From Sulfitobacter undariae (GTDB lineage Bacteria; Pseudomonadota; Alphaproteobacteria; Rhodobacterales; Rhodobacteraceae), in the NCBI RefSeq assembly GCF_014196805.1, contig NZ_JACIEI010000001.1:186001-250000 (forward strand): 64,000 nucleotides of DNA, read 5' to 3'. The notes beneath the pieces were generated by a model that ran no database searches, was not told the origin of the DNA, and was given only the letters and a program-made list of their open reading frames with translations. The position numbers were made by a program, and so were the translations under genes. Below are positions 1-64,000 of the stretch, one piece after another (position 1 is the first letter of the stretch; each line of letters starts with the position of its first letter).

Positions 1-893
1 GCGCGGCCCCGTAGGAACAGGTTACCTTGGGCATCTAGCGTGCCATATTCACCTACGGTCATCCAATCACCGTCCCGCCTTGTATGGGGGCTGCTGCCTT
101 GTAGGTAGTGTTCAAAGAGATAGGGGCTGCGCACCCAGATGACGCCTGTGCCAGCAGCATCTGCATCCCGTACGGCGATCTCCACATCTTGATAGGCGCG
201 GCCCACCGATCCTAGCGGCGTGGCGTCATCGCTCAGCGTGATAAAGCTGGTTTCGGCTGCGCCATAGAAAACGTGCAATTGGGCGTTCGGGCAGATTGCA
301 GTGATGTGGCGGCGGATGTCAGGGCCAAGTGAGCCGCCTCCACACAGGATCAACCTGATGTGGGGCAGGCGCGTTGCGGCGGGCAGTAAGCGCAATTGTG
401 TTGGTGTCGCGTAAAGGATGGAGCAGCCGTGACTGTGCATCTGGGCGCTTTGGCCTGAGGGTTTCAGTGAGGACAAGGCATGAACCGTTAGGCCAAGATG
501 TATGCCCTCTAGAATTCCGTATAAGGCAAGTGAATGGCTGAGCGCCCCTAAAACCGCGATGCTGTCTTTTGCGGTATGATCGAACCGTTCGGCATTGGCG
601 CTGAAATTGGCGATCCAAGAGGCTTGGCTGCGTTGGATCACTTTGGGTGCGCCCGATGTGCCACCTGTGAGGGTGGCGAAATGCGAGGTCGGCATTTGAT
701 CTATATTCGCCACGGGCAGGTCGCTGACGCAAAATGGCGTGTTTGTTCCCAGAGTCGCCCATAGCCCTGTGATTGCTGCGGCAAGTGGCTGGGCAGGGAT
801 GTTGGATAGGGCGGTTTGCGCCTGAGGGATATGCAGGTGGTCACCCATGAAAACACGCGCAGCAGGGTGTCTTTGAAAATGGGGCATGGTCAT
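1..893 (-). CDS. AMP-dependent acyl-CoA synthetase/ligase, C-terminus outside window
   Basis: Adenylate-forming enzyme that activates a carboxylic acid as acyl-AMP, usually for transfer to CoA. The reading frame stays open to the window edge, so about 297 residues are visible. The phosphate-binding loop reads TGGTSGAPK near residue 80, and the second adenylation motif reads FYGAAETS near residue 200. The start at 893 is chosen because AAAGG lies 9 nt upstream; another in-frame ATG at 902 touches that AAAGG and is less likely. The N-terminal part before the P-loop is short compared with typical acyl-CoA synthetases of more than 500 residues. The substrate cannot be read from the sequence. It is divergent from the quinone oxidoreductase across a gap of about 140 bp. 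Confidence 0.85.
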   Translation of the reverse strand, partial: MTMPHFQRHPAARVFMGDHLHIPQAQTALSNIPAQPLAAAITGLWATLGTNTPFCVSDLPVANIDQMPTSHFATLTGGTSGAPKVIQRSQASWIANFSANAERFDHTAKDSIAVLGALSHSLALYGILEGIHLGLTVHALSSLKPSGQSAQMHSHGCSILYATPTQLRLLPAATRLPHIRLILCGGGSLGPDIRRHITAICPNAQLHVFYGAAETSFITLSDDATPLGSVGRAYQDVEIAVRDADAAGTGVIWVRSPYLFEHYLQGSSPHTRRDGDWMTVGEYGTLDAQGNLFLRGR

Positions 894-1030
894 GAAGAGC
901 ATCCTTTGCTGCGGTCTGACCCGACCTTTAACAAATGTGCGATGTGCTGACTACTGGTGCTGCGGGGGGTGTACTCTGCCTATAGGAAATCTATGGTGTG
1001 TTTGAAATCAAGACTTTGAGGGAGAAAACG

Positions 1031-2017
1031 ATGGTCGAGATGATGCGTGCCGTAGAGATTACCAAACCCGGTGGACCCGAAGTCCTGCAAGTGACGCAGC
1101 GCCCTGTGCCAGAAGCGGCACAGGGTCAGGTGGTGATCAAGGTTGCATGGGCTGGTGTGAACCGCCCTGACGCGCTGCAACGTGCGGGTGCATATGCGCC
1201 GCCGCCGACCGCCAGCGATTTGCCGGGCCTTGAGGCGTCGGGCGAAGTTGTGGCGATTGGGGCAGGTGTGACTGGCATCGCCCTGGGTGACAAGGTCTGT
1301 GCATTGCTGCCCGGCGGTGGCTATGCAGAGTATGTGGCAACCCCTGCGGCACATTGCCTGCCTGTTCCCGAAGGCATGGGCATGAAAGAAGCCGCCTGTC
1401 TGCCCGAGACATTCTTTACCGTCTGGTCGAACGTGTTCATGCGCGGCGGCCTAAAAGCGGGCGAGCGGTTTTTGATCCAAGGCGGATCATCAGGTATCGG
1501 CACGACAGCGATCCAATTGGCCAAAGCCTTTGGAGCACGGGTGTTTGTCACCGCCGGCAACGCCGAAAAATGCGCGGCCTGTGTTGAACTGGGCGCCGAG
1601 CGGGCGATCAACTACCGCGAGGAAGATTTTGTCGCTGTGATGAAAGCCGAGGGCGGTGCGGATGTGATCCTTGATATGGTCGGGGGTGATTACATTGCCC
1701 GAAATCTGGATGCGCTGGATTTTGAGGGCCGTCTGGTGCAAATCGCGTTTCTTGGCGGTGCCAAGGCTGAACTCAACTTTGCGCCTTTGATGATGAAACG
1801 TCTAACAATGACAGGGTCAACTTTGCGCCCACAGTCCGATCTGGCCAAAGCCGGGATTGCGACGGAGCTGCGTGAAGCGGTTTGGCCGCTTTTGGCAAAA
1901 GGCACTGTGGCACCTGTTATGGACAGCGAGTTTGATTTTGAAAATGCCGCAGGCGCCCATGCGCGAATGGAAGCCAGCGGTCACATTGGCAAGATCGTGC
2001 TGAAGGTTGGCGGTTGA
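1031..2017 (+). CDS. NAD(P)H:quinone oxidoreductase, zinc-independent MDR family (PIG3/QOR-like)
   Basis: Medium-chain dehydrogenase/reductase of 328 residues. The N-terminal GroES-like half carries GVNRPDALQRAG, and the Rossmann half carries the nucleotide motif GGSSGIGTTAIQLAKAFGA. It lacks the zinc ligands of alcohol dehydrogenases, as in quinone oxidoreductases of the PIG3 class, which reduce quinones with NADPH. The start at 1031 follows GGGAG with 6 nt spacing; upstream in-frame ATGs lack a ribosome site. It appears to be a single-gene unit. The exact substrate is not known. Confidence 0.9.
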   Translation: MVEMMRAVEITKPGGPEVLQVTQRPVPEAAQGQVVIKVAWAGVNRPDALQRAGAYAPPPTASDLPGLEASGEVVAIGAGVTGIALGDKVCALLPGGGYAEYVATPAAHCLPVPEGMGMKEAACLPETFFTVWSNVFMRGGLKAGERFLIQGGSSGIGTTAIQLAKAFGARVFVTAGNAEKCAACVELGAERAINYREEDFVAVMKAEGGADVILDMVGGDYIARNLDALDFEGRLVQIAFLGGAKAELNFAPLMMKRLTMTGSTLRPQSDLAKAGIATELREAVWPLLAKGTVAPVMDSEFDFENAAGAHARMEASGHIGKIVLKVGG

Positions 2018-2086
2018 TCACCGTCTGAGATACGCCGCTGGCTGCGAGTGTGGCCAGCGGCAGCTTAGTCAAGCTGCAGGGCGCTC

Positions 2087-2725
2087 TTAGCGCAAGGGCG
2101 TGAAAACAGCGTCTTTTAGCGTGCAATCTTTGATCACGTCGCGGCCGCAAGGAACGGGCGTTAGATCACGCGAGAGGCAGATACGGGCCTCTTGGATATA
2201 CCCTTGGCGGCAGGTGATTGTGATATTGTCGCGTGTGAGCGTGGGGTTTTCCTTGATAAATGCATCCTCAACCACCGAGGCGGGTAGTTTTACAGTGCGA
2301 TCAAGTTTGCGAAATATCGCTGGGCGCGTGATGCTGGCATAGGCGCGGCGCGACAGGTCGTAATAGTCAGCTGCGGCCAGATCGGTGCATGTGCCGTGCT
2401 TTTTCCACTGATACCACGCCAGACCACCTGACCCCATGATATCTGCCATATCGGCAGACATCCCCCGCGTGGGCGGGCGTTTGGCGGTTTGGCAATATGA
2501 GGGATAGCCGCGGTGGAATTGCGGCCATAGCCCGTGCAGGGTCCAGCCAAAGTCTTCGCGCGTGTCGCATTGTGGAGAATTGCGTGCATCGCCTTCCAGC
2601 GCACACCAATTGGCAGACCAACTTAACGCCATTACGTAATAGTCAAATTCGCCAGCGCGTTCGCCTTCGGCATGGGCAGAGAAGCCGGTAAAGGCGAACA
2701 AGAGGGTGAGAAAAATGCGGCGCAT
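2087..2725 (-). CDS. Ribonuclease T2 family protein, secreted
   Basis: Predicted exported endoribonuclease of 212 residues. Residues 1-19 form a signal peptide ending SAHA. Both catalytic blocks of the RNase T2 family are present: HGLWPQ (first catalytic His) and a W-x-x-KHGTC block (second His). Several paired cysteines fit periplasmic folding. Family members cut single-stranded RNA through a 2',3'-cyclic phosphate, and the E. coli relative is RNase I. It is divergent from the trcR-like gene with about 130 bp between starts. Confidence 0.9.
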   Translation of the reverse strand: MRRIFLTLLFAFTGFSAHAEGERAGEFDYYVMALSWSANWCALEGDARNSPQCDTREDFGWTLHGLWPQFHRGYPSYCQTAKRPPTRGMSADMADIMGSGGLAWYQWKKHGTCTDLAAADYYDLSRRAYASITRPAIFRKLDRTVKLPASVVEDAFIKENPTLTRDNITITCRQGYIQEARICLSRDLTPVPCGRDVIKDCTLKDAVFTPLR

Positions 2726-2852
2726 CTGGGGTCTTTCCTTATGGGCGGTCCTTGGTTATATAGAACATAAGTTCCCCCACATTGGAAACGGTTCCGGTCT
2801 CCGGGACAGCCTAATTCAGGCGACGGGGAAGGTGCGTTTAAAGGAGAGACAC

Positions 2853-3620
2853 ATGGCTAAACCGATTATGGCAAAGGCCACCGCCGTCTGGCTGGTGGAT
2901 AACACAACCATTGGCTTCAAGCAGATCGCGGATTTCGTTGAAATGCACGAGCTTGAAATTCAAGGCATTGCGGATGGCGATGTGGCGACTGGTGTGAAGG
3001 GGTTTGATCCCGTTTCCAACAACCAGCTAACGCAAGAAGAGATCGACAAGGCGCAAGCCAACCCGATGCACAAGCTGGTGTTAAAGTTTAACGCAGCAGC
3101 CACTGGCGAAGAAAAACGCCGTGGCCCACGTTATACGCCGTTGTCCAAACGTCAGGATCGCCCTGCGTCGATCTTGTGGTTGGTCAAGTTCCACCCCGAA
3201 TTGTCTGACGCACAGGTAAGCAAGCTGGTGGGCACAACAAAGCCAACCATTCAAGCCATCCGTGAGCGGACCCATTGGAATATTGCCAACATCCAACCGA
3301 TTGATCCGGTTGCGTTGGGCCTGTGTAAACAATCCGAGCTGGATTCGATGGTACAGATCGCAGCGGCCAAGAAAGCCGCAGAGGGCGGCGTTATGTCAGA
3401 TGACGAACGCCGCAAGCTGGTCAGCACCGAGCAGAGCCTTGGGATGGACACAGAGCCACGGATGCCGTCCGCGATTGAAGGTCTTGAGACGTTTACCCTG
3501 TCGACTGACGTTGCAGACGATGAAGAAGACGAAAAGAAAGACAGCGATTTCACGGATGCGGAAAGCTTCTTTAACTTGCCTGATGGCGATGCTGAAGAAG
3601 ATGAAGACGACGCAAAGTAA
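2853..3620 (+). CDS. trcR: TrcR-like cell-cycle transcriptional regulator (DUF1013)
   Basis: Alphaproteobacterial DUF1013 protein of 255 residues. The N-terminus MAKPIMAKATAVWLVDN and the block GPRYTPLSKRQDRPAS are typical of the family. A helix-turn-helix-like stretch (SDAQVSKLVGTTKPTIQ) lies near residue 120. The C-terminal 50 residues form a strongly acidic tail of Asp and Glu runs. The start at 2853 sits behind AAGGAGA; the longer open frame beginning at 2706 overlaps the RNase gene and is not used. The family is named as a cell-cycle regulator in alphaproteobacteria; a DNA-binding role here is inferred. Confidence 0.9.
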   Translation: MAKPIMAKATAVWLVDNTTIGFKQIADFVEMHELEIQGIADGDVATGVKGFDPVSNNQLTQEEIDKAQANPMHKLVLKFNAAATGEEKRRGPRYTPLSKRQDRPASILWLVKFHPELSDAQVSKLVGTTKPTIQAIRERTHWNIANIQPIDPVALGLCKQSELDSMVQIAAAKKAAEGGVMSDDERRKLVSTEQSLGMDTEPRMPSAIEGLETFTLSTDVADDEEDEKKDSDFTDAESFFNLPDGDAEEDEDDAK

Positions 3621-3657
3621 AAGTCTCGTCGGGAAACCGATGGGGTTTGTTGCATGA

Positions 3658-3698
3658 AAAAATAAGGGGCGTCCGGTAGCGGGCGTCCCTTTCTTTTT
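3658..3698. terminator. Imperfect bidirectional terminator between trcR and recR
   Basis: A GC-rich imperfect inverted repeat at about 3666-3689 is flanked by a run of A on the left and TTTCTTTTT on the right, between convergent genes. The stem has two mismatches, so the call is moderate. Confidence 0.45.
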
Positions 3699-3712
3699 GA
3701 GGTAGAGCCTAC

Positions 3713-4306
3713 TTAGAGAGTTTTACGCGCCCGCATGGCTGCGGTGATGGTACCGTCATCAAGGTAATCCAACTCACCCCCGATTGGCACGCCTTGGGCC
3801 AGTGAGGTCAGGCGGACTTGCCCTTCGAGTTGGTCGGCGATGTAATGGGCGGTGGTTTGGCCGTCGATGGTCGCGTTGAGGGCAAGGATGACTTCGGTGA
3901 TCCCTTCGCTTTGGACGCGGTCCAGCAAGCGGGGAATGCGCAGTTCTTGCGGGCCGATGGCGTCTAGGGCGGATAAAGTACCGCCAAGCACATGGTAACG
4001 GCCATGAAATACGCCAGAGCGTTCCATGGCCCAAAGGTCCGCGACATCCTCAACAACGCATAACTCGCCGTTGGCCCGTTTGTCGCTTTCGCAGATGTCA
4101 CAAATATCAGCCGTACCGACGTTGCTGCAATTCAGACATTCGCGTGCAGTAGCAGCGACGGTGTGCATCACATCGGCAAGGGGCGTTAGCAGCAAGGCGC
4201 GTTTGCGGATCAGATGCAAAACAGCGCGCCGTGCTGAACGCGGGCCAAGGCCCGGTAGCTTGGCCATCAATTCAATCAAGGCATCGATGTCGCGGGTAGA
4301 ACTCAT
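3713..4306 (-). CDS. recR: Recombination mediator RecR
   Basis: RecFOR pathway protein that helps load RecA on gapped DNA; 197 residues, the usual length. The helix-hairpin-helix [11 protein letters not shown] is near the N-terminus. It is followed by the four-cysteine zinc finger (CLNCSNVG, then CDIC) and by a Toprim domain ([16 protein letters not shown]). It is the third gene of dnaX-ybaB-recR, a conserved bacterial order. Confidence 0.97.
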
Positions 4307-4367
4307 ATCATTATACCCGCAGCATGTGTCGGATTGAGGTTAAAGGCAAAGCGCAGATACCGAGGGA

Positions 4368-4712
4368 TTAGAACGGCAGCTTCATGCCTGCGGGCAGACC
4401 CAGACCTTCGGTGAGTTTGCTCATCTCTTCTTGCGAGCGGTCCGAGGCTTTGCCTTGCGCATCTTTGATCGCGGCGAGGATCAGGTCTTCGACAACTTCT
4501 TTGTCGTCACCATTAAAGATCGAGGGATCGATGTTTAGGGATTTCAATTCGCCTTTGGCGGTGCAGGTGGCTTTGACAAGGCCAGCGCCAGATTCGCCTT
4601 CGACCATGATGTTGTGCATTTCTTCCTGCATTTCAGCCATTTTGCCCTGCATCTCTTGGGCTTTTTTCATCATTCCGGCCATATCGCCGAGACCGCCTAA
4701 TCCTTTGAACAT
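4368..4712 (-). CDS. ybaB: YbaB/EbfC nucleoid-associated protein
   Basis: Small DNA-binding protein of 114 residues. It has the family pattern of a long N-terminal helix rich in Met, Lys and Gln (KKAQEMQGKMAEMQEEM), a beta core and a short C-terminal tail ending LPAGMKLPF. The start is preceded by AGGAGA. It lies 62 bp after dnaX and upstream of recR, the standard arrangement. Confidence 0.95.
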   Translation of the reverse strand: MFKGLGGLGDMAGMMKKAQEMQGKMAEMQEEMHNIMVEGESGAGLVKATCTAKGELKSLNIDPSIFNGDDKEVVEDLILAAIKDAQGKASDRSQEEMSKLTEGLGLPAGMKLPF

Positions 4713-4774
4713 AGTGTTCTCCTGTTATTCTATTGCTTTTCTATATGTTGGCTGATGGGTGTCGGGACAAGGGG

Positions 4775-6532
4775 TCAGCTGTCCTCGAAAGGATCCCATT
4801 CGTCTTCGACCTCTGGCAGGGCCTCGGATACGGCAGCGGCGGCAATGTCGGCGGCTGTGCGGATCGCAGTGATTTTCGCCCGTGGGAACTGGGCCAGCAC
4901 GGCCATCATGAGCGGGTGGGCTTCTGCTTCGGCGCGCATGGCGTTGTCTTTGGCGTCACGGAGCGAGGCGATGGTCGGCGCGCCGCCAGTATTGACGACT
5001 GTCACGGCCCATCTGTTGCCTGTCCAAAGTTGGAGTTTTGCGCCAAGCCGTTGAGCCAGATCGCGCGGGGCGGTGTCGGTGGGCACAAATTCCACCCGGC
5101 CCGGTTGATAGGCGGCCAGTTGCAAAGACGTTTCTACTTCGACCAGTAGCTTGACGTCACGGTTGTGGCGGATCAGCTCAAGGACATGTTCAAAGGTTGG
5201 AAACGCTGCGAGTGCTGAAGCAGGATCAACCGCAAGAGCGGTGGCTTGGCCCGAAGCGTTGGGCGTGGACGTCATTTGGGGTGCGCTGTGCTGCACTGCT
5301 TGGGCGTTTGTCGAGCCGCTTGAGGGGCCGTTGCCTCCACCAGCGGGCATTTGCGGACGGCCTGTTGGTGCAGGTGTGTTCTGCAACGTGCGCAGCAATT
5401 CTTCTGGCGAGGGCAGATCAGCAACATGGGTGAGGCGGATGATTGCCATTTCGGCAGCCATCATGGCATTGGGCGCGCTTGCAACTTCCTCCAGTGCCTT
5501 GAGCAGCATCTGCCACAAGCGGGTCAAAACACGGATTGCAAGCGCATCGGCCATAACGCGGCCACGGTCCCGCTCTTCGGGGGAAATGGTCGGGTCTTCG
5601 GCGGCATCGGGCGTGATTTTCACCACGCTAACCCAATGGGTGATTTCGGCCAGATCGCGCAGTACGGCCATCGGGTCTGCGCCCTCGGCGTATTGGGCGC
5701 CGATTTCAGTGAGGGCGCTGGCGGCATCGCCCCGCAAGATCATATCCAGCAAATCCAGAACACGGGCGCGGTCTGCAAGGCCCAGCATGGCGCGGACCTG
5801 CATGGCGGTTGTTTCGCCTGCGCCGTGACTAATGGCTTGGTCTAACAAAGAAGTCGCATCGCGGGCCGAGCCTTCGGCAGCGCGGGTGATCAGCGCCAGC
5901 GCGTCATCGGCGATATCAGCCGCTTCGGCCGTGGCGATTTTGCGCAGCAGGGCAATCATCACCTCGGGTTCAATTCGGCGCAGGTCAAACCGCTGGCATC
6001 GCGACAGGACAGTGACGGGGACTTTGCGAATTTCCGTGGTCGCAAAGATGAATTTGACGTGCTCTGGTGGTTCTTCCAATGTCTTTAGCAGCGCGTTGAA
6101 CGCGCCAGTGGACAGCATGTGAACTTCATCGATGATGTAGACTTTGTAGCGGGCAGAGGCGGCGCGGTAATGTACGCTGTCGATGATTTCACGGATGTTG
6201 GCGACGCCGGTGTTTGACGCGGCGTCCATCTCGATCACATCGACATGGCGGCCTTCCATGATGGCGGTGCAATGTTCACAGACGCCGCAAGGTTCTGTGG
6301 TGGGGCCAGAGGTGCCGTCAGGACCGATACAGTTCATGCCTTTGGCAATGATCCGTGCGGTGGTCGTTTTACCCGTGCCGCGAATACCTGTCATGATGAA
6401 CGCCTGCGCGATGCGGTCTGCCGCAAATGCGTTTTTAAGCGTACGCACCATCGCCTCTTGCCCCACCAGATCGGCAAAGGTTTCGGGGCGGTATTTGCGG
6501 GCAAGTACGCGGTAGGCGGCGGTGTCGGTCAT
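4775..6532 (-). CDS. dnaX: DNA polymerase III subunits tau/gamma
   Basis: Clamp-loader ATPase of the replisome, 585 residues from the start at 6532 (MTDTAAYRVLARKYRP). The Walker A motif GIRGTGKT is at about 49-56, followed by the zinc-binding cysteines and the DEVHML Walker B. A Pro/Gly/Ser-rich linker near residue 400 leads to the tau-type C-terminal region ending WDPFEDS. The in-frame ATG at 6562 adds ten atypical residues without a ribosome site, so 6532 is preferred. No programmed-frameshift heptamer was looked for in detail. Confidence 0.95.
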   Translation of the reverse strand: MTDTAAYRVLARKYRPETFADLVGQEAMVRTLKNAFAADRIAQAFIMTGIRGTGKTTTARIIAKGMNCIGPDGTSGPTTEPCGVCEHCTAIMEGRHVDVIEMDAASNTGVANIREIIDSVHYRAASARYKVYIIDEVHMLSTGAFNALLKTLEEPPEHVKFIFATTEIRKVPVTVLSRCQRFDLRRIEPEVMIALLRKIATAEAADIADDALALITRAAEGSARDATSLLDQAISHGAGETTAMQVRAMLGLADRARVLDLLDMILRGDAASALTEIGAQYAEGADPMAVLRDLAEITHWVSVVKITPDAAEDPTISPEERDRGRVMADALAIRVLTRLWQMLLKALEEVASAPNAMMAAEMAIIRLTHVADLPSPEELLRTLQNTPAPTGRPQMPAGGGNGPSSGSTNAQAVQHSAPQMTSTPNASGQATALAVDPASALAAFPTFEHVLELIRHNRDVKLLVEVETSLQLAAYQPGRVEFVPTDTAPRDLAQRLGAKLQLWTGNRWAVTVVNTGGAPTIASLRDAKDNAMRAEAEAHPLMMAVLAQFPRAKITAIRTAADIAAAAVSEALPEVEDEWDPFEDS

Positions 6533-6670
6533 GTAGGGTCCATTCCGGATTCGGTCTTGCACTAAACTAGGCTTTTGGCTGGCTGTGGTAAACCGCTGTC
6601 AGTGTCTTGAGAGGAATGTGCACCGCTGGCTGGATGCAATCGCTCAATCGGCAGTGCCGTTTGGCGAAGG

Positions 6671-6765
6671 TGAGAGATTGATAACGACCCAAGCGGGACT
6701 CGTTGTGGCTGCTGCCTTCCGGCTCTGACCAGGTTGGCGAGGCGCCTGCCCGCACCAACCTCTCA
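6671..6765 (-). ncRNA. ffs: Signal recognition particle RNA (4.5S, bacterial small type)
   Basis: The minus strand carries the universal SRP domain IV signature GGTCAGAGCCGGAAGGCAGC. The 5' end TGAGAGGTTG pairs with the 3' end CAATCTCTCA to close the hairpin, and GCGGG pairs with CCCGC further in. The length of about 95 nt fits the bacterial 4.5S class. Its protein partner ffh is in the same window at 36.7-38.1 kb. The exact ends are inferred from pairing. Confidence 0.93.
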
Positions 6766-6770
6766 AGGCC

Positions 6771-6799
6771 GATATAGGCAATGATGCCTGCTGCTGCAA
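6771..6799 (-). promoter_or_regulatory. Sigma70-type promoter of the SRP RNA gene
   Basis: On the minus strand TTGCAG (-35) is followed by exactly 17 nt and TATATC (-10), ending 5-6 nt before the predicted RNA 5' end. Position and spacing fit a housekeeping promoter. Confidence 0.65.
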
Positions 6800-7133
6800 G
6801 ACCAGAGCGCAACTGAAAGCATGATTGGTGCGGTTCAGCGCGGTAGGGGCGGCGTTGAATAGAAGAAAACGTCATGATCCTGTCGGTGCGTGGCCTTCAA
6901 CCGTTAGGCATGCGAATCGTTGTAGTGGCTGCGGGGCGCGGGGATAAAACTGGCCTGATGTCACGACCCGAGCCTTGTGTCGGCTGATCCTTGATGTAGT
7001 CATAGTCGAAACGTTGCTGTGAAGATTGGCCAACATCACACATGAAATCGCAAGTTTTGGTTTGTCGATGTTGCGAGATTTCAGCCTGCTGTTCCGGCAA
7101 TGGAGAGAAAATACGCGTGTTGGGGAAGATTAA
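6800..7133. other. Intergenic stretch without a recognised gene
   Basis: About 330 bp between the SRP RNA promoter and nudC. The open frames here (for example minus 6897-7322, running into nudC) have no family-like sequence. The segment probably holds the nudC promoter; no clear -35/-10 pair was found. GGGGAAG lies about 6 nt before the nudC start. Confidence 0.5.
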
Positions 7134-8102
7134 ATGAAAAATGCAGAGCAGGTAACATTTGGCGGGTCTGGGTTGGACCGCGCGGGTGAGTTGCGTGGCA
7201 ATCCGCAGGGCTTGAGCGAAGCGATGGCGGACCCGACCGCCCGCACAATTGTCTTTTGGCGGGGCAAGCCGTTGATGTCGACCGAACGGCCCGCAGGTTT
7301 GATTCGCTTGGCGATGGACCATGCGATTTTGCGCGATGCGGTTGAGCCGCCGATCCTGCTGGGCCGCGAAGAAGGGGGGCCTGTGTTCGCGGTTGACCTG
7401 TCAGCATGGACGCCAGCCGGATTTGATGAGGCAGGTGCGAGCGGGTTTTTGGATCAGAGCGAACAGCGGCATCCGGCATTGCCTGACTGGATGGTTTTCG
7501 CAGAATTGCGTCGCGTTATGACATGGTTAACGCCGCGCGATGCCGAGTTGGCAGCGTCAGGAAAGGCGATCTTTGCTTGGCATGAAATTCATCAATTTTG
7601 CGCAAAATGCGGCGTTGCTACCGAATTGAGCAACGGCGGCTGGCAGCGTGTTTGCCCGTCTTGCAATGCCTCGCATTTTCCACGTACCGATCCAGTGGTT
7701 ATCATGTTGATCACCCATGGGAATTCGGTGCTGATGGGGCGTTCTCCGGGATGGCCGCAAGGCATGTATTCGTTGCTGGCAGGGTTTGTTGAGCCGGGTG
7801 AGACGCTGGAGGCGGCTGTACGGCGCGAGGTTTTTGAGGAATCAGGTGTCCGCGTTGGCGAGGTGGGATACCTTGCCAGTCAGCCATGGCCATTTCCGGC
7901 ATCTTTGATGTTCGGGTGTTGGGGCCACGCCATCAGCACTGACATCACCGTTGATCCTGTTGAGATCGAAGACGCACGCTGGATCACCCGCGAAGATATG
8001 ATGACAATATCGCAGGGACATCACCCCGAGATCATGCCAGCGCGAAAAGGGGCAATTGCGCATTTTCTTATTGAAAACTGGCTGTCCGACACGCTTGATT
8101 GA
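7134..8102 (+). CDS. nudC: NAD(+) diphosphatase, Nudix family
   Basis: Hydrolyses NAD(H) to NMN(H) and AMP, and in E. coli also removes NAD caps from RNA. It has 322 residues. A zinc ribbon (FCAKCG at about 154, then CPSC) precedes the Nudix box GFVEPGETLEAAVRREVFEE and the NudC-specific SQPWPFPAS motif that sets NADH specificity. All catalytic glutamates of the Nudix box are intact. Confidence 0.95.
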   Translation: MKNAEQVTFGGSGLDRAGELRGNPQGLSEAMADPTARTIVFWRGKPLMSTERPAGLIRLAMDHAILRDAVEPPILLGREEGGPVFAVDLSAWTPAGFDEAGASGFLDQSEQRHPALPDWMVFAELRRVMTWLTPRDAELAASGKAIFAWHEIHQFCAKCGVATELSNGGWQRVCPSCNASHFPRTDPVVIMLITHGNSVLMGRSPGWPQGMYSLLAGFVEPGETLEAAVRREVFEESGVRVGEVGYLASQPWPFPASLMFGCWGHAISTDITVDPVEIEDARWITREDMMTISQGHHPEIMPARKGAIAHFLIENWLSDTLD

Positions 8103-8149
8103 GGCGTATTAAGTTGACTGAAAGCAATTGGCGCTTCACTAGAAGTGGG

Positions 8150-8211
8150 AGTTGTAACCGTTCGCGGGTGCGAAGTTGTAACTGTAAACTAAGCTGTGCG
8201 ACCTGTGCGAC
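8150..8211. repeat. Two pairs of 9-bp direct repeats upstream of the START-like gene
   Basis: AGTTGTAAC occurs at 8150-8158 and 8174-8182, and CTGTGCGAC occurs twice back to back at 8194-8202 and 8203-8211. All lie within 90 bp of the start at 8236. They may be regulator half-sites or chance; nothing further supports either. Confidence 0.4.
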
Positions 8212-8235
8212 GAAAACAAAAGGAACGGAGCAAGT

Positions 8236-8700
8236 ATGAAGTTCTCTAGCAAAGAAGACATTGAAGCGCCGATCGAAGATGTTTTCGAGATGTTGTTCGA
8301 TTTTGAGGGCTTTGAGCGTGCAGCCATGCGGCGTGGCGCAGAGGTACAGCGTGTCGACGGCAAGCCTATTGGCTTGGTTGGAATGGCTTGGAACGCATCA
8401 TTTAAGATGCGGGGCAAGCGACGTCAGGCCGAGATCGAGTTGGTCAGCATAGACAGGCCCAATGAAATGGCGTTTGAGGGCCGCACGCAAGGTTTGGTCA
8501 CGCATATGGGCATTGAGTTGATTGCGTTATCCAAAAACCGGACACGGATGATGGTGGTCTTTGAGATAAAGCCGCTCAATCTTTCTGCGCGCTTGCTGGT
8601 TCAGTCCCTAAAGTTGGCTAAAACCTCTTTGACCAAGAAGTACAAACTGCGTGTAGCGGAATTCTCCAAGACATTGGAAGACCGCTACAATCGCGTTTAA
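8236..8700 (+). CDS. SRPBCC (START/polyketide cyclase-like) protein
   Basis: Protein of 154 residues with the N-terminal pattern of the SRPBCC fold (SSKEDIEAPIEDVFEMLFDFEGFER). The fold forms a deep pocket for a hydrophobic ligand. There is no signal peptide and no catalytic residue I can assign. It is convergent with pheA, the two stop codons being 7 nt apart. Function unknown. Confidence 0.8.
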   Translation: MKFSSKEDIEAPIEDVFEMLFDFEGFERAAMRRGAEVQRVDGKPIGLVGMAWNASFKMRGKRRQAEIELVSIDRPNEMAFEGRTQGLVTHMGIELIALSKNRTRMMVVFEIKPLNLSARLLVQSLKLAKTSLTKKYKLRVAEFSKTLEDRYNRV

Positions 8701-8706
8701 ACTACT

Positions 8707-9561
8707 TTAGCTGTCGATGCCCCAGCGCCCAGGATGCGCTGGGTAAACGCCCAAGATATCAAGCATATTGGTGAAATAGCCCAGCTCATCCAAGGCGCGT
8801 TTAACAGCGGCATCCTCGGGGTGGCCCTCAATATCGGCGTAAAACTGGGTCGCGGTGAAAGATCCGCCAACCATGTAACTTTCCAGCTTGGTCATGTTGA
8901 TACCATTTGTGGCAAAACCGCCCATGGCCTTGTAAAGCGCGGCGGGGATGTTGCGGACCTCGAACACAAAGGTGGTCATCATTTTTTCGCCGCGTCGTGA
9001 TAGATCGGCGTCAGGGGCCATCAGCAAAAAGCGGGTGGTGTTATGTTCCATATCTTCGATGCCGTCGGCCAGAACGTGTAGCCCGTGAATTTGGGCAGCA
9101 ACTGCACTGGCAAGCACGCCATCAGTGGTGGGCCCGCCCGCAGCCAGCTCTTCAGCAGCACCGGCGCTGTCTGCGGCGGCTTCTGAGGTGATTCCTTGGG
9201 CCTGAAGATAGCTGCGTGCTTGGGGCAGCAGCACCAAATGCGCGCGCACATGCTTTATTTGCTCGAGTGTCACACCAGGGCGCGCCATCAGGGCGATACG
9301 CACACGCACAAAGGCTTCGTCGATAATATGCATGCCACTTTGGGGGAGCAGGCGGTGAATATCAGCCACACGCCCGTATGTTGTGTTTTCAACAGGCAAC
9401 ATGGCGAGATCGGCATGGCCTTCACGAACCGCCTGTAAAACACCATCAAATGTGGTGCAGGGAACAGGGATTCCATCGGGGCGCGCCTGTAGGCAGGCTT
9501 CATGGCTATAAGCCCCAAGGGCGCCCTGAAACGCGATGCGCAGTTGCTTTTTGGCGGTCAT
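8707..9561 (-). CDS. pheA: Prephenate dehydratase with ACT domain
   Basis: Converts prephenate to phenylpyruvate in phenylalanine synthesis; 284 residues. The catalytic domain starts with IAFQGALGAYSHEAC and contains the NTTRFLLM block. The C-terminal ACT domain carries the ESYMVGGSF (ESRP-like) feedback site. It is monofunctional; the chorismate mutase is a separate gene at 34.7-35.1 kb. The start at 9561 is supported by AAAGGA 8 nt upstream; the longer frame to 9612 lacks this. Confidence 0.95.
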   Translation of the reverse strand: MTAKKQLRIAFQGALGAYSHEACLQARPDGIPVPCTTFDGVLQAVREGHADLAMLPVENTTYGRVADIHRLLPQSGMHIIDEAFVRVRIALMARPGVTLEQIKHVRAHLVLLPQARSYLQAQGITSEAAADSAGAAEELAAGGPTTDGVLASAVAAQIHGLHVLADGIEDMEHNTTRFLLMAPDADLSRRGEKMMTTFVFEVRNIPAALYKAMGGFATNGINMTKLESYMVGGSFTATQFYADIEGHPEDAAVKRALDELGYFTNMLDILGVYPAHPGRWGIDS

Positions 9562-9691
9562 CACGTCGATCCTTTGTAAAAACGTAGCAAGTTGGGTGAC
9601 TGGTGAAGGCAACTACACCTTGCTTGCAATGAGGGAAAGCAATAGATACCCCCCTAAATGAACGAAAATTTTTAAAACGATGGACTGACCG

Positions 9692-10192
9692 ATGGATACA
9701 ATGACCCTTACGAAAGTTGCAGCCGGTGTTTTTGGCGCGTGGTTGGTTCTGTTGTTAGGCAAATGGGCCGGCGAAGAAATATACCACACTGAGGTACACG
9801 GCGAGCCGTCTTATTCAATCGCCGTTGAAGGCGGTGCATCTGCTGAGCCAGAACCAGAAGTGCCATTCGAAGAGCTGATGGCGGCGGCTTCTGCTGATAG
9901 CGGCGCCAAAGTATTCCGCAAATGCACTGCTTGCCACAAAGCAGAAGACGGCGCGAATGCGACTGGCCCTTTCCTTTACGGTGTGGTTGATCGTGCAATC
10001 GATACTGCTGATGGCTTCCAGTACTCTGGTGCGCTGCTGCAAGTTGGTGATGTTTGGACGCCTGAAAACCTTAATACATTCCTGACCAAGCCAAGTGCAG
10101 CAGCACCGGGCACAACGATGGGTTTCGCAGGTTTGCCAAAAGCTGAAGACCGCGCAGACGTGATTGCGTATCTTGCCAGCCTTGATGACTGA
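9692..10192 (+). CDS. Membrane-anchored class I cytochrome c (CycM/c552-like)
   Basis: Electron carrier of 166 residues. Residues 5-24 form an uncleaved N-terminal membrane anchor, followed by an acidic Ala/Glu/Pro linker (about 48-60) and a cytochrome c domain. The haem site is CTACH at 78-82 and the probable Met ligand is M143 in TTMGFAGLP. This architecture matches the anchored cytochromes that link the bc1 complex to cytochrome c oxidase in Paracoccus and Rhodobacter; that role is inferred by family. A strong terminator follows. Confidence 0.92.
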   Translation: MDTMTLTKVAAGVFGAWLVLLLGKWAGEEIYHTEVHGEPSYSIAVEGGASAEPEPEVPFEELMAAASADSGAKVFRKCTACHKAEDGANATGPFLYGVVDRAIDTADGFQYSGALLQVGDVWTPENLNTFLTKPSAAAPGTTMGFAGLPKAEDRADVIAYLASLDD

Positions 10193-10217
10193 TCACTGAC
10201 AGGTGACATGACGTTAC

Positions 10218-10244
10218 AAAAGGTCGCCTTCGGGCGGCCTTTTT
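10218..10244 (+). terminator. Rho-independent terminator after the cytochrome c gene
   Basis: GGTCGCC and GGCGGCC pair around a TTCG tetraloop, with flanking AAA and TTTTT, 26 nt after the stop codon. Confidence 0.85.
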
Positions 10245-10363
10245 GCTGAAGGATGCGGGATTTCCGCCAGATCACAGACTTGCAACTTGTATCTTGGCGC
10301 AGGGGACCGTTAGCCTACATTTCCATAACACTGCTTGCCCGTCTTGCTTTAAGGAGACTGCCG

Positions 10364-12286
10364 ATGATGTCTTTTATCCGTTTATCTTTGGGTCGCCCGC
10401 GTGCGGTTCGGTTCTGGTCTGCCATGGCGGTATCCGTCTGTGTTGCGGCCACAGGCAGCGCAGCATCTGCGCAAGATCAGGGTGAGATCATCAAAAGCCA
10501 CGGTTATTCGTTTTATGGTGATTTGAAATATCCCGCTGATTTCAAAAACTTTGATTACGTGAACCCCGATGCCCCCAAAGACGGCGAGATTTCTTTGCCG
10601 TTTGTCGGCACGCTTGATTCCATGAACCCTTATTCGGGCAAGGGCCGTGCGCATTTGTTCTCGATCTTCGCCTATGAAAGCCTGCTCGGTGAAGCGCCCA
10701 CACAAGATGGATTGCCTGCGGATGTTTACGGCGAGGCATACTGTCTGCTGTGCGAAACGCTGGAATACCCCGAGGATAAATCGTGGGTTGTTTTCAACAT
10801 GCGCAAGGACGCGAAGTTTTCTGACGGCACTCCTGTGACGGCCAATGACATCGCGTTTTCGCATAACCTGTTGTTGGATGAGGGGCTGCAATCCTATGCG
10901 GATGCCGTGCGTAAACGTATCCCGAAGGTTGAAGTGATTGATGATTATACGATCAAGTTTTACTTTGCCGACGGCATTTCGCGGCGCAGCTTGATTGAGC
11001 AGGTCGGCGGCGTGCCTGCGTGGCCTTCCAAATGGATGCAAGAACGCGGCGTCGGCCTCAAGGATGACTGGCTCGAGTCTCCTCCGGGATCGGGCGCTTA
11101 TGTGATTGATGACGTTGATCTAAGCCGCAATATCGTGCTCAAACGCAATCCCGATTACTGGGGTAATGATCTGCCGATTAACAAAGGCCGCTTCAACTTT
11201 GATACCATCAAGCTGGAGATCATCAGCGACGATACGGCCTCCTTTGAGGCGTTCAAATCGGGGCTTTATACCTTCCGTAGTGAAGGCGATTCCAAGAAAT
11301 GGGCGGCGGGATATGATTTTCCCAAGGTTGATGATGGCTTCATTGTGAAAGCAGAACTGCCTGACGGCTCCCCTCCGACGCCAACGGGTGTTGTGTTCAA
11401 TCTGAATAGCGAAATTTTGAAAGACCGCGCAGTGCGTCAGGCGATTGCCTTGATGTTCAACTTTGAATGGACCAATGAATCCCTGCAATACGGTCTGTTC
11501 AAGCAGCGCGCCTCCTTTTCTCAGGGCACACCTGTGATGGCGAACGGCGTGCCAGAAGGTGCCGAATTGGAATTGCTGAAATCTCTGGGTGATCTGGTCC
11601 CCGAGGACATGTTGACCAGTGAGGCGATTGTACCACACAGCTCCAGCCCTGATCGCCTGCTAGATCGTCGCAATGCCCGTGCTGCGCAAAAACTGCTGGA
11701 TGATGCTGGCTGGGAAGTGGTTAATGGTCAGCGCCAGAAAGATGGCGTGCCGTTGCGTTTGGAATTCCTGTTCAACTCTACCTCGTCCCCCACCGCTACT
11801 GCGGCGATCGAAAACTACGTTTCTAATCTGCGTGGTATCGGGATTGATTTACAGTTGGATAAGGTGGACAGCTCGCAATACACCTCGCGCGAACGTGGGC
11901 GTGACTTTGATCTGATCTATGAAAGCTATGCAGCTTTCCTTGGGACGGGCACAGGTCTTCCGCAGTATTACGGCTCGGAAGCGGCTGAATATTCGCTGTT
12001 CAACCCAGCCGGTTTGGCCAGCCCCATGGTTGATGCGATCATCGAGGCGTCTTTGTCGGCGGAAACACGCGAAGAAGAACAAGCCGCGATGAGAGCCTTG
12101 GACCGTGCACTGCGCTATGAGTTCTTCATGGTTCCGATGTGGTATAATGACGTGAATTGGGTTGCTTATTACGATCAATATGGCCGCCCCGAGACACAGC
12201 CGCCTTACGCCGTTGGCCAATTGGATTTCTGGTGGTATGACGCTGAAAAAGCGCAAAAATTGCGCGATGCAGGTGTGCTGAGGTAA
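10364..12286 (+). CDS. yejA: Peptide ABC transporter periplasmic binding protein (YejA-like, SBP family 5)
   Basis: Binding protein of 640 residues for an oligopeptide-type importer. A signal peptide of about 35 residues ends ASAQ. The mature part begins with HGYSFYGDLKYPADFKNFDYVNPDAP, typical of YejA-type proteins, and carries the family 5 signature around FSDGTPVTANDIAFS. The start at 10364 is set by AAGGAG 7 nt upstream; the longer frame from 10253 would bury the signal peptide. It is the first gene of four, 6 nt before the yejB-like gene. The Yej system of E. coli takes up microcin C; the natural substrate here is unknown. Confidence 0.93.
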   Translation: MMSFIRLSLGRPRAVRFWSAMAVSVCVAATGSAASAQDQGEIIKSHGYSFYGDLKYPADFKNFDYVNPDAPKDGEISLPFVGTLDSMNPYSGKGRAHLFSIFAYESLLGEAPTQDGLPADVYGEAYCLLCETLEYPEDKSWVVFNMRKDAKFSDGTPVTANDIAFSHNLLLDEGLQSYADAVRKRIPKVEVIDDYTIKFYFADGISRRSLIEQVGGVPAWPSKWMQERGVGLKDDWLESPPGSGAYVIDDVDLSRNIVLKRNPDYWGNDLPINKGRFNFDTIKLEIISDDTASFEAFKSGLYTFRSEGDSKKWAAGYDFPKVDDGFIVKAELPDGSPPTPTGVVFNLNSEILKDRAVRQAIALMFNFEWTNESLQYGLFKQRASFSQGTPVMANGVPEGAELELLKSLGDLVPEDMLTSEAIVPHSSSPDRLLDRRNARAAQKLLDDAGWEVVNGQRQKDGVPLRLEFLFNSTSSPTATAAIENYVSNLRGIGIDLQLDKVDSSQYTSRERGRDFDLIYESYAAFLGTGTGLPQYYGSEAAEYSLFNPAGLASPMVDAIIEASLSAETREEEQAAMRALDRALRYEFFMVPMWYNDVNWVAYYDQYGRPETQPPYAVGQLDFWWYDAEKAQKLRDAGVLR

Positions 12287-12292
12287 CTCCCA

Positions 12293-13444
12293 ATGGGTAG
12301 CTATATTTTAAGGCGTCTTTTGCTGATTCCGGTGACGTTGTTCGGGATCATGCTGGTTAATTTTGCGCTGGTACAATTTGTGCCGGGCGGACCAGTTGAG
12401 CAAGCGATTGCGCGTATTCAAGGCGGCGGCGATGTGTTTGGCGGCTTTGCTGGCGGCAACAATGACGCGGGCGCAGATACCATGTCCCAAGGTGGGCAGA
12501 GCGAATATGTAGGCGCACGCGGGTTGCCCCCTGAATTCATTGCCGAGCTGGAAAAGGAATTCGGTTTTGACAAACCGCCAGTTGAGCGGTTTGTCACGAT
12601 GTTGGGCAATTACATGATGTTCGATTTCGGAAATAGCTATTTCCGCTCGATCTCGGTGATTGATTTGATCAAGGAAAAGCTGCCCGTTTCAATTACGCTG
12701 GGGCTTTGGTCGACGTTAATTGCCTATATGATTTCGATCCCGTTGGGCATCAAAAAAGCGGTGCGCGATGGATCGCGGTTTGACACATGGACATCGGGGG
12801 CCATCATCGCAGCCTATGCGATCCCCGGTTTTTTGTTTGCGATTTTGTTGCTCGTTCTGTTTGTGCCCGCCAACTGTTTCCGCATTCCCGGCTTGGCAGA
12901 CCTCTGGCCCGGTGGCGCGACTTATAACCCGACGTGTTATGAGCTGTTCCCCCTGCGCGGTCTGACGTCGGATAATTTTGATCAGCTCAGCGCGTGGGAC
13001 AAGGTAAAGGATTATGCGTGGCATATTACGCTGCCCGTGTTGGCCTCGACAATTTCGGCCTTTGCAACGCTGACATTGCTGACGAAAAACAGCTTTCTGG
13101 ATGAGATCAAAAAGCATTACGTGATGACCGCCCGCGCCAAAGGCCTGTCCGAGCGTAAGGTGCTCTATGGTCACGTCTTTCGCAATGCGATGTTGATTGT
13201 GATTGCGGGTTTCCCTGCTGTATTTATCGGTGTTTTCTTTGGCTCTAGCCTGATTATTGAAACGATATTTAGCCTTGATGGCTTGGGCCGTCTTGGGTTT
13301 GAGGCAGCCGTCGCGCGGGATTATCCGATTGTCTTTGGCACGCTGTTCATATTTGGACTGATCGGGCTGGTGGTCAGCATCATTTCCGATTTGATGTATG
13401 TGCTGGTTGATCCGCGTATTGATTTTGAGAAGAGGGAAGGCTGA
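12293..13444 (+). CDS. yejB: Peptide ABC transporter permease (YejB-like)
   Basis: Inner-membrane permease of 383 residues, DppB/OppB class. The first membrane span is followed by a long periplasmic loop that includes a Gly-rich stretch (about residues 40-65). The permease EAA-type loop is near [20 protein letters not shown]. Its stop overlaps the next start as TGATG, so translation with the yejE-like gene is probably coupled. Confidence 0.93.
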
Positions 13445-14550
13445 TGGCTCTGTCTCCGCTCAACCAGCGCCGTTGGCGTAATTTCACCCGCAACCGTCGC
13501 GCTTACTGGTCGCTGTGGATCTTCGCGGTGGTCTTTACGCTGTCTCTATTCGCTGAATTCATCGCGAACGATAAGCCGATTCTGGTGAATTATCGCGGCG
13601 ATTATTATATGCCGATTTTCAAGTTCTACCCTGAAACCGCGTTCGGCGGTGATTTCCAGACCGAGGCCGCTTACCGCGACCCGGAGGTGAAGTGCCTGAT
13701 TGCAACTGGCGGATCAGAGCTGTGTTTTGATGATCCTGATGGTTACATCCTAGACGCTGCTGACGGCGAGATTGACGGCGAAACGATTGAAAAAGGCTGG
13801 TCTGTCTGGCCGCCCATTCCCTACAGCTTTGATACTGCCGTTGACCGCCCCGGTGCGGCACCGCTACCTCCCAATGGTGAAAACTTGTTGGGCACGGATG
13901 GCACCAAACGGGACGTGCTGGCGCGTGTGATCCACGGGTTCCGCCTGTCTATTGTGTTCACGCTGCTTGTTACGGGGCTGTCCACGCTTATCGGGATCGC
14001 AGCGGGGGCTGTGCAGGGGTTCTTTGGTGGTTGGGTTGATCTGATATTCCAACGGGTGATCGAAATCTGGACGTCGACGCCCTCGCTTTATGTGATCATC
14101 ATCATGTTTGCCATTTTGGGCCGAAGTTTCTGGCTGTTGGTGATTCTGTTGGTGTTGTTCAGTTGGACATCCCTTGTAGGGGTTGTAAGGGCCGAGTTCT
14201 TGCGGGCGCGTAATTTGGAATATGTCCGTGCCGCACGGGCGCTGGGTGTGGGCAATGTTACAATCATGTTCCGCCACATGCTGCCTAACGCGATGGTTGC
14301 GACCCTGACAATGCTGCCTTTCCTGATCACAGGCACGATTTCATCGCTCGCAGTGTTGGACTTCCTCGGCTTTGGCCTGCCGTCTTCTGCGCCGAGTCTG
14401 GGTGAACTGACTTTGCAGGCCAAGCAAAACCTGCAAGCGCCTTGGCTGGCATTTACCGCGTTCTTTACCTTTGCGATCATGCTGTCGCTGTTGGTGTTTA
14501 TATTTGAAGGGGTCCGTGATGCGTTTGATCCTAGAAAGACGTTTAACTGA
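13444..14550 (+). CDS. yejE: Peptide ABC transporter permease (YejE-like)
   Basis: Second permease, 368 residues, DppC/OppC class. There is one membrane span at about 20-38, then a large periplasmic domain to about 150 and a bundle of five spans. The cytoplasmic coupling loop reads RAARALGVGNVTIMFRHMLPNA. It begins within the stop of the yejB-like gene and ends in a TGATG overlap with the ATPase gene. Confidence 0.93.
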   Translation: MALSPLNQRRWRNFTRNRRAYWSLWIFAVVFTLSLFAEFIANDKPILVNYRGDYYMPIFKFYPETAFGGDFQTEAAYRDPEVKCLIATGGSELCFDDPDGYILDAADGEIDGETIEKGWSVWPPIPYSFDTAVDRPGAAPLPPNGENLLGTDGTKRDVLARVIHGFRLSIVFTLLVTGLSTLIGIAAGAVQGFFGGWVDLIFQRVIEIWTSTPSLYVIIIMFAILGRSFWLLVILLVLFSWTSLVGVVRAEFLRARNLEYVRAARALGVGNVTIMFRHMLPNAMVATLTMLPFLITGTISSLAVLDFLGFGLPSSAPSLGELTLQAKQNLQAPWLAFTAFFTFAIMLSLLVFIFEGVRDAFDPRKTFN

Positions 14551-16130
14551 TGGCACCGCTTCTTGATGTTCAAAACCTGCGTGTGTCTTTTCGGCAAGAC
14601 GGCAAACTGACACCTGCGGTCAAAGGGATTTCGTTTCATGTGGAGCGCGGCGAGACCGTGGCACTGGTGGGCGAGAGCGGATCAGGTAAATCCGTTTCGG
14701 CGCTGAGCACGGTGAGCCTGCTGGGGGATACCGCCCATGTAGAGGGCTCTGTCACCTATGACGGCCAGCAGATGATCGGCGCGTCGGACAAGTTGCTGCG
14801 CAAGGTACGCGGTAACGACATCAGCTTTATCTTCCAAGAGCCGATGACCTCGCTGAACCCGCTGCACACCATCGATAAACAGTTGGGCGAATCGCTCACA
14901 CTGCACCAAGGGCTGACAGGCTCGGCACTCAAGGCGCGTATTCTGGAGCTGCTGGAGCGTGTCGGCATCAATGATGCGGCCAGTCGTCTTGGGTCATATC
15001 CGCATCAGCTATCTGGTGGGCAACGCCAACGTGTGATGATCGCCATGGCGCTGGCGAATAAACCCGACGTGCTGATCGCGGATGAGCCGACAACCGCGTT
15101 GGATGTGACCATTCAGGCGCAGATACTGGACCTGTTGAAAGAACTGAAAGATAGCGAAGGCATGGGCCTGCTGTTCATCACCCATGATCTGGGCGTGGTG
15201 CGGCGCATTGCGGACCGCGTCTGTGTGATGCAACACGGCGAGATCGTGGAACAAGGGCCGACTCGTGAGATTTTTGACAATCCACAACACCCTTACACGC
15301 AAAAATTGTTAGGCGCTGAGCCAACGGGCGGTCCTGCACCCGTGCCCGAAGGGGCCGAAGTGATCGCGCAAGCGGACAACTTGAAAATCTGGTTCCCAAT
15401 CCAACAAGGTTTGCTGCGCCGTACAGTTGGGCATGTGAAGGCGGTCAGTGACGCCTCATTCAGCGTGCGTGCAGGCGAGACGATCGGTATTGTCGGCGAA
15501 AGCGGTTCTGGCAAAACAACGTTGGCGCTGGCTATGATGCGCCTGATTTCCTCGGAAGGGGGGATCACCTTTATGGGGGACGATGTGCGCAAATGGTCAA
15601 CCAAACAGCTGCGCAACCTGCGCAAAGACATGCAGATTGTGTTTCAAGATCCGTTCGGCAGCTTGTCACCGCGTATGACCTGTATGCAGATCATCGCTGA
15701 AGGTTTGGCGATTCACAAGGTTGACCCTGACCGCGACAAACGTGAATTGGTGCGTGATGTAATGGTTGAAGTGGGGTTAGACCCCGCCACGATGGACCGC
15801 TATCCGCATGAATTTTCGGGCGGACAGCGCCAGCGGATCGCGATCGCACGGGCCATGGTTTTGCGTCCGCGCTTGTTGGTACTGGATGAGCCGACATCGG
15901 CATTGGACATGACCGTACAGGTGCAAATCGTGGACCTGCTGCGCGCCTTGCAGGTGAAATACGGGCTGGCTTATTTGTTCATCAGTCACGATCTAAAGGT
16001 CGTGCGGGCCATGTCACATCGCGTCATGGTGATGAAGCGCGGCGATGTGGTGGAATATGGCGATGTGGATGCGCTATATGACAATCCACAGACAGAATAC
16101 ACGCGCACCCTGTTGCAGGCGGCGCATTAG
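14550..16130 (+). CDS. yejF: Peptide ABC transporter, fused dual ATPase (YejF-like)
   Basis: Two ATP-binding cassettes in one chain of 526 residues. The first has Walker A GESGSGKS at about 42-49, signature LSGGQRQR and Walker B VLIADEPT. The second has GESGSGKT at about 315, signature FSGGQRQR and LLVLDEPT. Each cassette ends in an oligopeptide-transporter C-terminal motif. All key residues are present in both halves, so both should bind ATP. It is the last gene of the importer operon. Confidence 0.95.
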
Positions 16131-16198
16131 CCTCCGACTGCACAGACCTGCACCTGCAGAGCTGCCTTTTTCATGGCCATGCCGCAGGTATCAATAGG

Positions 16199-16363
16199 CT
16201 AGACATGTTCGGTTTTCTTAAGCGTTCTGCCTGCCTTTAGGTGATGCAATAGGCGTTTAAGCAGGCCAGGACGCTTAGACGTCACGCTGTCGGGTAAGAC
16301 CGGGCCTGTCTTTACGGTTACTCTACTAGCGGTTACAAAGCTGTCTGCAAAAATTGTTAACAT
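16199..16363 (-). CDS. Small basic ORF of 54 residues, function unknown
   Basis: Open frame with a strong ribosome site: CAGGAGA ends 7 nt before the ATG. It encodes MLTIFADSFVTASRV at the start and a Lys/Arg/His-rich C-terminal half (about 13 basic residues in 32). It lies divergently to the LysR gene at 16455 with a gap of about 90 bp, a position in which LysR proteins often control the neighbour. No family is recognised. Support comes only from the ribosome site, frame and context. Confidence 0.5.
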   Translation of the reverse strand: MLTIFADSFVTASRVTVKTGPVLPDSVTSKRPGLLKRLLHHLKAGRTLKKTEHV

Positions 16364-16454
16364 GGGTCGTCTCCTGAGTATCTCCTCTTATCTTGACCGT
16401 TTTGCGCATTGATGCGAGTTATGCATTATTCGAACGTGTAACCTGAGGTAACAT

Positions 16455-17330
16455 ATGGATTGGCGGAGCCTTCCACCACTCTCTGCATTGCGGGCATTTT
16501 CAGCCTTTGCTGAGAACGGCAATGTGGTTGATGCAGGGGATGCCTTGGGTGTCTCGCACGCGGCCATTAGCCAACAGTTACGGGTGTTGGAGAGCCATAT
16601 GGATGTGGCTTTGCTGGATCGCACTGGGCGTGCGTTGCGTCTGACGGCGCAGGGGGCTTTGCTGGCGCAGGCGCTGAAGGGCGGGTTTTCGCAGATATCC
16701 GACGGGGTAGGGGCATTAACCGGCTCGCGTAATGCGGGCCCTTTGCACATGTCGATGACGCCGACTTTCGCCGCGTCGTGGTTGATGCCGCGACTGTCGG
16801 GATTTCGGGCCGCTTATCCTGAAATCGATTTGATGATCGACCCGACTGTCAAGGTCGTCACACTTGAGACGGGTGGCATTGATGTGGCCATCCGATATGG
16901 CAAAGGAAGTTGGGAAGGCGTCGATGCGACTTTGTTGTGGGAAAGCCCTATGGTGGTGGTCGGCGCGCCAGTACTGGTGGGCGAAATTTCTTACGGAGAC
17001 ACGAATGCGATGTCTCAGCTGCCATGGATTGAAGAAATGGGATCAAGCGAGGCGTCCAATTGGCGTAAGCGCAGTGCATTAGCGCAAAGCGGCACGGCGA
17101 CGTTGAACTTGCCGGGCAACCTGTTGTTGGATGCCGCGCGTAATGGTCTGGGAATTGCGGTCGCGGTGCGCAGGTTTGTTCAAGGCGATATCGACGCAGG
17201 CCGATTGCAGGTCCTCAACGAAGACCCAAGCCGCGGCACAGGATATTATATAGTGACTCGGACAGGCGTGATGCGCCCACCGCTCAAGGCTTTTGTATCG
17301 TGGCTGAAGCGGGAAGGGCCGTTGGCCTAA
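16455..17330 (+). CDS. LysR-family transcriptional regulator (GcvA-like)
   Basis: Regulator of 291 residues. The N-terminal winged helix-turn-helix begins LPPLSALRAFSAFAE and has the recognition part ALGVSHAAISQQLRVLE at about 30-46. A type 2 periplasmic-binding-like effector domain follows. GAGG lies 6 nt before the ATG. The divergent 54-residue ORF is the nearest candidate target. The effector is unknown. Confidence 0.9.
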   Translation: MDWRSLPPLSALRAFSAFAENGNVVDAGDALGVSHAAISQQLRVLESHMDVALLDRTGRALRLTAQGALLAQALKGGFSQISDGVGALTGSRNAGPLHMSMTPTFAASWLMPRLSGFRAAYPEIDLMIDPTVKVVTLETGGIDVAIRYGKGSWEGVDATLLWESPMVVVGAPVLVGEISYGDTNAMSQLPWIEEMGSSEASNWRKRSALAQSGTATLNLPGNLLLDAARNGLGIAVAVRRFVQGDIDAGRLQVLNEDPSRGTGYYIVTRTGVMRPPLKAFVSWLKREGPLA

Positions 17331-17332
17331 GC

Positions 17333-18871
17333 TCAGCTTGGCCCGATCATAAAGCAGCTTACATTACGGGCTTGTAGGCGACGGCAGGCCAAATCGGCTG
17401 TTTCTCGTGTCATCCCTAGGAAATTTGCGTCAAATCCCTGCGGTTTTTTGATGACTTTGCGCAGTGATCCGTCAAGCGTTGCGATCTCTGATAATGCTGT
17501 TTTTATGAGAACTTTTTCGGCTGCGTAGCGGCTTCCATAGCGGCCGACATTCACACCCCATTGTTGGCCACCAGACGTAGAGAGGCGGGTGACAACCTCT
17601 TGCGGTTCGGCGGTTTTGCTGGGTTCTGGTTGCGCACCAATCACGACCAAGCCTTTTGGCCGCAGGGAGGGGCGGGCAGACTCTACGGCTGCAGCATACA
17701 TCACAGCTGGGATAACTTCTTCTTCTGCCACAACAGGCTGCTTGTCCACGTCTGGTGGTGTTATTGCTGCCAGCGCAACTTCTACAGGTGAGGCAGTAGC
17801 AGGGGCTGGTGCGGCGTTCGCCTGTGCGACAGCAGCATCAATGGCCGAGCTGAGTGCGTCGCTGATCGGGTCTGCGGTTGCGACAACAACGGTTTCTTCG
17901 GCCACAGGGCGTAGTTGGGGGCGCTTGGAATCTTTGACAGCCAGAATGAGGCGGATTGTCTTGCCTCTGGCGCCCGGTGCCGCCGGTTGATCTGTTTCGG
18001 CGTCAGCAACATAGGCAGGTACGCTAGGCTTGTTCACTGGCGCGGAGGACGGTGAACGGCGGAAACCGAGATCCATCAACTCTGCCACTTTGGCGTTGCG
18101 TGCTGTGGTCGATGCGCCGCCAAATACGGTCACGATAACGCGTTCATTGCCACGCTCAGCCGAGGCCGTCAGGTTAAAGCCTGCAGCGCGGGTATATCCG
18201 GTTTTGATGCCGTCAGCGCCTTTGTAGGATGTCAAAAAGCGCCGGTTTGTGTGGGATACTTTGCGCACACCTGCATCGGCGGTCAGTCGCGAAAACAGAT
18301 TGTAGTATTGGGGGTAATCATACAGCAGATGACGTCCCATTGTTGTCATGTCACGGGCGGTAGACAAATGGCCGTTTTCTGTCAGGCCATGGGCGTTTTT
18401 AAAGGTGGAACGAGTCATGCCTAGCTGTTTTGCAGTGCGGTTCATGCGGCGCGCAAATTTGGCTTCTGAGCCTTCAATCGCTTCTCCGATGGCGGTGGCA
18501 GCATCATTCGCCGATTTGACGGCGGCGCCACGGATCAAATAGCGCAGCGCGATTTTCTGACCTTCGCGCAGGCCCAGCTTGCTGGGTTCTTCACCAGCGG
18601 CATTTCTGGAAATGGTAACTTTTGTATCCAGAGAAATCTCACCACGCTCGATGGCTTGAAACGCGATGTACAATGTCATCATTTTTGTCAGGGAAGCAGG
18701 GTGCAGGCGCGTGTCAGCGTTACGGGCATGCAAGACTTCGCCAGTTCGTGCATCGATGACGTAAGCTGCGTAGGGGGCAGCTCTTGCGCTCATCGGCACA
18801 AGTACGAACATCCAAATGGCCGCAAAAATGAATAGCCCAAAACGGACCGACTGCAAGCGTCGCGCCTTCAT
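17333..18871 (-). CDS. D-alanyl-D-alanine carboxypeptidase with C-terminal SPOR domain
   Basis: Penicillin-binding protein of 512 residues that trims peptidoglycan stem peptides in the periplasm. A signal peptide of about 31 residues ends ARAA. The three serine-transferase motifs are present: SLTK at 60-63, SAN near 115 and KTG near 221. After a low-complexity Ala/Pro/Val linker, residues from about 430 resemble a SPOR domain (WGVNVGRYGSRYAAEKVL), which binds denuded septal glycan. Location at the septum is inferred from that domain. It is convergent with the LysR gene, with 2 nt between stops. Confidence 0.92.
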   Translation of the reverse strand: MKARRLQSVRFGLFIFAAIWMFVLVPMSARAAPYAAYVIDARTGEVLHARNADTRLHPASLTKMMTLYIAFQAIERGEISLDTKVTISRNAAGEEPSKLGLREGQKIALRYLIRGAAVKSANDAATAIGEAIEGSEAKFARRMNRTAKQLGMTRSTFKNAHGLTENGHLSTARDMTTMGRHLLYDYPQYYNLFSRLTADAGVRKVSHTNRRFLTSYKGADGIKTGYTRAAGFNLTASAERGNERVIVTVFGGASTTARNAKVAELMDLGFRRSPSSAPVNKPSVPAYVADAETDQPAAPGARGKTIRLILAVKDSKRPQLRPVAEETVVVATADPISDALSSAIDAAVAQANAAPAPATASPVEVALAAITPPDVDKQPVVAEEEVIPAVMYAAAVESARPSLRPKGLVVIGAQPEPSKTAEPQEVVTRLSTSGGQQWGVNVGRYGSRYAAEKVLIKTALSEIATLDGSLRKVIKKPQGFDANFLGMTRETADLACRRLQARNVSCFMIGPS

Positions 18872-19119
18872 GATAATCTGCCTAACTCTGCCTCTGACCC
18901 TCGATTTTTCGAGTGGCCGTTTTTATTAGCTTAAACCTAGCACTAATTTTTGCTTCTGATAACCCATGTTTTTAAACAAGTTAGGCGATTTTCCGCGAAG
19001 CCATATGGCACATTTGGGGTGTGTTAGGGCATTAACCACAACACTCGCGATTGTGGCGAGAATGTGGCGTAAATCGGGTGGGTGCTGCCTCAATTCAATT
19101 CGGCATCCGAGTCTGCTAA

Positions 19120-19443
19120 TCAGACGTGGGTGACTGACCCGTAATAGGGCTCCAGAAACCCCAGTTCGACACCAATGATGCAGGGGGCAGGGAACATCGG
19201 ATTGAGAGCGGTTTGCAGGGCTTCCAGCAGGGTTTGCATAAAGGCCTCATTGCGGTGCGGCTTGCGCAGCATACGCAAGCGCAGGAGTGCATGGGTATGA
19301 TGTGTGTCGGCTACCGGAAAAGCGCGCCCTTTGCAGTCGCCCGCACGGTCGTCATGGGCAGAAATGATCTGCTCGACAGTGGCTAATATTGCGGCGGCGT
19401 CGATGTCGAGGTGGGCGGAATAGCTCAGGTCGGCTTGGGGCAT
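19120..19443 (-). CDS. 5-carboxymethyl-2-hydroxymuconate isomerase family protein
   Basis: Protein of 107 residues related to the small isomerase of homoprotocatechuate degradation (HpaF/CHMI, tautomerase superfamily). The start at 19443 gives MPQADLSYSA, with Pro2 as the tautomerase base, and CGGAG lies 7 nt upstream. No other aromatic-degradation gene is nearby, so the pathway role is uncertain and it may act as a general tautomerase. Confidence 0.72.
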   Translation of the reverse strand: MPQADLSYSAHLDIDAAAILATVEQIISAHDDRAGDCKGRAFPVADTHHTHALLRLRMLRKPHRNEAFMQTLLEALQTALNPMFPAPCIIGVELGFLEPYYGSVTHV

Positions 19444-19641
19444 GGGGATCTCCGATAGGTGGTGGGGTGGCACAGTCTTTGCGTCAAATGCCGCTAAGGG
19501 CAATGGCAAGGGGGGCGGATTAACGCGATGGACATCAATACTGTGTTTCTTTTCTTAGTAGGGCCTCTTTTCTAAAGGGCGCTTGACGTTATATAGACAG
19601 CACAGCATCCCGATGAACACGTATTTACCGCAGGAGCAGAA

Positions 19642-19980
19642 ATGCACCTTGATCCGATAACCATGGAAGACCCGCAAGACGGTGATGACACCGACTTGCT
19701 GACCAAAGTGAAGCCAAAGACCAAGCGCCCGCCGTTGTATAAGGTGATGTTGCTCAACGATGACTTCACCCCGATGGAGTTCGTTGTGCATGTTCTTGAA
19801 CGGTTTTTCGGCCTCAGTCATGCGCAGTCTTTTGAGATTATGCTGACTGTTCATCAAAAAGGGCTGGCCGTAGTGGGCGTGTTCACCCATGAGATCGCTG
19901 AGACAAAAGTGGCCCAAGTCATGGATTTGGCGCGCCGCGAACAACACCCACTACAATGCACTATGGAAAAAGAAGAATAG
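19642..19980 (+). CDS. clpS: ATP-dependent Clp protease adaptor ClpS
   Basis: N-end rule adaptor of 112 residues that delivers substrates with bulky N-terminal residues to ClpAP. It has an acidic, flexible N-terminal extension, then the conserved core [20 protein letters not shown] and the [20 protein letters not shown] block. CAGGAG precedes the start. clpA is not in the window. It begins a tight cluster with the methyltransferase 3 nt downstream. Confidence 0.95.
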
Positions 19981-19983
19981 TCG

Positions 19984-20976
19984 ATGATTGATTCGCGACT
20001 GCCGCTTGCCCTGAACGGTGGCGGCCTTGAGTGGCCTGAAGAAGGCACGATTGCCGTGTTTGCACCTGCTGCAGATGTTGATTTGGATGGCATCCCCAAA
20101 GACCGTGCGGAAATCATACTGGATTTCTATCCTGCCTATGCGGCATGGGAAGCACGCGGGTTTAAGGTGGATGTAGGCCGCGACGCACGCTGTGCGGCGG
20201 CTGTGGTTTGCCTGCCCCGCGCCAAACATGAGGCACGTGCGCTGATTGCGCAGGCCTGTGCGCTGAGTGATGGTGTCGTGGTTATTGATGGTCAAAAGAC
20301 AGATGGCATCGAAGGTATCCTGAAAGCGATGCGTGCCCGCGTGACGGTGCATGGCCCTGTGACCAAGGCGCACGGCAAGCTTTTCTGGATCAACGCCCCA
20401 GCGGCTGATTGTTTTGTCGATTGGGCCGCAGGGCCAGAAATGACCGATGGAGGCTTCTGGACCGCTCCGGGGGTTTTCTCGGCTGATGGTGTCGATTTGG
20501 CCTCTGCCTTGCTGGCGGATGCCTTGCCAGAGAAACTGGGCAAGCACGTCTGTGATTTGGGCGCTGGCTGGGGCTTTCTATCGGCACATGTTCTGAGCCG
20601 CGAAGGTGTCGAAGCTGTGCATCTGGTAGAAGCGGGCCATACGGCCTTGGAATGTGCGCGGCGCAATGTCACTGATCCGCGTGCGCATTTTCATTGGGCG
20701 GATGGCACCGATTGGGACCCGGCGCATAAAGTGGATACGGTGGTGATGAATCCGCCGTTCCATGTGGGCCGTGCGGCCGAACCACAGATCGGGCAAGCGT
20801 TTGTTGCCTCTGCGGCGCGTCTGCTGTCGTCCCAAGGGCATCTGTGGATGGTTGCCAACCGTCATTTGCCGTATGAGGCTGAATTGAAAACCCGCTTTGT
20901 GCAGGTCGAAGAAGTCGGCGGCGATGGGCGTTTCAAGATATTCCACGCGTGTCGCCCCCTGCGTAAAAAACGCTAA
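19984..20976 (+). CDS. Class I methyltransferase, RsmC-like (16S rRNA guanine-N2)
   Basis: Two-domain protein of 330 residues. The C-terminal domain carries the SAM motif VCDLGAGWGFLS (about residue 185) and the NPPFH motif of exocyclic amino methyltransferases (about 257). The N-terminal half resembles the degenerate domain of RsmC. RsmC modifies G1207 of 16S rRNA in E. coli; orthology is likely but not certain, since RlmG-type enzymes share the motif. Directly downstream of clpS. Confidence 0.82.
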   Translation: MIDSRLPLALNGGGLEWPEEGTIAVFAPAADVDLDGIPKDRAEIILDFYPAYAAWEARGFKVDVGRDARCAAAVVCLPRAKHEARALIAQACALSDGVVVIDGQKTDGIEGILKAMRARVTVHGPVTKAHGKLFWINAPAADCFVDWAAGPEMTDGGFWTAPGVFSADGVDLASALLADALPEKLGKHVCDLGAGWGFLSAHVLSREGVEAVHLVEAGHTALECARRNVTDPRAHFHWADGTDWDPAHKVDTVVMNPPFHVGRAAEPQIGQAFVASAARLLSSQGHLWMVANRHLPYEAELKTRFVQVEEVGGDGRFKIFHACRPLRKKR

Positions 20977-20995
20977 CAGGCTGAAAGGACATCCC

Positions 20996-21796
20996 ATGTC
21001 ATTTTCTATTTCGGGTAAGGCAATCATTGTGACAGGTGCGGCAAGCGGCATCGGCCTCGCAATTGCGCGTAGCTTTGCGGATAAGGGCGCAAACGTGATG
21101 TGCGCAGATATCGATGAAAAGCGCCTGAAAGAAGAACTGGGCGAAGCACGGGATGAAGGAAATATCCGCTTGTTTTCGGGGGATTTGCGCCAGCGCCTGA
21201 CGATTGCCAATTTGGTTTCGGCGACCATTGATGCATTTGATCAGGTCGATGTTTTGGTGAACGCGTCGCGGCAGGTCATGCAGACTGAAGTGCTGGATAT
21301 GGACGACGATTCTGTTGAAACGCTGTTGGATCAAAACCTGATGACGGCGATGCGTCTGTCCCAGCAGGTGGCCAAACGGATGATCAAGCAAGCTGAGGAT
21401 CAGCCGGAGGGGCCTATTGGCTCAATCATCAACTTTAGCTCAACCGCTGCGAATCATACGCAGCCTGAGCTGATGGCATATTCCATATCGGCCGCTGCGG
21501 TGAACCAGATGACGCGCTCCATGGCCCTTACCCTGGCGCCGCACCGTATTCGTGTGAATGCACTGGCCTTCGGCTCTGTCATGTCGGCCTCGCTGAAATC
21601 TTCTGTGGCCGAGAATCGGGAGTGGCGCGATGATATTCGCAGTCATACGCCGCTGGGTCGTATCGCCGCACCCACCGAATTGGTGGAAGCCGTGCAATTT
21701 CTTGCGGCCGAAAGTTCCAGCTTTATGACAGGCGAAATTATGGTTGTAGATGGTGGGCGGTCCTTGCTGGACGCCGTGAGTGCGCCTGCGCATTGA
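20996..21796 (+). CDS. Short-chain dehydrogenase/reductase
   Basis: Classical SDR oxidoreductase of 266 residues. The NAD(P)-binding motif is TGAASGIG at about 13-20. In the catalytic region Ser is in NFSSTA, and the Tyr and Lys positions are altered: the expected YxxxK reads YSISAAA, so Lys is replaced by Ala. The C-terminus has the usual GEIMVVDGG. AAAGGA precedes the start. The missing catalytic Lys makes activity uncertain. It follows the methyltransferase by 19 nt. Confidence 0.87.
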   Translation: MSFSISGKAIIVTGAASGIGLAIARSFADKGANVMCADIDEKRLKEELGEARDEGNIRLFSGDLRQRLTIANLVSATIDAFDQVDVLVNASRQVMQTEVLDMDDDSVETLLDQNLMTAMRLSQQVAKRMIKQAEDQPEGPIGSIINFSSTAANHTQPELMAYSISAAAVNQMTRSMALTLAPHRIRVNALAFGSVMSASLKSSVAENREWRDDIRSHTPLGRIAAPTELVEAVQFLAAESSSFMTGEIMVVDGGRSLLDAVSAPAH

Positions 21797-21870
21797 TCCT
21801 GCTGCCCTCTGTTCATGGCTGTATATTTATGCTGTAACACTGTCGAAATTTTCTGACAGAAAGCACCGCC

Positions 21871-22761
21871 ATGACAGCTTCCTTCCAAGACGAGAAAGAC
21901 CGCGCTTCAGGTTGGTTCCGCAGCTTGCGAGATGACATTGTCGCGGCGTTTGAGGGACTTGAGGATAGCCACGTTGACGGGCCCTTGTCCGATATGGCTG
22001 CTGGCCGCTTTGACATTAGCAACACAACCCGCACCTCTGACGATGGGTCAGACGCCGGCGGCGGCGTGATGAGCGTGATGCGTGGGGGGCGTGTGTTTGA
22101 GAAGGTCGGTGTGAACATCTCAACGGTTTACGGAACGCTGGGTGAGCGCGCACAAAAGGCGATGGCCGCACGCGGTGTTCCCGGAATGGCGGATGATCCG
22201 CGTTTCTGGGCTTCTGGCATCAGTCTTGTGGCGCATATGCAAAACCCTCATGCGCCTGCGGTTCACATGAATACGCGCATGTTCTGGACCCCCGGAGCAT
22301 GGTGGTTTGGCGGCGGGTCCGATTTGAACCCTTGCATCGAATACGCCGATGACACTTCGCATTTCCACGCCACCCAACAGCAATACCTAGACCCCCACGG
22401 AACCGAGATTTACCCCAAGCTTAAACAATGGGCTGATGAGTATTTTTATATTCCGCATCGCAAACGCGCGCGGGGCGTTGGCGGCATCTTTATGGATGAT
22501 CGTAACACAGGCGATTGGGAGGTTGATTTTGCCCTGACCCAAGACATTGGCCGCGCCTTTTTACCCGCCTATCAGCCGCTGGTTGAGAAACGTCGCAATC
22601 AGGTTTGGACCGAGACGGATAAAGACGCGCAGCTGGTCCATCGTGGCCTCTATGCTGAATATAATCTGGTTTATGATCGCGGCACCAAGTTCGGTCTTGA
22701 GACCGGACATGATGCAAATGCGGTACTGATGAGCTTGCCACCGATGGCCAAGTGGATTTAG
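21871..22761 (+). CDS. hemF: Oxygen-dependent coproporphyrinogen III oxidase
   Basis: Converts coproporphyrinogen III to protoporphyrinogen IX using O2 in haem synthesis. It has 296 residues, the family length. Conserved HemF blocks are visible: VHMNTRMFW, WWFGGGSDLNP, YFYIPHRKRARGVGGIF and YNLVYDRGTKFGLETG. It is soluble, with no signal peptide. It is followed 62 bp later by a tRNA gene. Confidence 0.96.
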   Translation: MTASFQDEKDRASGWFRSLRDDIVAAFEGLEDSHVDGPLSDMAAGRFDISNTTRTSDDGSDAGGGVMSVMRGGRVFEKVGVNISTVYGTLGERAQKAMAARGVPGMADDPRFWASGISLVAHMQNPHAPAVHMNTRMFWTPGAWWFGGGSDLNPCIEYADDTSHFHATQQQYLDPHGTEIYPKLKQWADEYFYIPHRKRARGVGGIFMDDRNTGDWEVDFALTQDIGRAFLPAYQPLVEKRRNQVWTETDKDAQLVHRGLYAEYNLVYDRGTKFGLETGHDANAVLMSLPPMAKWI

Positions 22762-22785
22762 CAGAGATTCTGTGCTGTTTCTGTC

Positions 22786-22814
22786 TTGACGTGGGGCGGT
22801 CCCTATCATAGTTC
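22786..22814 (+). promoter_or_regulatory. Candidate promoter for the CAU tRNA
   Basis: TTGACG, 17 nt, then TAGTTC, ending 9 nt before the mature tRNA 5' end. The -35 box is good and the -10 box weak. Confidence 0.4.
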
Positions 22815-22823
22815 ACGGCCCAC

Positions 22824-22900
<77 letters not shown>

Positions 22901-23049
22901 TTTACCTCCTGTATAATATGTTACCAAATACGCACAGATATTGGTGTCTGTGTATCGCATTGTCACGTGACAACCCTTTGAGAATCTCCTAGCGTCAGAA
23001 ACAGGGAGACAAAGTGCCGTTAAAAGGCACTGACCAAAGGGAGAAAAAT

Positions 23050-24087
23050 ATGACTTTTACACGTAAAACGGTCCTCGGTATGTTCGGGGCGGCGGCTCTT
23101 GGTTGTATGACCGCGCTGCCTGCGCTGGCGCAAGATGTAACGCTGCGCATGCACCAGTTCCTGCCGGATCAGGCCAATGTGCCTAAATTGGTTCTATACC
23201 CATGGGCAGATCGCATTGAGGCAGCCAGCAATGGCCGTATCAAGATTGAACGCTATGGCTCCATGCAGTTGGGTGGGTCCCCGCCAGAGTTGATGGACCA
23301 AGCCATTGATGGTGTCGCAGATATTGTCTGGACCGTGGTTGGCTATACCCCCGGTCGCTATCCGACGACTGAGGTGCTGGAACTGCCGTTTATGATGACA
23401 GACGCGCGCGCGATGTCTTCGGCCTATTGGCAGATGTTTGAAAAATACATGAAGGATGGCGAATTCAAGGACGTCAAAATTCTCGGTACATGGGTCCATG
23501 GCCCCGGAATGTTGCATTCCAAAGATCCGGTGACGAAGCCCGGCGATATGGAAGGGCTTAAAATCCGAGGCGGTTCGCGTTTGGTGAACGAGCTGTTGAA
23601 AGAACTAGGTGCCACGCCTGTTGGCCTGCCTGTTCCGGGTATTCCAGAGGCGCTGAGCAAAGGTGTCATCGACGGCACAACGATTCCTTGGGAAGTGACT
23701 GGCTCCCTGAAAGTGCCTGAATTGGTGAAAAACCACACCGAATTTGAAGGTGCTGCTCTCTATACGCTGGGGTTTGTCCTTGCGATGAATAAAGATCGCT
23801 ACGACAGTCTTGATCCGGAACTGCAAAAGATCATCGACGACAATTCCGGTCTTGAGTTCTCTATCCTTGCAGGGGGCACACAGGCCGATTCCGATGGCCC
23901 GTCGCGTCAAGCAGCGGTGGATGCAGGCAACAACATTATCACCGTATCTGGCGACGATGTTCAGGCATGGAAAGATGCCAGCCAGCCAATTTATGACGGT
24001 TGGATTGCCGACATGGAAACCAAAGGCATCGACGGTCAGGCGCTGATCGACGAAGCACGCGCCTTGATGGACGCCTACGGCCAATAA
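23050..24087 (+). CDS. dctP: TRAP transporter substrate-binding protein DctP
   Basis: Periplasmic solute receptor of 345 residues. The signal peptide (about 28 residues, ending LALAQ) precedes a DctP fold. The arginine that usually binds the substrate carboxylate lies in the block GLKIRGGSRLVNELLKELGA. The start at 23050 follows GGGAG; the longer frame from 23014 has no ribosome site. It is the first of three genes for a high-affinity sodium-coupled organic-acid importer. The substrate is unknown. Confidence 0.93.
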   Translation: MTFTRKTVLGMFGAAALGCMTALPALAQDVTLRMHQFLPDQANVPKLVLYPWADRIEAASNGRIKIERYGSMQLGGSPPELMDQAIDGVADIVWTVVGYTPGRYPTTEVLELPFMMTDARAMSSAYWQMFEKYMKDGEFKDVKILGTWVHGPGMLHSKDPVTKPGDMEGLKIRGGSRLVNELLKELGATPVGLPVPGIPEALSKGVIDGTTIPWEVTGSLKVPELVKNHTEFEGAALYTLGFVLAMNKDRYDSLDPELQKIIDDNSGLEFSILAGGTQADSDGPSRQAAVDAGNNIITVSGDDVQAWKDASQPIYDGWIADMETKGIDGQALIDEARALMDAYGQ

Positions 24088-24156
24088 GGCCCCGTTAACC
24101 GCTGCACACCAGAGTGATTTCAGGTGTGCAGCGTCTCTATTTTACAAAGGTCTCTC

Positions 24157-24738
24157 ATGCACCGACTTATTCGAATGCTTGCCCGTGCCACGGCGCTGAT
24201 TGGCGGGGCCGTATTGCTGGCGTTGATCACCATGACGACCCTCTCGATTATTGGTCGCTCTATCAATAAATTCTTTCATGCGGATTTCTTTGATGCGCAG
24301 TTGACGGGATTGTCCCAGTTCGTGTTGGGGCTGGGCGTTGGAGAGATCAACGGTAACTATGAGCTGTTGGAAGCCGGCGTGGCCTTTGCCATTTTCGCCT
24401 TTCTGCCGATTTGCCAGTTCTACGGCGCACATGCCTCCGTTGATGTGTTTACTGCTGCCTTCCCAAAGCGCCTGAACAATTGGATCATCGCCTTTTGGGA
24501 AGTGGTGCTGGCTGCTGTGATCTTGTTGGTTATCTGGCGGCTCTATGGCGGGTTGGAACGATATCTGAGGAATGGCGAGACAACCCTGTTTTTGCAATTC
24601 CCTGTCTGGTGGGCCTATGCCGCCAGTTTTTCTGCGGGTGTGATCGCCTGTATTGTTGCGGTCTATTGTGCGGGCGCACGGATCGTTGAGGCCGCCCGTG
24701 GTGTGGTCATTCTACCGTCCGAGCATGGGGAACACTGA
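24157..24738 (+). CDS. dctQ: TRAP transporter small permease DctQ
   Basis: Small membrane subunit of 193 residues with four predicted spans, the DctQ pattern. AAAGG lies 6 nt before the chosen start. It sits between dctP and dctM; its stop is 3 nt from the dctM start. Confidence 0.9.
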   Translation: MHRLIRMLARATALIGGAVLLALITMTTLSIIGRSINKFFHADFFDAQLTGLSQFVLGLGVGEINGNYELLEAGVAFAIFAFLPICQFYGAHASVDVFTAAFPKRLNNWIIAFWEVVLAAVILLVIWRLYGGLERYLRNGETTLFLQFPVWWAYAASFSAGVIACIVAVYCAGARIVEAARGVVILPSEHGEH

Positions 24739-24741
24739 ACG

Positions 24742-26058
24742 ATGAGTAATCTTGAGCTGGGCTTTTGGTCCTTTCCCGTTCTGTTGGTGATGATTTTTCT
24801 GCGCGCGCCTATCGGGCTGGCGATGCTGCTATGCGGTTTTGGCGGCTGGTATCTTGCGATGGGCGGCAACCCAACGCCGCTGTTGGCCAAGCTAAAGTCA
24901 GAGACCTACACAACCTTTTCCAGCTATTCGCTGACAATCATCCCGTTGTTTTTGCTGATGGGCCAATTCGCAACCCTGTCTGGCATGTCACAGGCCCTCT
25001 TCCGCGCGGCAGAGAGCTTTCTTGGCCATCGCCGTGGTGGCGTAGCCATGGCGGCTGTGGGGGCCTGTGCGGGCTTTGGGGCGATCTGTGGATCATCGCT
25101 GGCAACCGCTGCGACCATGTCCAAAGTCGCGCTGCCTGAGCTAAAGCGTTACGGCTATTCGGGTGGTTTCTCAACCGCGACACTGGCGGCAGGCGGCACG
25201 TTGGGTATTCTGATCCCGCCCTCCGTGATTCTGGTGATCTATGCCATCCTTACAGAGCAAAACATCGCCAAGCTGTTCCTTGCGGCCTTCATTCCCGGTA
25301 TTCTGGCCGCCTTAGGCTATGTGCTGACCATCTCGATTTATGTGCGCCTCTACCCTGATGCGGCGGGAACACGTGCGCCTGTACCCATGGCTGAACGCTT
25401 TGCTGCCTTGGGGAAAACATGGCCGGTTATGGCGATTTTTGTACTGGTGGTCGGCGGTATCTATTTAGGGTGGTTTACCCCCACCGAAGCAGCAGCGATT
25501 GGCGCGGCTGCAACGGGGCTGGTTGCGCTGGTTTCGCGCTCTCTGGGTTGGTCCGTGCTCAAGCAAAGCCTGATCGGCACAGCACGCACCACGGCAATGA
25601 TTTTCTTCATCGTGCTGGGCGCGGGGTTCTATAACGGGTTTCTGGCGCTGTCTGGTGTGCCGCAATTCATGGCGGATTGGGTTGTGGGCCAAGGGCTGAG
25701 CCCGTGGTTGGTTCTGGTTATCATCTTGGTGTTCTACCTGATCTTTGGTTGCCTGATGGACAGTCTTTCCATGATCCTGTTGACCGTGCCGATCTTCTTT
25801 CCTGTAATCTCGGCGATGGATTTCGGGATGAGTGCGGAGCATGTGGCGATCTGGTTTGGCATCTTGGTGCTGATTGTGGTTGAGGTGGGGCTGATCACGC
25901 CGCCTGTGGGGATGAACCTGTTTATCATCAACTCGATGGACCGCGATACGCCGATGAAAGAGACCTACAAAACGGTGATGTTCTTTGTGGCGTCAGACAT
26001 CGTGCGCGTGGCGCTGCTGGTGGCGTTTCCTGCGATCACGCTGTTCCTGCTGCGTTAA
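24742..26058 (+). CDS. dctM: TRAP transporter large permease DctM
   Basis: Transport-catalysing membrane protein of 438 residues with about 12 hydrophobic segments. DctM-type motifs are seen at GFGAICGSSLATAATMSKVALPEL and GWFTPTEAAAIGA, and near the C-terminus in VEVGLITPPVGMNLF. It completes the dctPQM set. Confidence 0.93.
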   Translation: MSNLELGFWSFPVLLVMIFLRAPIGLAMLLCGFGGWYLAMGGNPTPLLAKLKSETYTTFSSYSLTIIPLFLLMGQFATLSGMSQALFRAAESFLGHRRGGVAMAAVGACAGFGAICGSSLATAATMSKVALPELKRYGYSGGFSTATLAAGGTLGILIPPSVILVIYAILTEQNIAKLFLAAFIPGILAALGYVLTISIYVRLYPDAAGTRAPVPMAERFAALGKTWPVMAIFVLVVGGIYLGWFTPTEAAAIGAAATGLVALVSRSLGWSVLKQSLIGTARTTAMIFFIVLGAGFYNGFLALSGVPQFMADWVVGQGLSPWLVLVIILVFYLIFGCLMDSLSMILLTVPIFFPVISAMDFGMSAEHVAIWFGILVLIVVEVGLITPPVGMNLFIINSMDRDTPMKETYKTVMFFVASDIVRVALLVAFPAITLFLLR

Positions 26059-26078
26059 AACACGCCCTGTTAGATACA

Positions 26079-26107
26079 AAAAGGGCCGCGTCATGCGCGG
26101 CCTTTTT
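26079..26107 (+). terminator. Rho-independent terminator after dctM
   Basis: GGGCCGCG pairs with CGCGGCC across TCATG, flanked by AAAAA and TTTTT. It may serve both converging genes. Confidence 0.85.
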
Positions 26108-26133
26108 CGTTTTTCATGCTGGATTGAAGTGAT

Positions 26134-27807
26134 TTAGGTCCACGCCATACGTGCAGGGTGGAACTCAAAAGAAATGTGATGTTCTGCCCCGACCAGACCC
26201 GCTTTGGTGTGGTTATACAGGGACCGCCAATAGGGCTGGATCATCACGCCTTCATCCTGCATCAGCTTTTGCCCCTTCGCCATCAGCGCGCGCCGCTTGT
26301 CTACGTCAGGGGTGGCCAAAGCCTCTGTGACGATGGCGTCAAACTCGGGGTTGGCCCAGCCCGTTTCATTCCACGTTGTCCCCGAGCGGTAGGTGAGTGC
26401 CCAGAGCTGGATGCCAAGTGGGCGTGGATTCCAGTTGGTGGAGGAAAAGGGAAACTTTGCCCAATCGCTGCGGAAGGTTTGGGCGGAAACGACTGTGCGC
26501 TTCACTTTGATGCCTGCGTCATTCAGCTGCGCAGCAACGGCATCGGTGGTGTCTTTGCGCCACGCATCGTCAATTGAAAACAGTTCATGCTCATAATCCG
26601 CCATACCCGCTTCTTCCATAAGTGCCTTGGCACCTGCGGGATCGGGTTTGATCGGGGGAAGCTGCGCATATTCGGGGTGCATCGGGCCAATGTGGTGGTT
26701 CTGGGCGATAACACCGCGCCCTGAATAGCCAAGCTCAAGCACAATCTCATTGTTCACAGCCATGGCCAGCGCACGGCGCACGCGCGCGTCTGAATAGGGG
26801 CGTTTACCCTCCACTTCGGCCAGTTGGTTGGGGCGAATGACAACAGTTGAACCTGTCGCGATCTCATGGCCAACCCAGCCTTCAAGCCCGTTCAGGATTT
26901 CGATGAAATGACCTTCCATGGAGTAGAACGCATCTATTTCATCTTCTTGGGCGGCGTTGACCCAAGTGGAAGGGTCTGTACCGTAGTCGATGAATTCCAA
27001 CCGATCAATGTAGGGGCCGCCGAATACTTGTGTGCCCCACCACGTGTGATCGGCGTTTTTGACCAGCACGGCTTTAACGCCGACTTCGACCGCTTCAGGC
27101 AGGTAAGGGCCCGTGCCAATTGGCGCATCAAACATCGTTTCAGCATCAAAGCTGCTGTGCACAATGGCGGCGGGATAGTCTGCCATGCCTGCGATCAATG
27201 TAATGTCGGGCGCGGGCAGGTGTAGTTTGACGGTGTGGTCATCTGTGGCCTCAACCGCACCGTCTATGGCTTTGCCTGTCTCGGTGTCCACCAAAGTGGC
27301 AAAGCGCCCTGCCATTGAGTTGCCGTCAACAGAGGTGTCACACCAACCGATGATATTGCGTGCGACATCTTGCGAGGTGAAGGCATCGCCATTGCTCCAG
27401 GTTACGCCCTTGCGGACGTTCAATGTGTATTCGGTGGCGTTTTCGTTGATCTCCCAGCTTTCCAGCAGGGCAGGGGTGAAGGTGCCATCATTTTCCCAGA
27501 TCGCCAGATACTCCAGCCATCCCCGCGATACGTTTGCGATTTGTGACCAATCGTAGGTACGTGGGTCTTTGAGGGCGCGTACCTCCATCTGTATGCGCAC
27601 TGTGCCGCCGGTTTTCTTGTCAGCGTGGCTGGCAGCTTGCATGGGCGCGGCCATGCCCATCATGCCATAGGCTGTGGCGGCAGTGGCACCAAAGGTGCAG
27701 GCCATGGCAAGGAATTCGCGGCGGTTAACCGGATCAACTTTGGCTTGTTCAGCACTGTCTAAAATGGATTGGGGAAACGGCGCGCCGGTACGTGTTGAGA
27801 ATGTCAT
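26134..27807 (-). CDS. Tat-exported peptide/solute-binding protein, SBP family 5, orphan
   Basis: ABC-type binding protein of 557 residues. A twin-arginine signal (NRREFLAMACTFGATA, about 29-45) indicates folded export by the Tat route. The family 5 fold follows (VRKGVTWSNGDAFTSQDVARN). The start at 27807 is preceded by GGAGAGGAAG. No permease or ATPase gene flanks it, so it must share a transporter encoded elsewhere or act as a sensor. Convergent with the TRAP operon. Confidence 0.9.
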   Translation of the reverse strand: MTFSTRTGAPFPQSILDSAEQAKVDPVNRREFLAMACTFGATAATAYGMMGMAAPMQAASHADKKTGGTVRIQMEVRALKDPRTYDWSQIANVSRGWLEYLAIWENDGTFTPALLESWEINENATEYTLNVRKGVTWSNGDAFTSQDVARNIIGWCDTSVDGNSMAGRFATLVDTETGKAIDGAVEATDDHTVKLHLPAPDITLIAGMADYPAAIVHSSFDAETMFDAPIGTGPYLPEAVEVGVKAVLVKNADHTWWGTQVFGGPYIDRLEFIDYGTDPSTWVNAAQEDEIDAFYSMEGHFIEILNGLEGWVGHEIATGSTVVIRPNQLAEVEGKRPYSDARVRRALAMAVNNEIVLELGYSGRGVIAQNHHIGPMHPEYAQLPPIKPDPAGAKALMEEAGMADYEHELFSIDDAWRKDTTDAVAAQLNDAGIKVKRTVVSAQTFRSDWAKFPFSSTNWNPRPLGIQLWALTYRSGTTWNETGWANPEFDAIVTEALATPDVDKRRALMAKGQKLMQDEGVMIQPYWRSLYNHTKAGLVGAEHHISFEFHPARMAWT

Positions 27808-27939
27808 AATCTTCCTCTCCGAAGTGCCGTGTGTGCGCAATCTTTAATGCAAATGTTGCCGAATGATCAGGGCAACAGCTGCGCCCGTCAACCCCGCATG
27901 GGTGCGGAGTTGGCAGGCGCTTTTTTCGTGCAAAAGGTG

Positions 27940-28749
27940 TTAAAAGTCCGCGTCAACGCCCGGAAGTTTCAGGGCTTTGATCAGATCGCGCAATTCTTGC
28001 CGTGCAGCAACATTGGAAATGTTCAACTGCTTTACGCCAATGTCTTTGAGATCCAACAAGGTCAGCCCCCGCGGGAACAGTTCACGGAAGATCACACGCT
28101 CGTTAAAGCCGGGCGCGATGCGGAACCCAATGCGTTTGCTCAGGTTCAGGATCGCGCGCTCCATTTTGTCTTTGTTGACCATACGTTGCGCGCCCATGCG
28201 GTTCCGAACAACAACCCAGTCAATGGGCGGCAGGCCTGCTTGCGATCGCAGTTGTCGCGCGTTCCAAACCATCTCGGAGTAAACGGATGGGCCTGTGATT
28301 TTATCGCCTGAAGGATCGATATGGGCCAATAGATCAAAGTCGATGAAGCTGTCGTTGAGCGGCGTGATGAGGGTATCCGCCAGTGAATGTGCAACCTGCG
28401 ACAGGCGTGTGTGCGAACCGGGGCAGTCGATCAGGATGAAGTCGTTGTTGGGCTCTAGATCCGCCACTGCGGCGGACAGCCGGTGGTCATAGACATTTTC
28501 GCCTTGCTTAAGTGTCGACGCATCAACTTCGGGAAGTTCATGACAATGCGGGCTGGGCAGATCAAGGCCGGACTCTTTCAGGAACGATTGACGGTTGTCT
28601 GAATAGCGCCCGAATGTGCGTTGACGCAAATCCAGATCAAGGGCGCTAACCTTGTGCCCCATACGTGCCAAGGCTGTCGCCACATGCATAGAGACAGTTG
28701 ATTTCCCTGCGCCACCTTTTTCGTTTCCGACGACGATAATATGCGCCAT
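27940..28749 (-). CDS. mipZ: Division-plane positioning ATPase MipZ
   Basis: ParA/MinD-family P-loop ATPase of 269 residues. The deviant Walker A KGGAGKST is at 11-18, and the family-specific blocks ALDLDLRQRTFGRY, TPLNDSFIDFDLL and VIFRELFPRGLTLLDL are those of MipZ. In Caulobacter MipZ forms a gradient from ParB at the poles and blocks FtsZ assembly away from midcell. It sits 254 bp downstream of rpmE with a terminator between, so it has its own transcription unit. Confidence 0.93.
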   Translation of the reverse strand: MAHIIVVGNEKGGAGKSTVSMHVATALARMGHKVSALDLDLRQRTFGRYSDNRQSFLKESGLDLPSPHCHELPEVDASTLKQGENVYDHRLSAAVADLEPNNDFILIDCPGSHTRLSQVAHSLADTLITPLNDSFIDFDLLAHIDPSGDKITGPSVYSEMVWNARQLRSQAGLPPIDWVVVRNRMGAQRMVNKDKMERAILNLSKRIGFRIAPGFNERVIFRELFPRGLTLLDLKDIGVKQLNISNVAARQELRDLIKALKLPGVDADF

Positions 28750-28946
28750 ATCCGATGCCCTTTTTGTCCGTCCCTGCGAAGCCCGCAGGATTGTGTTTGT
28801 GGCACTATATGTAGGGTTAGAGCCATTGGAAAGCGCCGAACACGCGATTGGCTGTCATTGAGTCAGTGAAGTGACATATGCCGCCAGCATGGCGGGGGCG
28901 CAGGCGAGAACACAGGCGCTTTTTCGATTGGAAACGGTGCTTCAAC

Positions 28947-28979
28947 GAAAAAGGCGCACCTCCTTGCGAAGATGCGCCT
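28947..28979 (-). terminator. Terminator of the rplS-rpmE transcript
   Basis: On the minus strand AGGCGCA and TGCGCCT pair around a 14-nt loop and are followed by TTTTTC, 25 nt after the rpmE stop. Confidence 0.8.
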
Positions 28980-29003
28980 GATGTCTTGTGATACGTGGTC
29001 GGC

Positions 29004-29225
29004 TTAGAAGCCAAGGCCTGCGTATTTGTTTTTGAACTTGGACACGCGACCGCCAGTGTCCATCAGGCGACCGGAGGCGCCTGTCCATGCTGGGTGCACG
29101 GATGGGTCGATATCAAGCGACAGCTGGTCGCCTTCTTTGCCCCATGTGGATTTCATCTCCAGGATCGTACCGTCGGTCATTTTGACGTTGATCGTGTGGT
29201 ATTCGGGATGTGTATCGGTTTTCAT
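29004..29225 (-). CDS. rpmE: 50S ribosomal protein L31
   Basis: Ribosomal protein of 73 residues. The N-terminus [19 protein letters not shown] and the [12 protein letters not shown] block are typical L31. The zinc-binding cysteines of the C-plus type are absent, so this is the zinc-independent form. It follows rplS by 5 nt. Confidence 0.96.
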
Positions 29226-29230
29226 CTAAC

Positions 29231-29605
29231 TTACCCCTTGAGCGGCTTGTAGTGTGTGTTCTCGATGATACGTGCGGATTTACCACGACGCTCACGCAAG
29301 TAATACAGTTTGGCGCGACGCACGCGACCACGGCGAACCACGGTGATGCTGTCGATGTTGGTGGAGTGCAGCGGGAATACGCGCTCTACACCTTCGCCGA
29401 ATGAGATTTTGCGAACTGTGAATGCGCCGGCGATGCCTTTGCCGTGCTTGCGGCTGATGCAAACACCTTCGTAGTTCTGTACGCGGGTACGTGTACCTTC
29501 GGTGACTTTAAAGCCAACGCGAATTGTATCACCGGCGCGGAAATCAGGGATTTCCTTGGCGAGTTCGGCGATATGTTCCGCCTCGATTTCTGCGATCAGG
29601 TTCAT
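29231..29605 (-). CDS. rplS: 50S ribosomal protein L19
   Basis: Ribosomal protein of 124 residues located at the 30S-50S interface. Family blocks [30 protein letters not shown] and [11 protein letters not shown] are visible. AGGAG precedes the start. It follows trmD with two accessory genes and a 219-bp gap between; that gap may hold a separate promoter. Confidence 0.97.
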
Positions 29606-29824
29606 CTGATGCGACTCCTATGATGCTCGTGGTATGCCACGAAGTTGTTGGTGACCCCAGAGCTTCGGTCTGTCTGTCAGGTCTGCCGTAGCAGCCCACC
29701 GAAGGTAGCATCGTCTTTTTCAAATCTTTGCGTAAACAACGCAAAACCCCCGAGTCGCATTTTTGCGATTCCGAGTTGGTCGCCGTATAGGCCTGAAAGG
29801 CCTGCGGATCAAGGGCGGAAACAC

Positions 29825-30673
29825 CTAGTAGAGCTTCATTCCCATCAGAACGACTTCGGAATACATGTGGTCAATCTCACAGGGCAGCATGCTGGTGCCT
29901 TTATAGAAGCGCGGCACTTCGATTTGCTCAACCGCGTCTGGCTGCGCACCTGTGATCAGGCGGCTGTCGATGCTGAAAACAGCGGCGCTTTCGGGCAACA
30001 GCGTATCCGTCACAGCCTGCGCATGGCGTGCCAGCAAGGGGGGCTGACCAACATAGACAACTTCATGAGTGACGTATTCATCCACCTTTTGCTTTACCGA
30101 CAGCACCAGTGTCAGCGGCCCGTCAGGGGTGTCAATTACCACAGGTTTCAGGCCCAGATCATCGTGGTCTGCCAATACTTGGGCGTCCACTGCGTTCAGC
30201 GGGGCATCGTCTAGGGGCACGAGGGTGTGGGGCAGGGGCGCAGTACCGCTGGGACGCCAGACAAGCCGCTGTGCGTCCAGTATTTTAAAACCGATCCGAT
30301 CCACCAGCGGCAGCGCGGCTTTGGCGCTGGTCAGGTTGGTTGAAGTGACCTCGGGATCAGCCATGGCGGCGTGCATCAATTTTTCGCCCAAGCCCATGCC
30401 ACGGTGGGATTTCAGCACATACCAAGACGTCAGATTGCGATAGCGTTTCGGCCCGCGCGGCGTGTGGCGCAGGCTGTCGTTCATGCCCATCACGCCAACC
30501 AGCGTATCGCCGTCCCATGCGGTCACAGCAAATTCGCCCTGTTCTCCGCCCCAACGGTTGGCCAACAGACGGGTCCAGCCTTCTGCCCCCCATTTTGCAC
30601 GGGGGAAAGCGGCCAGCATAAAGGCTTCGACTTGGTTGCGTTGGTCTGGTGTGGCGAATGTGATTGTGTTCAT
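29825..30673 (-). CDS. GNAT-family N-acetyltransferase
   Basis: Protein of 282 residues. The N-terminal half has a GNAT core, with the acetyl-CoA loop SHRGMGLGEKLMHAA at about 105-120. The C-terminal half has no recognised domain. The start at 30673 overlaps the stop of the deacetylase-like gene as ATGA and has GAGG upstream, so the two are probably co-translated. Substrate unknown. Confidence 0.82.
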   Translation of the reverse strand: MNTITFATPDQRNQVEAFMLAAFPRAKWGAEGWTRLLANRWGGEQGEFAVTAWDGDTLVGVMGMNDSLRHTPRGPKRYRNLTSWYVLKSHRGMGLGEKLMHAAMADPEVTSTNLTSAKAALPLVDRIGFKILDAQRLVWRPSGTAPLPHTLVPLDDAPLNAVDAQVLADHDDLGLKPVVIDTPDGPLTLVLSVKQKVDEYVTHEVVYVGQPPLLARHAQAVTDTLLPESAAVFSIDSRLITGAQPDAVEQIEVPRFYKGTSMLPCEIDHMYSEVVLMGMKLY

Positions 30674-31428
30674 GGCGTTGCCTCTTTTTGCATATCTGGC
30701 ACGCTGGCCCACATGCCACGGGTACGCGAAAACAGCTTGTCTGAAAATGCCCAGATCGGGTCTTGGGTTTGCAAGTGGTGGGTGACATATCCGATCGGAC
30801 GCAGCGGCGCATGGCTGCGGCGCTCGCGGAGGTGTTCTAGCAACATCGCCAGCATCTTGTCTTCGCCGCGAAAAACGCGGTCATATTTCCAACGGATCGG
30901 ATCTAGATGTGTGTCTATGTGGGTCAGGCCCTTGACCGGCGCTTCATCACCGCGCCCTTCATAGGCCGTTAGAAAATCATATCCCCATTCAGGAAGGTGC
31001 CGCCGCGTTGTATCACTGATCCGGTTCCATGGCGGCACAAAGCCGCGCAAAAGATGCGGCATGTTTGCACTGTCCAGAATGTCCCAACCGCGTGCCAAAT
31101 CGTCCCGTTGGAGCAAGGTGTCACGGGTGTCGCCGACTTCTGAGGTGGGCAGGCCCTTTGGCTCGTGGTTGATGTGGGACAACCCATGTTGCAGTACAAA
31201 CACATGATCCGTATCGCGCAGGCGCGGAGCCAGATCAGGCTTTAACCCATTTGGGATGACAGACAGATGCACAGGGATTTCATGAGTTGCAGATAGACCC
31301 AGCAAAATCTCCAGATCGGGGGTGACCTGCTGGGCATCATCATCGCGCCACCACAGACGCGGGGTTAGGTTTGCGGCATCCCACTGCGCCAGTTCGGCAT
31401 CCAGTTCAGCCCATTCAGCCATCTTCAT
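30670..31428 (-). CDS. Polysaccharide deacetylase-like protein
   Basis: Protein of 252 residues with features of the NodB/carbohydrate esterase fold. A WWRDDDA stretch is near residue 27, and an HGLSHIN (H-x3-H-like) metal motif is near 79. It has no signal peptide, so it would act in the cytoplasm. The start lies within the 3' end of trmD (14-nt overlap). The target is unknown; it could act on sugar-linked small molecules. Confidence 0.72.
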   Translation of the reverse strand: MKMAEWAELDAELAQWDAANLTPRLWWRDDDAQQVTPDLEILLGLSATHEIPVHLSVIPNGLKPDLAPRLRDTDHVFVLQHGLSHINHEPKGLPTSEVGDTRDTLLQRDDLARGWDILDSANMPHLLRGFVPPWNRISDTTRRHLPEWGYDFLTAYEGRGDEAPVKGLTHIDTHLDPIRWKYDRVFRGEDKMLAMLLEHLRERRSHAPLRPIGYVTHHLQTQDPIWAFSDKLFSRTRGMWASVPDMQKEATP

Positions 31429-32212
31429 GTGCCTTATGCGCTGCCCACAGGTCGGGTCGGCGTTCCTGAGTGAGCTTATGGGACATCTCGCGCCGCCATT
31501 TTTCAATCTCGGCGTGGTTGCCAGACATCAGCACAGGCGGGATCACGTGGCCCTGCCAGTCGGCGGGTTTTGTGTATTGCGGATGCTCCAGCAGGCCAGC
31601 AGAGTGGCTTTCCTCAACGGTGCTATCGGCGTTGCCCAACACGCCCGGTAGTAAGCGTACAGTGGCGTCGATCATTGCTTGCGCGGCCAATTCACCGCCC
31701 GTCATCACAAAATCACCCAATGAAACTTCGGTAATGCCGTAATGCTCAATCACGCGTTCATCCACGCCCTCAAACCTGCCGCACAGCATGGTGACGCCAG
31801 CGCATTCTGATAGATCACGCGCCATCGCCTGATCAAATCGACGACCGCGGGGCGACATATAGAGGATCGGCCAACGGCCTTGGGCGCGGGCCTGTACCGC
31901 CTCAATCGCGGGGCCAACAACATCGGCGCGTAGCACCATGCCTGCGCCACCGCCCGCAGGTGTGTCATCGACGTTGCGGTGTTTTGTCAGGCCATGGGCG
32001 CGCAGATCATGGGCGTGCAACTGCCAGCGGCCTTCTTGCAAGGCGCGTCCTGTCAGGCTTGCGCCCAACACACCGGGGAAAAGTTCAGGAAACAATGTGA
32101 TGATATGGGCCTGCCAAACGCCTGCATAGTCGGGGGTGTTTTGCATCAATTCGCGTGGTTTCAACGTTGGTGTGATGCGTTGTTTCCCATGAGAGCGGTT
32201 GGGCGGGGTCAT
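31415..32212 (-). CDS. trmD: tRNA (guanine-N1)-methyltransferase
   Basis: Makes m1G37 next to the anticodon and prevents frameshifting. It has 265 residues. The knotted SPOUT core shows ILYMSPRGRRFDQAMAR, LCGRFEGVDERVIEH and the GGELAAQAMIDA block. It has an extra N-terminal stretch of about 35 residues before the usual IITLFPELFPG start. The ATG at 32212 overlaps the upstream gene by 4 nt (ATGA). Confidence 0.97.
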   Translation of the reverse strand: MTPPNRSHGKQRITPTLKPRELMQNTPDYAGVWQAHIITLFPELFPGVLGASLTGRALQEGRWQLHAHDLRAHGLTKHRNVDDTPAGGGAGMVLRADVVGPAIEAVQARAQGRWPILYMSPRGRRFDQAMARDLSECAGVTMLCGRFEGVDERVIEHYGITEVSLGDFVMTGGELAAQAMIDATVRLLPGVLGNADSTVEESHSAGLLEHPQYTKPADWQGHVIPPVLMSGNHAEIEKWRREMSHKLTQERRPDLWAAHKAHEDG

Positions 32213-32997
32213 ATCTGTGGTCCTTTATTCAACACATCCGCCTTGGCGGCTTTGCGTGCTTCTTTGTCCCTATGCGTCCTGTTGATCTCCAGCAAGGCCG
32301 CAAGCGTATCTTCACTCAGTCGTTTGTTTTGGGGCGGTTGTGGCGTGAGCGCGGCACGGAGTGCATCGGGGATGTCACAATGATCCAGCACGGGATCAGC
32401 AGGGCCAAGGGGCAGGTCGCTGCATTCTTCTAATGCGTAGCTATGCACGGGTGCAGGTACTTTTTGTCGGATATCGTCGAGGATTGTTTGCAAATTTGGG
32501 GCATCGGGATAGCGCGCGCAAAATGCGGCAAAATCCAATGTCATCGTCGAGGATTTCACATGTTCCGCCCATGCCGATTTCAGCCATGAGGCGGGTGCGC
32601 GAGTGGCATAGCAAAACAGAACCTGCGCATCGGGGAATGCCTGCTGTGCACGGGTCCAAAAGAGATTGGCCAGCACAGGTGCGGCACTGTAATCAGCCAA
32701 AGCGCCCCGTCCCGGCATATGGCCCGAGAGCTCCTCGGCGCTGAGTAACAATGTACGGCGCGGCATGTCGGGCAGCTCTGCCAGCAGCGCGTCAAAGCGG
32801 CGGCTGACTTTGTCTAGGGCGTCGTTGGTGCAATAGGTGGAATACCCCCTCGCGGCGCTCATCAACTCTTGCATCTGGCCTTTGAGACGGATCGCGAGGG
32901 CAGGCATGAGCGCCTTTCGATTGGCACGCAACACTGCCTGCACGGTGGATGTGCCTGTTTTGTGAAAGCCAGCGTGAAAGACGATTTTACGCGGCAT
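32209..32997 (-). CDS. Sulfotransferase-like P-loop protein
   Basis: Protein of 262 residues whose N-terminus VFHAGFHKTGTST matches the PAPS 5'-phosphosulfate loop of sulfotransferases. The later block LFCYATRAPASWLKSAW resembles the 3'-phosphate-binding region. The start at 32997 has GGAGG 6 nt upstream; a GTG at 33000 is also in frame. It is embedded between rimM and trmD. The acceptor is unknown. Confidence 0.7.
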   Translation of the reverse strand: MPRKIVFHAGFHKTGTSTVQAVLRANRKALMPALAIRLKGQMQELMSAARGYSTYCTNDALDKVSRRFDALLAELPDMPRRTLLLSAEELSGHMPGRGALADYSAAPVLANLFWTRAQQAFPDAQVLFCYATRAPASWLKSAWAEHVKSSTMTLDFAAFCARYPDAPNLQTILDDIRQKVPAPVHSYALEECSDLPLGPADPVLDHCDIPDALRAALTPQPPQNKRLSEDTLAALLEINRTHRDKEARKAAKADVLNKGPQI

Positions 32998-33030
32998 CAC
33001 TGCCCTCCGTTGATCAGGACACGCCTGTTT

Positions 33031-33558
33031 CTATGCGGTTTTAGGGGCAGCAGGCAGAATACCTTCGGCAGGGTCCGCGATGATGCGGCCCGAGGCCAAA
33101 TCGACCGTTGGCACAGATGCTTTTGTGAAGGGCAAGAAAGTGGTGGTGGATGATCCCGCCAATTGCAACTCCAGCAGATCGTCAGCGCCGTGATTTTGCA
33201 CGCTTTTCACGCGGCCCAACAGGACGCCGCCTGTATCGAACACGTTCAGATCAATCAGATCAGCGTGATAGAATTCATCATCGGGCAGTGAAGGCAGTTG
33301 CTCGCGGCGGGCATAGAGTTTGATGCCGCGCAGGGCGTCTGCGTCTTCTTTGTTGGTGATATCAGGCAGGCGTGCCGAAAACCCGTTGGTGATCGGGCGC
33401 AAAATGGCCAGCATGAAATCGCGGCTGCCGTCTTCGTTGGTTAGCGGGCTGTATGTTTCAATGTCTTCTGGCACGGCGCAGAAGCTTTTGATCCGCAGTT
33501 CGCCCTGTACGCCGTAGGAGCCGGAAATAGTGCCTACACAGATGTGGGTTTCGCTCAT
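33031..33558 (-). CDS. rimM: 16S rRNA processing protein RimM
   Basis: 30S maturation factor of 175 residues that binds S19. The N-terminal RimM barrel begins [21 protein letters not shown]. The PRC-barrel follows with [13 protein letters not shown] and ends [16 protein letters not shown]. The start at 33558 overlaps the stop of a 49-residue ORF as ATGA and has CGGAG 8 nt upstream. Confidence 0.95.
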
Positions 33559-33704
33559 TGTAGTAACTCCGAATTGACACATATTGTGCCTGTCCATTGG
33601 CCTTCTCCTGCGCTGCATTCTGCGCGCATGAGCATGTTGTTAAAGTAGAAACCTATTGCCGCGCCGATGGATAGGGTGATTACAAGTTTAACTAGTCGAA
33701 ACAT
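33555..33704 (-). CDS. Uncharacterised 49-residue single-span membrane protein
   Basis: Small ORF between bluB and rimM. It starts [19 protein letters not shown], with one hydrophobic span at about 4-22. A short exposed part carries two cysteines and a Trp in the pattern C-x6-W-x4-C. Its ATG shares its first base with the bluB stop (TAATG) and its TGA overlaps the rimM start (ATGA), so it is locked into the operon on both sides. Those overlaps are the main evidence that it is translated. Function unknown; a two-cysteine periplasmic tail is an inference. Confidence 0.7.
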
Positions 33705-34333
33705 TAACGGTCCTCAATCTGCAAGGAAGCAGCACGCGCTTCCCAGCCTTTGGTTTCAAGCTCTGGCGTTAGGGATACATCGCGGGGCCATCCAAGGCAA
33801 AGATAACCCACCAGCGCCCAGTTTTGTGGGACGTCCAGATCGCGACACAGTTGATCAGAGTCTAGAACAGACACCCACCCCATGCCAAGGCCGCGTGTAC
33901 GGGCATGAAGCCACATCAACGTAATCGCCCCCACCACCGAGTAACGGCGCATTTCAGGCATGGTGCCCGCCCCAAGGCCTGCGCCCTTGGAGGTCTCATC
34001 ATCGCAAAAGATCGCAAAATGTTCAGGGGCTTCACGCATGCCTGACAGCTTCAGCGAGGCATATAGCGCCGCCTTATCGCCGTTATAGCCCTCAAGGGCT
34101 TTCTCATTTGCGGTCTGGTAATTGGAGAGCGCCGCAGCGCGGGCGGTATCCGAACGTACGCGGATCACGCGCCAAGGTTCTGACAGCCCCACAGAAGGGG
34201 CCAGCGAGAGCGTGGACAAGCATTCTTGAACAAGCGCTTCTTCCACAGGGTCGGGAGAGAAGTGGCGCACATCGCGGCGCCACTTCATTAGATTGGTCAA
34301 CTCGGCACGGAATTCATCCGAAAATGCATGCAT
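33704..34333 (-). CDS. bluB: 5,6-dimethylbenzimidazole synthase BluB
   Basis: Flavin-destroying enzyme that turns FMNH2 and O2 into dimethylbenzimidazole, the lower ligand of vitamin B12. It has 209 residues of nitroreductase fold. BluB-type blocks are RRDVRHFSPDPV, APSVGLSEPWRVIRV, APEHFAIFCDD and GMGWVSVLDSDQL. AAAGGA precedes the start. The cobC and cobD genes are 20 kb away, and here the gene rides in a translation operon. Distinction from other nitroreductases rests on these blocks. Confidence 0.88.
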   Translation of the reverse strand: MHAFSDEFRAELTNLMKWRRDVRHFSPDPVEEALVQECLSTLSLAPSVGLSEPWRVIRVRSDTARAAALSNYQTANEKALEGYNGDKAALYASLKLSGMREAPEHFAIFCDDETSKGAGLGAGTMPEMRRYSVVGAITLMWLHARTRGLGMGWVSVLDSDQLCRDLDVPQNWALVGYLCLGWPRDVSLTPELETKGWEARAASLQIEDR

Positions 34334-34349
34334 GCCAAGCTATCCTTTC

Positions 34350-34739
34350 TTATTCTTCAGCTGCCGCTTCTTCTGCTGGCGCTGCTGCTGCTTCGGCCGC
34401 TGCTGTTGCCTTGGCTGCTTTTTCTTCTACGCGGTCTTGCGCTTTTTTGCCTGGTGTACCCTTTTTAGGGTTGTTGCGCTCTGTCTTCGGGCGAACGCCG
34501 GCAGCTTCCAGCATGCGCTGGATACGGTCTGTTGGCTGTGCGCCTTGACCCAACCAGTACTCGACGCGCTCCATGTTCATTTTAACACGGTCTTCGCTGT
34601 CTTTTGGCAGCAATGGTGCGTATGTGCCCAGCTTTTCGATGTAGCGGCCATCACGTGGCATACGGCTGTCGGCTGCAACGATACGGTAGAAGGGGCGTTT
34701 TTTGGAGCCACCGCGGGCGAGGCGAATTTTCATGGACAT
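34350..34739 (-). CDS. rpsP: 30S ribosomal protein S16
   Basis: S16 core [19 protein letters not shown] with the usual 80-residue body, extended by a Lys/Glu/Ala tail of about 45 residues, typical of alphaproteobacterial S16. Length 129. The start at 34739 (MSMKIR) has AAAGGA 9 nt upstream; the ATG at 34733 is an alternative. Confidence 0.95.
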
Positions 34740-34752
34740 AGTATAGTTTCCT

Positions 34753-35055
34753 TTAGGTGTTATCTGCGTGGTGTTTGTGGTGCTGAATGACTTCAGCAAT
34801 GATGAAGTTGAGAAACTTCTTGGCAAATTCGGGGTCTAGATCGGCCCGTTTTGCCAAATCTTCTAGCCGTGCGATTTGATCCGCTTCGCGGGTTGGATCG
34901 GACGGGGGAAGGTCGTGTTCGGCTTTGAGTTTCCCCACAGCCTGTGTGTGTTTGAACCGCTCGCCCAGCGTATAGACAAGGATCGCATCAAGGCGGTCAA
35001 TGCTGGCACGGTGGCCTTGCAGGACCTCGGCGGCAAGTTTGACTGTATCACTCAT
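34753..35055 (-). CDS. Chorismate mutase, AroQ class
   Basis: All-helical protein of 100 residues that converts chorismate to prephenate. The AroQ pattern is seen in [20 protein letters not shown], with the active-site Arg near the N-terminus and the Lys in VGKLK. It is monofunctional, and its product would feed the separate prephenate dehydratase at 8.7-9.6 kb. It overlaps the upstream acetyltransferase by 4 nt and precedes rpsP by 13 nt. Confidence 0.9.
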
Positions 35056-35615
35056 TTCAAAGCCCCTTTGGTGTGGCGGTAAATGTTGACAAAAGGGGCT
35101 TCGTCTTCAAATTCCCCACCGGGAGCGTTGGCCGTTTTGGTGGCATCAGCGTCAAGACTGGCGCCCAAGGCGATTGCCACAGCAGCGGAAGCTGCGTTGC
35201 CCTCATCAATGTGCGACTGTGCCGTATCCACGCCGATGACGTCCCATGCCCACGGGATGACCGCACGCATGGCTTCGGTGACATATCCTTTGCCTTCATA
35301 ACGGGCGTCATAGAGCGACCAGCCGAATTCGGGTTCTTCGTGTTTGGCAGGGTGGAAAATGCCAAAGCCGCCGATCGCTATTTCAGGCTCGGTTTTCAGC
35401 GCGGCCATAAACAGGCCGTAACCGCGAAAAACCCACATGCCCGCGATGGCGGAAAAGCTGACTTGCGCTGCGGCGCGGTCCAACGGACCATTGGTGAACT
35501 TGGAACGCTCGGATGTTTTGAACGCGATAAAGCTCTCTGCATCTTGCAGCGTGGGGGCGCGCAGGATCAGACGTTCGGTCTCCAACGTGGGGATATGTAC
35601 GGTCAGCGTGTTCAT
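35052..35615 (-). CDS. GNAT acetyltransferase, RimJ/RimL-like (tandem copy 1)
   Basis: Protein of 187 residues. The N-terminus HIPTLETERLILRAPTL and the loop ARYEGKGYVTEAMRAV (acetyl-CoA site) mark the RimJ/RimL class, some members of which acetylate ribosomal-protein N-termini. It is the third transcribed of three paralogues between ffh and the chorismate mutase gene, joined by ATGA overlaps on both sides. Substrate unknown. Confidence 0.87.
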   Translation of the reverse strand: MNTLTVHIPTLETERLILRAPTLQDAESFIAFKTSERSKFTNGPLDRAAAQVSFSAIAGMWVFRGYGLFMAALKTEPEIAIGGFGIFHPAKHEEPEFGWSLYDARYEGKGYVTEAMRAVIPWAWDVIGVDTAQSHIDEGNAASAAVAIALGASLDADATKTANAPGGEFEDEAPFVNIYRHTKGALK

Positions 35616-36130
35616 GCGGCACCTGCATACAAACGGTAAGTTACGGAGTCAGGATACCAAACCGGAGCAGCTTCATCAGTGAGGATCGCGCCAAGACGTT
35701 CCGCGATGCGGCATGACTTGGTGTTGTCGGGTACGATACGGATGACCATTTCCTTCCACTGGCAATCATTGGTTAGATGCTGCCATACAGTGCTTGCTGC
35801 TTCGGTGGCATAGCCTTGGCCTTCATAAGCACCGTCCCATAAGGTCCATGTGAATTCCGGAGCTACCGATTCATCCATGCACAATGGGCCAACGTGTCCA
35901 ATTGCAATACCGTCTTTGAGCATCACATAACGACCAAAACCGCGCACAATCCAGTGGCCTGCCATTGCTGTGAATTTCTCAAACGCTTTGGCTGTGTCAA
36001 AAGGGCCGCCGACAAAGCTGCTGCGAGGGCTGGCGCAATACGCTTGATAGGCTTGCAAATCGCTGGCCTGCGGGGCGCGCATGATCAGGCGTTCGGAATT
36101 AAGCATTTGTTGAACGGTCAGCGTACTCAT
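35612..36130 (-). CDS. GNAT acetyltransferase, RimJ/RimL-like (tandem copy 2)
   Basis: Protein of 172 residues and the most diverged of the three. The N-terminus has NSERLIMRAPQASDLQ in place of the HIPTLETERLILRA of the flanking copies, but keeps the loop AYEGQGYATEAASTVW. It overlaps both neighbours by 4 nt. Substrate unknown. Confidence 0.87.
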   Translation of the reverse strand: MSTLTVQQMLNSERLIMRAPQASDLQAYQAYCASPRSSFVGGPFDTAKAFEKFTAMAGHWIVRGFGRYVMLKDGIAIGHVGPLCMDESVAPEFTWTLWDGAYEGQGYATEAASTVWQHLTNDCQWKEMVIRIVPDNTKSCRIAERLGAILTDEAAPVWYPDSVTYRLYAGAA

Positions 36131-36657
36131 GACAGGCCCTCAGGCGAGGGGTGGCGCATGATTATTGTTTCGCCAAAGCGTTCATGGGGAAATGTGCCGT
36201 CAGCTTTGGCGCCCATGCGGGTTGCCACTGCGATGGACGCTGCGTTGTCTTTGGCGATCAAGCTGATGACAGTTGTCCAACCCAATACATCATAGGCATA
36301 GGCGCGCGCAGCGGTTGCTGCTTCGGTGGCGTAGCCTTTGCCTGTCGCGCCTTCATAAAGGTCATAGCCCAACTCGCGCTCGGGGAAGCCGGCGGGATAC
36401 CACAGGCCAACCATACCGACAGTCTTGCCAGTTGCCTTTTCCTCAAGAATCCAGCGGCCAAAGCCCTGAAGCACCCAATGCCCCGCTTCTTGGGACATGT
36501 TGCGCCACGCCAATTCTGCGCTCATCGGGCCGCCAACAAATTTGGAACGGTCGCTGGCGTAAAAGCCAGCAATCGCATCAAAGTCGGCCAGCGTGTGCGC
36601 GCGCAGGATCAGGCGCTCTGTCTCTAGCGTGGGGATATGGATGGTTGTTGTGGTCAT
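36127..36657 (-). CDS. GNAT acetyltransferase, RimJ/RimL-like (tandem copy 3)
   Basis: Protein of 176 residues. HIPTLETERLILRAHTLADF is almost identical to copy 1 at the N-terminus, and the acetyl-CoA loop is GATGKGYATEAATAARAY. Its start overlaps the ffh stop by 4 nt, so it is probably expressed with Ffh. Substrate unknown. Confidence 0.87.
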   Translation of the reverse strand: MTTTTIHIPTLETERLILRAHTLADFDAIAGFYASDRSKFVGGPMSAELAWRNMSQEAGHWVLQGFGRWILEEKATGKTVGMVGLWYPAGFPERELGYDLYEGATGKGYATEAATAARAYAYDVLGWTTVISLIAKDNAASIAVATRMGAKADGTFPHERFGETIIMRHPSPEGLS

Positions 36658-38147
36658 TTCTTTTTGCCGAAACCTGACAGGCCCGCAGGCAGGCCCATGC
36701 CGCCGCCCAAACCGGGCAGTTTGCCGCCCATTTGTTTTGCGGCTGCTTCCAGTGCTTTGGGGTCCATGCCTTGCGCCATTGCCGCAGGGTCCATGCCGCC
36801 TTTGCCCATCATCTGTTTCATTGCGGCTTTCATCATGCCGCCTTTGCCTTTGCCCATTTTCTTCATCATGTCGGACATCTGGCGCTGCATTTTCATCAGC
36901 TTGTTCAGGTCAGACACCTGCATGCCTGCGCCTTTGGCGATCCGCTTTTTGCGGCTGGCTTGCAGCAGCGCGGGGTTGGCGCGCTCTTTTTTGGTCATAG
37001 AGTTGATCAGGGCGATTTGTTGTTTCAGCACTTTGTCATCAAGACCGGCGTCTTCGACCTGTTTGGCCATTTTGCCCATGCCGGGCATCATGCCCATCAT
37101 GCCTTGCATGCCGCCCATTTTGATCATCTGTTCCAGCTGCATTTTGAGGTCGTTCATGTTGAACTGACCCTTCGCCATGCGGCGCATCATCTTTTCGGCT
37201 TGTTCGGCCTCGATTGTTTCTTGGGCTTTCTCAACCAGCGCAACAATGTCGCCCATGCCAAGGATACGGCCTGCAACGCGCTCTGGCTCGAAAGTTTCCA
37301 GCGAGTCCATCTTTTCGCCAAGGCCGACGTATTTGATGGGCTTGCCTGTAACGGCACGCATCGATAGCGCAGCACCACCGCGGCCGTCACCGTCCATACG
37401 GGTCAGGACAACGCCGGAAATACCGATACGGTCGTTAAAGTTTTGCGCGGTTTGCACGGCGTCTTGGCCTGTCAGGCCATCAACCACCAACAGTGTTTCG
37501 CGGGGCGTAACCACATCGCGCACGGCTTCGACTTGTTGCATCAACTCTTCGTCGATGGACAAGCGACCAGCGGTATCCAGCATATAGACGTCATAGCCAC
37601 CCAAAGACGCCTGTGTCTTGGTGCGTTTGGCGATCTGGACGGGCGTTTCGCCTTTGACGATGGGCAGAGTGTCCACACCGATCTGCACACCCAGAATCGC
37701 CAACTGTTCCATTGCGGCAGGGCGGTTCACGTCAAGCGATGCCATCAACACACGCTTGCCGTCTTTTTCTTTCAGACGTTTTGCGAGTTTGGCCGTGGTT
37801 GTGGTTTTACCTGAGCCTTGCAAACCCACCATGAGAATCGGTGCTGGCGGGCTGTCGATTTTCAGCGCACCCGGTTCACCTTCGCCGCGCAGCGTGTCGA
37901 TCAGGGCGTCATGAACGATTTTGACAACCTGTTGGCCGGGCGTGATGGATTTGGTGACGGCTTGGCCAGTGGCCTTTTCTTGCACCGCGTTCACAAAATC
38001 ACGTGCGACCGGCAGCGAAACGTCAGCCTCAAGCAGGGCAACACGCACTTCGCGCAGGGCTGTTTTTACGTCATCTTCCGAGAGCGCGCCCTGTTTGGTC
38101 AGGCGGTCAAAGACACCGGAGAGGCGTTCGCTGAGATTCTCAAACAT
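36654..38147 (-). CDS. ffh: Signal recognition particle protein Ffh
   Basis: GTPase that binds signal sequences and the SRP RNA; 497 residues. The N domain is followed by the G domain with the P-loop GLQGSGKTTTTAKL (about 109-122), DTAGRLS and TRMDGDGRGGAAL. The C-terminal M domain is very Met-rich, with long runs of Met, Gly and Lys up to the end (FGKKK). It heads the long leftward operon. Its RNA partner is at 6.7 kb. Confidence 0.97.
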   Translation of the reverse strand: MFENLSERLSGVFDRLTKQGALSEDDVKTALREVRVALLEADVSLPVARDFVNAVQEKATGQAVTKSITPGQQVVKIVHDALIDTLRGEGEPGALKIDSPPAPILMVGLQGSGKTTTTAKLAKRLKEKDGKRVLMASLDVNRPAAMEQLAILGVQIGVDTLPIVKGETPVQIAKRTKTQASLGGYDVYMLDTAGRLSIDEELMQQVEAVRDVVTPRETLLVVDGLTGQDAVQTAQNFNDRIGISGVVLTRMDGDGRGGAALSMRAVTGKPIKYVGLGEKMDSLETFEPERVAGRILGMGDIVALVEKAQETIEAEQAEKMMRRMAKGQFNMNDLKMQLEQMIKMGGMQGMMGMMPGMGKMAKQVEDAGLDDKVLKQQIALINSMTKKERANPALLQASRKKRIAKGAGMQVSDLNKLMKMQRQMSDMMKKMGKGKGGMMKAAMKQMMGKGGMDPAAMAQGMDPKALEAAAKQMGGKLPGLGGGMGLPAGLSGFGKKK

Positions 38148-38217
38148 GGGCAGATGCCCTTTCTTAGTCGGTTGCGGATGATCCCAATGTAGGAACCTTC
38201 GCGTAAATGCACAAATG

Positions 38218-38288
38218 CCCCAGTGGGCGTAATACGCTGACTGGGGGCGATCCTGATTTTGGTCAGGACCGGAAGTCTTGGCTTCCGG
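38218..38288 (-). ncRNA. Structured 5' leader of ffh: three adjacent hairpins
   Basis: On the minus strand three perfect or near-perfect stems stand side by side downstream of the promoter. CCGGAAG/CTTCCGG (38269-38288) has a 6-nt loop. TCCTGA/TCAGGA (38251-38268) has a 6-nt loop. CCCCAGT/ACTGGGG (38218-38246) has an inner GCGT/ACGC stem. The two 6-nt loops read CCAAGA and CCAAAA. A leader of about 145 nt would carry them before the ATG. No known riboswitch class is recognised. Confidence 0.5.
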
Positions 38289-38299
38289 GATGTGAGGGG

Positions 38300-38328
38300 T
38301 GATTAGCTGGCGTGGGGCGGAATGTCAA
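38300..38328 (-). promoter_or_regulatory. Sigma70-type promoter upstream of ffh
   Basis: On the minus strand a consensus TTGACA is followed by 17 nt and TAATCA. The predicted start is about 38293, giving a leader of about 145 nt before ffh. Confidence 0.65.
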
Positions 38329-38841
38329 CTGCCACGCCTTATGGGTAGGGCGCGCAAGGCTATCGATTGGGGCAAGCGAGGTGTGACGGTTAAAATTCTG
38401 CCTTTGATCGAAAATCTCACTGTTTCTGGCATCCGTCTTAGAGCTACCCTCGAATTATCTTAATGCTTCTCCAATTTGGTTTTATCCCACCAAATAAGTC
38501 ATCCCATTGAACTGTTTGCCTCCGTTTTCGGGAAGGGAAATTTACTGGAGGGATATAGCGCCTCTCCTATTCTTTAACCGCATACTCAAACTTTGATTTG
38601 GCGCGTGCCGCTACTTCAATGGGAGGGAGCTGCCAGTTTTGCGCTGACGGCCCGCATGTGTCTGAAAGGTTAAGAGGCACGTTTACTTGCTTGACCGTTG
38701 ACGGGCTGCTGCGTGCCTTAGGTACGATTTCAATGGGATGAATGTGTTCTCCAAAGATTGCATCTTTCTGAAAGCGGAGCCTTTGCAGTCATAGCAAACT
38801 AGACCTACAAGCAGATAGCGAATGTTATCTGGGTGGGTGTG
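38329..38841. other. Intergenic stretch without a recognised gene
   Basis: About 510 bp between the ffh promoter and the divergent LysR gene. It is more AT-rich than its surroundings in the middle (38400-38560), and no frame gives a recognisable product. It could hold decayed sequence or regulatory sites. Confidence 0.5.
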
Positions 38842-39720
38842 ATGCAAAACTGGGACGAAGTGCGAACAGCTTTTCAAGTGGCGCGTATGGGAACGGTAAG
38901 TGGCGCCGCCGAGGTTTTGGGCGTGCATCATGCGACCGTGATACGCCACATTGATGCGTTGGAGAAGGGTCTGGGCGTGAAGCTGTTTCAGCGCCATGCC
39001 CGTGGCTATACGCCAACCGAGGCTGGCACAGACCTGTTGCGTGTGGCGCAAGCGACAGAGGATCAGTTCGGCCAGTTGCTCAGCCGTATCAAAGGGCAGG
39101 GGGCCGAGGTGTCGGGTGATTTGGTGGTGACCTCCTTGGAGGCACTGGCCCCGCGCATCGCGCCGCTGTTGGTGGCCTTTCAAGAGGAACACAGCAATGT
39201 CGTTGTGCGCTATTTAACAGGCAACCGCCTACTGCGTCTGGAATATGGTGAAGCGCATGTGGCCATCCGCGCTGGTGCGGCCCCTGATCAGCCCGACAAT
39301 GTGGCCCAGCCCTTGGCCGATCAAGCCATGGGGCTATATGCCGCCCGATCTTATGTAGACAAGCATGACCTGCCCAAAGGGCCTGAAGATTACGCCAATC
39401 ACCGCTTTGTCGGGCCAGAAGATGTGGAAATCCGCGCGCCTTGTTACCGTTGGATGGCGCAGGCTGTGCCGCGTGAAAATGTGGTGTTTCGCAGTGATGA
39501 TCCCCACGCCATGGGAATTGCGGTGCGCAGCGGCGCGGGTATCGGTTTTTTGACGGTGCAGCAGGCGGCGGCGATGCCCGATCTGGTGCAAGTCGCCCAA
39601 ACCTTACCAGAGTGGGCATCGCCGCTGTGGTTGGTCACACATGTGGATCTGCACCGCACCAGTAAAGTTCAGGCTTTGGTTCAGTTTTTTAAGGCGCATA
39701 TCAAAGACGGGTATCTGTGA
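38842..39720 (+). CDS. LysR-family transcriptional regulator
   Basis: Regulator of 292 residues. The N-terminal helix-turn-helix MGTVSGAAEVLGVHHATVIRHIDALEK spans about 17-43 and is followed by an effector domain with IRAGAAPDQPDN. ATG 38842 is used; a GTG at 38833 is also in frame and neither has a strong ribosome site. No adjacent divergent structural gene other than distant ffh. Target unknown. Confidence 0.88.
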   Translation: MQNWDEVRTAFQVARMGTVSGAAEVLGVHHATVIRHIDALEKGLGVKLFQRHARGYTPTEAGTDLLRVAQATEDQFGQLLSRIKGQGAEVSGDLVVTSLEALAPRIAPLLVAFQEEHSNVVVRYLTGNRLLRLEYGEAHVAIRAGAAPDQPDNVAQPLADQAMGLYAARSYVDKHDLPKGPEDYANHRFVGPEDVEIRAPCYRWMAQAVPRENVVFRSDDPHAMGIAVRSGAGIGFLTVQQAAAMPDLVQVAQTLPEWASPLWLVTHVDLHRTSKVQALVQFFKAHIKDGYL

Positions 39721-39724
39721 TGGT

Positions 39725-39904
39725 ATGAAAATTTTGCAAGCCGTTGATTTACCCGTTTGGAGGCTTTTGCCTATGGCGCTGCTGAACACGCCCTGCGCGA
39801 CTGCCAAAGCCCCTGAAGGACGTTTTCACCATTCGGGACAGGCCGCCGCTTATGCTTCACTAAGTGCGCAGGGCGCCGCAATCGCCACACATCGTTGTTT
39901 TTGA
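39725..39904 (+). pseudogene. Possible RES-domain fragment
   Basis: An open frame of 59 codons begins MKILQAVDLPVWRLLP and contains APEGRFHHSGQAAAYASLS. That part resembles the N-terminal region of RES-type (NAD-degrading toxin) proteins. It stops after HRCF, far short of the roughly 150 residues of the family, and no good continuation is seen in other frames. There is no antitoxin-like gene beside it. A remnant is the simplest reading, with low certainty. Confidence 0.35.
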
Positions 39905-40003
39905 ACCCAACTGCCTGCATTTTGTCGGCCCTGTCACTGCATATGAACCCTAAAAATGTACCTTCGCCGGTGTGAAGGCTCCAAATATGAAAGATAATGA
40001 ACC

Positions 40004-40903
40004 GTGGCACCACAAGCAAAAGGGCATCTGGCGATGCTGTTGTTTTCGGCATTGGTTGCCGGATCATTCTCATTGGGGTCGATGGTCGCTAATGAAATTG
40101 CCCCGCTTGCCTTGAATGCTGTGCGCTTTCTCATCGCATCTGTCGCTGTGGGCGCAGTTGCTTTGGCCACAACAGGTATCCCACGCAGTGCTTTTTCCGC
40201 GCCTTGGCGGTATCTTGTACTAGGTGGATTCTTTGTCATCTATTTCGTGTTGATGTTTGAAGGGCTCAAGACCTCAACGCCCGTCAGGTCGGCGGCAGTG
40301 TTTACATTGGTGCCTGCGATGTCGGGTGTGTTTGCGTGGTTTTTGCTGCGCCAACGCATGACCCTGCGGATGCTTGTGTCCTTGGTGATCGGCGGTGCGG
40401 GGGCGCTTTGGGTGATTTTTCGCGCAGATATGGCGGCATTGCTGGCCTTTGATATCGGGCGAGGTGAGCTGATTTATCTGGTCGGTTGTATTGCTCATGC
40501 GGTTTATACGCCAATGGTGCGGCGTTTGAACCGTGGCGAAAGTGCCGTTGTCTTTTCCTTTGGTGTGTTGGTGGCGGGAACACTCTGGCTGGCGCTGGTC
40601 GGCGCGCCTGACATTTTATCGACAGATTGGAGCGGCCTGCGGCCCTTGGTCTGGATCACGATCCTTTACGTCGCCATCTGCGCCAGTGCGATCACCTTTG
40701 TGTTGGTGCAATTCGCCACATTGCGCCTGCCCTCAGCCAAGGTGATGGCTTATACTTATCTGGTGCCGAGCTGGGTTATTCTGTGGGAGGCTGTGTTGGG
40801 TAATCCGCTGCCGCCCTTGCTGGTGGGCGGGGGGATTGCGCTGACGGTGCTGGCGCTATTGTTACTGCTGCGCGATGATGACGTCCCGATCACGCCACAG
40901 TAG
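40004..40903 (+). CDS. DMT-family (EamA) transporter
   Basis: Membrane protein of 299 residues with about ten hydrophobic segments in two EamA repeats, the drug/metabolite exporter pattern. It starts with GTG at 40004. An ATG at 40034 has AAAGGG 9 nt upstream and is a serious alternative that removes ten residues. Substrate unknown. Confidence 0.87.
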   Translation: MAPQAKGHLAMLLFSALVAGSFSLGSMVANEIAPLALNAVRFLIASVAVGAVALATTGIPRSAFSAPWRYLVLGGFFVIYFVLMFEGLKTSTPVRSAAVFTLVPAMSGVFAWFLLRQRMTLRMLVSLVIGGAGALWVIFRADMAALLAFDIGRGELIYLVGCIAHAVYTPMVRRLNRGESAVVFSFGVLVAGTLWLALVGAPDILSTDWSGLRPLVWITILYVAICASAITFVLVQFATLRLPSAKVMAYTYLVPSWVILWEAVLGNPLPPLLVGGGIALTVLALLLLLRDDDVPITPQ

Positions 40904-41081
40904 AACGGATATGCAAAAAAGTTACCGTTTGAGGGAACCGTTCAGGCCGATGTTGAGTTTACTTTATAACGAAGCAAAGGCGCGGGGATGGATCGGTTCT
41001 CTGGTCACGGCGTCTTTGCCCTGCGTTTTCTGTTTCGCCCGACATCGGGCGGAGGATCACATTTTAGGGAAGGAACATACC

Positions 41082-41150
41082 ATGCGGAGCATTATTTACA
41101 TTGTTGGCCTAGTAGTAATCGTTTTGGCGATTGTGCGCTTTGCGTTTTAA
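41082..41150 (+). CDS. 22-residue hydrophobic membrane microprotein
   Basis: An ORF of 22 residues, almost wholly one membrane span (IIYIVGLVVIVLAIV) with basic residues near both ends. AAGGAA lies 7 nt before the ATG, and a strong terminator follows 35 nt after the stop. This gives a complete small transcription unit. Function unknown; similar tiny single-span proteins are easily missed by gene callers. Confidence 0.6.
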   Translation: MRSIIYIVGLVVIVLAIVRFAF

Positions 41151-41185
41151 GACGCTTTGCGGCGGCAGCCAAGATTGAACCATAG

Positions 41186-41208
41186 GGGAGCCTGCGGGCT
41201 CCCTTTTT
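41186..41208 (+). terminator. Rho-independent terminator after the microprotein ORF
   Basis: GGGAGCC and GGCTCCC pair around TGCG, followed by TTTTT. Confidence 0.85.
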
Positions 41209-41213
41209 CGTGC

Positions 41214-41555
41214 CTAATTGTCCGATGTATTGGGTTGGCCCAGTTCAGTTTCCAGAAACCTCTCAAACGCGTCCAGATGCACCGGCTCAAACTGGCCAAA
41301 TCCCTGCATCCAGACCGAAGCGGCGCGCATGGCGTCCGGTTCCAGTTTGCACCATTTCACCCGCCCGCGTTTTTCCTGCGTGATCAGGCCAGCAGCGGTC
41401 AATACGCCCAGATGTTTGGAGATTGAGGCCAGTGATACGTCAAATGGCTCGGCCACATCTGTCACGGCCATATCGTCCTCCAGCAACATCGCTAGGATGG
41501 TGCGGCGGGTGGGGTCGGCCAAAGCGGCAAAGGTGGTATCAAGGGTTGGAGCCAT
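41214..41555 (-). CDS. ArsR-family winged-helix regulator
   Basis: Regulator of 113 residues with the ArsR DNA-binding pattern LADPTRRTILAMLL and a recognition helix in DVSLASISKHLGVLTAAGLI. There is only one Cys, and no metal-binding cysteine pair, so it is probably not a metal sensor. Such proteins often pair with an AHSA1/SRPBCC gene, but none is adjacent here. Confidence 0.87.
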   Translation of the reverse strand: MAPTLDTTFAALADPTRRTILAMLLEDDMAVTDVAEPFDVSLASISKHLGVLTAAGLITQEKRGRVKWCKLEPDAMRAASVWMQGFGQFEPVHLDAFERFLETELGQPNTSDN

Positions 41556-41857
41556 AAAACAGGTTTACCCGCTGTGGTGGGTAAGGGGAAGCCGTCATAG
41601 GCGGGGGTGATTTGTGAAAAAGGGTTGCGATTTGACGGGCGGTTCTATGCCGGCATCTTGGAGGAGGTGTTGGTTTTCAGTGGGCGCTTTGGGGGCCTGT
41701 GGTTTTCGTTGACCACATAAAGATTTGATAAATCGCACAAGTGGCTTCAGTGAACCACTCTCATTTGTGGGGGCGAATGCTGGGCTTTGGACATAAGTAA
41801 ACATAGGCTTTTGTCACTCATTGAGCGCTGAAAGACAAAGACTAATGGTTGACATCA
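41556..41857. other. Intergenic stretch without a recognised gene
   Basis: About 300 bp between the divergent arsR-like and lysR-like genes. No frame is convincing. It contains a GCACAAG half-site at 41735-41741 that matches an arm of the palindrome at 41858-41878. Confidence 0.5.
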
Positions 41858-41878
41858 CTTGTGCATAAACTGCACAAG
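41858..41878. promoter_or_regulatory. Palindromic candidate operator in front of the LysR gene
   Basis: CTTGTGCA, 5 nt, TGCACAAG: perfect 8-bp arms ending 6 nt before the ATG at 41885. A lone half-site (GCACAAG) is about 120 bp upstream. The placement suggests autoregulation by the LysR protein, or a 5' UTR hairpin. Confidence 0.5.
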
Positions 41879-41884
41879 AAGCTC

Positions 41885-42796
41885 ATGAGCCGCCAATTAC
41901 CCCCTCTAAACGCCCTACGTGCCTTTGAGGCCGCTGGACGACACCAGAGCTTTAGCCGAGCGGCGCAAGAGCTGCGGGTGAGCCATTCGTCAATCAGCCG
42001 CCACGTGCGCGGTTTAGAGGATCGTTTGGGCGTGCAGCTGTTTCGAGATCACGCGCGCGGGATCAAGTTGTCTCCCGATGGCGCAGCCTATCTTACGCGG
42101 ATCAGCCCTGCTTTGGATGCGATCGCAGAGGCGACTGAAGGCTTGACGCAAGCGCCAGAAGGGGCGGTGACCGTTAACTGCGAGCCGTTGTTTGCATCAA
42201 AGTGGCTGATCCCTCGCATGCAAGCTTTTCAGGAATTGTTCCCGCAGGTTGATGTGCGGTTGGAAGCCTCGATGGAAATCGCGGATATTGTCCGCTATGA
42301 GGCAGATGTTGCCATCCGCTTTGTGTCGCAGGGCGCCACATATACCGAAGCTGCGTTGATCAGCGATGCAATGCTCCGGCCCTATGCTGCGCCTTCGCTT
42401 ATTTCTGCGCCGGTGACAGACCTTGCGCAGTTGTTGTCCTACCCCTTGTTGCGTGACAGGCGCGACTGGACGTGGGCAAGGTGGTTTCAATTGTCCAATA
42501 ACGGCGCGCCAATAGACCTGCCTGCGCCCGCGTGGCGGATGAGCGCGGAATTGTCGTATGAGGCGGCGCTGGCAGGGCAGGGCGTGATCTTGGTTACAGA
42601 TGAGGTAGCTGCCTGCGATGTTGCGGCAGGCCGCTTGAATGCTCTGTCTGACATCGGATTTAGGGATGGTGGGTATTTTGAGCTGCATGCAGATGGCGCG
42701 TTGCGTCGTAAACCTGTGCGCGTCTTTCGGGATTGGTTGTTCGCACAAACTGCCTGTTGGCGGTCTGTTGCTTATGACAGTCAACCGAATGGTTGA
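41885..42796 (+). CDS. LysR-family transcriptional regulator (GcvA-like)
   Basis: Regulator of 303 residues starting MSRQLPPLNALRAFEAAGRHQSF, with helix-turn-helix ELRVSHSSISRHVRGLE and a C-terminal effector domain. The ATG at 41885 with AAGAAG upstream is preferred to a TTG at 41849, which would place the palindrome inside the coding region. Target unknown. Confidence 0.88.
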   Translation: MSRQLPPLNALRAFEAAGRHQSFSRAAQELRVSHSSISRHVRGLEDRLGVQLFRDHARGIKLSPDGAAYLTRISPALDAIAEATEGLTQAPEGAVTVNCEPLFASKWLIPRMQAFQELFPQVDVRLEASMEIADIVRYEADVAIRFVSQGATYTEAALISDAMLRPYAAPSLISAPVTDLAQLLSYPLLRDRRDWTWARWFQLSNNGAPIDLPAPAWRMSAELSYEAALAGQGVILVTDEVAACDVAAGRLNALSDIGFRDGGYFELHADGALRRKPVRVFRDWLFAQTACWRSVAYDSQPNG

Positions 42797-42968
42797 ATAA
42801 CGAAGGCCCCCTTGAATCGATGGAAAAGATACGGGTTACCTCAACCTCTCACGAGGGGGTGGTTGTAATTCTGTTTGTTATCAGTTGGTTGATGGCTGCA
42901 TCTAGGCCGTTGACTCGGCGTGGTCTGCAAAGTACCTAACGTGCAAGACATCCCAACGGGGGCAGCCA

Positions 42969-43313
42969 GTGAACGACCAAGATCGCACAGCGGAAAAGGC
43001 GGCGATTGCGGCGCGGATCGCAGCGGCCAAAGGTTTGCAAGAACCGGCACCTCGCATGGATGAACATTATTCTCAGGCGCAGATGGCCTGGCGGATGGTG
43101 ATTGAGCTAGTGGCCGGTCTTGGGATCGGTTTCGGCATCGGGTACGGGCTGGATTTGTTCTTTGGAACGCTGCCCATATTTATGGTGCTGTTTGTTTTGT
43201 TAGGCCTCGCGGCTGGAGTGAAGACGATGCTCCGATCTGCGCAGGAAATGCAGGACGAAAAGATTGAAGTGGAGAGCGCGGCAGAAACTGCCGAAGACAC
43301 CGCAAAAGAATAA
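42969..43313 (+). CDS. atpI: ATP synthase subunit I (AtpI/AtpZ-like)
   Basis: Small protein of 114 residues with a charged N-terminus and two membrane spans (about 40-85) separated by a short loop. In other bacteria AtpI assists c-ring assembly. It starts with GTG behind GGGGG. It heads the F0 cluster, 61 bp before atpB. Confidence 0.9.
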
Positions 43314-43374
43314 CGCCCCGCAAGGGGTCATGGTGAAACCGCCCCTTTGGGGTGATGAGTGAAGGGGCCGGAAC

Positions 43375-44124
43375 ATGGCAGCACAATCAGCAGAGGGCGG
43401 TCTGTCATTTGACCCGATGGCTCAGTTTCAGGTCAAGCCTTTGGGTGGTGACGGTGTTGTAAACTGGTTCACATTCACAAATGCCGCACTCTGGACCAGC
43501 TTTGCTGTTGCGGTTGTGTTCATCTTGTTGGTCGTTGGTACATCCAAGCGCGCTGTTGTTCCGGGCCGTATGCAATCGGTTGCAGAGCTGGCTTACGGCT
43601 TCATTTACAAGATGGTCGAAGACATCTGCGGCAAAGAAGGCGTTAAGTACTTCCCCTACATCATGACGCTGTTCATGTTTATCGTTTGCGCCAACTTCCT
43701 TGGTCTTATCCCCACAGCCTTCACGCCCACGTCGCATTTTGCGGTCACCATTCCGCTGGCTTTGCTGGTGTTCCTTGGTGTGACCATCTTGGGTTTTGTG
43801 AAAAACGGCGCATCTTTTCTGGGTCTTTTCTGGGTTTCATCAGCGCCACTAGCGCTGCGCCCCGCTCTGGCCCTGATCGAGCTGATCTCGTACTTCGTAC
43901 GTCCTGTCAGCCACTCCATTCGTCTTGCCGGTAACGTCATGGCGGGTCACGCGGTGATCAAAGTGTTCGCAGGTTTTGCTGCGCTTACCATCGTGTCACC
44001 AGTTGCCATTCTTGGCATCACGGCGATGTACGGTCTGGAGGTCCTCGTGTCCTTCATTCAGGCCTACGTCTTTACGATCCTTACATGCGTGTATCTGAAA
44101 GATGCATTGCACCCAAGTCACTGA
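43375..44124 (+). CDS. atpB: ATP synthase F0 subunit a
   Basis: Membrane proton-channel subunit of 249 residues. The essential Arg lies in [14 protein letters not shown] (helix 4), and the last helix contains [15 protein letters not shown]. Second gene of the F0 operon. Confidence 0.97.
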
Positions 44125-44183
44125 ACAATCGGCGGGGTAATAGCCGCCTCATCTATCCACTTCCAATTCACAGGAGAATTCTC

Positions 44184-44408
44184 ATGGAAGGTCAACTCGC
44201 ACACATCGGCGCAGGTATCGCAGCACTCGGCACGGGCATCGCAGCCATCGGTGTTGGTAACGTTGCAGCAAGCTTCTTGGGCGGCGCTCTGCGTAACCCA
44301 TCCGCAGCTGCAGCACAGACTGCTACACTGTTCATCGGTATCGCGTTCGCCGAAGCTCTGGGGATCTTCTCGTTCCTCGTAGCTCTTCTGCTGATGTTCG
44401 CTGTATAA
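44184..44408 (+). CDS. atpE: ATP synthase F0 subunit c
   Basis: Two-helix c-ring protein of 74 residues. The proton-binding carboxylate is Glu57 in AFAEALGIF, and the conserved polar loop reads RNPS. The start is at 44184 behind CAGGAG. The usual location between subunits a and b'. Confidence 0.97.
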
Positions 44409-44494
44409 GCGACTTACGGATTATTCCGACGCTTGGGGCGGTGCGGCACGCTGCGCCGCCCTTTTGAATATCAGTGTTCTGACAGGAGGCCACC

Positions 44495-45055
44495 ATGGCA
44501 ACCGAAACTACACAAGGCGATGGTCTGGCGGACGCTATTGGCGTGGCAGAGCATTCTGGCGGAAGCACAGGCATGCCGCAACTGGATTTCACCCATTGGG
44601 GAAACCAGATGTTCTGGCTGGCGCTTGCGCTGATCGCAATCTACCTAATTTTGTCGCGTGTGGCATTGCCACGCATCGCGGCGGTTCTGGCAGAGCGTCA
44701 GGGCACTATCACAAACGACATCGCAGCCGCAGAAGATTTGACAAACAAAGCAGATGCTGCTGAAGCTGCGTATGACCAAGCGCTGGTGGATGCCCGTGCG
44801 GAAGCACAACGCATCATCGCAGCGGCCAAAGCTGATATGCAAGCCGATCTGGATGCAGCCATCGCAAAGGCCGATACACAGATCGCCGCAAAATCTGCCG
44901 AATCCGAAAAAGCGATTTCGGAAATTCGTGCCGGTGCCGTGGAAAGCGTTAAGGCGGTTGCTAAAGATACCGTTAAAGAAATCGTTGCAGCGATGGGTGG
45001 TAAGGCCGATGCCAAAACCGTCACCGCCGCAGTCACAGCACGGATGAAAGGATAA
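44495..45055 (+). CDS. atpG: ATP synthase F0 subunit b'
   Basis: Peripheral-stalk subunit of 186 residues. A variable N-terminus of about 30 residues is followed by a membrane span ([16 protein letters not shown]) and a long Ala/Lys/Glu coiled coil. The order before atpF and the weak resemblance to b identify it as b', found in photosynthetic and alphaproteobacterial lineages. The symbol varies between annotations (atpG, atpF2, atpX). Confidence 0.93.
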
Positions 45056-45059
45056 CTTC

Positions 45060-45620
45060 ATGCGTTTCACACTCACATCCGTATTGGCCCTGATTGTCGC
45101 AAACCCTGCGTTTGCTGCTTCTGGACCGTTCTTCTCGCTGGGCAACACTGACTTTGTAGTTCTGCTGGCGTTTTTGTTGTTCATCGCAATTCTGGTCTAT
45201 TTTAAAGTACCAGCGATGATGGGCAAAATGCTGGACGGTCGCGCCGAAAGCATCAAAAACGAGATCGAAGAAGCACGCAAGCTGCGCGAAGATGCACAAT
45301 CTCTGCTGGCCTCTTACGAGCGTAAGCAAAAAGAAGTCCAAGAACAGGCGGATCGCATCGTTGCGTCTGCCAAGCAAGAAGCTGCTGCTGCTGGTGAATT
45401 GGCGAAAGCTGATCTTGCCAAATCCGTAGAGCGCCGTCTGGCCGCTGCGGAAGAGCAAATCGGTTCTGCCGAAGCTGCCGCAATCAAAGAAGTGCGTGAC
45501 CAAGCAGTTCTTATCGCTATTGCCGCATCACGTGACATCATCGGCAAGCAAATGACTGCTGCTGATGGCAACAAGCTGATCGACGAAGGCATCGCCCAAG
45601 TTGACGCAAAACTGCACTAA
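45060..45620 (+). CDS. atpF: ATP synthase F0 subunit b
   Basis: Peripheral-stalk subunit of 186 residues. A short N-terminal hydrophobic segment ends near PAFAASG. A membrane span (VVLLAFLLFIAILVYF) and a long coiled coil rich in Ala, Glu and Lys follow. It begins 4 nt after b' and is followed by a terminator. F1 genes are not in the window. Confidence 0.94.
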   Translation: MRFTLTSVLALIVANPAFAASGPFFSLGNTDFVVLLAFLLFIAILVYFKVPAMMGKMLDGRAESIKNEIEEARKLREDAQSLLASYERKQKEVQEQADRIVASAKQEAAAAGELAKADLAKSVERRLAAAEEQIGSAEAAAIKEVRDQAVLIAIAASRDIIGKQMTAADGNKLIDEGIAQVDAKLH

Positions 45621-45642
45621 GCAGTTGGCGACTTAGATTAGA

Positions 45643-45672
45643 AAAGCCCTGCCAACTTGGCGGGGCTTTTTT
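45643..45672 (+). terminator. Terminator of the F0 ATP synthase operon
   Basis: AAAGCCCTGCCAA pairs with TTGGCGGGGCTTT (one G-T pair), running into TTTTTT, about 23 nt after the atpF stop. Confidence 0.88.
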
Positions 45673-45694
45673 CGTTTCAAAGGGGACAGTCGTC

Positions 45695-46189
45695 ATGAGT
45701 AACGAAATCCAAAAGATTCAACCAGCGCAGATAGAATTGGTTGCCCCGCGCAGCGAGTTGGCATTCTTTCACCAGCACTCTGTAGGCCTTCCTCTCCAGC
45801 TGACTCCGTTAGAGGCATGGACCATGATGATGGCGGACCCCCTGCCGTTTATGGCGACAGCCTTCAAATTGCGGGATGCAATTGCTGCCCGGTTTGGGGT
45901 GAAACGGATTGGTGGGTTCAGTGATAAAACGCCCGGTTTTGTCCAAGTCGGAGACAAGCTCGACTTTTTTCTAGTCGAAAGTTTGAGCGACACAACTTTG
46001 TCTCTGTCTGAGCGGGATAAACATTTGGATGTGTTGACCTGTGTGACCTGCGTGGAAAAAACACTGACGATTACCTCGTCTGTAAAAGTGCACAACAGGT
46101 TTGGCCGCATCTATATGTTGCCTGTTGCTCCAGCGCATAAATTGATTGTTTGCATTATGCTACGGCGGCTTGTGCGCAAATTGGGCTAG
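45695..46189 (+). CDS. DUF2867 family protein
   Basis: Protein of 164 residues that resembles the DUF2867 family, which has an SRPBCC-like fold and no assigned activity. Visible blocks are FHQHSVGLPL near the N-terminus and RDKHLDVLTCV in the middle. No signal peptide. Its stop codon overlaps the end of the broken hydrolase gene on the other strand. Confidence 0.7.
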   Translation: MSNEIQKIQPAQIELVAPRSELAFFHQHSVGLPLQLTPLEAWTMMMADPLPFMATAFKLRDAIAARFGVKRIGGFSDKTPGFVQVGDKLDFFLVESLSDTTLSLSERDKHLDVLTCVTCVEKTLTITSSVKVHNRFGRIYMLPVAPAHKLIVCIMLRRLVRKLG

Positions 46190-46647
46190 GGATGCCTGCG
46201 TCTGCGCAGATAGAGCCAAAGTGCGGCGGCACAAATCACGATTTCTGTCAGAAAGGTCCAATGCAGGAGAAACGACAATATCCAATGCGACTGCGAGGCT
46301 GGGACCACAGTCAGTGGGCCGCCAAATTCACCCCATGGCCAGGTCCAGTTGATCTTGCCTAGAAACGTATCCAATACCATGTGGAGCAGCGCACCCATGG
46401 AAAACCATCCCATAATTTTGGCAGCTCTGAGACGCCAGAACAATAAGGCCGCGATCCCGATGCAAGCCTACAAAAGCGGGCGGTGCGTGAGGTATTCGTG
46501 ATGGTGGATGCTTTGGCCGTCGAGAAAGTAGAACCGGGTGAGATCAAGGTCCGGAGCCACCGAACCTATCAACAGTGCAATTTGCGCCTGTGGGTCTCGT
46601 AAGCTGCGAGACAGAAGATAGGCGGCAGGAACGTGAGCAATGAACAT
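46186..46647 (-). pseudogene. Membrane-bound metal-dependent hydrolase (DUF457/YdjM-like), interrupted by an amber codon
   Basis: The frame encodes a 153-residue membrane hydrolase with an APDLD motif near residue 31, HHHEYLTHRP near 48-57, and hydrophobic segments to the end. Codon 60 is TAG (plus 46468-46470, cta). Sequence after it continues in the same frame as a normal family C-terminus without any frameshift. TGG to TAG is the likely change. The start overlaps the FadR-type gene stop as TGATG. It could be a real inactivation, a sequencing error, or a tolerated readthrough site. Confidence 0.7.
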
Positions 46648-47408
46648 CAATGACCTCTTGCATGGTCAAGACGTTGCAGCGCCACATCTTCGTGTCGCTC
46701 TGCGCGTTGTTGGTCCAGCAGGGCGCGTTCAACATAGGTCAGATGGGCGTCTACAGCGGTGCGGGCGGCTACTGAATCGCGTGCAAGAAGTGCATCGTGG
46801 ATTTCGCGATGTTGGTCCAGCAGAACGGCCCGTTTGGTTTGTTGTTTGAACATCATCTGGCGGTTATAGAACACACCGCCGCGCAGCAGATCGTACATCG
46901 AACGCATCATATGGAGCATCACCACATTGTGGCTCGCTTCGACAATACTCATGTGGAATTGCGCGTCTAAGGTGGCTTCTTCTTCGGGGTTGTCGTGGGC
47001 GGTTTCCATCTTGGCAAAGATTGCACTGATCACGGCAAGATCGGTGTCAGAACCAAGCCGCGCTGCGCGTTCGGCTGCCAAGCCCTCCATGTCGCGGCGG
47101 AAGGAGAGATAGTCCATTGCCGCTTCGTCGTGGCGTGCAAATAGGGCCATCAAGGCTGGTGAGAACGCAGAGCCGAGGACATCAGCCACAAACACCCCTG
47201 CGCCGGGTTTTGAAATGAGCAGACCTGCTTCTTGGAGCTGGGCAATTGCGTCGCGCAATGAGGGCCGCGATACACCGAGACGCTCTGCCAGCTCACGTTC
47301 TGGGGGAAGTTGTTTCTCAGGCTTCAGGATGCCGCGCAGGATCAGTTGCTCGACCTGTCGCACAACGGCAGTCGACAGCTTTTCTGGAATGACGGGGCGG
47401 AAGGGCAT
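46647..47408 (-). CDS. FadR/GntR-family transcriptional regulator (PdhR/LldR-like)
   Basis: Regulator of 253 residues. The N-terminal winged helix has the GntR signature LPPERELAERLGVSRPSLRDAI. An all-helical FCD effector domain follows, with metal-type His residues in DAQFHMSIVEASHN. The start at 47408 has AAAGGA 8 nt upstream. That ribosome site lies at the edge of a perfect palindrome (47417-47451), so strong autoregulation is likely. The effector, perhaps an organic acid as in PdhR and LldR, is not known. Confidence 0.9.
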   Translation of the reverse strand: MPFRPVIPEKLSTAVVRQVEQLILRGILKPEKQLPPERELAERLGVSRPSLRDAIAQLQEAGLLISKPGAGVFVADVLGSAFSPALMALFARHDEAAMDYLSFRRDMEGLAAERAARLGSDTDLAVISAIFAKMETAHDNPEEEATLDAQFHMSIVEASHNVVMLHMMRSMYDLLRGGVFYNRQMMFKQQTKRAVLLDQHREIHDALLARDSVAARTAVDAHLTYVERALLDQQRAERHEDVALQRLDHARGH

Positions 47409-47416
47409 GGGGTGTT

Positions 47417-47451
47417 CCTTTGGTTGGTCAAATAATATGACCAACCAAAGG
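47417..47451. promoter_or_regulatory. Perfect 14-bp palindromic operator of the FadR-type gene
   Basis: CCTTTGGTTGGTCA, AATAATA, TGACCAACCAAAGG: fully complementary 14-bp arms with a 7-nt AT spacer. The core TGGTC-N-GACCA resembles operators of PdhR and LldR-type regulators. It lies 9 nt upstream of the start codon; in mRNA the same repeat would form a hairpin near the ribosome site. Confidence 0.8.
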
Positions 47452-47480
47452 GCGGAGCAAGCAACAGCGCCAAAGGCCGT

Positions 47481-47783
47481 TTACTTCTTTTTCATTTGGA
47501 CAGTAACAGGCGGGTATTTGAATTCGTCTTTTTCATTATCGACGTTTGCGGCGGTGATGGCGCCAACAACAATAACGCCCAATATGCCACCGCCCGCAGC
47601 GCCATTCATCCGTTGTTGTGTTGTGGCATTGAATGCAGTGACAGTGGTTGAGCCGCTTTGCCCGTCAAGCGTGCATCCCACACCAGACAGCTCTTTGCTG
47701 GTGTTATCACTGCCAACGCCAAAGGCGCGTACAGGCAGGGTTTCTTGCCCACGGAAAACCGCCGACCAATAAATTTTGAACAA
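47481..47783 (-). CDS. Hypothetical protein, probably an N-terminally incomplete lipoprotein-like gene
   Basis: The open frame gives 100 residues ending YPPVTVQMKKK. The part VRAFGVGSDNTSKELSGVGCTL resembles a family of small envelope proteins. A hydrophobic stretch (ILGVIVVGAITA) is near the C-terminus. No ATG opens the frame: it would begin with TTG, without a ribosome site or signal peptide. A lost N-terminus is possible. Confidence 0.4.
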   Translation of the reverse strand: MFKIYWSAVFRGQETLPVRAFGVGSDNTSKELSGVGCTLDGQSGSTTVTAFNATTQQRMNGAAGGGILGVIVVGAITAANVDNEKDEFKYPPVTVQMKKK

Positions 47784-47833
47784 TAATGGGTTTGTTTACT
47801 TGATGTTAACCAACAGTCGGGCAGGCTGATGGT

Positions 47834-48130
47834 ATGAAAAGCATAAAATTTTACTGGGCTGCTCTGGCTTTGGCATTCACTGCCTGTAACACGGCAGGCC
47901 CCCATTTTCGCGGGCTTCCCGCCACAACTGTGACGGTAGAGGGGTCCACTTTTGACGTGCGCGTACGGGGTGACATGGCCGAAGCCATTCGCACCAACAG
48001 TGAATACGCGCCACGCTTTGGGGCGATAAGGGAACGGGCGGGCCGTGCGATGGCGATGGTAAGCGGGTGTGAAGTAAAAGAAGTGCGGGGGGATCAGGCA
48101 CAGGCGACGGGGCTGCTCAAGTGTCCTTGA
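47834..48130 (+). CDS. Small putative lipoprotein
   Basis: Protein of 98 residues. The signal peptide ends in a lipobox (LAFTAC), so Cys18 would be lipidated and the protein anchored to the envelope. The mature part has two more cysteines, near the C-terminus (SGCEVKEV and LLKCP). No domain is recognised. It is divergent from the incomplete ORF at 47481. Confidence 0.65.
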   Translation: MKSIKFYWAALALAFTACNTAGPHFRGLPATTVTVEGSTFDVRVRGDMAEAIRTNSEYAPRFGAIRERAGRAMAMVSGCEVKEVRGDQAQATGLLKCP

Positions 48131-48284
48131 GCCAACATGGTGTGGCACCACCTTAGGGTGTGCCCATTGCGATAACCTGTGGATAACTCTCTGAATGCTG
48201 CTTTGCGCACGGGCGCATGGTTGACAGCTTGGGCGCAAAGCAGTCACTTGGCTGTTCGTTCCGGAATCACCAATCAGGCGGCAT

Positions 48285-51200
48285 ATGCGCTTTTCGAAAC
48301 TCAAGCTAACGGGCTTTAAAAGCTTTGTTGACCCCACTGATCTGATCATCGCGGATGGTTTGACGGGTGTTGTGGGGCCAAACGGCTGTGGTAAATCGAA
48401 TTTGCTGGAAGCATTGCGCTGGGTGATGGGGGAAAACCGTCCGACTGCGATGCGGGGCGGGGGGATGGAAGATGTGATTTTTGCGGGTGCGGCAACGCGA
48501 CCTGCACGCAACTTTGCCGAAGTTTCACTCCAAATTGATAACAGCGGGCGGCTGGCCCCTGCGGGGTTCAACGACAATGACAATCTGGAAATCGTGCGTC
48601 GGATTACACGCGATGTGGGCAGCGCCTATAAGGCGGCAGGCAAAGACGTGCGTGCCCGCGATGTGCAGATGCTGTTTGCCGATGCTTCTACCGGGTCGCA
48701 TTCACCTGCGCTGGTGCGGCAGGGGCAGATCAGCGAATTGATCAACGCAAAACCAAAAAGCCGCCGTCGTATTCTGGAAGAAGCGGCGGGGATTTCTGGC
48801 CTCTATGCGCGGCGTCATGAGGCCGAGCTAAAGCTAAACGGTGCCGAGGCTAATTTGGCCCGTGTCGATGATGTGGTTGAGCAGTTGGCGACACAACTGG
48901 CGCAACTGGCCCGTCAGGCCCGTCAGGCCGCCCGCTACCGCGAGATCGCGGATCAGTTGCGGCAGACGGAGGGTACGTTGCTGTACCGCCGGTGGCGCGA
49001 AGCGGATGATGCGCGGGCGCGTGCCGAAGAAGAACTGCGTGCACGGCTGACTGCGGCGGCGCAGGCTGAAGGGTTTGTGCGCAGTAGTGCCAAAGCCCGT
49101 CAGGAAGCTGAAGACGCTTTGCCAGCGCTGCGCGAAGAGGATGCCATTGCGGCTGCGGTTGTGCAGCGGTTGATGGTGCAAAAGGATACGCTGAGCGATC
49201 AGGAATCCCGTGCGACGGCGTTGATAGATACGCTACAGGGGCGTGTGGCCCAGATGATCCGCGATATTGACCGCGAAGGCGGGTTAAACCGCGATGCCGT
49301 AGATACGATCGAGCGGCTGGAGTGGGAAGCGCGTGAGCTGGCGAAAGCCAGTGAAGGTCATGACGAGGTGTTGGAGGCCGCGTCAGACGCGGCGCAAGAA
49401 GCGGCAGATGTGTTGCACGAGCGTGAGGGTGATCTAAGCCAGCGCACCGAAGATGTTGCGCGTCTGGCTGCGCGGTATGGATCGGCAGAGCGACTGCTGG
49501 ATGACAGCCGCAAGACGCTGGCCAAATCAGAAACAGAAGCGACCCGCGCCCGCGAAGCGGTGGCAGCCAGCGAAGCGGCATTGGCACAAACCGCCAGTGA
49601 TTTTGAGGCGGCGACCGTGGCGTCAACAGCCGCTGTTACGGGGGCTGAAGCCGCTGAAGCCGCCTTGATTGCAGCCGAGGAGGAGCGTGCCGAGACGCTG
49701 TCACTGGAGGCAGAGGCGCGCGGCGAACGCTCGGAAGCGGAAGGTGAGATGAACGCCCTTCGTGCGGAAACAACCGCGCTGGCAAAGCTGCTGGAACGGG
49801 ATACCGCAGAAGGGGGTCAGATATTGGACCGTCTGCAAGTCGAGCATGGGTTTGAAAAAGCGTTGGGTGCGGCTTTGGCCGATGATCTACGTGCGCCTGA
49901 GGTTGATACCGATGGGCCGTCGGGTTGGTCCAGCCTGCCAGAATACACGCAGGTACAGTCCTTGCCGTCAGGTGTGACGCCTTTGACAAATCACGTGTCT
50001 TGCCCGGATGTTCTGGGCCGCCGCATGGGCCAGATCGGGTTGGTGGATGCGGATGACGGGCAGCGATTGCAGGCGTCTTTGCAACCGGGGCAGCGGCTTG
50101 TCTCGACAGAGGGTGATCTGTGGCGTTGGGACGGGTTCCGCGCATGGGCTGAGGATGCGCCTTCTGCTGCGGCTTTGCGGTTGCAGCAGTTGAACCGTCT
50201 TGAGGTGCTAAAGCAGGCGTTGGAGCAAGCGAACAACCGTGCAGAAGCCGCACGGGCTGCGCATGAAAGCCTGACCATGCGGCTGGCGTCACAGACCGAA
50301 GCGGATAAACGTGCACGTGAAGCACGCCGTGAAGCGGACCGCGCCGTGGCGGATGCCGGTCGTGCGCTCAGCCGTGTTGAGGCGGATCGCAACCTTGCGG
50401 CAGGGCGGTTAGAGAGCCTCGGCTTGGCTGTGACGCGGCACGAAGAAGAAGCGATGGGTGCACGGACGCGGGTGCTGGAAGCAGAACGTGCACTGGCTGA
50501 TCTGGGCGATCTTAGCGAGGCACGTGCCGAGGTCGATGACATCCGCATGACGGTTGAAGCGGCGCGGATCACGATGATGTCACGCCGTTCAAACCACGAT
50601 GAATTGCGCCGTAGCGGCGAAGCCCGTTTGAAACGTGCGCAAGAAGTCACCAAGGAATTAAGCGGCTGGCGGCATCGATTGGAGACGGCCGAGAAGCACA
50701 GCGCCGATCTGGTTGAGCGCAAAGAGGCCTCCGAGGTAGAGCTGTTGGAAGCACTTGCTGTCCCAGCAGAGATCGCAGGCAAACGTGATGAGCTGGATGC
50801 GCAAATCGAAAATGCCAACGAGCGCCGTGCAGCAGCCATGGACACGTTGGCAACAGCCGAAACAACTCTGCGCGAAGCCACTCTGGAAGAGCGCGAAGCC
50901 GAACGCACCGCATCCGAGGCGCGTGAAGCGCGGGCGCGGTTTGAGGCGCGTAGCGATGCCGCCAAAGAAACTGTTGCCGCCGCCGCCGAGCGTATTGCAG
51001 AGGATCAAGAGTTGACGCCTGCACAACTGTTGGCGCAGTTGGATGTGGACCCTGACGATATGCCTGGCGTTGATAAGTTAGAGGCAGATGTGAACCGCCT
51101 AAAACGTCAACGCGATTCACTGGGCGCGGTGAACCTTCGGGCAGCAGAAGACGCCAAAGAAGTCGAAGAAGAGCATGGCGGCTTGGTCAGCGAAAAGGCT

Positions 51201-51740
51201 GATCTGGAAGAGGCGATTAAAACACTCCGCTCGGGCATCGCAAGCCTGAACCGCGAAGGGCGCGAGCGTCTGTTGACGGCGTTTGAACAGGTGAACTCCA
51301 ACTTCTCTTTGTTGTTCACGCATCTGTTTGGCGGTGGTGAGGCCAGTCTGGTGATGGTGGAATCCGATGACCCGCTGGAGGCGGGACTAGAGATCATGTG
51401 TCAACCGCCCGGTAAGAAACTCAGCACGCTGAGCCTGTTGTCCGGGGGGGAGCAAACACTGACCGCGATGGCGCTGATCTTTGCGGTGTTCCTTGCCAAC
51501 CCTGCACCGATTTGTGTGCTGGACGAAGTTGACGCGCCGTTGGACGACGCCAATGTGACGCGGTTCTGTGATCTGCTGGACGAGATGTGCCGCCAGACCA
51601 ACACACGCTTCTTGATCATCACGCACCATGCGGTGACGATGGCGCGTATGGATCGCTTGTTTGGTGTGACAATGGCGGAACAAGGCGTCAGCCAACTGGT
51701 CTCGGTCGATCTGAAGAAGGCCGAGATACTGGTCGCCTGA
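48285..51740 (+). CDS. smc: Chromosome segregation protein SMC
   Basis: Structural maintenance of chromosomes ATPase of 1151 residues. The N-terminal head has Walker A GPNGCGKSNLLEALRW at about 32-47. Two long coiled-coil arms rich in Ala, Glu and Arg flank a hinge near residues 530-640. The C-terminal head has the signature LSLLSGGEQTLTAMAL and Walker B CVLDEVDAPLDDAN. It acts as a dimer in DNA loop extrusion; the partners ScpA and ScpB are not in the window. Confidence 0.97.
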   Translation: MRFSKLKLTGFKSFVDPTDLIIADGLTGVVGPNGCGKSNLLEALRWVMGENRPTAMRGGGMEDVIFAGAATRPARNFAEVSLQIDNSGRLAPAGFNDNDNLEIVRRITRDVGSAYKAAGKDVRARDVQMLFADASTGSHSPALVRQGQISELINAKPKSRRRILEEAAGISGLYARRHEAELKLNGAEANLARVDDVVEQLATQLAQLARQARQAARYREIADQLRQTEGTLLYRRWREADDARARAEEELRARLTAAAQAEGFVRSSAKARQEAEDALPALREEDAIAAAVVQRLMVQKDTLSDQESRATALIDTLQGRVAQMIRDIDREGGLNRDAVDTIERLEWEARELAKASEGHDEVLEAASDAAQEAADVLHEREGDLSQRTEDVARLAARYGSAERLLDDSRKTLAKSETEATRAREAVAASEAALAQTASDFEAATVASTAAVTGAEAAEAALIAAEEERAETLSLEAEARGERSEAEGEMNALRAETTALAKLLERDTAEGGQILDRLQVEHGFEKALGAALADDLRAPEVDTDGPSGWSSLPEYTQVQSLPSGVTPLTNHVSCPDVLGRRMGQIGLVDADDGQRLQASLQPGQRLVSTEGDLWRWDGFRAWAEDAPSAAALRLQQLNRLEVLKQALEQANNRAEAARAAHESLTMRLASQTEADKRAREARREADRAVADAGRALSRVEADRNLAAGRLESLGLAVTRHEEEAMGARTRVLEAERALADLGDLSEARAEVDDIRMTVEAARITMMSRRSNHDELRRSGEARLKRAQEVTKELSGWRHRLETAEKHSADLVERKEASEVELLEALAVPAEIAGKRDELDAQIENANERRAAAMDTLATAETTLREATLEEREAERTASEAREARARFEARSDAAKETVAAAAERIAEDQELTPAQLLAQLDVDPDDMPGVDKLEADVNRLKRQRDSLGAVNLRAAEDAKEVEEEHGGLVSEKADLEEAIKTLRSGIASLNREGRERLLTAFEQVNSNFSLLFTHLFGGGEASLVMVESDDPLEAGLEIMCQPPGKKLSTLSLLSGGEQTLTAMALIFAVFLANPAPICVLDEVDAPLDDANVTRFCDLLDEMCRQTNTRFLIITHHAVTMARMDRLFGVTMAEQGVSQLVSVDLKKAEILVA

Positions 51741-51813
51741 TCTGGCTTTGGGTTTGACCTGTTGTTGAACGTTAGAGGCTTTTTCCTTTGCGTCACAAAC
51801 CGGCCTGACATCA

Positions 51814-52284
51814 TTAATCCTGCAAGGCGGCTTTTGAGCGAATGAAAAGCCAGCGCGGGACACGCGCGGCATAGTCCTCAAAGGGTTTTCCGAATGTCTG
51901 AGCCAAGGCCCGTTCTTCGCCTCTAATTTGAAACCGATCAATTGTCATGAAGAATAGGGCAGCCATCAAGACTGCACTTAACGCACCAAGCCACAGAGCA
52001 AAGGCCATCAGAATTATCAGCATTCCCACATACATAGGGTTTCGCGTTATGCTGTAGATGCCGTTCGTCACAAGTGTCGTTGCCATTTCAGGTGACGTCG
52101 GGTTCACAGTCGTCTTGTGAAGTAAAAAGCTCATCACGGCGGGCAGCAGGAATACCGCCCCAATTGTTGCAGTTGCGGCAACCAAAACTGCGGGTGTGTC
52201 AAATGTCGCCAGCGGGATGAAAGCCGCAAGTAGGCTTGCGATAACCATGCAAAGGGCCAGTTGTACAAGGGGGGGTATGTTCAT
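51814..52284 (-). CDS. Isoprenylcysteine carboxyl methyltransferase/PEMT-like membrane protein
   Basis: Protein of 156 residues with four or five membrane spans. The conserved SAM-binding region is LVTNGIYSITRNPMYVGML, followed by the paired acidic residues GEERALAQTFG. The family methylates lipids or small molecules at the membrane. Substrate unknown. Confidence 0.82.
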   Translation of the reverse strand: MNIPPLVQLALCMVIASLLAAFIPLATFDTPAVLVAATATIGAVFLLPAVMSFLLHKTTVNPTSPEMATTLVTNGIYSITRNPMYVGMLIILMAFALWLGALSAVLMAALFFMTIDRFQIRGEERALAQTFGKPFEDYAARVPRWLFIRSKAALQD

Positions 52285-52492
52285 GAAGAAGCTTCCATAT
52301 TTGATTCTTCACAATCGTAATTCCTTAAGGGGCTGTAGCTTCAAGTGTGGCGAGGCGATTTCCACAAGACCGTCTAGTTTCCGTCAAAAAGACCGTTTCT
52401 GAACGTTCACAAACGAGGGTTTTGGGAAACTACAGAAGGACTGGTGCGCGGAACTTTACAGACATCTCAAAGAATCTTGATATCATAGTCAA

Positions 52493-52954
52493 ATGAGCCT
52501 TTTGCACCTGTCTATCAGCGCCAACGATCCTGAAAATGTAGCGAGTTTTCTTGCCGCAGTCATGGGCGGTATTGCGATGCCGTTTCCACCTTTTCCAGAC
52601 TGTTGGATTGCTTTCAGCGCCGAAGATGATGGAACAGCTATCGAGGTCTATCCGACTACGCATGTGCTTGAGGCCGGTCCTGAACAAATATCCTGTGAAA
52701 TCAAATCCCGCGATACAACTTCAACATTCGTTCACGCTGCTGTCTGCTCAAAGCTAAGTCGCGTGGAGATCATCGGCCTCGCTTCATCAAAAGGATGGAC
52801 CTCGCGCATCTGCAACCGTGGTCCTTTTGAGTGCGTCGAAGTTTGGCTTGAAAACCGACTGCTTGTGGAATTGCTCGATGCCGAAATGCAGAAGGACTAT
52901 CGCGAAGGAATGACTGCCTCAAACTGGGCATCTATGTTTGGTCTGTCGAAGTAG
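52493..52954 (+). CDS. VOC-superfamily protein (glyoxalase-like), function unknown
   Basis: Protein of 153 residues starting MSLLHLSISANDPENVASFLAAVMGG, the usual opening of vicinal-oxygen-chelate modules. Only one clear half-module is seen. Base use is somewhat more AT-rich than neighbours, and the start has no clear ribosome site. Metal ligands cannot be fixed by eye. Confidence 0.6.
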   Translation: MSLLHLSISANDPENVASFLAAVMGGIAMPFPPFPDCWIAFSAEDDGTAIEVYPTTHVLEAGPEQISCEIKSRDTTSTFVHAAVCSKLSRVEIIGLASSKGWTSRICNRGPFECVEVWLENRLLVELLDAEMQKDYREGMTASNWASMFGLSK

Positions 52955-53037
52955 GTTAGGACTCCCTGCTGCCGTCAGATGCATCTGCACCTCCTCCCAA
53001 AAAGGACCGTTTGTTGATCGACAGCTACTGCGACATT

Positions 53038-53424
53038 TCAGACCTGTTTGATTGGGCCACCTGCCTTTTCCCAGCCGCCGAAACCTTCGGTGATGTGCGC
53101 TGCATCAAATCCCATGTCCTGCAACGTGGCCACAGAAATGGCCGAGCGCCAGCCAGAGGCGCAGTGGAAGACGAATTTCTTGTCGCTGGCAAAAACGTCT
53201 TTGAAATAGGGGCTATCGGGATCAACCCAGAATTCCAGCATGCCACGGGGGCAATGGAAACTGTTTGGGATAAAGCCTGTGCGCTCGCGTTCACGCGGGT
53301 CACGTAGATCGACGATCTGCACGGCGGGATCGTTGACCATCGCAATGGCATCGGCGGCGGCGATTTCTTCGATGCGGGCGCGGGCATTTGCGACCATTTC
53401 GGCGGCGGTGATTTTAAGGGCCAT
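53038..53424 (-). CDS. Rhodanese-like sulfurtransferase
   Basis: Single rhodanese domain of 128 residues. The CH2A-type block is VDLRDPRERERTGFIPNSFHCPRG. The active-site Cys lies in FHCASGWRS, whose loop could carry a persulfide. AGGAGG precedes the start. It follows the lytic transglycosylase gene by 9 nt. Physiological acceptor unknown. Confidence 0.9.
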   Translation of the reverse strand: MALKITAAEMVANARARIEEIAAADAIAMVNDPAVQIVDLRDPRERERTGFIPNSFHCPRGMLEFWVDPDSPYFKDVFASDKKFVFHCASGWRSAISVATLQDMGFDAAHITEGFGGWEKAGGPIKQV

Positions 53425-53433
53425 GTGGGCCTC

Positions 53434-54606
53434 CTAGAGTTTCGACAGAAGGGCAGGTGTGGGCCACGCATCTGCGGGCAGGCCAAGGCGCTGCTGTTCT
53501 TGCTGAACGGCGATGCGGGTGCGTGCGCCCAAGATGCCGTCAATATCGCCCACGTCATACCCGCGTGTTTGCAGCTTGGATTGCAGTTGCTTCATCTGGT
53601 TTCCATCCAGTCCAGTGTCTGGCGTGCCCGCATCATAGATTTTACCACCAGCTAGACGGGTGGCAAAATAGGCGGCTGTCAGAACATAGGTAAAGCTCTG
53701 GTTCCACTCAAAATAGACGTTGAAGTTGGGATAGGTGAGAAAGGCAGGCCCATTGCGCCCTTGGGGCAGGATCAGGGATGCCGTCAGGTTATCAGCCAAG
53801 CTGCCGTTACGGGCAGTGACACCCAAAGCGGCCCATTCAGCGGCGGTTTTCTGGGTTTCCAAGCCGCTGAGCGACCAGTTGAAATCCGCAGGTACTTTGA
53901 CTTCGTCAATCCATGGTTCGCCAGCACGCCATCCCAAAGACGAGAGCATCTTGGCGCCAGACATCAGCGCATCGGGTGCGGAGGTTCTGAGCGAGACATG
54001 GCCATCGCCATCGCCGTCGGTGCCATTCTCGAGGATGTCACGCGGTAGCATTTGGACCATGCCTATTTCGCCAGCCCATGCGCCTGTGGTTGTTACAGGA
54101 TCAAAATCGCCGCGTTTAAACAGCTCCATAGCGGCAAAAATTTGGGGCCGGAACAGTTCTGGGCGGCGGCAATCATGGGCGAGGGTCACCAAGGCATTGG
54201 CGGTGTTGAAATCACCCTGAAACGTGCCGTAATCCGTTTCAAAGGCCCAGAACGCCAGCAATACGTTGCGGTCTACGCCGTATTCCCCTTCGATAATATC
54301 GAAGGTTGAATCATACTGCTGTGCGTTTCTGCGGCCGCGATCAATGCGGTCATTGGAGATCAGGCGGCGGGAAAAATCAACAAAGGGGCGCTGGAAAACG
54401 CCTTGGGAGCCATCCGCACGCAGCACCGCGGGATCGCTGCGTACCGAGCGCAGGAATGTCTTGGCGGTATCTGTGTCGATGCCGTGGGTGGGCGCTTCGG
54501 CGGCGAGACCATCGAGGAAGGTGCTGAACGCGCCGCCACAGGAGGTCTGGGCCAAGAGGGGCAGCGGTGTGAAGGCGATAAGGGCCGCGAAGAAATGTGA
54601 GCGCAT
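53434..54606 (-). CDS. Lytic murein transglycosylase (MltB-like) with C-terminal peptidoglycan-binding domain
   Basis: Cell-wall enzyme of 390 residues that cleaves glycan strands to 1,6-anhydro ends. The signal peptide ends LLAQ. The SLT_2 domain has the catalytic Glu123 in WAFETDYGTF and the block GAWAGEIGMVQMLP. A PG_binding_1 domain covers about 325-390 (KLQTRGYDVGDIDGILGART). Start 54606 has AGG 7 nt upstream; 54621 is an alternative. It starts 20 nt after the cobD stop. Confidence 0.93.
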   Translation of the reverse strand: MRSHFFAALIAFTPLPLLAQTSCGGAFSTFLDGLAAEAPTHGIDTDTAKTFLRSVRSDPAVLRADGSQGVFQRPFVDFSRRLISNDRIDRGRRNAQQYDSTFDIIEGEYGVDRNVLLAFWAFETDYGTFQGDFNTANALVTLAHDCRRPELFRPQIFAAMELFKRGDFDPVTTTGAWAGEIGMVQMLPRDILENGTDGDGDGHVSLRTSAPDALMSGAKMLSSLGWRAGEPWIDEVKVPADFNWSLSGLETQKTAAEWAALGVTARNGSLADNLTASLILPQGRNGPAFLTYPNFNVYFEWNQSFTYVLTAAYFATRLAGGKIYDAGTPDTGLDGNQMKQLQSKLQTRGYDVGDIDGILGARTRIAVQQEQQRLGLPADAWPTPALLSKL

Positions 54607-54626
54607 GAAATACCTATGCATAAATA

Positions 54627-55538
54627 TCAACCGAAAAGAGCCAGTAAAAACACCAGCCCCAACATAAAGCCCCACGCCTGCCAAAGCTGGCGTATGGCAG
54701 CATCAATCGCGGGTGGGCCAATGGTGCGTGCGCCCTCAGGGCCAACCCATGCGAAATCCTGCATCTTGCCATCATAGGCGCGCGGCCCTGCCAAAGCTAC
54801 ATTTATGGCACGCGACATAGCTGCCTCTGGCCATCCCGCATTGGGCGAGCGGTGCCTGTTTGCATCGCGGGCAATGTCGGCCATTTTCCTGATCACACCT
54901 GACGGCAGCGCAATCAGGAAGCAGGTGAGGCGGGCAGGTATCAGGTTCATCGCGTCATCCGCATAGGCGGCGGCTTTGCCAAAGCGCTCATATTGAGGGG
55001 TGCGGTAGGCGATCATGCTGTCTGCGGTGTTGATGATTTTATAAACCATCAAGGCAGGCAGGCCACCGACCAAAAACCAGAAGGCAGGGGCAATCACACC
55101 ATCAGACAGGTTTTCGGCAGCGCTTTCTATAGCGGAGCGTGAAACAGCGGATGGGTCCATGGCGTCTGTGTCTCGGCTGACGATCATTGCCACAGCGCGG
55201 CGGCCTTCACCCAGCGACACGCGCAACCCGTCCGCCACGGCACCCACATGCTGCGTAAGCGAGCGTTGGGCAAGCAGGATTGCAGTTACGATAATTTGCA
55301 CGATACCGCCCAGCTGGCTTAGCCCCAAGCCCAGCAGATATGCGCCAGTGATCAGCACCGCTAGTGCCAGTGCGCCCAGCAAAATACTACCTCTGTCCCG
55401 GTTTAGGCTACGGTCCATATAGCCAACTGCACGGCCCATCAGCACAGCGGGGTGGGGCACACGGTTCCAGAGCCATTTCGGCTCTCCCATGGCGGCATCC
55501 AGCAGCATGGCGAAAAACAGGATCGTGGCGGTGCTCAT
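54627..55538 (-). CDS. cobD: Adenosylcobinamide-phosphate synthase CobD (CbiB)
   Basis: Membrane protein of 303 residues that attaches aminopropanol or its phosphate to adenosylcobyric acid. Family blocks are LLDAAMGEPKWLWNRVPHPAVLMG, AIESAAENLSDGVIAPAFW and the NAGWPEAAMSRAI region. Several membrane spans. The ATG overlaps the cobC stop as ATGA. Confidence 0.95.
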   Translation of the reverse strand: MSTATILFFAMLLDAAMGEPKWLWNRVPHPAVLMGRAVGYMDRSLNRDRGSILLGALALAVLITGAYLLGLGLSQLGGIVQIIVTAILLAQRSLTQHVGAVADGLRVSLGEGRRAVAMIVSRDTDAMDPSAVSRSAIESAAENLSDGVIAPAFWFLVGGLPALMVYKIINTADSMIAYRTPQYERFGKAAAYADDAMNLIPARLTCFLIALPSGVIRKMADIARDANRHRSPNAGWPEAAMSRAINVALAGPRAYDGKMQDFAWVGPEGARTIGPPAIDAAIRQLWQAWGFMLGLVFLLALFG

Positions 55539-56482
55539 GTCAGGGCGGCCTCTAGTCTGTCCCATTGATCGGGGGCAGGTAGACCAAGGCGCAGCCAGCG
55601 GGGATTGTACGGGAAAACGCGGCTCCAAATCTGGTGACGAGCAAGACGGGATTGCCACTCCGCAGCGTCAGGGATTTCAAACAGGCGGAACAATGTGGTG
55701 CCCCCCAACAGCTGCGCGCCAGCGCCTTGGAACAGGTTGTCCAGATGGGTGGCATCAGTGGTCAGACGTTGGCGGGTCTGGCTGGCCCATTGCGGGTCTT
55801 GCAGCGCCCGAGTGGCGATCTCGAGCGCGGGGCCAGCGACAGGCCACGGCCCCAACATCTGCTGTAGCTGTGCGATCAATGCGGGATCACCGATGACAAA
55901 ACCCAGCCGCACACCCGCAAGCCCCCAAAATTTGCCGAAGCTTTTAAGGATCAGGGTGCCCTCTGTGGTGGATTGCCCCATGAGAGAAGCATCTGGCATC
56001 ACATCGCAGAAACTCTCGTCGATGACCCGCAGGGGTGCGTGCAGATCGGCGCTGGTGAACAGGCGTCCGTCAGGGTTGTTGGGGTGCACAATTACCTGTG
56101 CATCTGCTTCATTTGGCTGCGATGCCTGCACCCAGCCCGCAGCAGCAAAAGAAGCGGCGTGTTCGTTATAAGTGGGCGCGGAAATGTGGACGCGTCCCGC
56201 CTGCATCAGACGTGGAATCATCGCAATCGGGGCGGAGGCACCCGGTGTTGGCAAAACAGCGGCCCCATCAGGCACATTCCAAAACGGCCGCGCCGCGCGG
56301 ATCAGAGCGGATTGCGCCGTTTGGTCGGGCAGGGTGGCCCATGCGCCGTTTGAAATCTGGCCCAGTGGATAAGGCACAGGATTGATGCCTGTCGACAAAT
56401 CAATCCAGTTTTCACGCACTCCGCCGAACTCTGCCGCCGCGGCATCAACGCCGCCGCCATGGTCTCTTTTATCTTCAGCCAA
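55535..56482 (-). CDS. cobC: Threonine-phosphate decarboxylase CobC (PLP-dependent)
   Basis: Makes (R)-1-amino-2-propanol phosphate for the cobalamin side chain; 315 residues. It opens DHGGGVDAAAAEFGG and WIDLSTGINPVPYP, both typical. The PLP Lys lies in LKSFGKFWGLAGVRLG. The frame starts with TTG at 56482 with AGG about 8 nt upstream; no in-frame ATG or GTG precedes the conserved block, while an ATG 5 nt upstream is out of frame. No cobalamin riboswitch was seen upstream. Confidence 0.92.
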   Translation of the reverse strand: MAEDKRDHGGGVDAAAAEFGGVRENWIDLSTGINPVPYPLGQISNGAWATLPDQTAQSALIRAARPFWNVPDGAAVLPTPGASAPIAMIPRLMQAGRVHISAPTYNEHAASFAAAGWVQASQPNEADAQVIVHPNNPDGRLFTSADLHAPLRVIDESFCDVMPDASLMGQSTTEGTLILKSFGKFWGLAGVRLGFVIGDPALIAQLQQMLGPWPVAGPALEIATRALQDPQWASQTRQRLTTDATHLDNLFQGAGAQLLGGTTLFRLFEIPDAAEWQSRLARHQIWSRVFPYNPRWLRLGLPAPDQWDRLEAALT

Positions 56483-56579
56483 CTCATCTACCTGATCGTT
56501 ATATTCCGACCGTACTTGGCCGATCTTGGAAGTGTGACAATGCGGAGTTTTGGCTGATGTTCAATAGCTGGTTGCGGGA

Positions 56580-57554
56580 TTATCCACGGCCATGAGGGGC
56601 ATGCCAATCTATGACGGGGTTGATCGGGATGATCCTGTTTGGGTTAATCGTGTCATGGCTAAAGTGATAATGCCGCACGATGTGGTCAAAATGCACGGTT
56701 TTGGCCACGCCTTCCCACTGGAACAACTCGCGGGTGTAGGCCCATAGATTAGGGTAATCCACGATGCGGCGGCGGTTGCATTTGAAGTGCTGGTGATACA
56801 CGCAATCAAAGCGGACAAGTGTGGTGAACAGCCGCCAATCGGCCTCGGTGATCTGTGGACCTGTGAGATAGCGGTTGCGGGAGAGAATGCCCTCCAGCCA
56901 GTCCAGCGTCTCAAACAAAGGATGCACAGCGGCGTCATAGGCTTGCTGCGTTGTTGCAAAGCCGGATTTATACACGCCATTGTTTAACGTGTCGTAGATG
57001 CGGGAGTTGAGCGCTTCAATCTGCGGGCGTAGTTGGGTTGGCCAATAGTCATCTGTGTTGCCCGTGATCCCGTCAAAGGCACTGTTCATCATTCGGATAA
57101 TCTCGGACGATTCGTTTGAGACAATCGTGCCACGTTGTTTGTCCCAGAGGATGGGCACCGTCACGCGGCCAGTGAAATCAGGCACAGCTTTGGTGTAAAT
57201 ATCGCGGGCAAATGGCAGGTTGAACTGGCAATCACCTGTCGCGCCGTCAAATCCGGTGTCAAATGTCCAGCCCTCGCCGAGCATCTCAGGATGCACAACA
57301 GATATGTCGATCAGGGGAGCAAGCCCCTTGAGCGCGCGGAAAATCATCGTGCGATGTGCCCAAGGGCAGGCGTGGCTTACATAAAGGTGATAGCGGCTCG
57401 GCTCTGCCTTGAAGCCTGCTTCACCGCTTGGGCCAGCCTCGCCAGTGGTCGTGATCCAATTGCGGAAATTGGATTCCTGCCGTTTAAACGCGCCGCCAGT
57501 GTCTTTTGTATCATACCAGCTGTCATGCCATGTGCCGTCAATGAGTAGTCCCAT
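56580..57554 (-). CDS. Glutathionyl-hydroquinone reductase (Xi-class GST, YqjG-like)
   Basis: Reduces glutathionyl-hydroquinones to hydroquinones; 324 residues. The active Cys is in VSHACPWAHRT, the xi-class motif, followed by family blocks VTVPILWDKQRGTIVSNESS and RYLTGPQITEADWRLF. The start at 57554 has AAGGAG upstream. The longer frame to 57647 is not needed. Cytoplasmic. Confidence 0.94.
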   Translation of the reverse strand: MGLLIDGTWHDSWYDTKDTGGAFKRQESNFRNWITTTGEAGPSGEAGFKAEPSRYHLYVSHACPWAHRTMIFRALKGLAPLIDISVVHPEMLGEGWTFDTGFDGATGDCQFNLPFARDIYTKAVPDFTGRVTVPILWDKQRGTIVSNESSEIIRMMNSAFDGITGNTDDYWPTQLRPQIEALNSRIYDTLNNGVYKSGFATTQQAYDAAVHPLFETLDWLEGILSRNRYLTGPQITEADWRLFTTLVRFDCVYHQHFKCNRRRIVDYPNLWAYTRELFQWEGVAKTVHFDHIVRHYHFSHDTINPNRIIPINPVIDWHAPHGRG

Positions 57555-57739
57555 GGTGGGCTCCTTTTTCTGGTTTAACGGGAACGTAACAAACTTGGGA
57601 TAGTTGTCGAAGAGAGTTTGGCGCGCAGGAGGTCTGCGTAAATACACAGGTTAAAAGAGAATTCTGACCTAAATACATAAAATCAGTTGTCAGATTATCG
57701 GTATGGTTGCAAATTTAGGTCAGGGAGCAGGAGAGAATC

Positions 57740-58072
57740 ATGGACGTATTTTTACCTCAGGGTTTTGTGGCGGGTGTGGGACGCGGCAAAACACACGGCG
57801 CGAAACGTGCATCGCAGATGTCTGTGCAGGCGGGTGGCACACGCTATCCGGTATCGCGGCGCTGGGACACAGGGTTTGCTGTATCTGCTTCAGAGGTGCC
57901 ACACCTGAAAGGTGTGGTGGCGCTGTATGATGGTGCGGAAAAAGCGGCCGACTGCTTGATTATGAATTGCCAGAACCTTGAAGGCGAACTGGTGTTTACC
58001 ATCAAGCGGGCGACACCCTTCAATTATGCCTGCGCAACGGAATTTGAAAGTATGGCTCAGGCGTCAGCCTGA
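57740..58072 (+). CDS. Conserved hypothetical protein of 110 residues
   Basis: Starts MDVFLPQGFVAGV with a clear ribosome site (GCAGGAGAG). The N-terminal 30 residues are basic (GRGKTHGAKRAS). The centre has RRWDTGFAVSA and HLKGVVALYDGAEK. I recognise similar short proteins from Rhodobacteraceae but no known domain. No signal peptide or membrane span. Terminated by a strong bidirectional hairpin. Confidence 0.72.
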   Translation: MDVFLPQGFVAGVGRGKTHGAKRASQMSVQAGGTRYPVSRRWDTGFAVSASEVPHLKGVVALYDGAEKAADCLIMNCQNLEGELVFTIKRATPFNYACATEFESMAQASA

Positions 58073-58082
58073 TCAGATGTGC

Positions 58083-58113
58083 AAAAGGGCGCCATGTGAA
58101 GGCGCCCTTTTTT
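58083..58113. terminator. Bidirectional terminator
   Basis: AAAAGGGCGCC pairs with GGCGCCCTTTT around ATGTGAA, with A and T runs on both sides, between converging genes. Confidence 0.88.
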
Positions 58114-58152
58114 GAGAGAAATTTCTCAAAGTCACGACCGATAGCCGTCTCT

Positions 58153-59322
58153 TTATTGAAGGTCTTTGAAGGCTTCCGCCAACCGTGTGCATGCTTCTTG
58201 AACACGAGCACGTGGTGTAGCGATGTTGAAGCGCAGATAGGATTCACCACCTGTACCAAACGTGTCGCCATGGTTGGCCGCGATGTTTGCACCTTGCTCT
58301 ACGCGTTTGGTGAATTCTTCGCTGCTCATCCCTGTGTCTGTGAAATCGACCCACGCCAGATAGGTTGATTGCAACGGCATGGACTTTAGGCCGGGTATGG
58401 CATTGATAGCATCGTCAAACAGGCGGCGGTTGCCATCCAGATAGGCGATTAGATCATCCACCCATGCGGCCCCTTCAGGGGAATAGGCGGCGGTGGCCAT
58501 GAACAAACCAAAGCTGTTGGGCGACAAGCCCAAAGCCATCATACGCGCCCCGAATTTTTCACGCAGGATCGGATCGGCGATGATGACATTGCCTGAATGG
58601 CTGCCCGCGATGTTAAAAGTTTTGGTCGTCGCGGTCATCATTACCAAGCGGTCTTCAACACCCTCAATCAGCGTCATCGGGGTATGCGTGTGGCCGGGCA
58701 TCACCAAATCGTGGTGGATTTCATCGGAAACCAACACCAGATCATGACGTTTGGCAAAGTCGGCAACCTGTTGCAGCTCTTCGCGGGTCCAGACACAGCC
58801 GCCCGGATTATGCGGTGAACACAGCACAACCATTTTTTCATTGCCGGTCATTTGCGCATCATAAGCGTCAAAATCCATGCGGTAGCGGCCCTGATCTTGT
58901 ACCAGTTGGCATTCTACCACCTGACGGCCAGCGGCTTTGATCACTTTGGCAAAGGCATGATAAACAGGGGTGAACAACACAACGCCGTCGCCTGCATCTG
59001 TAAAGGCATCCACACACATGGCTGTGCCGTTAACGAGGCCGTGTGTCGTGAAAATATGCGCGGGGTCCAGATCCCAGCCATGGCGCTCTTTCATCCACCA
59101 CTGGATCGCGGCACGGTATTTGCTTTCATCGCCGAAATAGCCGTAAACGCCATGATCAGACATCGCCTTGATCGCGTCTTGCACAACGGGGGCTGTGGCG
59201 AAATCCATATCAGCGACCCACATGGGAATCCCTGTATCGGCAGAGACGCCATAGATACTCTCCATCCCGTCCCATTTCGCACAATGGGTGCCGCGCCGTT
59301 CAATCGGGGTGTCAAAGCTCAT
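58153..59322 (-). CDS. PatB/MalY-type pyridoxal-phosphate C-S lyase
   Basis: Aminotransferase-fold enzyme of 389 residues of the PatB/MalY branch, usually a cystathionine beta-lyase. Diagnostic blocks are PMWVADMDFATAP, LCSPHNPGG, DEIHHDLV and the PLP-Lys region TATTKTFNIAG. AAAGGAGA precedes the start. The physiological substrate (cystathionine or other thio-amino acids) is inferred. Confidence 0.92.
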   Translation of the reverse strand: MSFDTPIERRGTHCAKWDGMESIYGVSADTGIPMWVADMDFATAPVVQDAIKAMSDHGVYGYFGDESKYRAAIQWWMKERHGWDLDPAHIFTTHGLVNGTAMCVDAFTDAGDGVVLFTPVYHAFAKVIKAAGRQVVECQLVQDQGRYRMDFDAYDAQMTGNEKMVVLCSPHNPGGCVWTREELQQVADFAKRHDLVLVSDEIHHDLVMPGHTHTPMTLIEGVEDRLVMMTATTKTFNIAGSHSGNVIIADPILREKFGARMMALGLSPNSFGLFMATAAYSPEGAAWVDDLIAYLDGNRRLFDDAINAIPGLKSMPLQSTYLAWVDFTDTGMSSEEFTKRVEQGANIAANHGDTFGTGGESYLRFNIATPRARVQEACTRLAEAFKDLQ

Positions 59323-59419
59323 CTGGTATCTCCTTTGTATTTACGCAAACCGTACTCTTACCAGACTTATCTGCAAGCCCTGCTTGCGGCAACAGGGGGC
59401 ATGCCCTACATGAGTTCCC

Positions 59420-59938
59420 ATGAAACGCCCAATTCTTTATCACCCCGACCCGCGCCTGAAAAAAGCCTGTACTGCCGTAGATGATCTGACAGATGATCTG
59501 CGCCAATTGGCTGATGATATGCTGGCGACTATGTATGAGGCCCCCGGTGTAGGGCTTGCCGCCCCACAGATCGGGGTGCTGAGCCGCCTTGTTGTGCTGG
59601 ACTGCGTGAAAGAGGATGGCGAAAAGCCGCGCCCCTTGATCATGTTCAACCCGCAAATTGTGGCCGCGTCAGAAGAATTGAACACCTATGAAGAGGGTTG
59701 CCTGAGCATCCCTGAGCAATTCGCTGATGTGACGCGCCCCGCCGAGGTTGAAGTCACGTGGATTGACCGCGATGGGAACGAACAGCGCGAGGGCATGAAG
59801 GGGCTGTGGGCCACTTGTGTTCAGCATGAAATCGACCACCTAGAAGGCAAGCTGTTCATTGATTATCTTAAACCGCTCAAGCGTCAGATGATTACCCGCA
59901 AGATGGTAAAGTTTAAACGCGAACTGGCCCGCGGATGA
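59420..59938 (+). CDS. def: Peptide deformylase, canonical copy
   Basis: Removes the formyl group from new proteins. It has 172 residues. All three metal-site motifs are intact: GVGLAAPQIG, EEGCLSIPEQ and QHEIDHLEG, with the catalytic Glu in HEIDH. First of four genes; overlaps the next by ATGA. Confidence 0.96.
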   Translation: MKRPILYHPDPRLKKACTAVDDLTDDLRQLADDMLATMYEAPGVGLAAPQIGVLSRLVVLDCVKEDGEKPRPLIMFNPQIVAASEELNTYEEGCLSIPEQFADVTRPAEVEVTWIDRDGNEQREGMKGLWATCVQHEIDHLEGKLFIDYLKPLKRQMITRKMVKFKRELARG

Positions 59939-60429
59939 GCGTGCTGGAAATCCTCCAATGGCCCGATCCGCGCCTGATGGAGATTTGCCCGCATATAGAA
60001 GCGATAACGCCCGAGGTTGAGACCTTGGCGGCGGATATGCTGGAGACAATGTACGCGGCACCGGGCCGTGGGCTGGCAGGGCCGCAAGTGGGCGCGATGG
60101 CGCGGATTTTTGTGATAGATGTGGGGTGGAAAGAAGGGAAATCCGACCCTTTGGTTTTCATCAATCCAATGCTGCAAGAAGTCAGCGAAGACCGCGCGAC
60201 CAACAGCGAAGGCTGCCTGAGCATTCCAGGAGTGAGTGCCGATATCTCGCGGCCTGCGCAGGTGCAGTTGGTTTGGATGGGCTTGAATGGTGGACGGTAC
60301 GTGCAAAGTTTTACAGGTTTCGCCGCCGCTTGTGTCCAGCATGAATTGGATCATCTGGACGGTGTCGTGACCTTTGATCACCTCGACGCCGAGACACGGA
60401 CAAAACTGGAAGCGGAGTATAACGCATGA
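59935..60429 (+). CDS. Peptide deformylase, second copy
   Basis: Deformylase of 164 residues with intact metal motifs EGCLSIPG (92-99) and HELDH (136-140). The first motif is changed to GRGLAGPQVG, with Arg45 in place of Val and Gly49 in place of Ala. It should still bind metal; altered specificity is possible. Overlaps both neighbouring copies by 4 nt. Confidence 0.92.
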   Translation: MSVLEILQWPDPRLMEICPHIEAITPEVETLAADMLETMYAAPGRGLAGPQVGAMARIFVIDVGWKEGKSDPLVFINPMLQEVSEDRATNSEGCLSIPGVSADISRPAQVQLVWMGLNGGRYVQSFTGFAAACVQHELDHLDGVVTFDHLDAETRTKLEAEYNA

Positions 60430-60923
60430 CTGTACGCAAAATTTTGACATGGCCAGACAAACGCTTGCGCACAGCGACGCAGGATATTGCCGAGGTGACA
60501 GACGAGGTGCGCGCGATATGGCGTGATATGGTTGATACAATGGACGCTATGCCCGGTGTTGGCCTTGGCGCCCCGCAAATTGGTGTGTTGCAGCGGTTAG
60601 CGGTGGTGGATACCTCCGAGGCGCGGAACAAGCGGATTTTGCTGGCAAACCCTGAGGTGATTGACGCCTCGGCGATCATGAATGTGCATGAAGAAGCCTC
60701 GCCTTGCCTATCGGGTGTATCGGCCAAAATCAGTCGCCCGCGCGGTGTACGTGTGCGCTATATGGATGAAACTGGCGCTGTGGTTGAGAAAGATTTTGTC
60801 GGGTTGGATGCCACAAGTGTGCAGCATCAGATCGACCATTTAGCGGGTAAAATGTACTTTGACCGTTTGAGCAAAGTAAAACGCGACATGCTGCTGCGCC
60901 GTGCACGCAAGATGAACGGATAA
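60426..60923 (+). CDS. Peptide deformylase-like protein, catalytic Glu replaced
   Basis: Third paralogue, 165 residues. Motif 1 ([10 protein letters not shown]) is nearly normal. Motif 2 reads EEASPCLSG instead of EEGCLSIP, keeping Cys94. Motif 3 reads HQIDH (134-138), with the catalytic Glu replaced by Gln135 (codon CAG at 60828). Metal ligands remain but deformylation is not expected. It is 4 nt from fmt, so it is kept in the operon. It may be a non-catalytic partner, or have a new activity. Confidence 0.9.
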
Positions 60924-60927
60924 GCCG

Positions 60928-61842
60928 ATGCGGATTGTGTTTATGGGCACACCGGAGTTTTCGGTGACGGTACTGGATGCGCTGGTTGAGGCAGGTCACG
61001 AGATTGCGGCCGTTTATTCGCAGCCCCCGCGTCCTGCCGGGCGCGGAAAAAAGGACCGCCCGACGCCGGTTCACGCGCGTGCCGAAGCCTTGGGTCTGGA
61101 GGTGCGTACGCCAGTTTCGCTCAAGACCCCCGAGGCGCTAGCAGAGTTTTCCGCGCTGACGGCGGATGTGGCCGTTGTTGTGGCTTATGGCCTGATTCTG
61201 CCCCAAGCCATTCTGGATGCGCCCGCACAGGGCTGTTTGAATATTCACGCCAGCCTGCTGCCGCGTTGGCGGGGGGCCGCCCCCATTCACCGTGCTATTA
61301 TGGCGGGGGATGCGCAAACGGGTGTGTGCATCATGCAGATGGAGGCAGGGCTGGATACGGGCCCTGTTTTGTTGTGTGAAAATCTGGATATCGGCGCTGA
61401 AGAAACAACGGCGCAATTGCATGACCGCCTGAGCATTCTGGGCGCGGCGGCTATCGTTGAGGCGTTGGCGAGTTTGGACGATTTGACGCCACAGGTTCAG
61501 CCCGAAGAGGGCGTGACTTATGCCGCCAAGATCGACAAAGCCGAGGCGCGGATTGACTGGCACCTACCTGCTGGGCAAGTAGATCGCATGATCCGTGGAT
61601 TGTCGCCATTTCCGGGGGCGTGGTTTGAACACGGCGGTGTTCGCGTCAAAGTACTGGGGTCGCGGTTGGTAACAGGTGCGGGCGCGGCTGGCATTGTGCT
61701 GGACGAGGCGCTGCATGTGGCCTGCGGCGAGGGGGCGGTTGCACTGACCCGCTTGCAAAAGGCGGGCAAAGGGGCGCAGGATGTTGAGGTGTTTCAACGC
61801 GGCATGCAGATCGCCGTTGGCGCCAACTTGAACGAAGGATAG
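60928..61842 (+). CDS. fmt: Methionyl-tRNA formyltransferase
   Basis: Formylates initiator Met-tRNA using 10-formyl-tetrahydrofolate; 304 residues. It opens [18 protein letters not shown]. The catalytic block is [21 protein letters not shown], with Asn, His and the later [10 protein letters not shown]-terminal tRNA-binding domain follows. Last enzyme of the def-def-def-like-fmt cluster. Confidence 0.97.
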
Positions 61843-61846
61843 GCCC

Positions 61847-62083
61847 ATGTTTCCTACGATGATTGGTACGGTGGTGATCGCGGGGATCGTTGGTTATCTG
61901 GCTGAAAAGACAGAATTCACCCACAACGGTGTTTTGGCCAGCATGATCATCTGTATTGGCGGCGCATTTATGTTCTATTTTGTGCGGCTGATGTTTGGCA
62001 TTGGATTTTCATCAGCAGGCATGAATGCGATTGCGTCATCCATTGGCGCGTTGGTTATTGTGCCGTTTCACTGGCGTAAATGA
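61847..62083 (+). CDS. GlsB/YeaQ-type small membrane protein
   Basis: Protein of 78 residues with three hydrophobic segments and Gly-rich helices (VIAGIVGYLAE, MIICIGGAFMFYF, IASSIGALVIVPF). The layout matches the transglycosylase-associated/GlsB stress family. It follows fmt by 4 nt behind GAAGGA. Function is poorly known in the whole family. Confidence 0.65.
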   Translation: MFPTMIGTVVIAGIVGYLAEKTEFTHNGVLASMIICIGGAFMFYFVRLMFGIGFSSAGMNAIASSIGALVIVPFHWRK

Positions 62084-62085
62084 CC

Positions 62086-62709
62086 TTAGCTTTTGGGTGG
62101 GGTGCTTTTGTAGACGGGCAGGTTCCACCCGAACTGGATAGACCCTGCGCGTAGCACCCAAGTCACCGCAGCGCCGATGATAAGCGGATAGGGCACATCG
62201 GGCAGATAACTGTTGAGCATCACAGTGGTCGTGGCCCCTGCAAACGCGGCTGTTACATATAGCTCGCCCTGTTTAAGCACAACGGGAACATCCCCCACCA
62301 CCACATCGCGCATCAACCCGCCCATACAGCTGGTGACAATGCCCATCAGTACAACAATCACTGGCGCTTGTTCTAGGTTGATCGCAACACCCGCACCAGC
62401 AGCCACCGCCACCGCTAGCGCAAAACTATCGAGCCAGATAAGCGCACGCATGCGGCTCTCCAGAAGGTGGGCCGTGAAAAATGTGATCATAGCAGCGGTT
62501 GCGGCAGTGCCCAGATAAGTTGGTTCGGCAATCCAGAAGATCGGGTTGCGATCCAATAGCAAATCACGAATGGTGCCGCCGCCCACGGCTGTCAGGCAGG
62601 CAATAAAGACAAATCCGACCAGATCCAATTGGGCGCGGCTGGCCACAAGCGCGCCTGTGATGGCAAAGACAATCACAGAAGCATAATCGAGAAAGCTGAT
62701 CAGGTTCAT
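62086..62709 (-). CDS. Trimeric intracellular cation channel family protein (YadS-like, UPF0126)
   Basis: Membrane protein of 207 residues with six or seven spans in two TRIC repeats. The glycine motifs [10 protein letters not shown] and [11 protein letters not shown], one per repeat, are diagnostic. Some bacterial members act as glycine or cation channels. It overlaps the rnhA stop by ATGA. Confidence 0.9.
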
Positions 62710-63161
62710 TTAGGTTTGAACGGGGCCATGCCTGCGCGTGCCAACGCATCGGCGCGTTCGTTTTCGGGGTGGCCTGCATGGCCTTTGACCCATTCCCATG
62801 TCACGCGGTGACGGGCATTGGCCGCATCAAGGCGTTGCCACAGCTCGGCGTTTTTCACCGGTTTCTTGGCTGCGTTTTTCCAGCCATTTTTCTTCCAGCC
62901 GAAAATCCACCCCGTGATGCCGTTTTTGACATAGTTACTGTCAGTGACCACGGTGATCTCTGTATCACGGTCCAGCGCTTCGAGCGCGTGAATAGCGGCC
63001 AGCAGCTCCATTCGGTTGTTGGTGGTGTTGGCTTCGCCGCCTTTCAGCTCGCGTTCCTTAACCACCTTGTCACCATCCATTGCCTGCATCAAAGCGCCCC
63101 AGCCGCCGGGGCCGGGATTGCCTGAACAGGCGCCGTCTGTGTATGCGTAAAGTTTAGCCAT
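62706..63161 (-). CDS. rnhA: Ribonuclease HI
   Basis: Degrades RNA in RNA:DNA hybrids; 151 residues. Catalytic acids are in [17 protein letters not shown] (Asp), [13 protein letters not shown] (Glu) and VTDSNYV (Asp), with the basic handle region [14 protein letters not shown]. It overlaps the methyltransferase gene by 8 nt. Confidence 0.97.
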
Positions 63162-63747
63162 ATGCGGCGACTGCTATCCAATCGGCATAGGTGCCGTCTA
63201 GTCCCTTATCGCGCCCAGTGGTGGTTTTTGTGATGTTAAAGCCTGCGGTGGACAGGAGGTTATAGAGTTCGTCTTGGGTGACATAGGTATATGCACGGCC
63301 GATTGTGTCACGTTTGGTGTCTGTGCCCAGCTTCATCGCGATGTGAAAGCGGCCACCTGCGCGCAGAGCAGTGTGCAAAGATTTAAGGATGCGGGGTAGG
63401 TCGCTGCGCGGGGCGTGCAGGAGGCTGAAGTTGGCCCAGATGCCATCATAAAAGTCGCTGCCTTTGATATCGTCAAAGGTTTGCTGTTGTGCGGTAACAC
63501 CTGGATGCTGCGCGGCGAGGGTGATCATTTCGGCCACCGCATCGACCGCCAATACGTTGAGGCCAGCAGCGGCCATCACGCGCGCACTATGGCCTGGCCC
63601 GCAGCCCAGATCAAGCACATCACCCGCCGCTGGGAGGGCTGCGATAAAGGCGGCAAGCCTTGGGTCGCTTTCATTTACGGCTTGGTTGTACGCGGCATAA
63701 CGCCGCGCTTGGGCGGCATAGACGGCGAGGGTTTCTGGATCACTCAT
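63154..63747 (-). CDS. Class I SAM-dependent methyltransferase
   Basis: Protein of 197 residues with SAM motif [17 protein letters not shown] (about 44-59) and motif post-[11 protein letters not shown]. The methyltransferase 11/25 layout is followed by [12 protein letters not shown]. Start 63747 lies 10 nt after the ispH stop; an upstream ATG at 63780 is inside ispH and less likely. Substrate unknown. Confidence 0.85.
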
Positions 63748-63757
63748 GCGGTTGCTG

Positions 63758-64000
63758 CTAAGCTGTTTCACGCAATACACGCGGCACTTTGAACTCTACG
63801 TTCTCTACGGCAGTTTCCACCATTTCTTCGGTCACGTCATAGCGTGCTTTGAAGGCGTTGATCACTTCGTTGATCAGGACTTCGGGTGCGGATGCACCTG
63901 CGGTGATGCCAATGCTGGTGATGCCCTCCAGCGCACGCCAGTCGATGTCGGTGGCGCGTTGAACCAGTTGCGCATAGGCGCAGCCTGCACGCGACCCAAC
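63758..64000 (-). CDS. ispH: 4-hydroxy-3-methylbut-2-enyl diphosphate reductase, 3' end
   Basis: The last 80 codons of IspH, the final enzyme of the non-mevalonate isoprenoid pathway. The visible part has the IspH block [16 protein letters not shown] with the final Ser of the active site, and ends VPRVLRETA. The 5' part with the iron-sulfur cysteines lies beyond the window. Confidence 0.92.

Follow-up and report, generated by a model that had tools for sequence, protein, structure and literature searches.

A conserved third deformylase copy in the def-fmt operon of Rhodobacteraceae, probably a non-working enzyme retained for another job

The accessible parts of the literature describe peptide deformylase (PDF) as an enzyme whose metal is held by a cysteine and two histidines (PMC5591237) and whose catalytic residue is a glutamate, named as Glu-133 in the title of a cited paper. 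At the ribosome exit, PDF and methionine aminopeptidase (MAP) are described, in the texts available to us, as competitors. Besides the canonical enzymes, type 3 PDFs carry alterations in the conserved motifs; as far as the available text of two sources goes, they are weak or inactive, although some are active (PMC5591237, PMC12690207). PDF genes may also be clustered. In the accessible sections of a 2025 study, clustered PDFs are reported for 98.1% of the Rhodobacterales reference species, 62.5% of those genomes having three, and the rationale for this arrangement is called elusive (PMC12690207).

The window analyzed here, a stretch of 64,000 nucleotides from Sulfitobacter undariae, holds an operon that is the same kind of cluster as those described in the available part of that study (PMC12690207). 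An earlier note on this DNA had pointed to three overlapping def paralogues ahead of fmt, and both the coordinates of the open reading frames and the junctions agree, since c1/c2 and c2/c3 each meet in an ATGA overlap. By Pfam and NCBIfam profiles, c1, c2 and c3 belong to the peptide deformylase family, and the open reading frame that follows them is fmt. In the whole genome, these three copies account for all PDF matches. The features considered below are the following.

59420 to 59938, forward strand: def copy 1 (c1), with the canonical PDF motifs EEGCLSIP and QHEIDHL and a basic C-terminal tail.
59935 to 60429, forward strand: def copy 2 (c2), which retains EGCLS and HELDH, has an Arg in motif I (GRGLAGPQ) and lacks the basic tail.
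60426 to 60923, forward strand: def copy 3 (c3), putative pseudo-deformylase of 165 amino acids.
60693 to 60713, forward strand: motif II of c3, Glu90-Ala91-Ser92-Pro93-Cys94-Leu95-Ser96, in which the ligand Cys is replaced by Ser92 and the Leu by Pro93.
60825 to 60839, forward strand: motif III of c3, His134-Gln135-Ile136-Asp137-His138, in which the catalytic Glu is replaced by Gln135 (CAG, 60828 to 60830).
60873 to 60917, forward strand: C-terminal helix of c3, residues 150-164, a helix in the AF2 model and basic in charge.
60928 to 61842, forward strand: fmt, methionyl-tRNA formyltransferase, by family match.

In c3, codon 135 is the CAG at 60828 and motif III reads HQIDH, while the motif II block reads EASPCLS, both as previously noted. 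The metal-binding residues had also been thought to be retained. This holds for the two histidines only, the ligand Cys being paired with Ser92 in an ungapped alignment. Indeed, the EGCLSIP-like stretch of PDFs aligns with EASPCLS without gaps, both with MAFFT and with HMMER against two solved PDFs. In these alignments Cys faces Ser92, Leu faces Pro93, and Cys94 of c3 falls opposite the motif II Ser. An insertion of two residues in motif II of c3 is ruled out by the same alignments and because 44 residues separate the motif II Glu from the first His of HEXXH in c1 and c3 alike. Compared with what is expected of an active PDF, c3 keeps the motif I Gln, and has neither the Cys of the motif II EGCLS nor the Glu of HEXXH. 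In PDFs the formyl oxygen is stabilized by the Gln and by the backbone NH of this Leu, a group that Pro lacks. With the ligand Cys, the Leu NH donor and the catalytic Glu all replaced, three separate parts of the PDF chemistry are gone as judged from the alignment, and the losses exceed those listed in the earlier note.

The replacements were followed in 163 c3 rows, trimmed sequences that all differ from one another and score above 150 bits for c3; this cut excludes two fragmentary copies (L197 and L199), and the window's own copy is possibly present more than once among the 163. All 162 aligned rows that reach motif III have Gln135, His134 and His138; one further row stops short of this motif. 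Ser92 occupies its position in 162 of the 163 rows (Pro in the remaining one), and Pro93, the motif I Gln51, Glu90 and Arg104 are found in all 163. Residue 94 is Asn in 129 rows and Cys in 34. Ser131 is nearly invariant in c3, where most PDF copies of this dataset have Cys, and the c3-specific Trp32 is present in 161 rows. A Glu at position 135 in relatives, named beforehand as evidence against the loss, was looked for in the aligned third copies and none was seen. Chance or a sequencing error as the origin of HQIDH is ruled out by the same 162 rows. Residue 40 (60543 to 60545) is Asp or Glu in 151 of the 163 c3 rows and Tyr in all lettered c1 and c2 rows.

One alternative is that c3 is still an enzyme, with altered chemistry. 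The two His and Ser92 (or Asn/Cys94) could hold another metal, or the protein could take another substrate, or weakly deformylate under stress, for instance in the presence of an oxidant. The near invariance of His134, His138, Gln51, Ser92 and Ser131, which suggests a pocket rebuilt and not decayed, would suit such an activity, and type 3 PDFs have been proposed to work under oxidative stress (PMC12690207, accessible part). The same source, as far as it is available, considers altered-motif PDFs as perhaps active under special conditions and cites T. brucei as having type 3 PDFs that are altered yet active (PMC12690207), which counts against a dead c3. However, no row read has kept the catalytic Glu, the metal ligand or the residue that follows this ligand. 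Moreover, none of the c3 residues that are more than 90% conserved and differ from c1 is acidic; position 40, the acidic residue mentioned above, is not invariant. We therefore regard a retained or altered activity of c3 as unlikely.

The earlier note had also held that a copy depleted of catalytic residues is maintained by selection. The fixed losses and the substitution rates are in line with this proposal. The median dN/dS over 92 shared pairs is 0.19 for c3, 0.12 for c1 and 0.14 for c2 (NG86, pairs with dS below 1.2, 44 loci), and c3 is under purifying selection. The 35 c3 rows included in the tree all belong to one clade (SH-aLRT 100).

The copy is also widespread. Among 295 genomes of the Rhodobacteraceae, the family of the window, sampled at about one genome per genus, at least 249 have a c3-level match. 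The cut for such a match (E below 1e-52) was set by us from a two-peaked list in which the gap is narrow, c1 copies reaching 8e-51; the 249 is a lower bound, with at most 12 candidates per genome scored and 8 genomes giving no PDF match. In a more complete sample of the order, which overlaps the family survey, 100 of 101 genomes have a c3-level match. The Q pattern occurs somewhere in the genome in 242 of the 249 genomes with a c3-level match, a count made per genome, the pattern match not being placed at c3 in each. It also occurs in 10 of the 46 genomes without such a match; thus, chance matches are not rare. Among the seven c3 genomes that lack the pattern, five read QHQIDHI or LHQIDHL, another reads HQANH, and the last is cut off ahead of motif III.

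Of the 46 genomes among the 295 that fall below the cut, two (G156 and G215) contain c3 fragments. Nine of the 46, chosen as lacking c3, have one canonical PDF each in a search with the Pfam model, which argues that, on this genomic record, c3 is dispensable over evolution; a tenth genome (G298) turned out to have c3. Two irregular loci should be described here. On the reverse strand of G282 (L195, about 1474 to 1992), a seemingly decaying c3 reads HQANH and has lost the motif I Gly; Gln135 is still there, and several residues that are otherwise invariant are altered. In G215 (L199), c1 is intact and c2 and c3 are represented by weak fragments only, as a result of decay or of poor assembly.

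The decayed appearance of the first of these loci, the fragments of the second and the 46 of 295 genomes below the cut are what could be expected if c3 were a decaying duplicate without function. Such an explanation is disfavored, and we hold it to be very improbable, in view of a dN/dS of about 0.19 and of a single fixed set of substitutions, in one clade, across about 250 genera.

Outside the family, the DNA pattern detected no HQ-type PDF among 380 genomes of the class and none among 354 genomes of the phylum, about 100 of which are of the same class; the two samples overlap, and the pattern is blind to any copy that differs from it at position 133, 136 or 139. The 34 pattern loci found outside the family (18 in the class sample and 16 in the phylum sample) were fetched, and none of them encodes a PDF.

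The fold of PDF is preserved. c3 matches Pfam PF01327 with 138.9 bits (cut-off 22.8), and its AF2 model (pLDDT 96.1) is a full type 1B-like PDF that superimposes on E. coli PDF (4az4) with a Z of 27.2 and an rmsd of 1.5 over 163 residues. The window copy also passes the cut-offs of TIGR00079 (127.4 for 103.95) and NF001159 (127.6 for 125), and therefore gets named peptide deformylase despite its lost motifs.

The helix formed by residues 150-164 of c3 is the counterpart of the C-terminal helix by which, according to the accessible text, E. coli PDF binds L22 (PMC8712518). The mean net charge of the tail is +6.5 for c3 (minimum +5), +7.9 for c1 and -1.4 for c2 (103, 103 and 81 distinct rows, respectively). 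This basic tail fits the earlier suggestion of a role at the ribosome exit, where c3 had been thought of as a possible formyl-peptide sensor. For ribosome binding, a basic helix is necessary, not sufficient.

Variability was also compared between the pocket and the rest of the protein, using columns that we took to line the pocket from the structure of E. coli PDF. In c3, these columns are less variable than the remaining ones (0.40 vs 0.95 bits, p 3e-4). Because of this difference, the c3 pocket is, from its pattern of conservation, rebuilt and not decayed. The other copies show the same trend (0.20 vs 0.86 in c1, 0.69 vs 1.43 in c2), so that the conservation is weak evidence for ligand binding by c3; it may be structural.

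The second copy has features of its own. In c2 relatives, the motif I Arg (GRGLAGPQ) is present in 89 of 89 aligned rows, and 88 of 89 retain the Cys of motif II and the Glu of HEXXH; the c2 copy of one locus (L252) reads HKLDH. To judge from these motifs and from its tail, c2 resembles a PDF that is no longer tied to the ribosome and whose pocket mouth is altered.

At least one def lies upstream of c3 in 80 of 80 loci, and in 56 of them the c3 match overlaps the upstream def by its first 3 or 6 bases; fmt is found downstream in 76 of the 80, as read from named records. The linkage to upstream def genes, together with c3-specific residues such as Trp32, would agree with c3 being a subunit or a chaperone of c1 or c2, in which case hetero-oligomers would stabilize or regulate the active copies without any ribosome contact of c3 itself. 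The basic tail of c3 points instead to the ribosome, and PDFs are described as monomeric in the accessible part of one source (PMC3344269). We consider an assembly of this kind rather improbable.

From the features encoded at these loci, c3 is probably a deformylase copy that no longer works and is retained in a different role, possibly at the ribosome. As a best explanation, it can be tentatively proposed that c3 is a conserved pseudo-deformylase docked at the exit, with a pocket that binds a ligand without turnover, and that it tunes the access of exit factors. Three elements of the PDF chemistry being replaced in a fixed way, c3 would not deformylate. Its C-terminal helix would dock it at the ribosomal exit, just as in ordinary PDF, and its rebuilt pocket would bind a ligand, possibly a formyl-Met N-terminus, without turning it over. 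Once docked, c3 would govern both the frequency and the duration of the access that c1, methionine aminopeptidase and other exit factors have to the nascent chain. The job would then be split within the operon, c1 having activity and a tail, c2 probably activity without a tail, and c3 a tail without activity.

A broader and less probable version extends this division to the whole clade. Deformylase would be split three ways into an active tailed copy, an active tail-less copy and a dead tailed copy, the last of which would occupy the exit dock and bind formyl-Met N-termini, and competition would control deformylation. If this were true, the fMet degron and Met excision would be controlled too, through competition at the ribosome.

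Among known proteins, type 1B PDFs, represented by E. coli Def and by c1, share with c3 the fold, both metal His, the motif I Gln, the basic C-terminal helix and the link to fmt. c3 differs from them in having Ser in place of the ligand Cys, Pro in place of the next Leu, and Gln in place of the catalytic Glu.

A second comparison is provided by family NF009484, which we take to be the UniProt 'peptide deformylase-like' proteins. Found in other genomes of the class, these are, like c3, accessory PDF copies with Ser at the ligand Cys. However, all 18 copies read with this motif set (L235, L236, L237 and L296-L310) keep the Glu and have Gln at the second metal His (EGS[VI]SM, QHE[IV]DQ), whereas c3 has EASP[NC]L and HQIDH. 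The three copies that were aligned have His in place of the motif I Gln, and a 19th copy just over the NF009484 cut-off (L311) has canonical motifs. No match to fmt was found in the flanks of three copies (L289-L291), and the window c3 scores 140.3 bits against NF009484, under the cut-off of 190. AU tests reject neither sisterhood, that of c3 with NF009484 (p 0.755) or that of c3 with c1 (p 0.722); this is the outcome with or without the motif columns, in analyses where quick trees missed better trees.

The type 3 PDFs are also close in kind. By the definition given in the accessible part of PMC5591237, which rests on substitutions in the conserved motifs, c3 would count among them. Like type 3 PDFs, it has a PDF fold with motif substitutions and is an accessory copy beside an active one (PMC5591237, PMC12690207, as far as available). 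The group is a loose one, however; changes in motifs I and II are described, and the Ser-Pro/Gln set and the operon link are not mentioned in the parts of these sources at hand (PMC5591237, PMC12690207).

For the Rhodobacterales cluster, the available part of PMC12690207 does not mention the catalytic losses of the third copy. Likewise, no report of a catalytically dead Rhodobacterales PDF was found in the part of the literature searched, which mostly excludes subscription papers. PDFs with altered motifs and the def cluster are already known, and what c3 adds is a probable pseudo-PDF that is fixed, tied to an operon and recognizable by a residue signature of its own. Such a protein would bring a pseudoenzyme into the co-translational processing of N-termini. 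Moreover, if one member is a fixed pseudoenzyme whose tail is of the docking type, and another has no such tail, this bears on the purpose of the cluster, which the accessible text of PMC12690207 leaves open.
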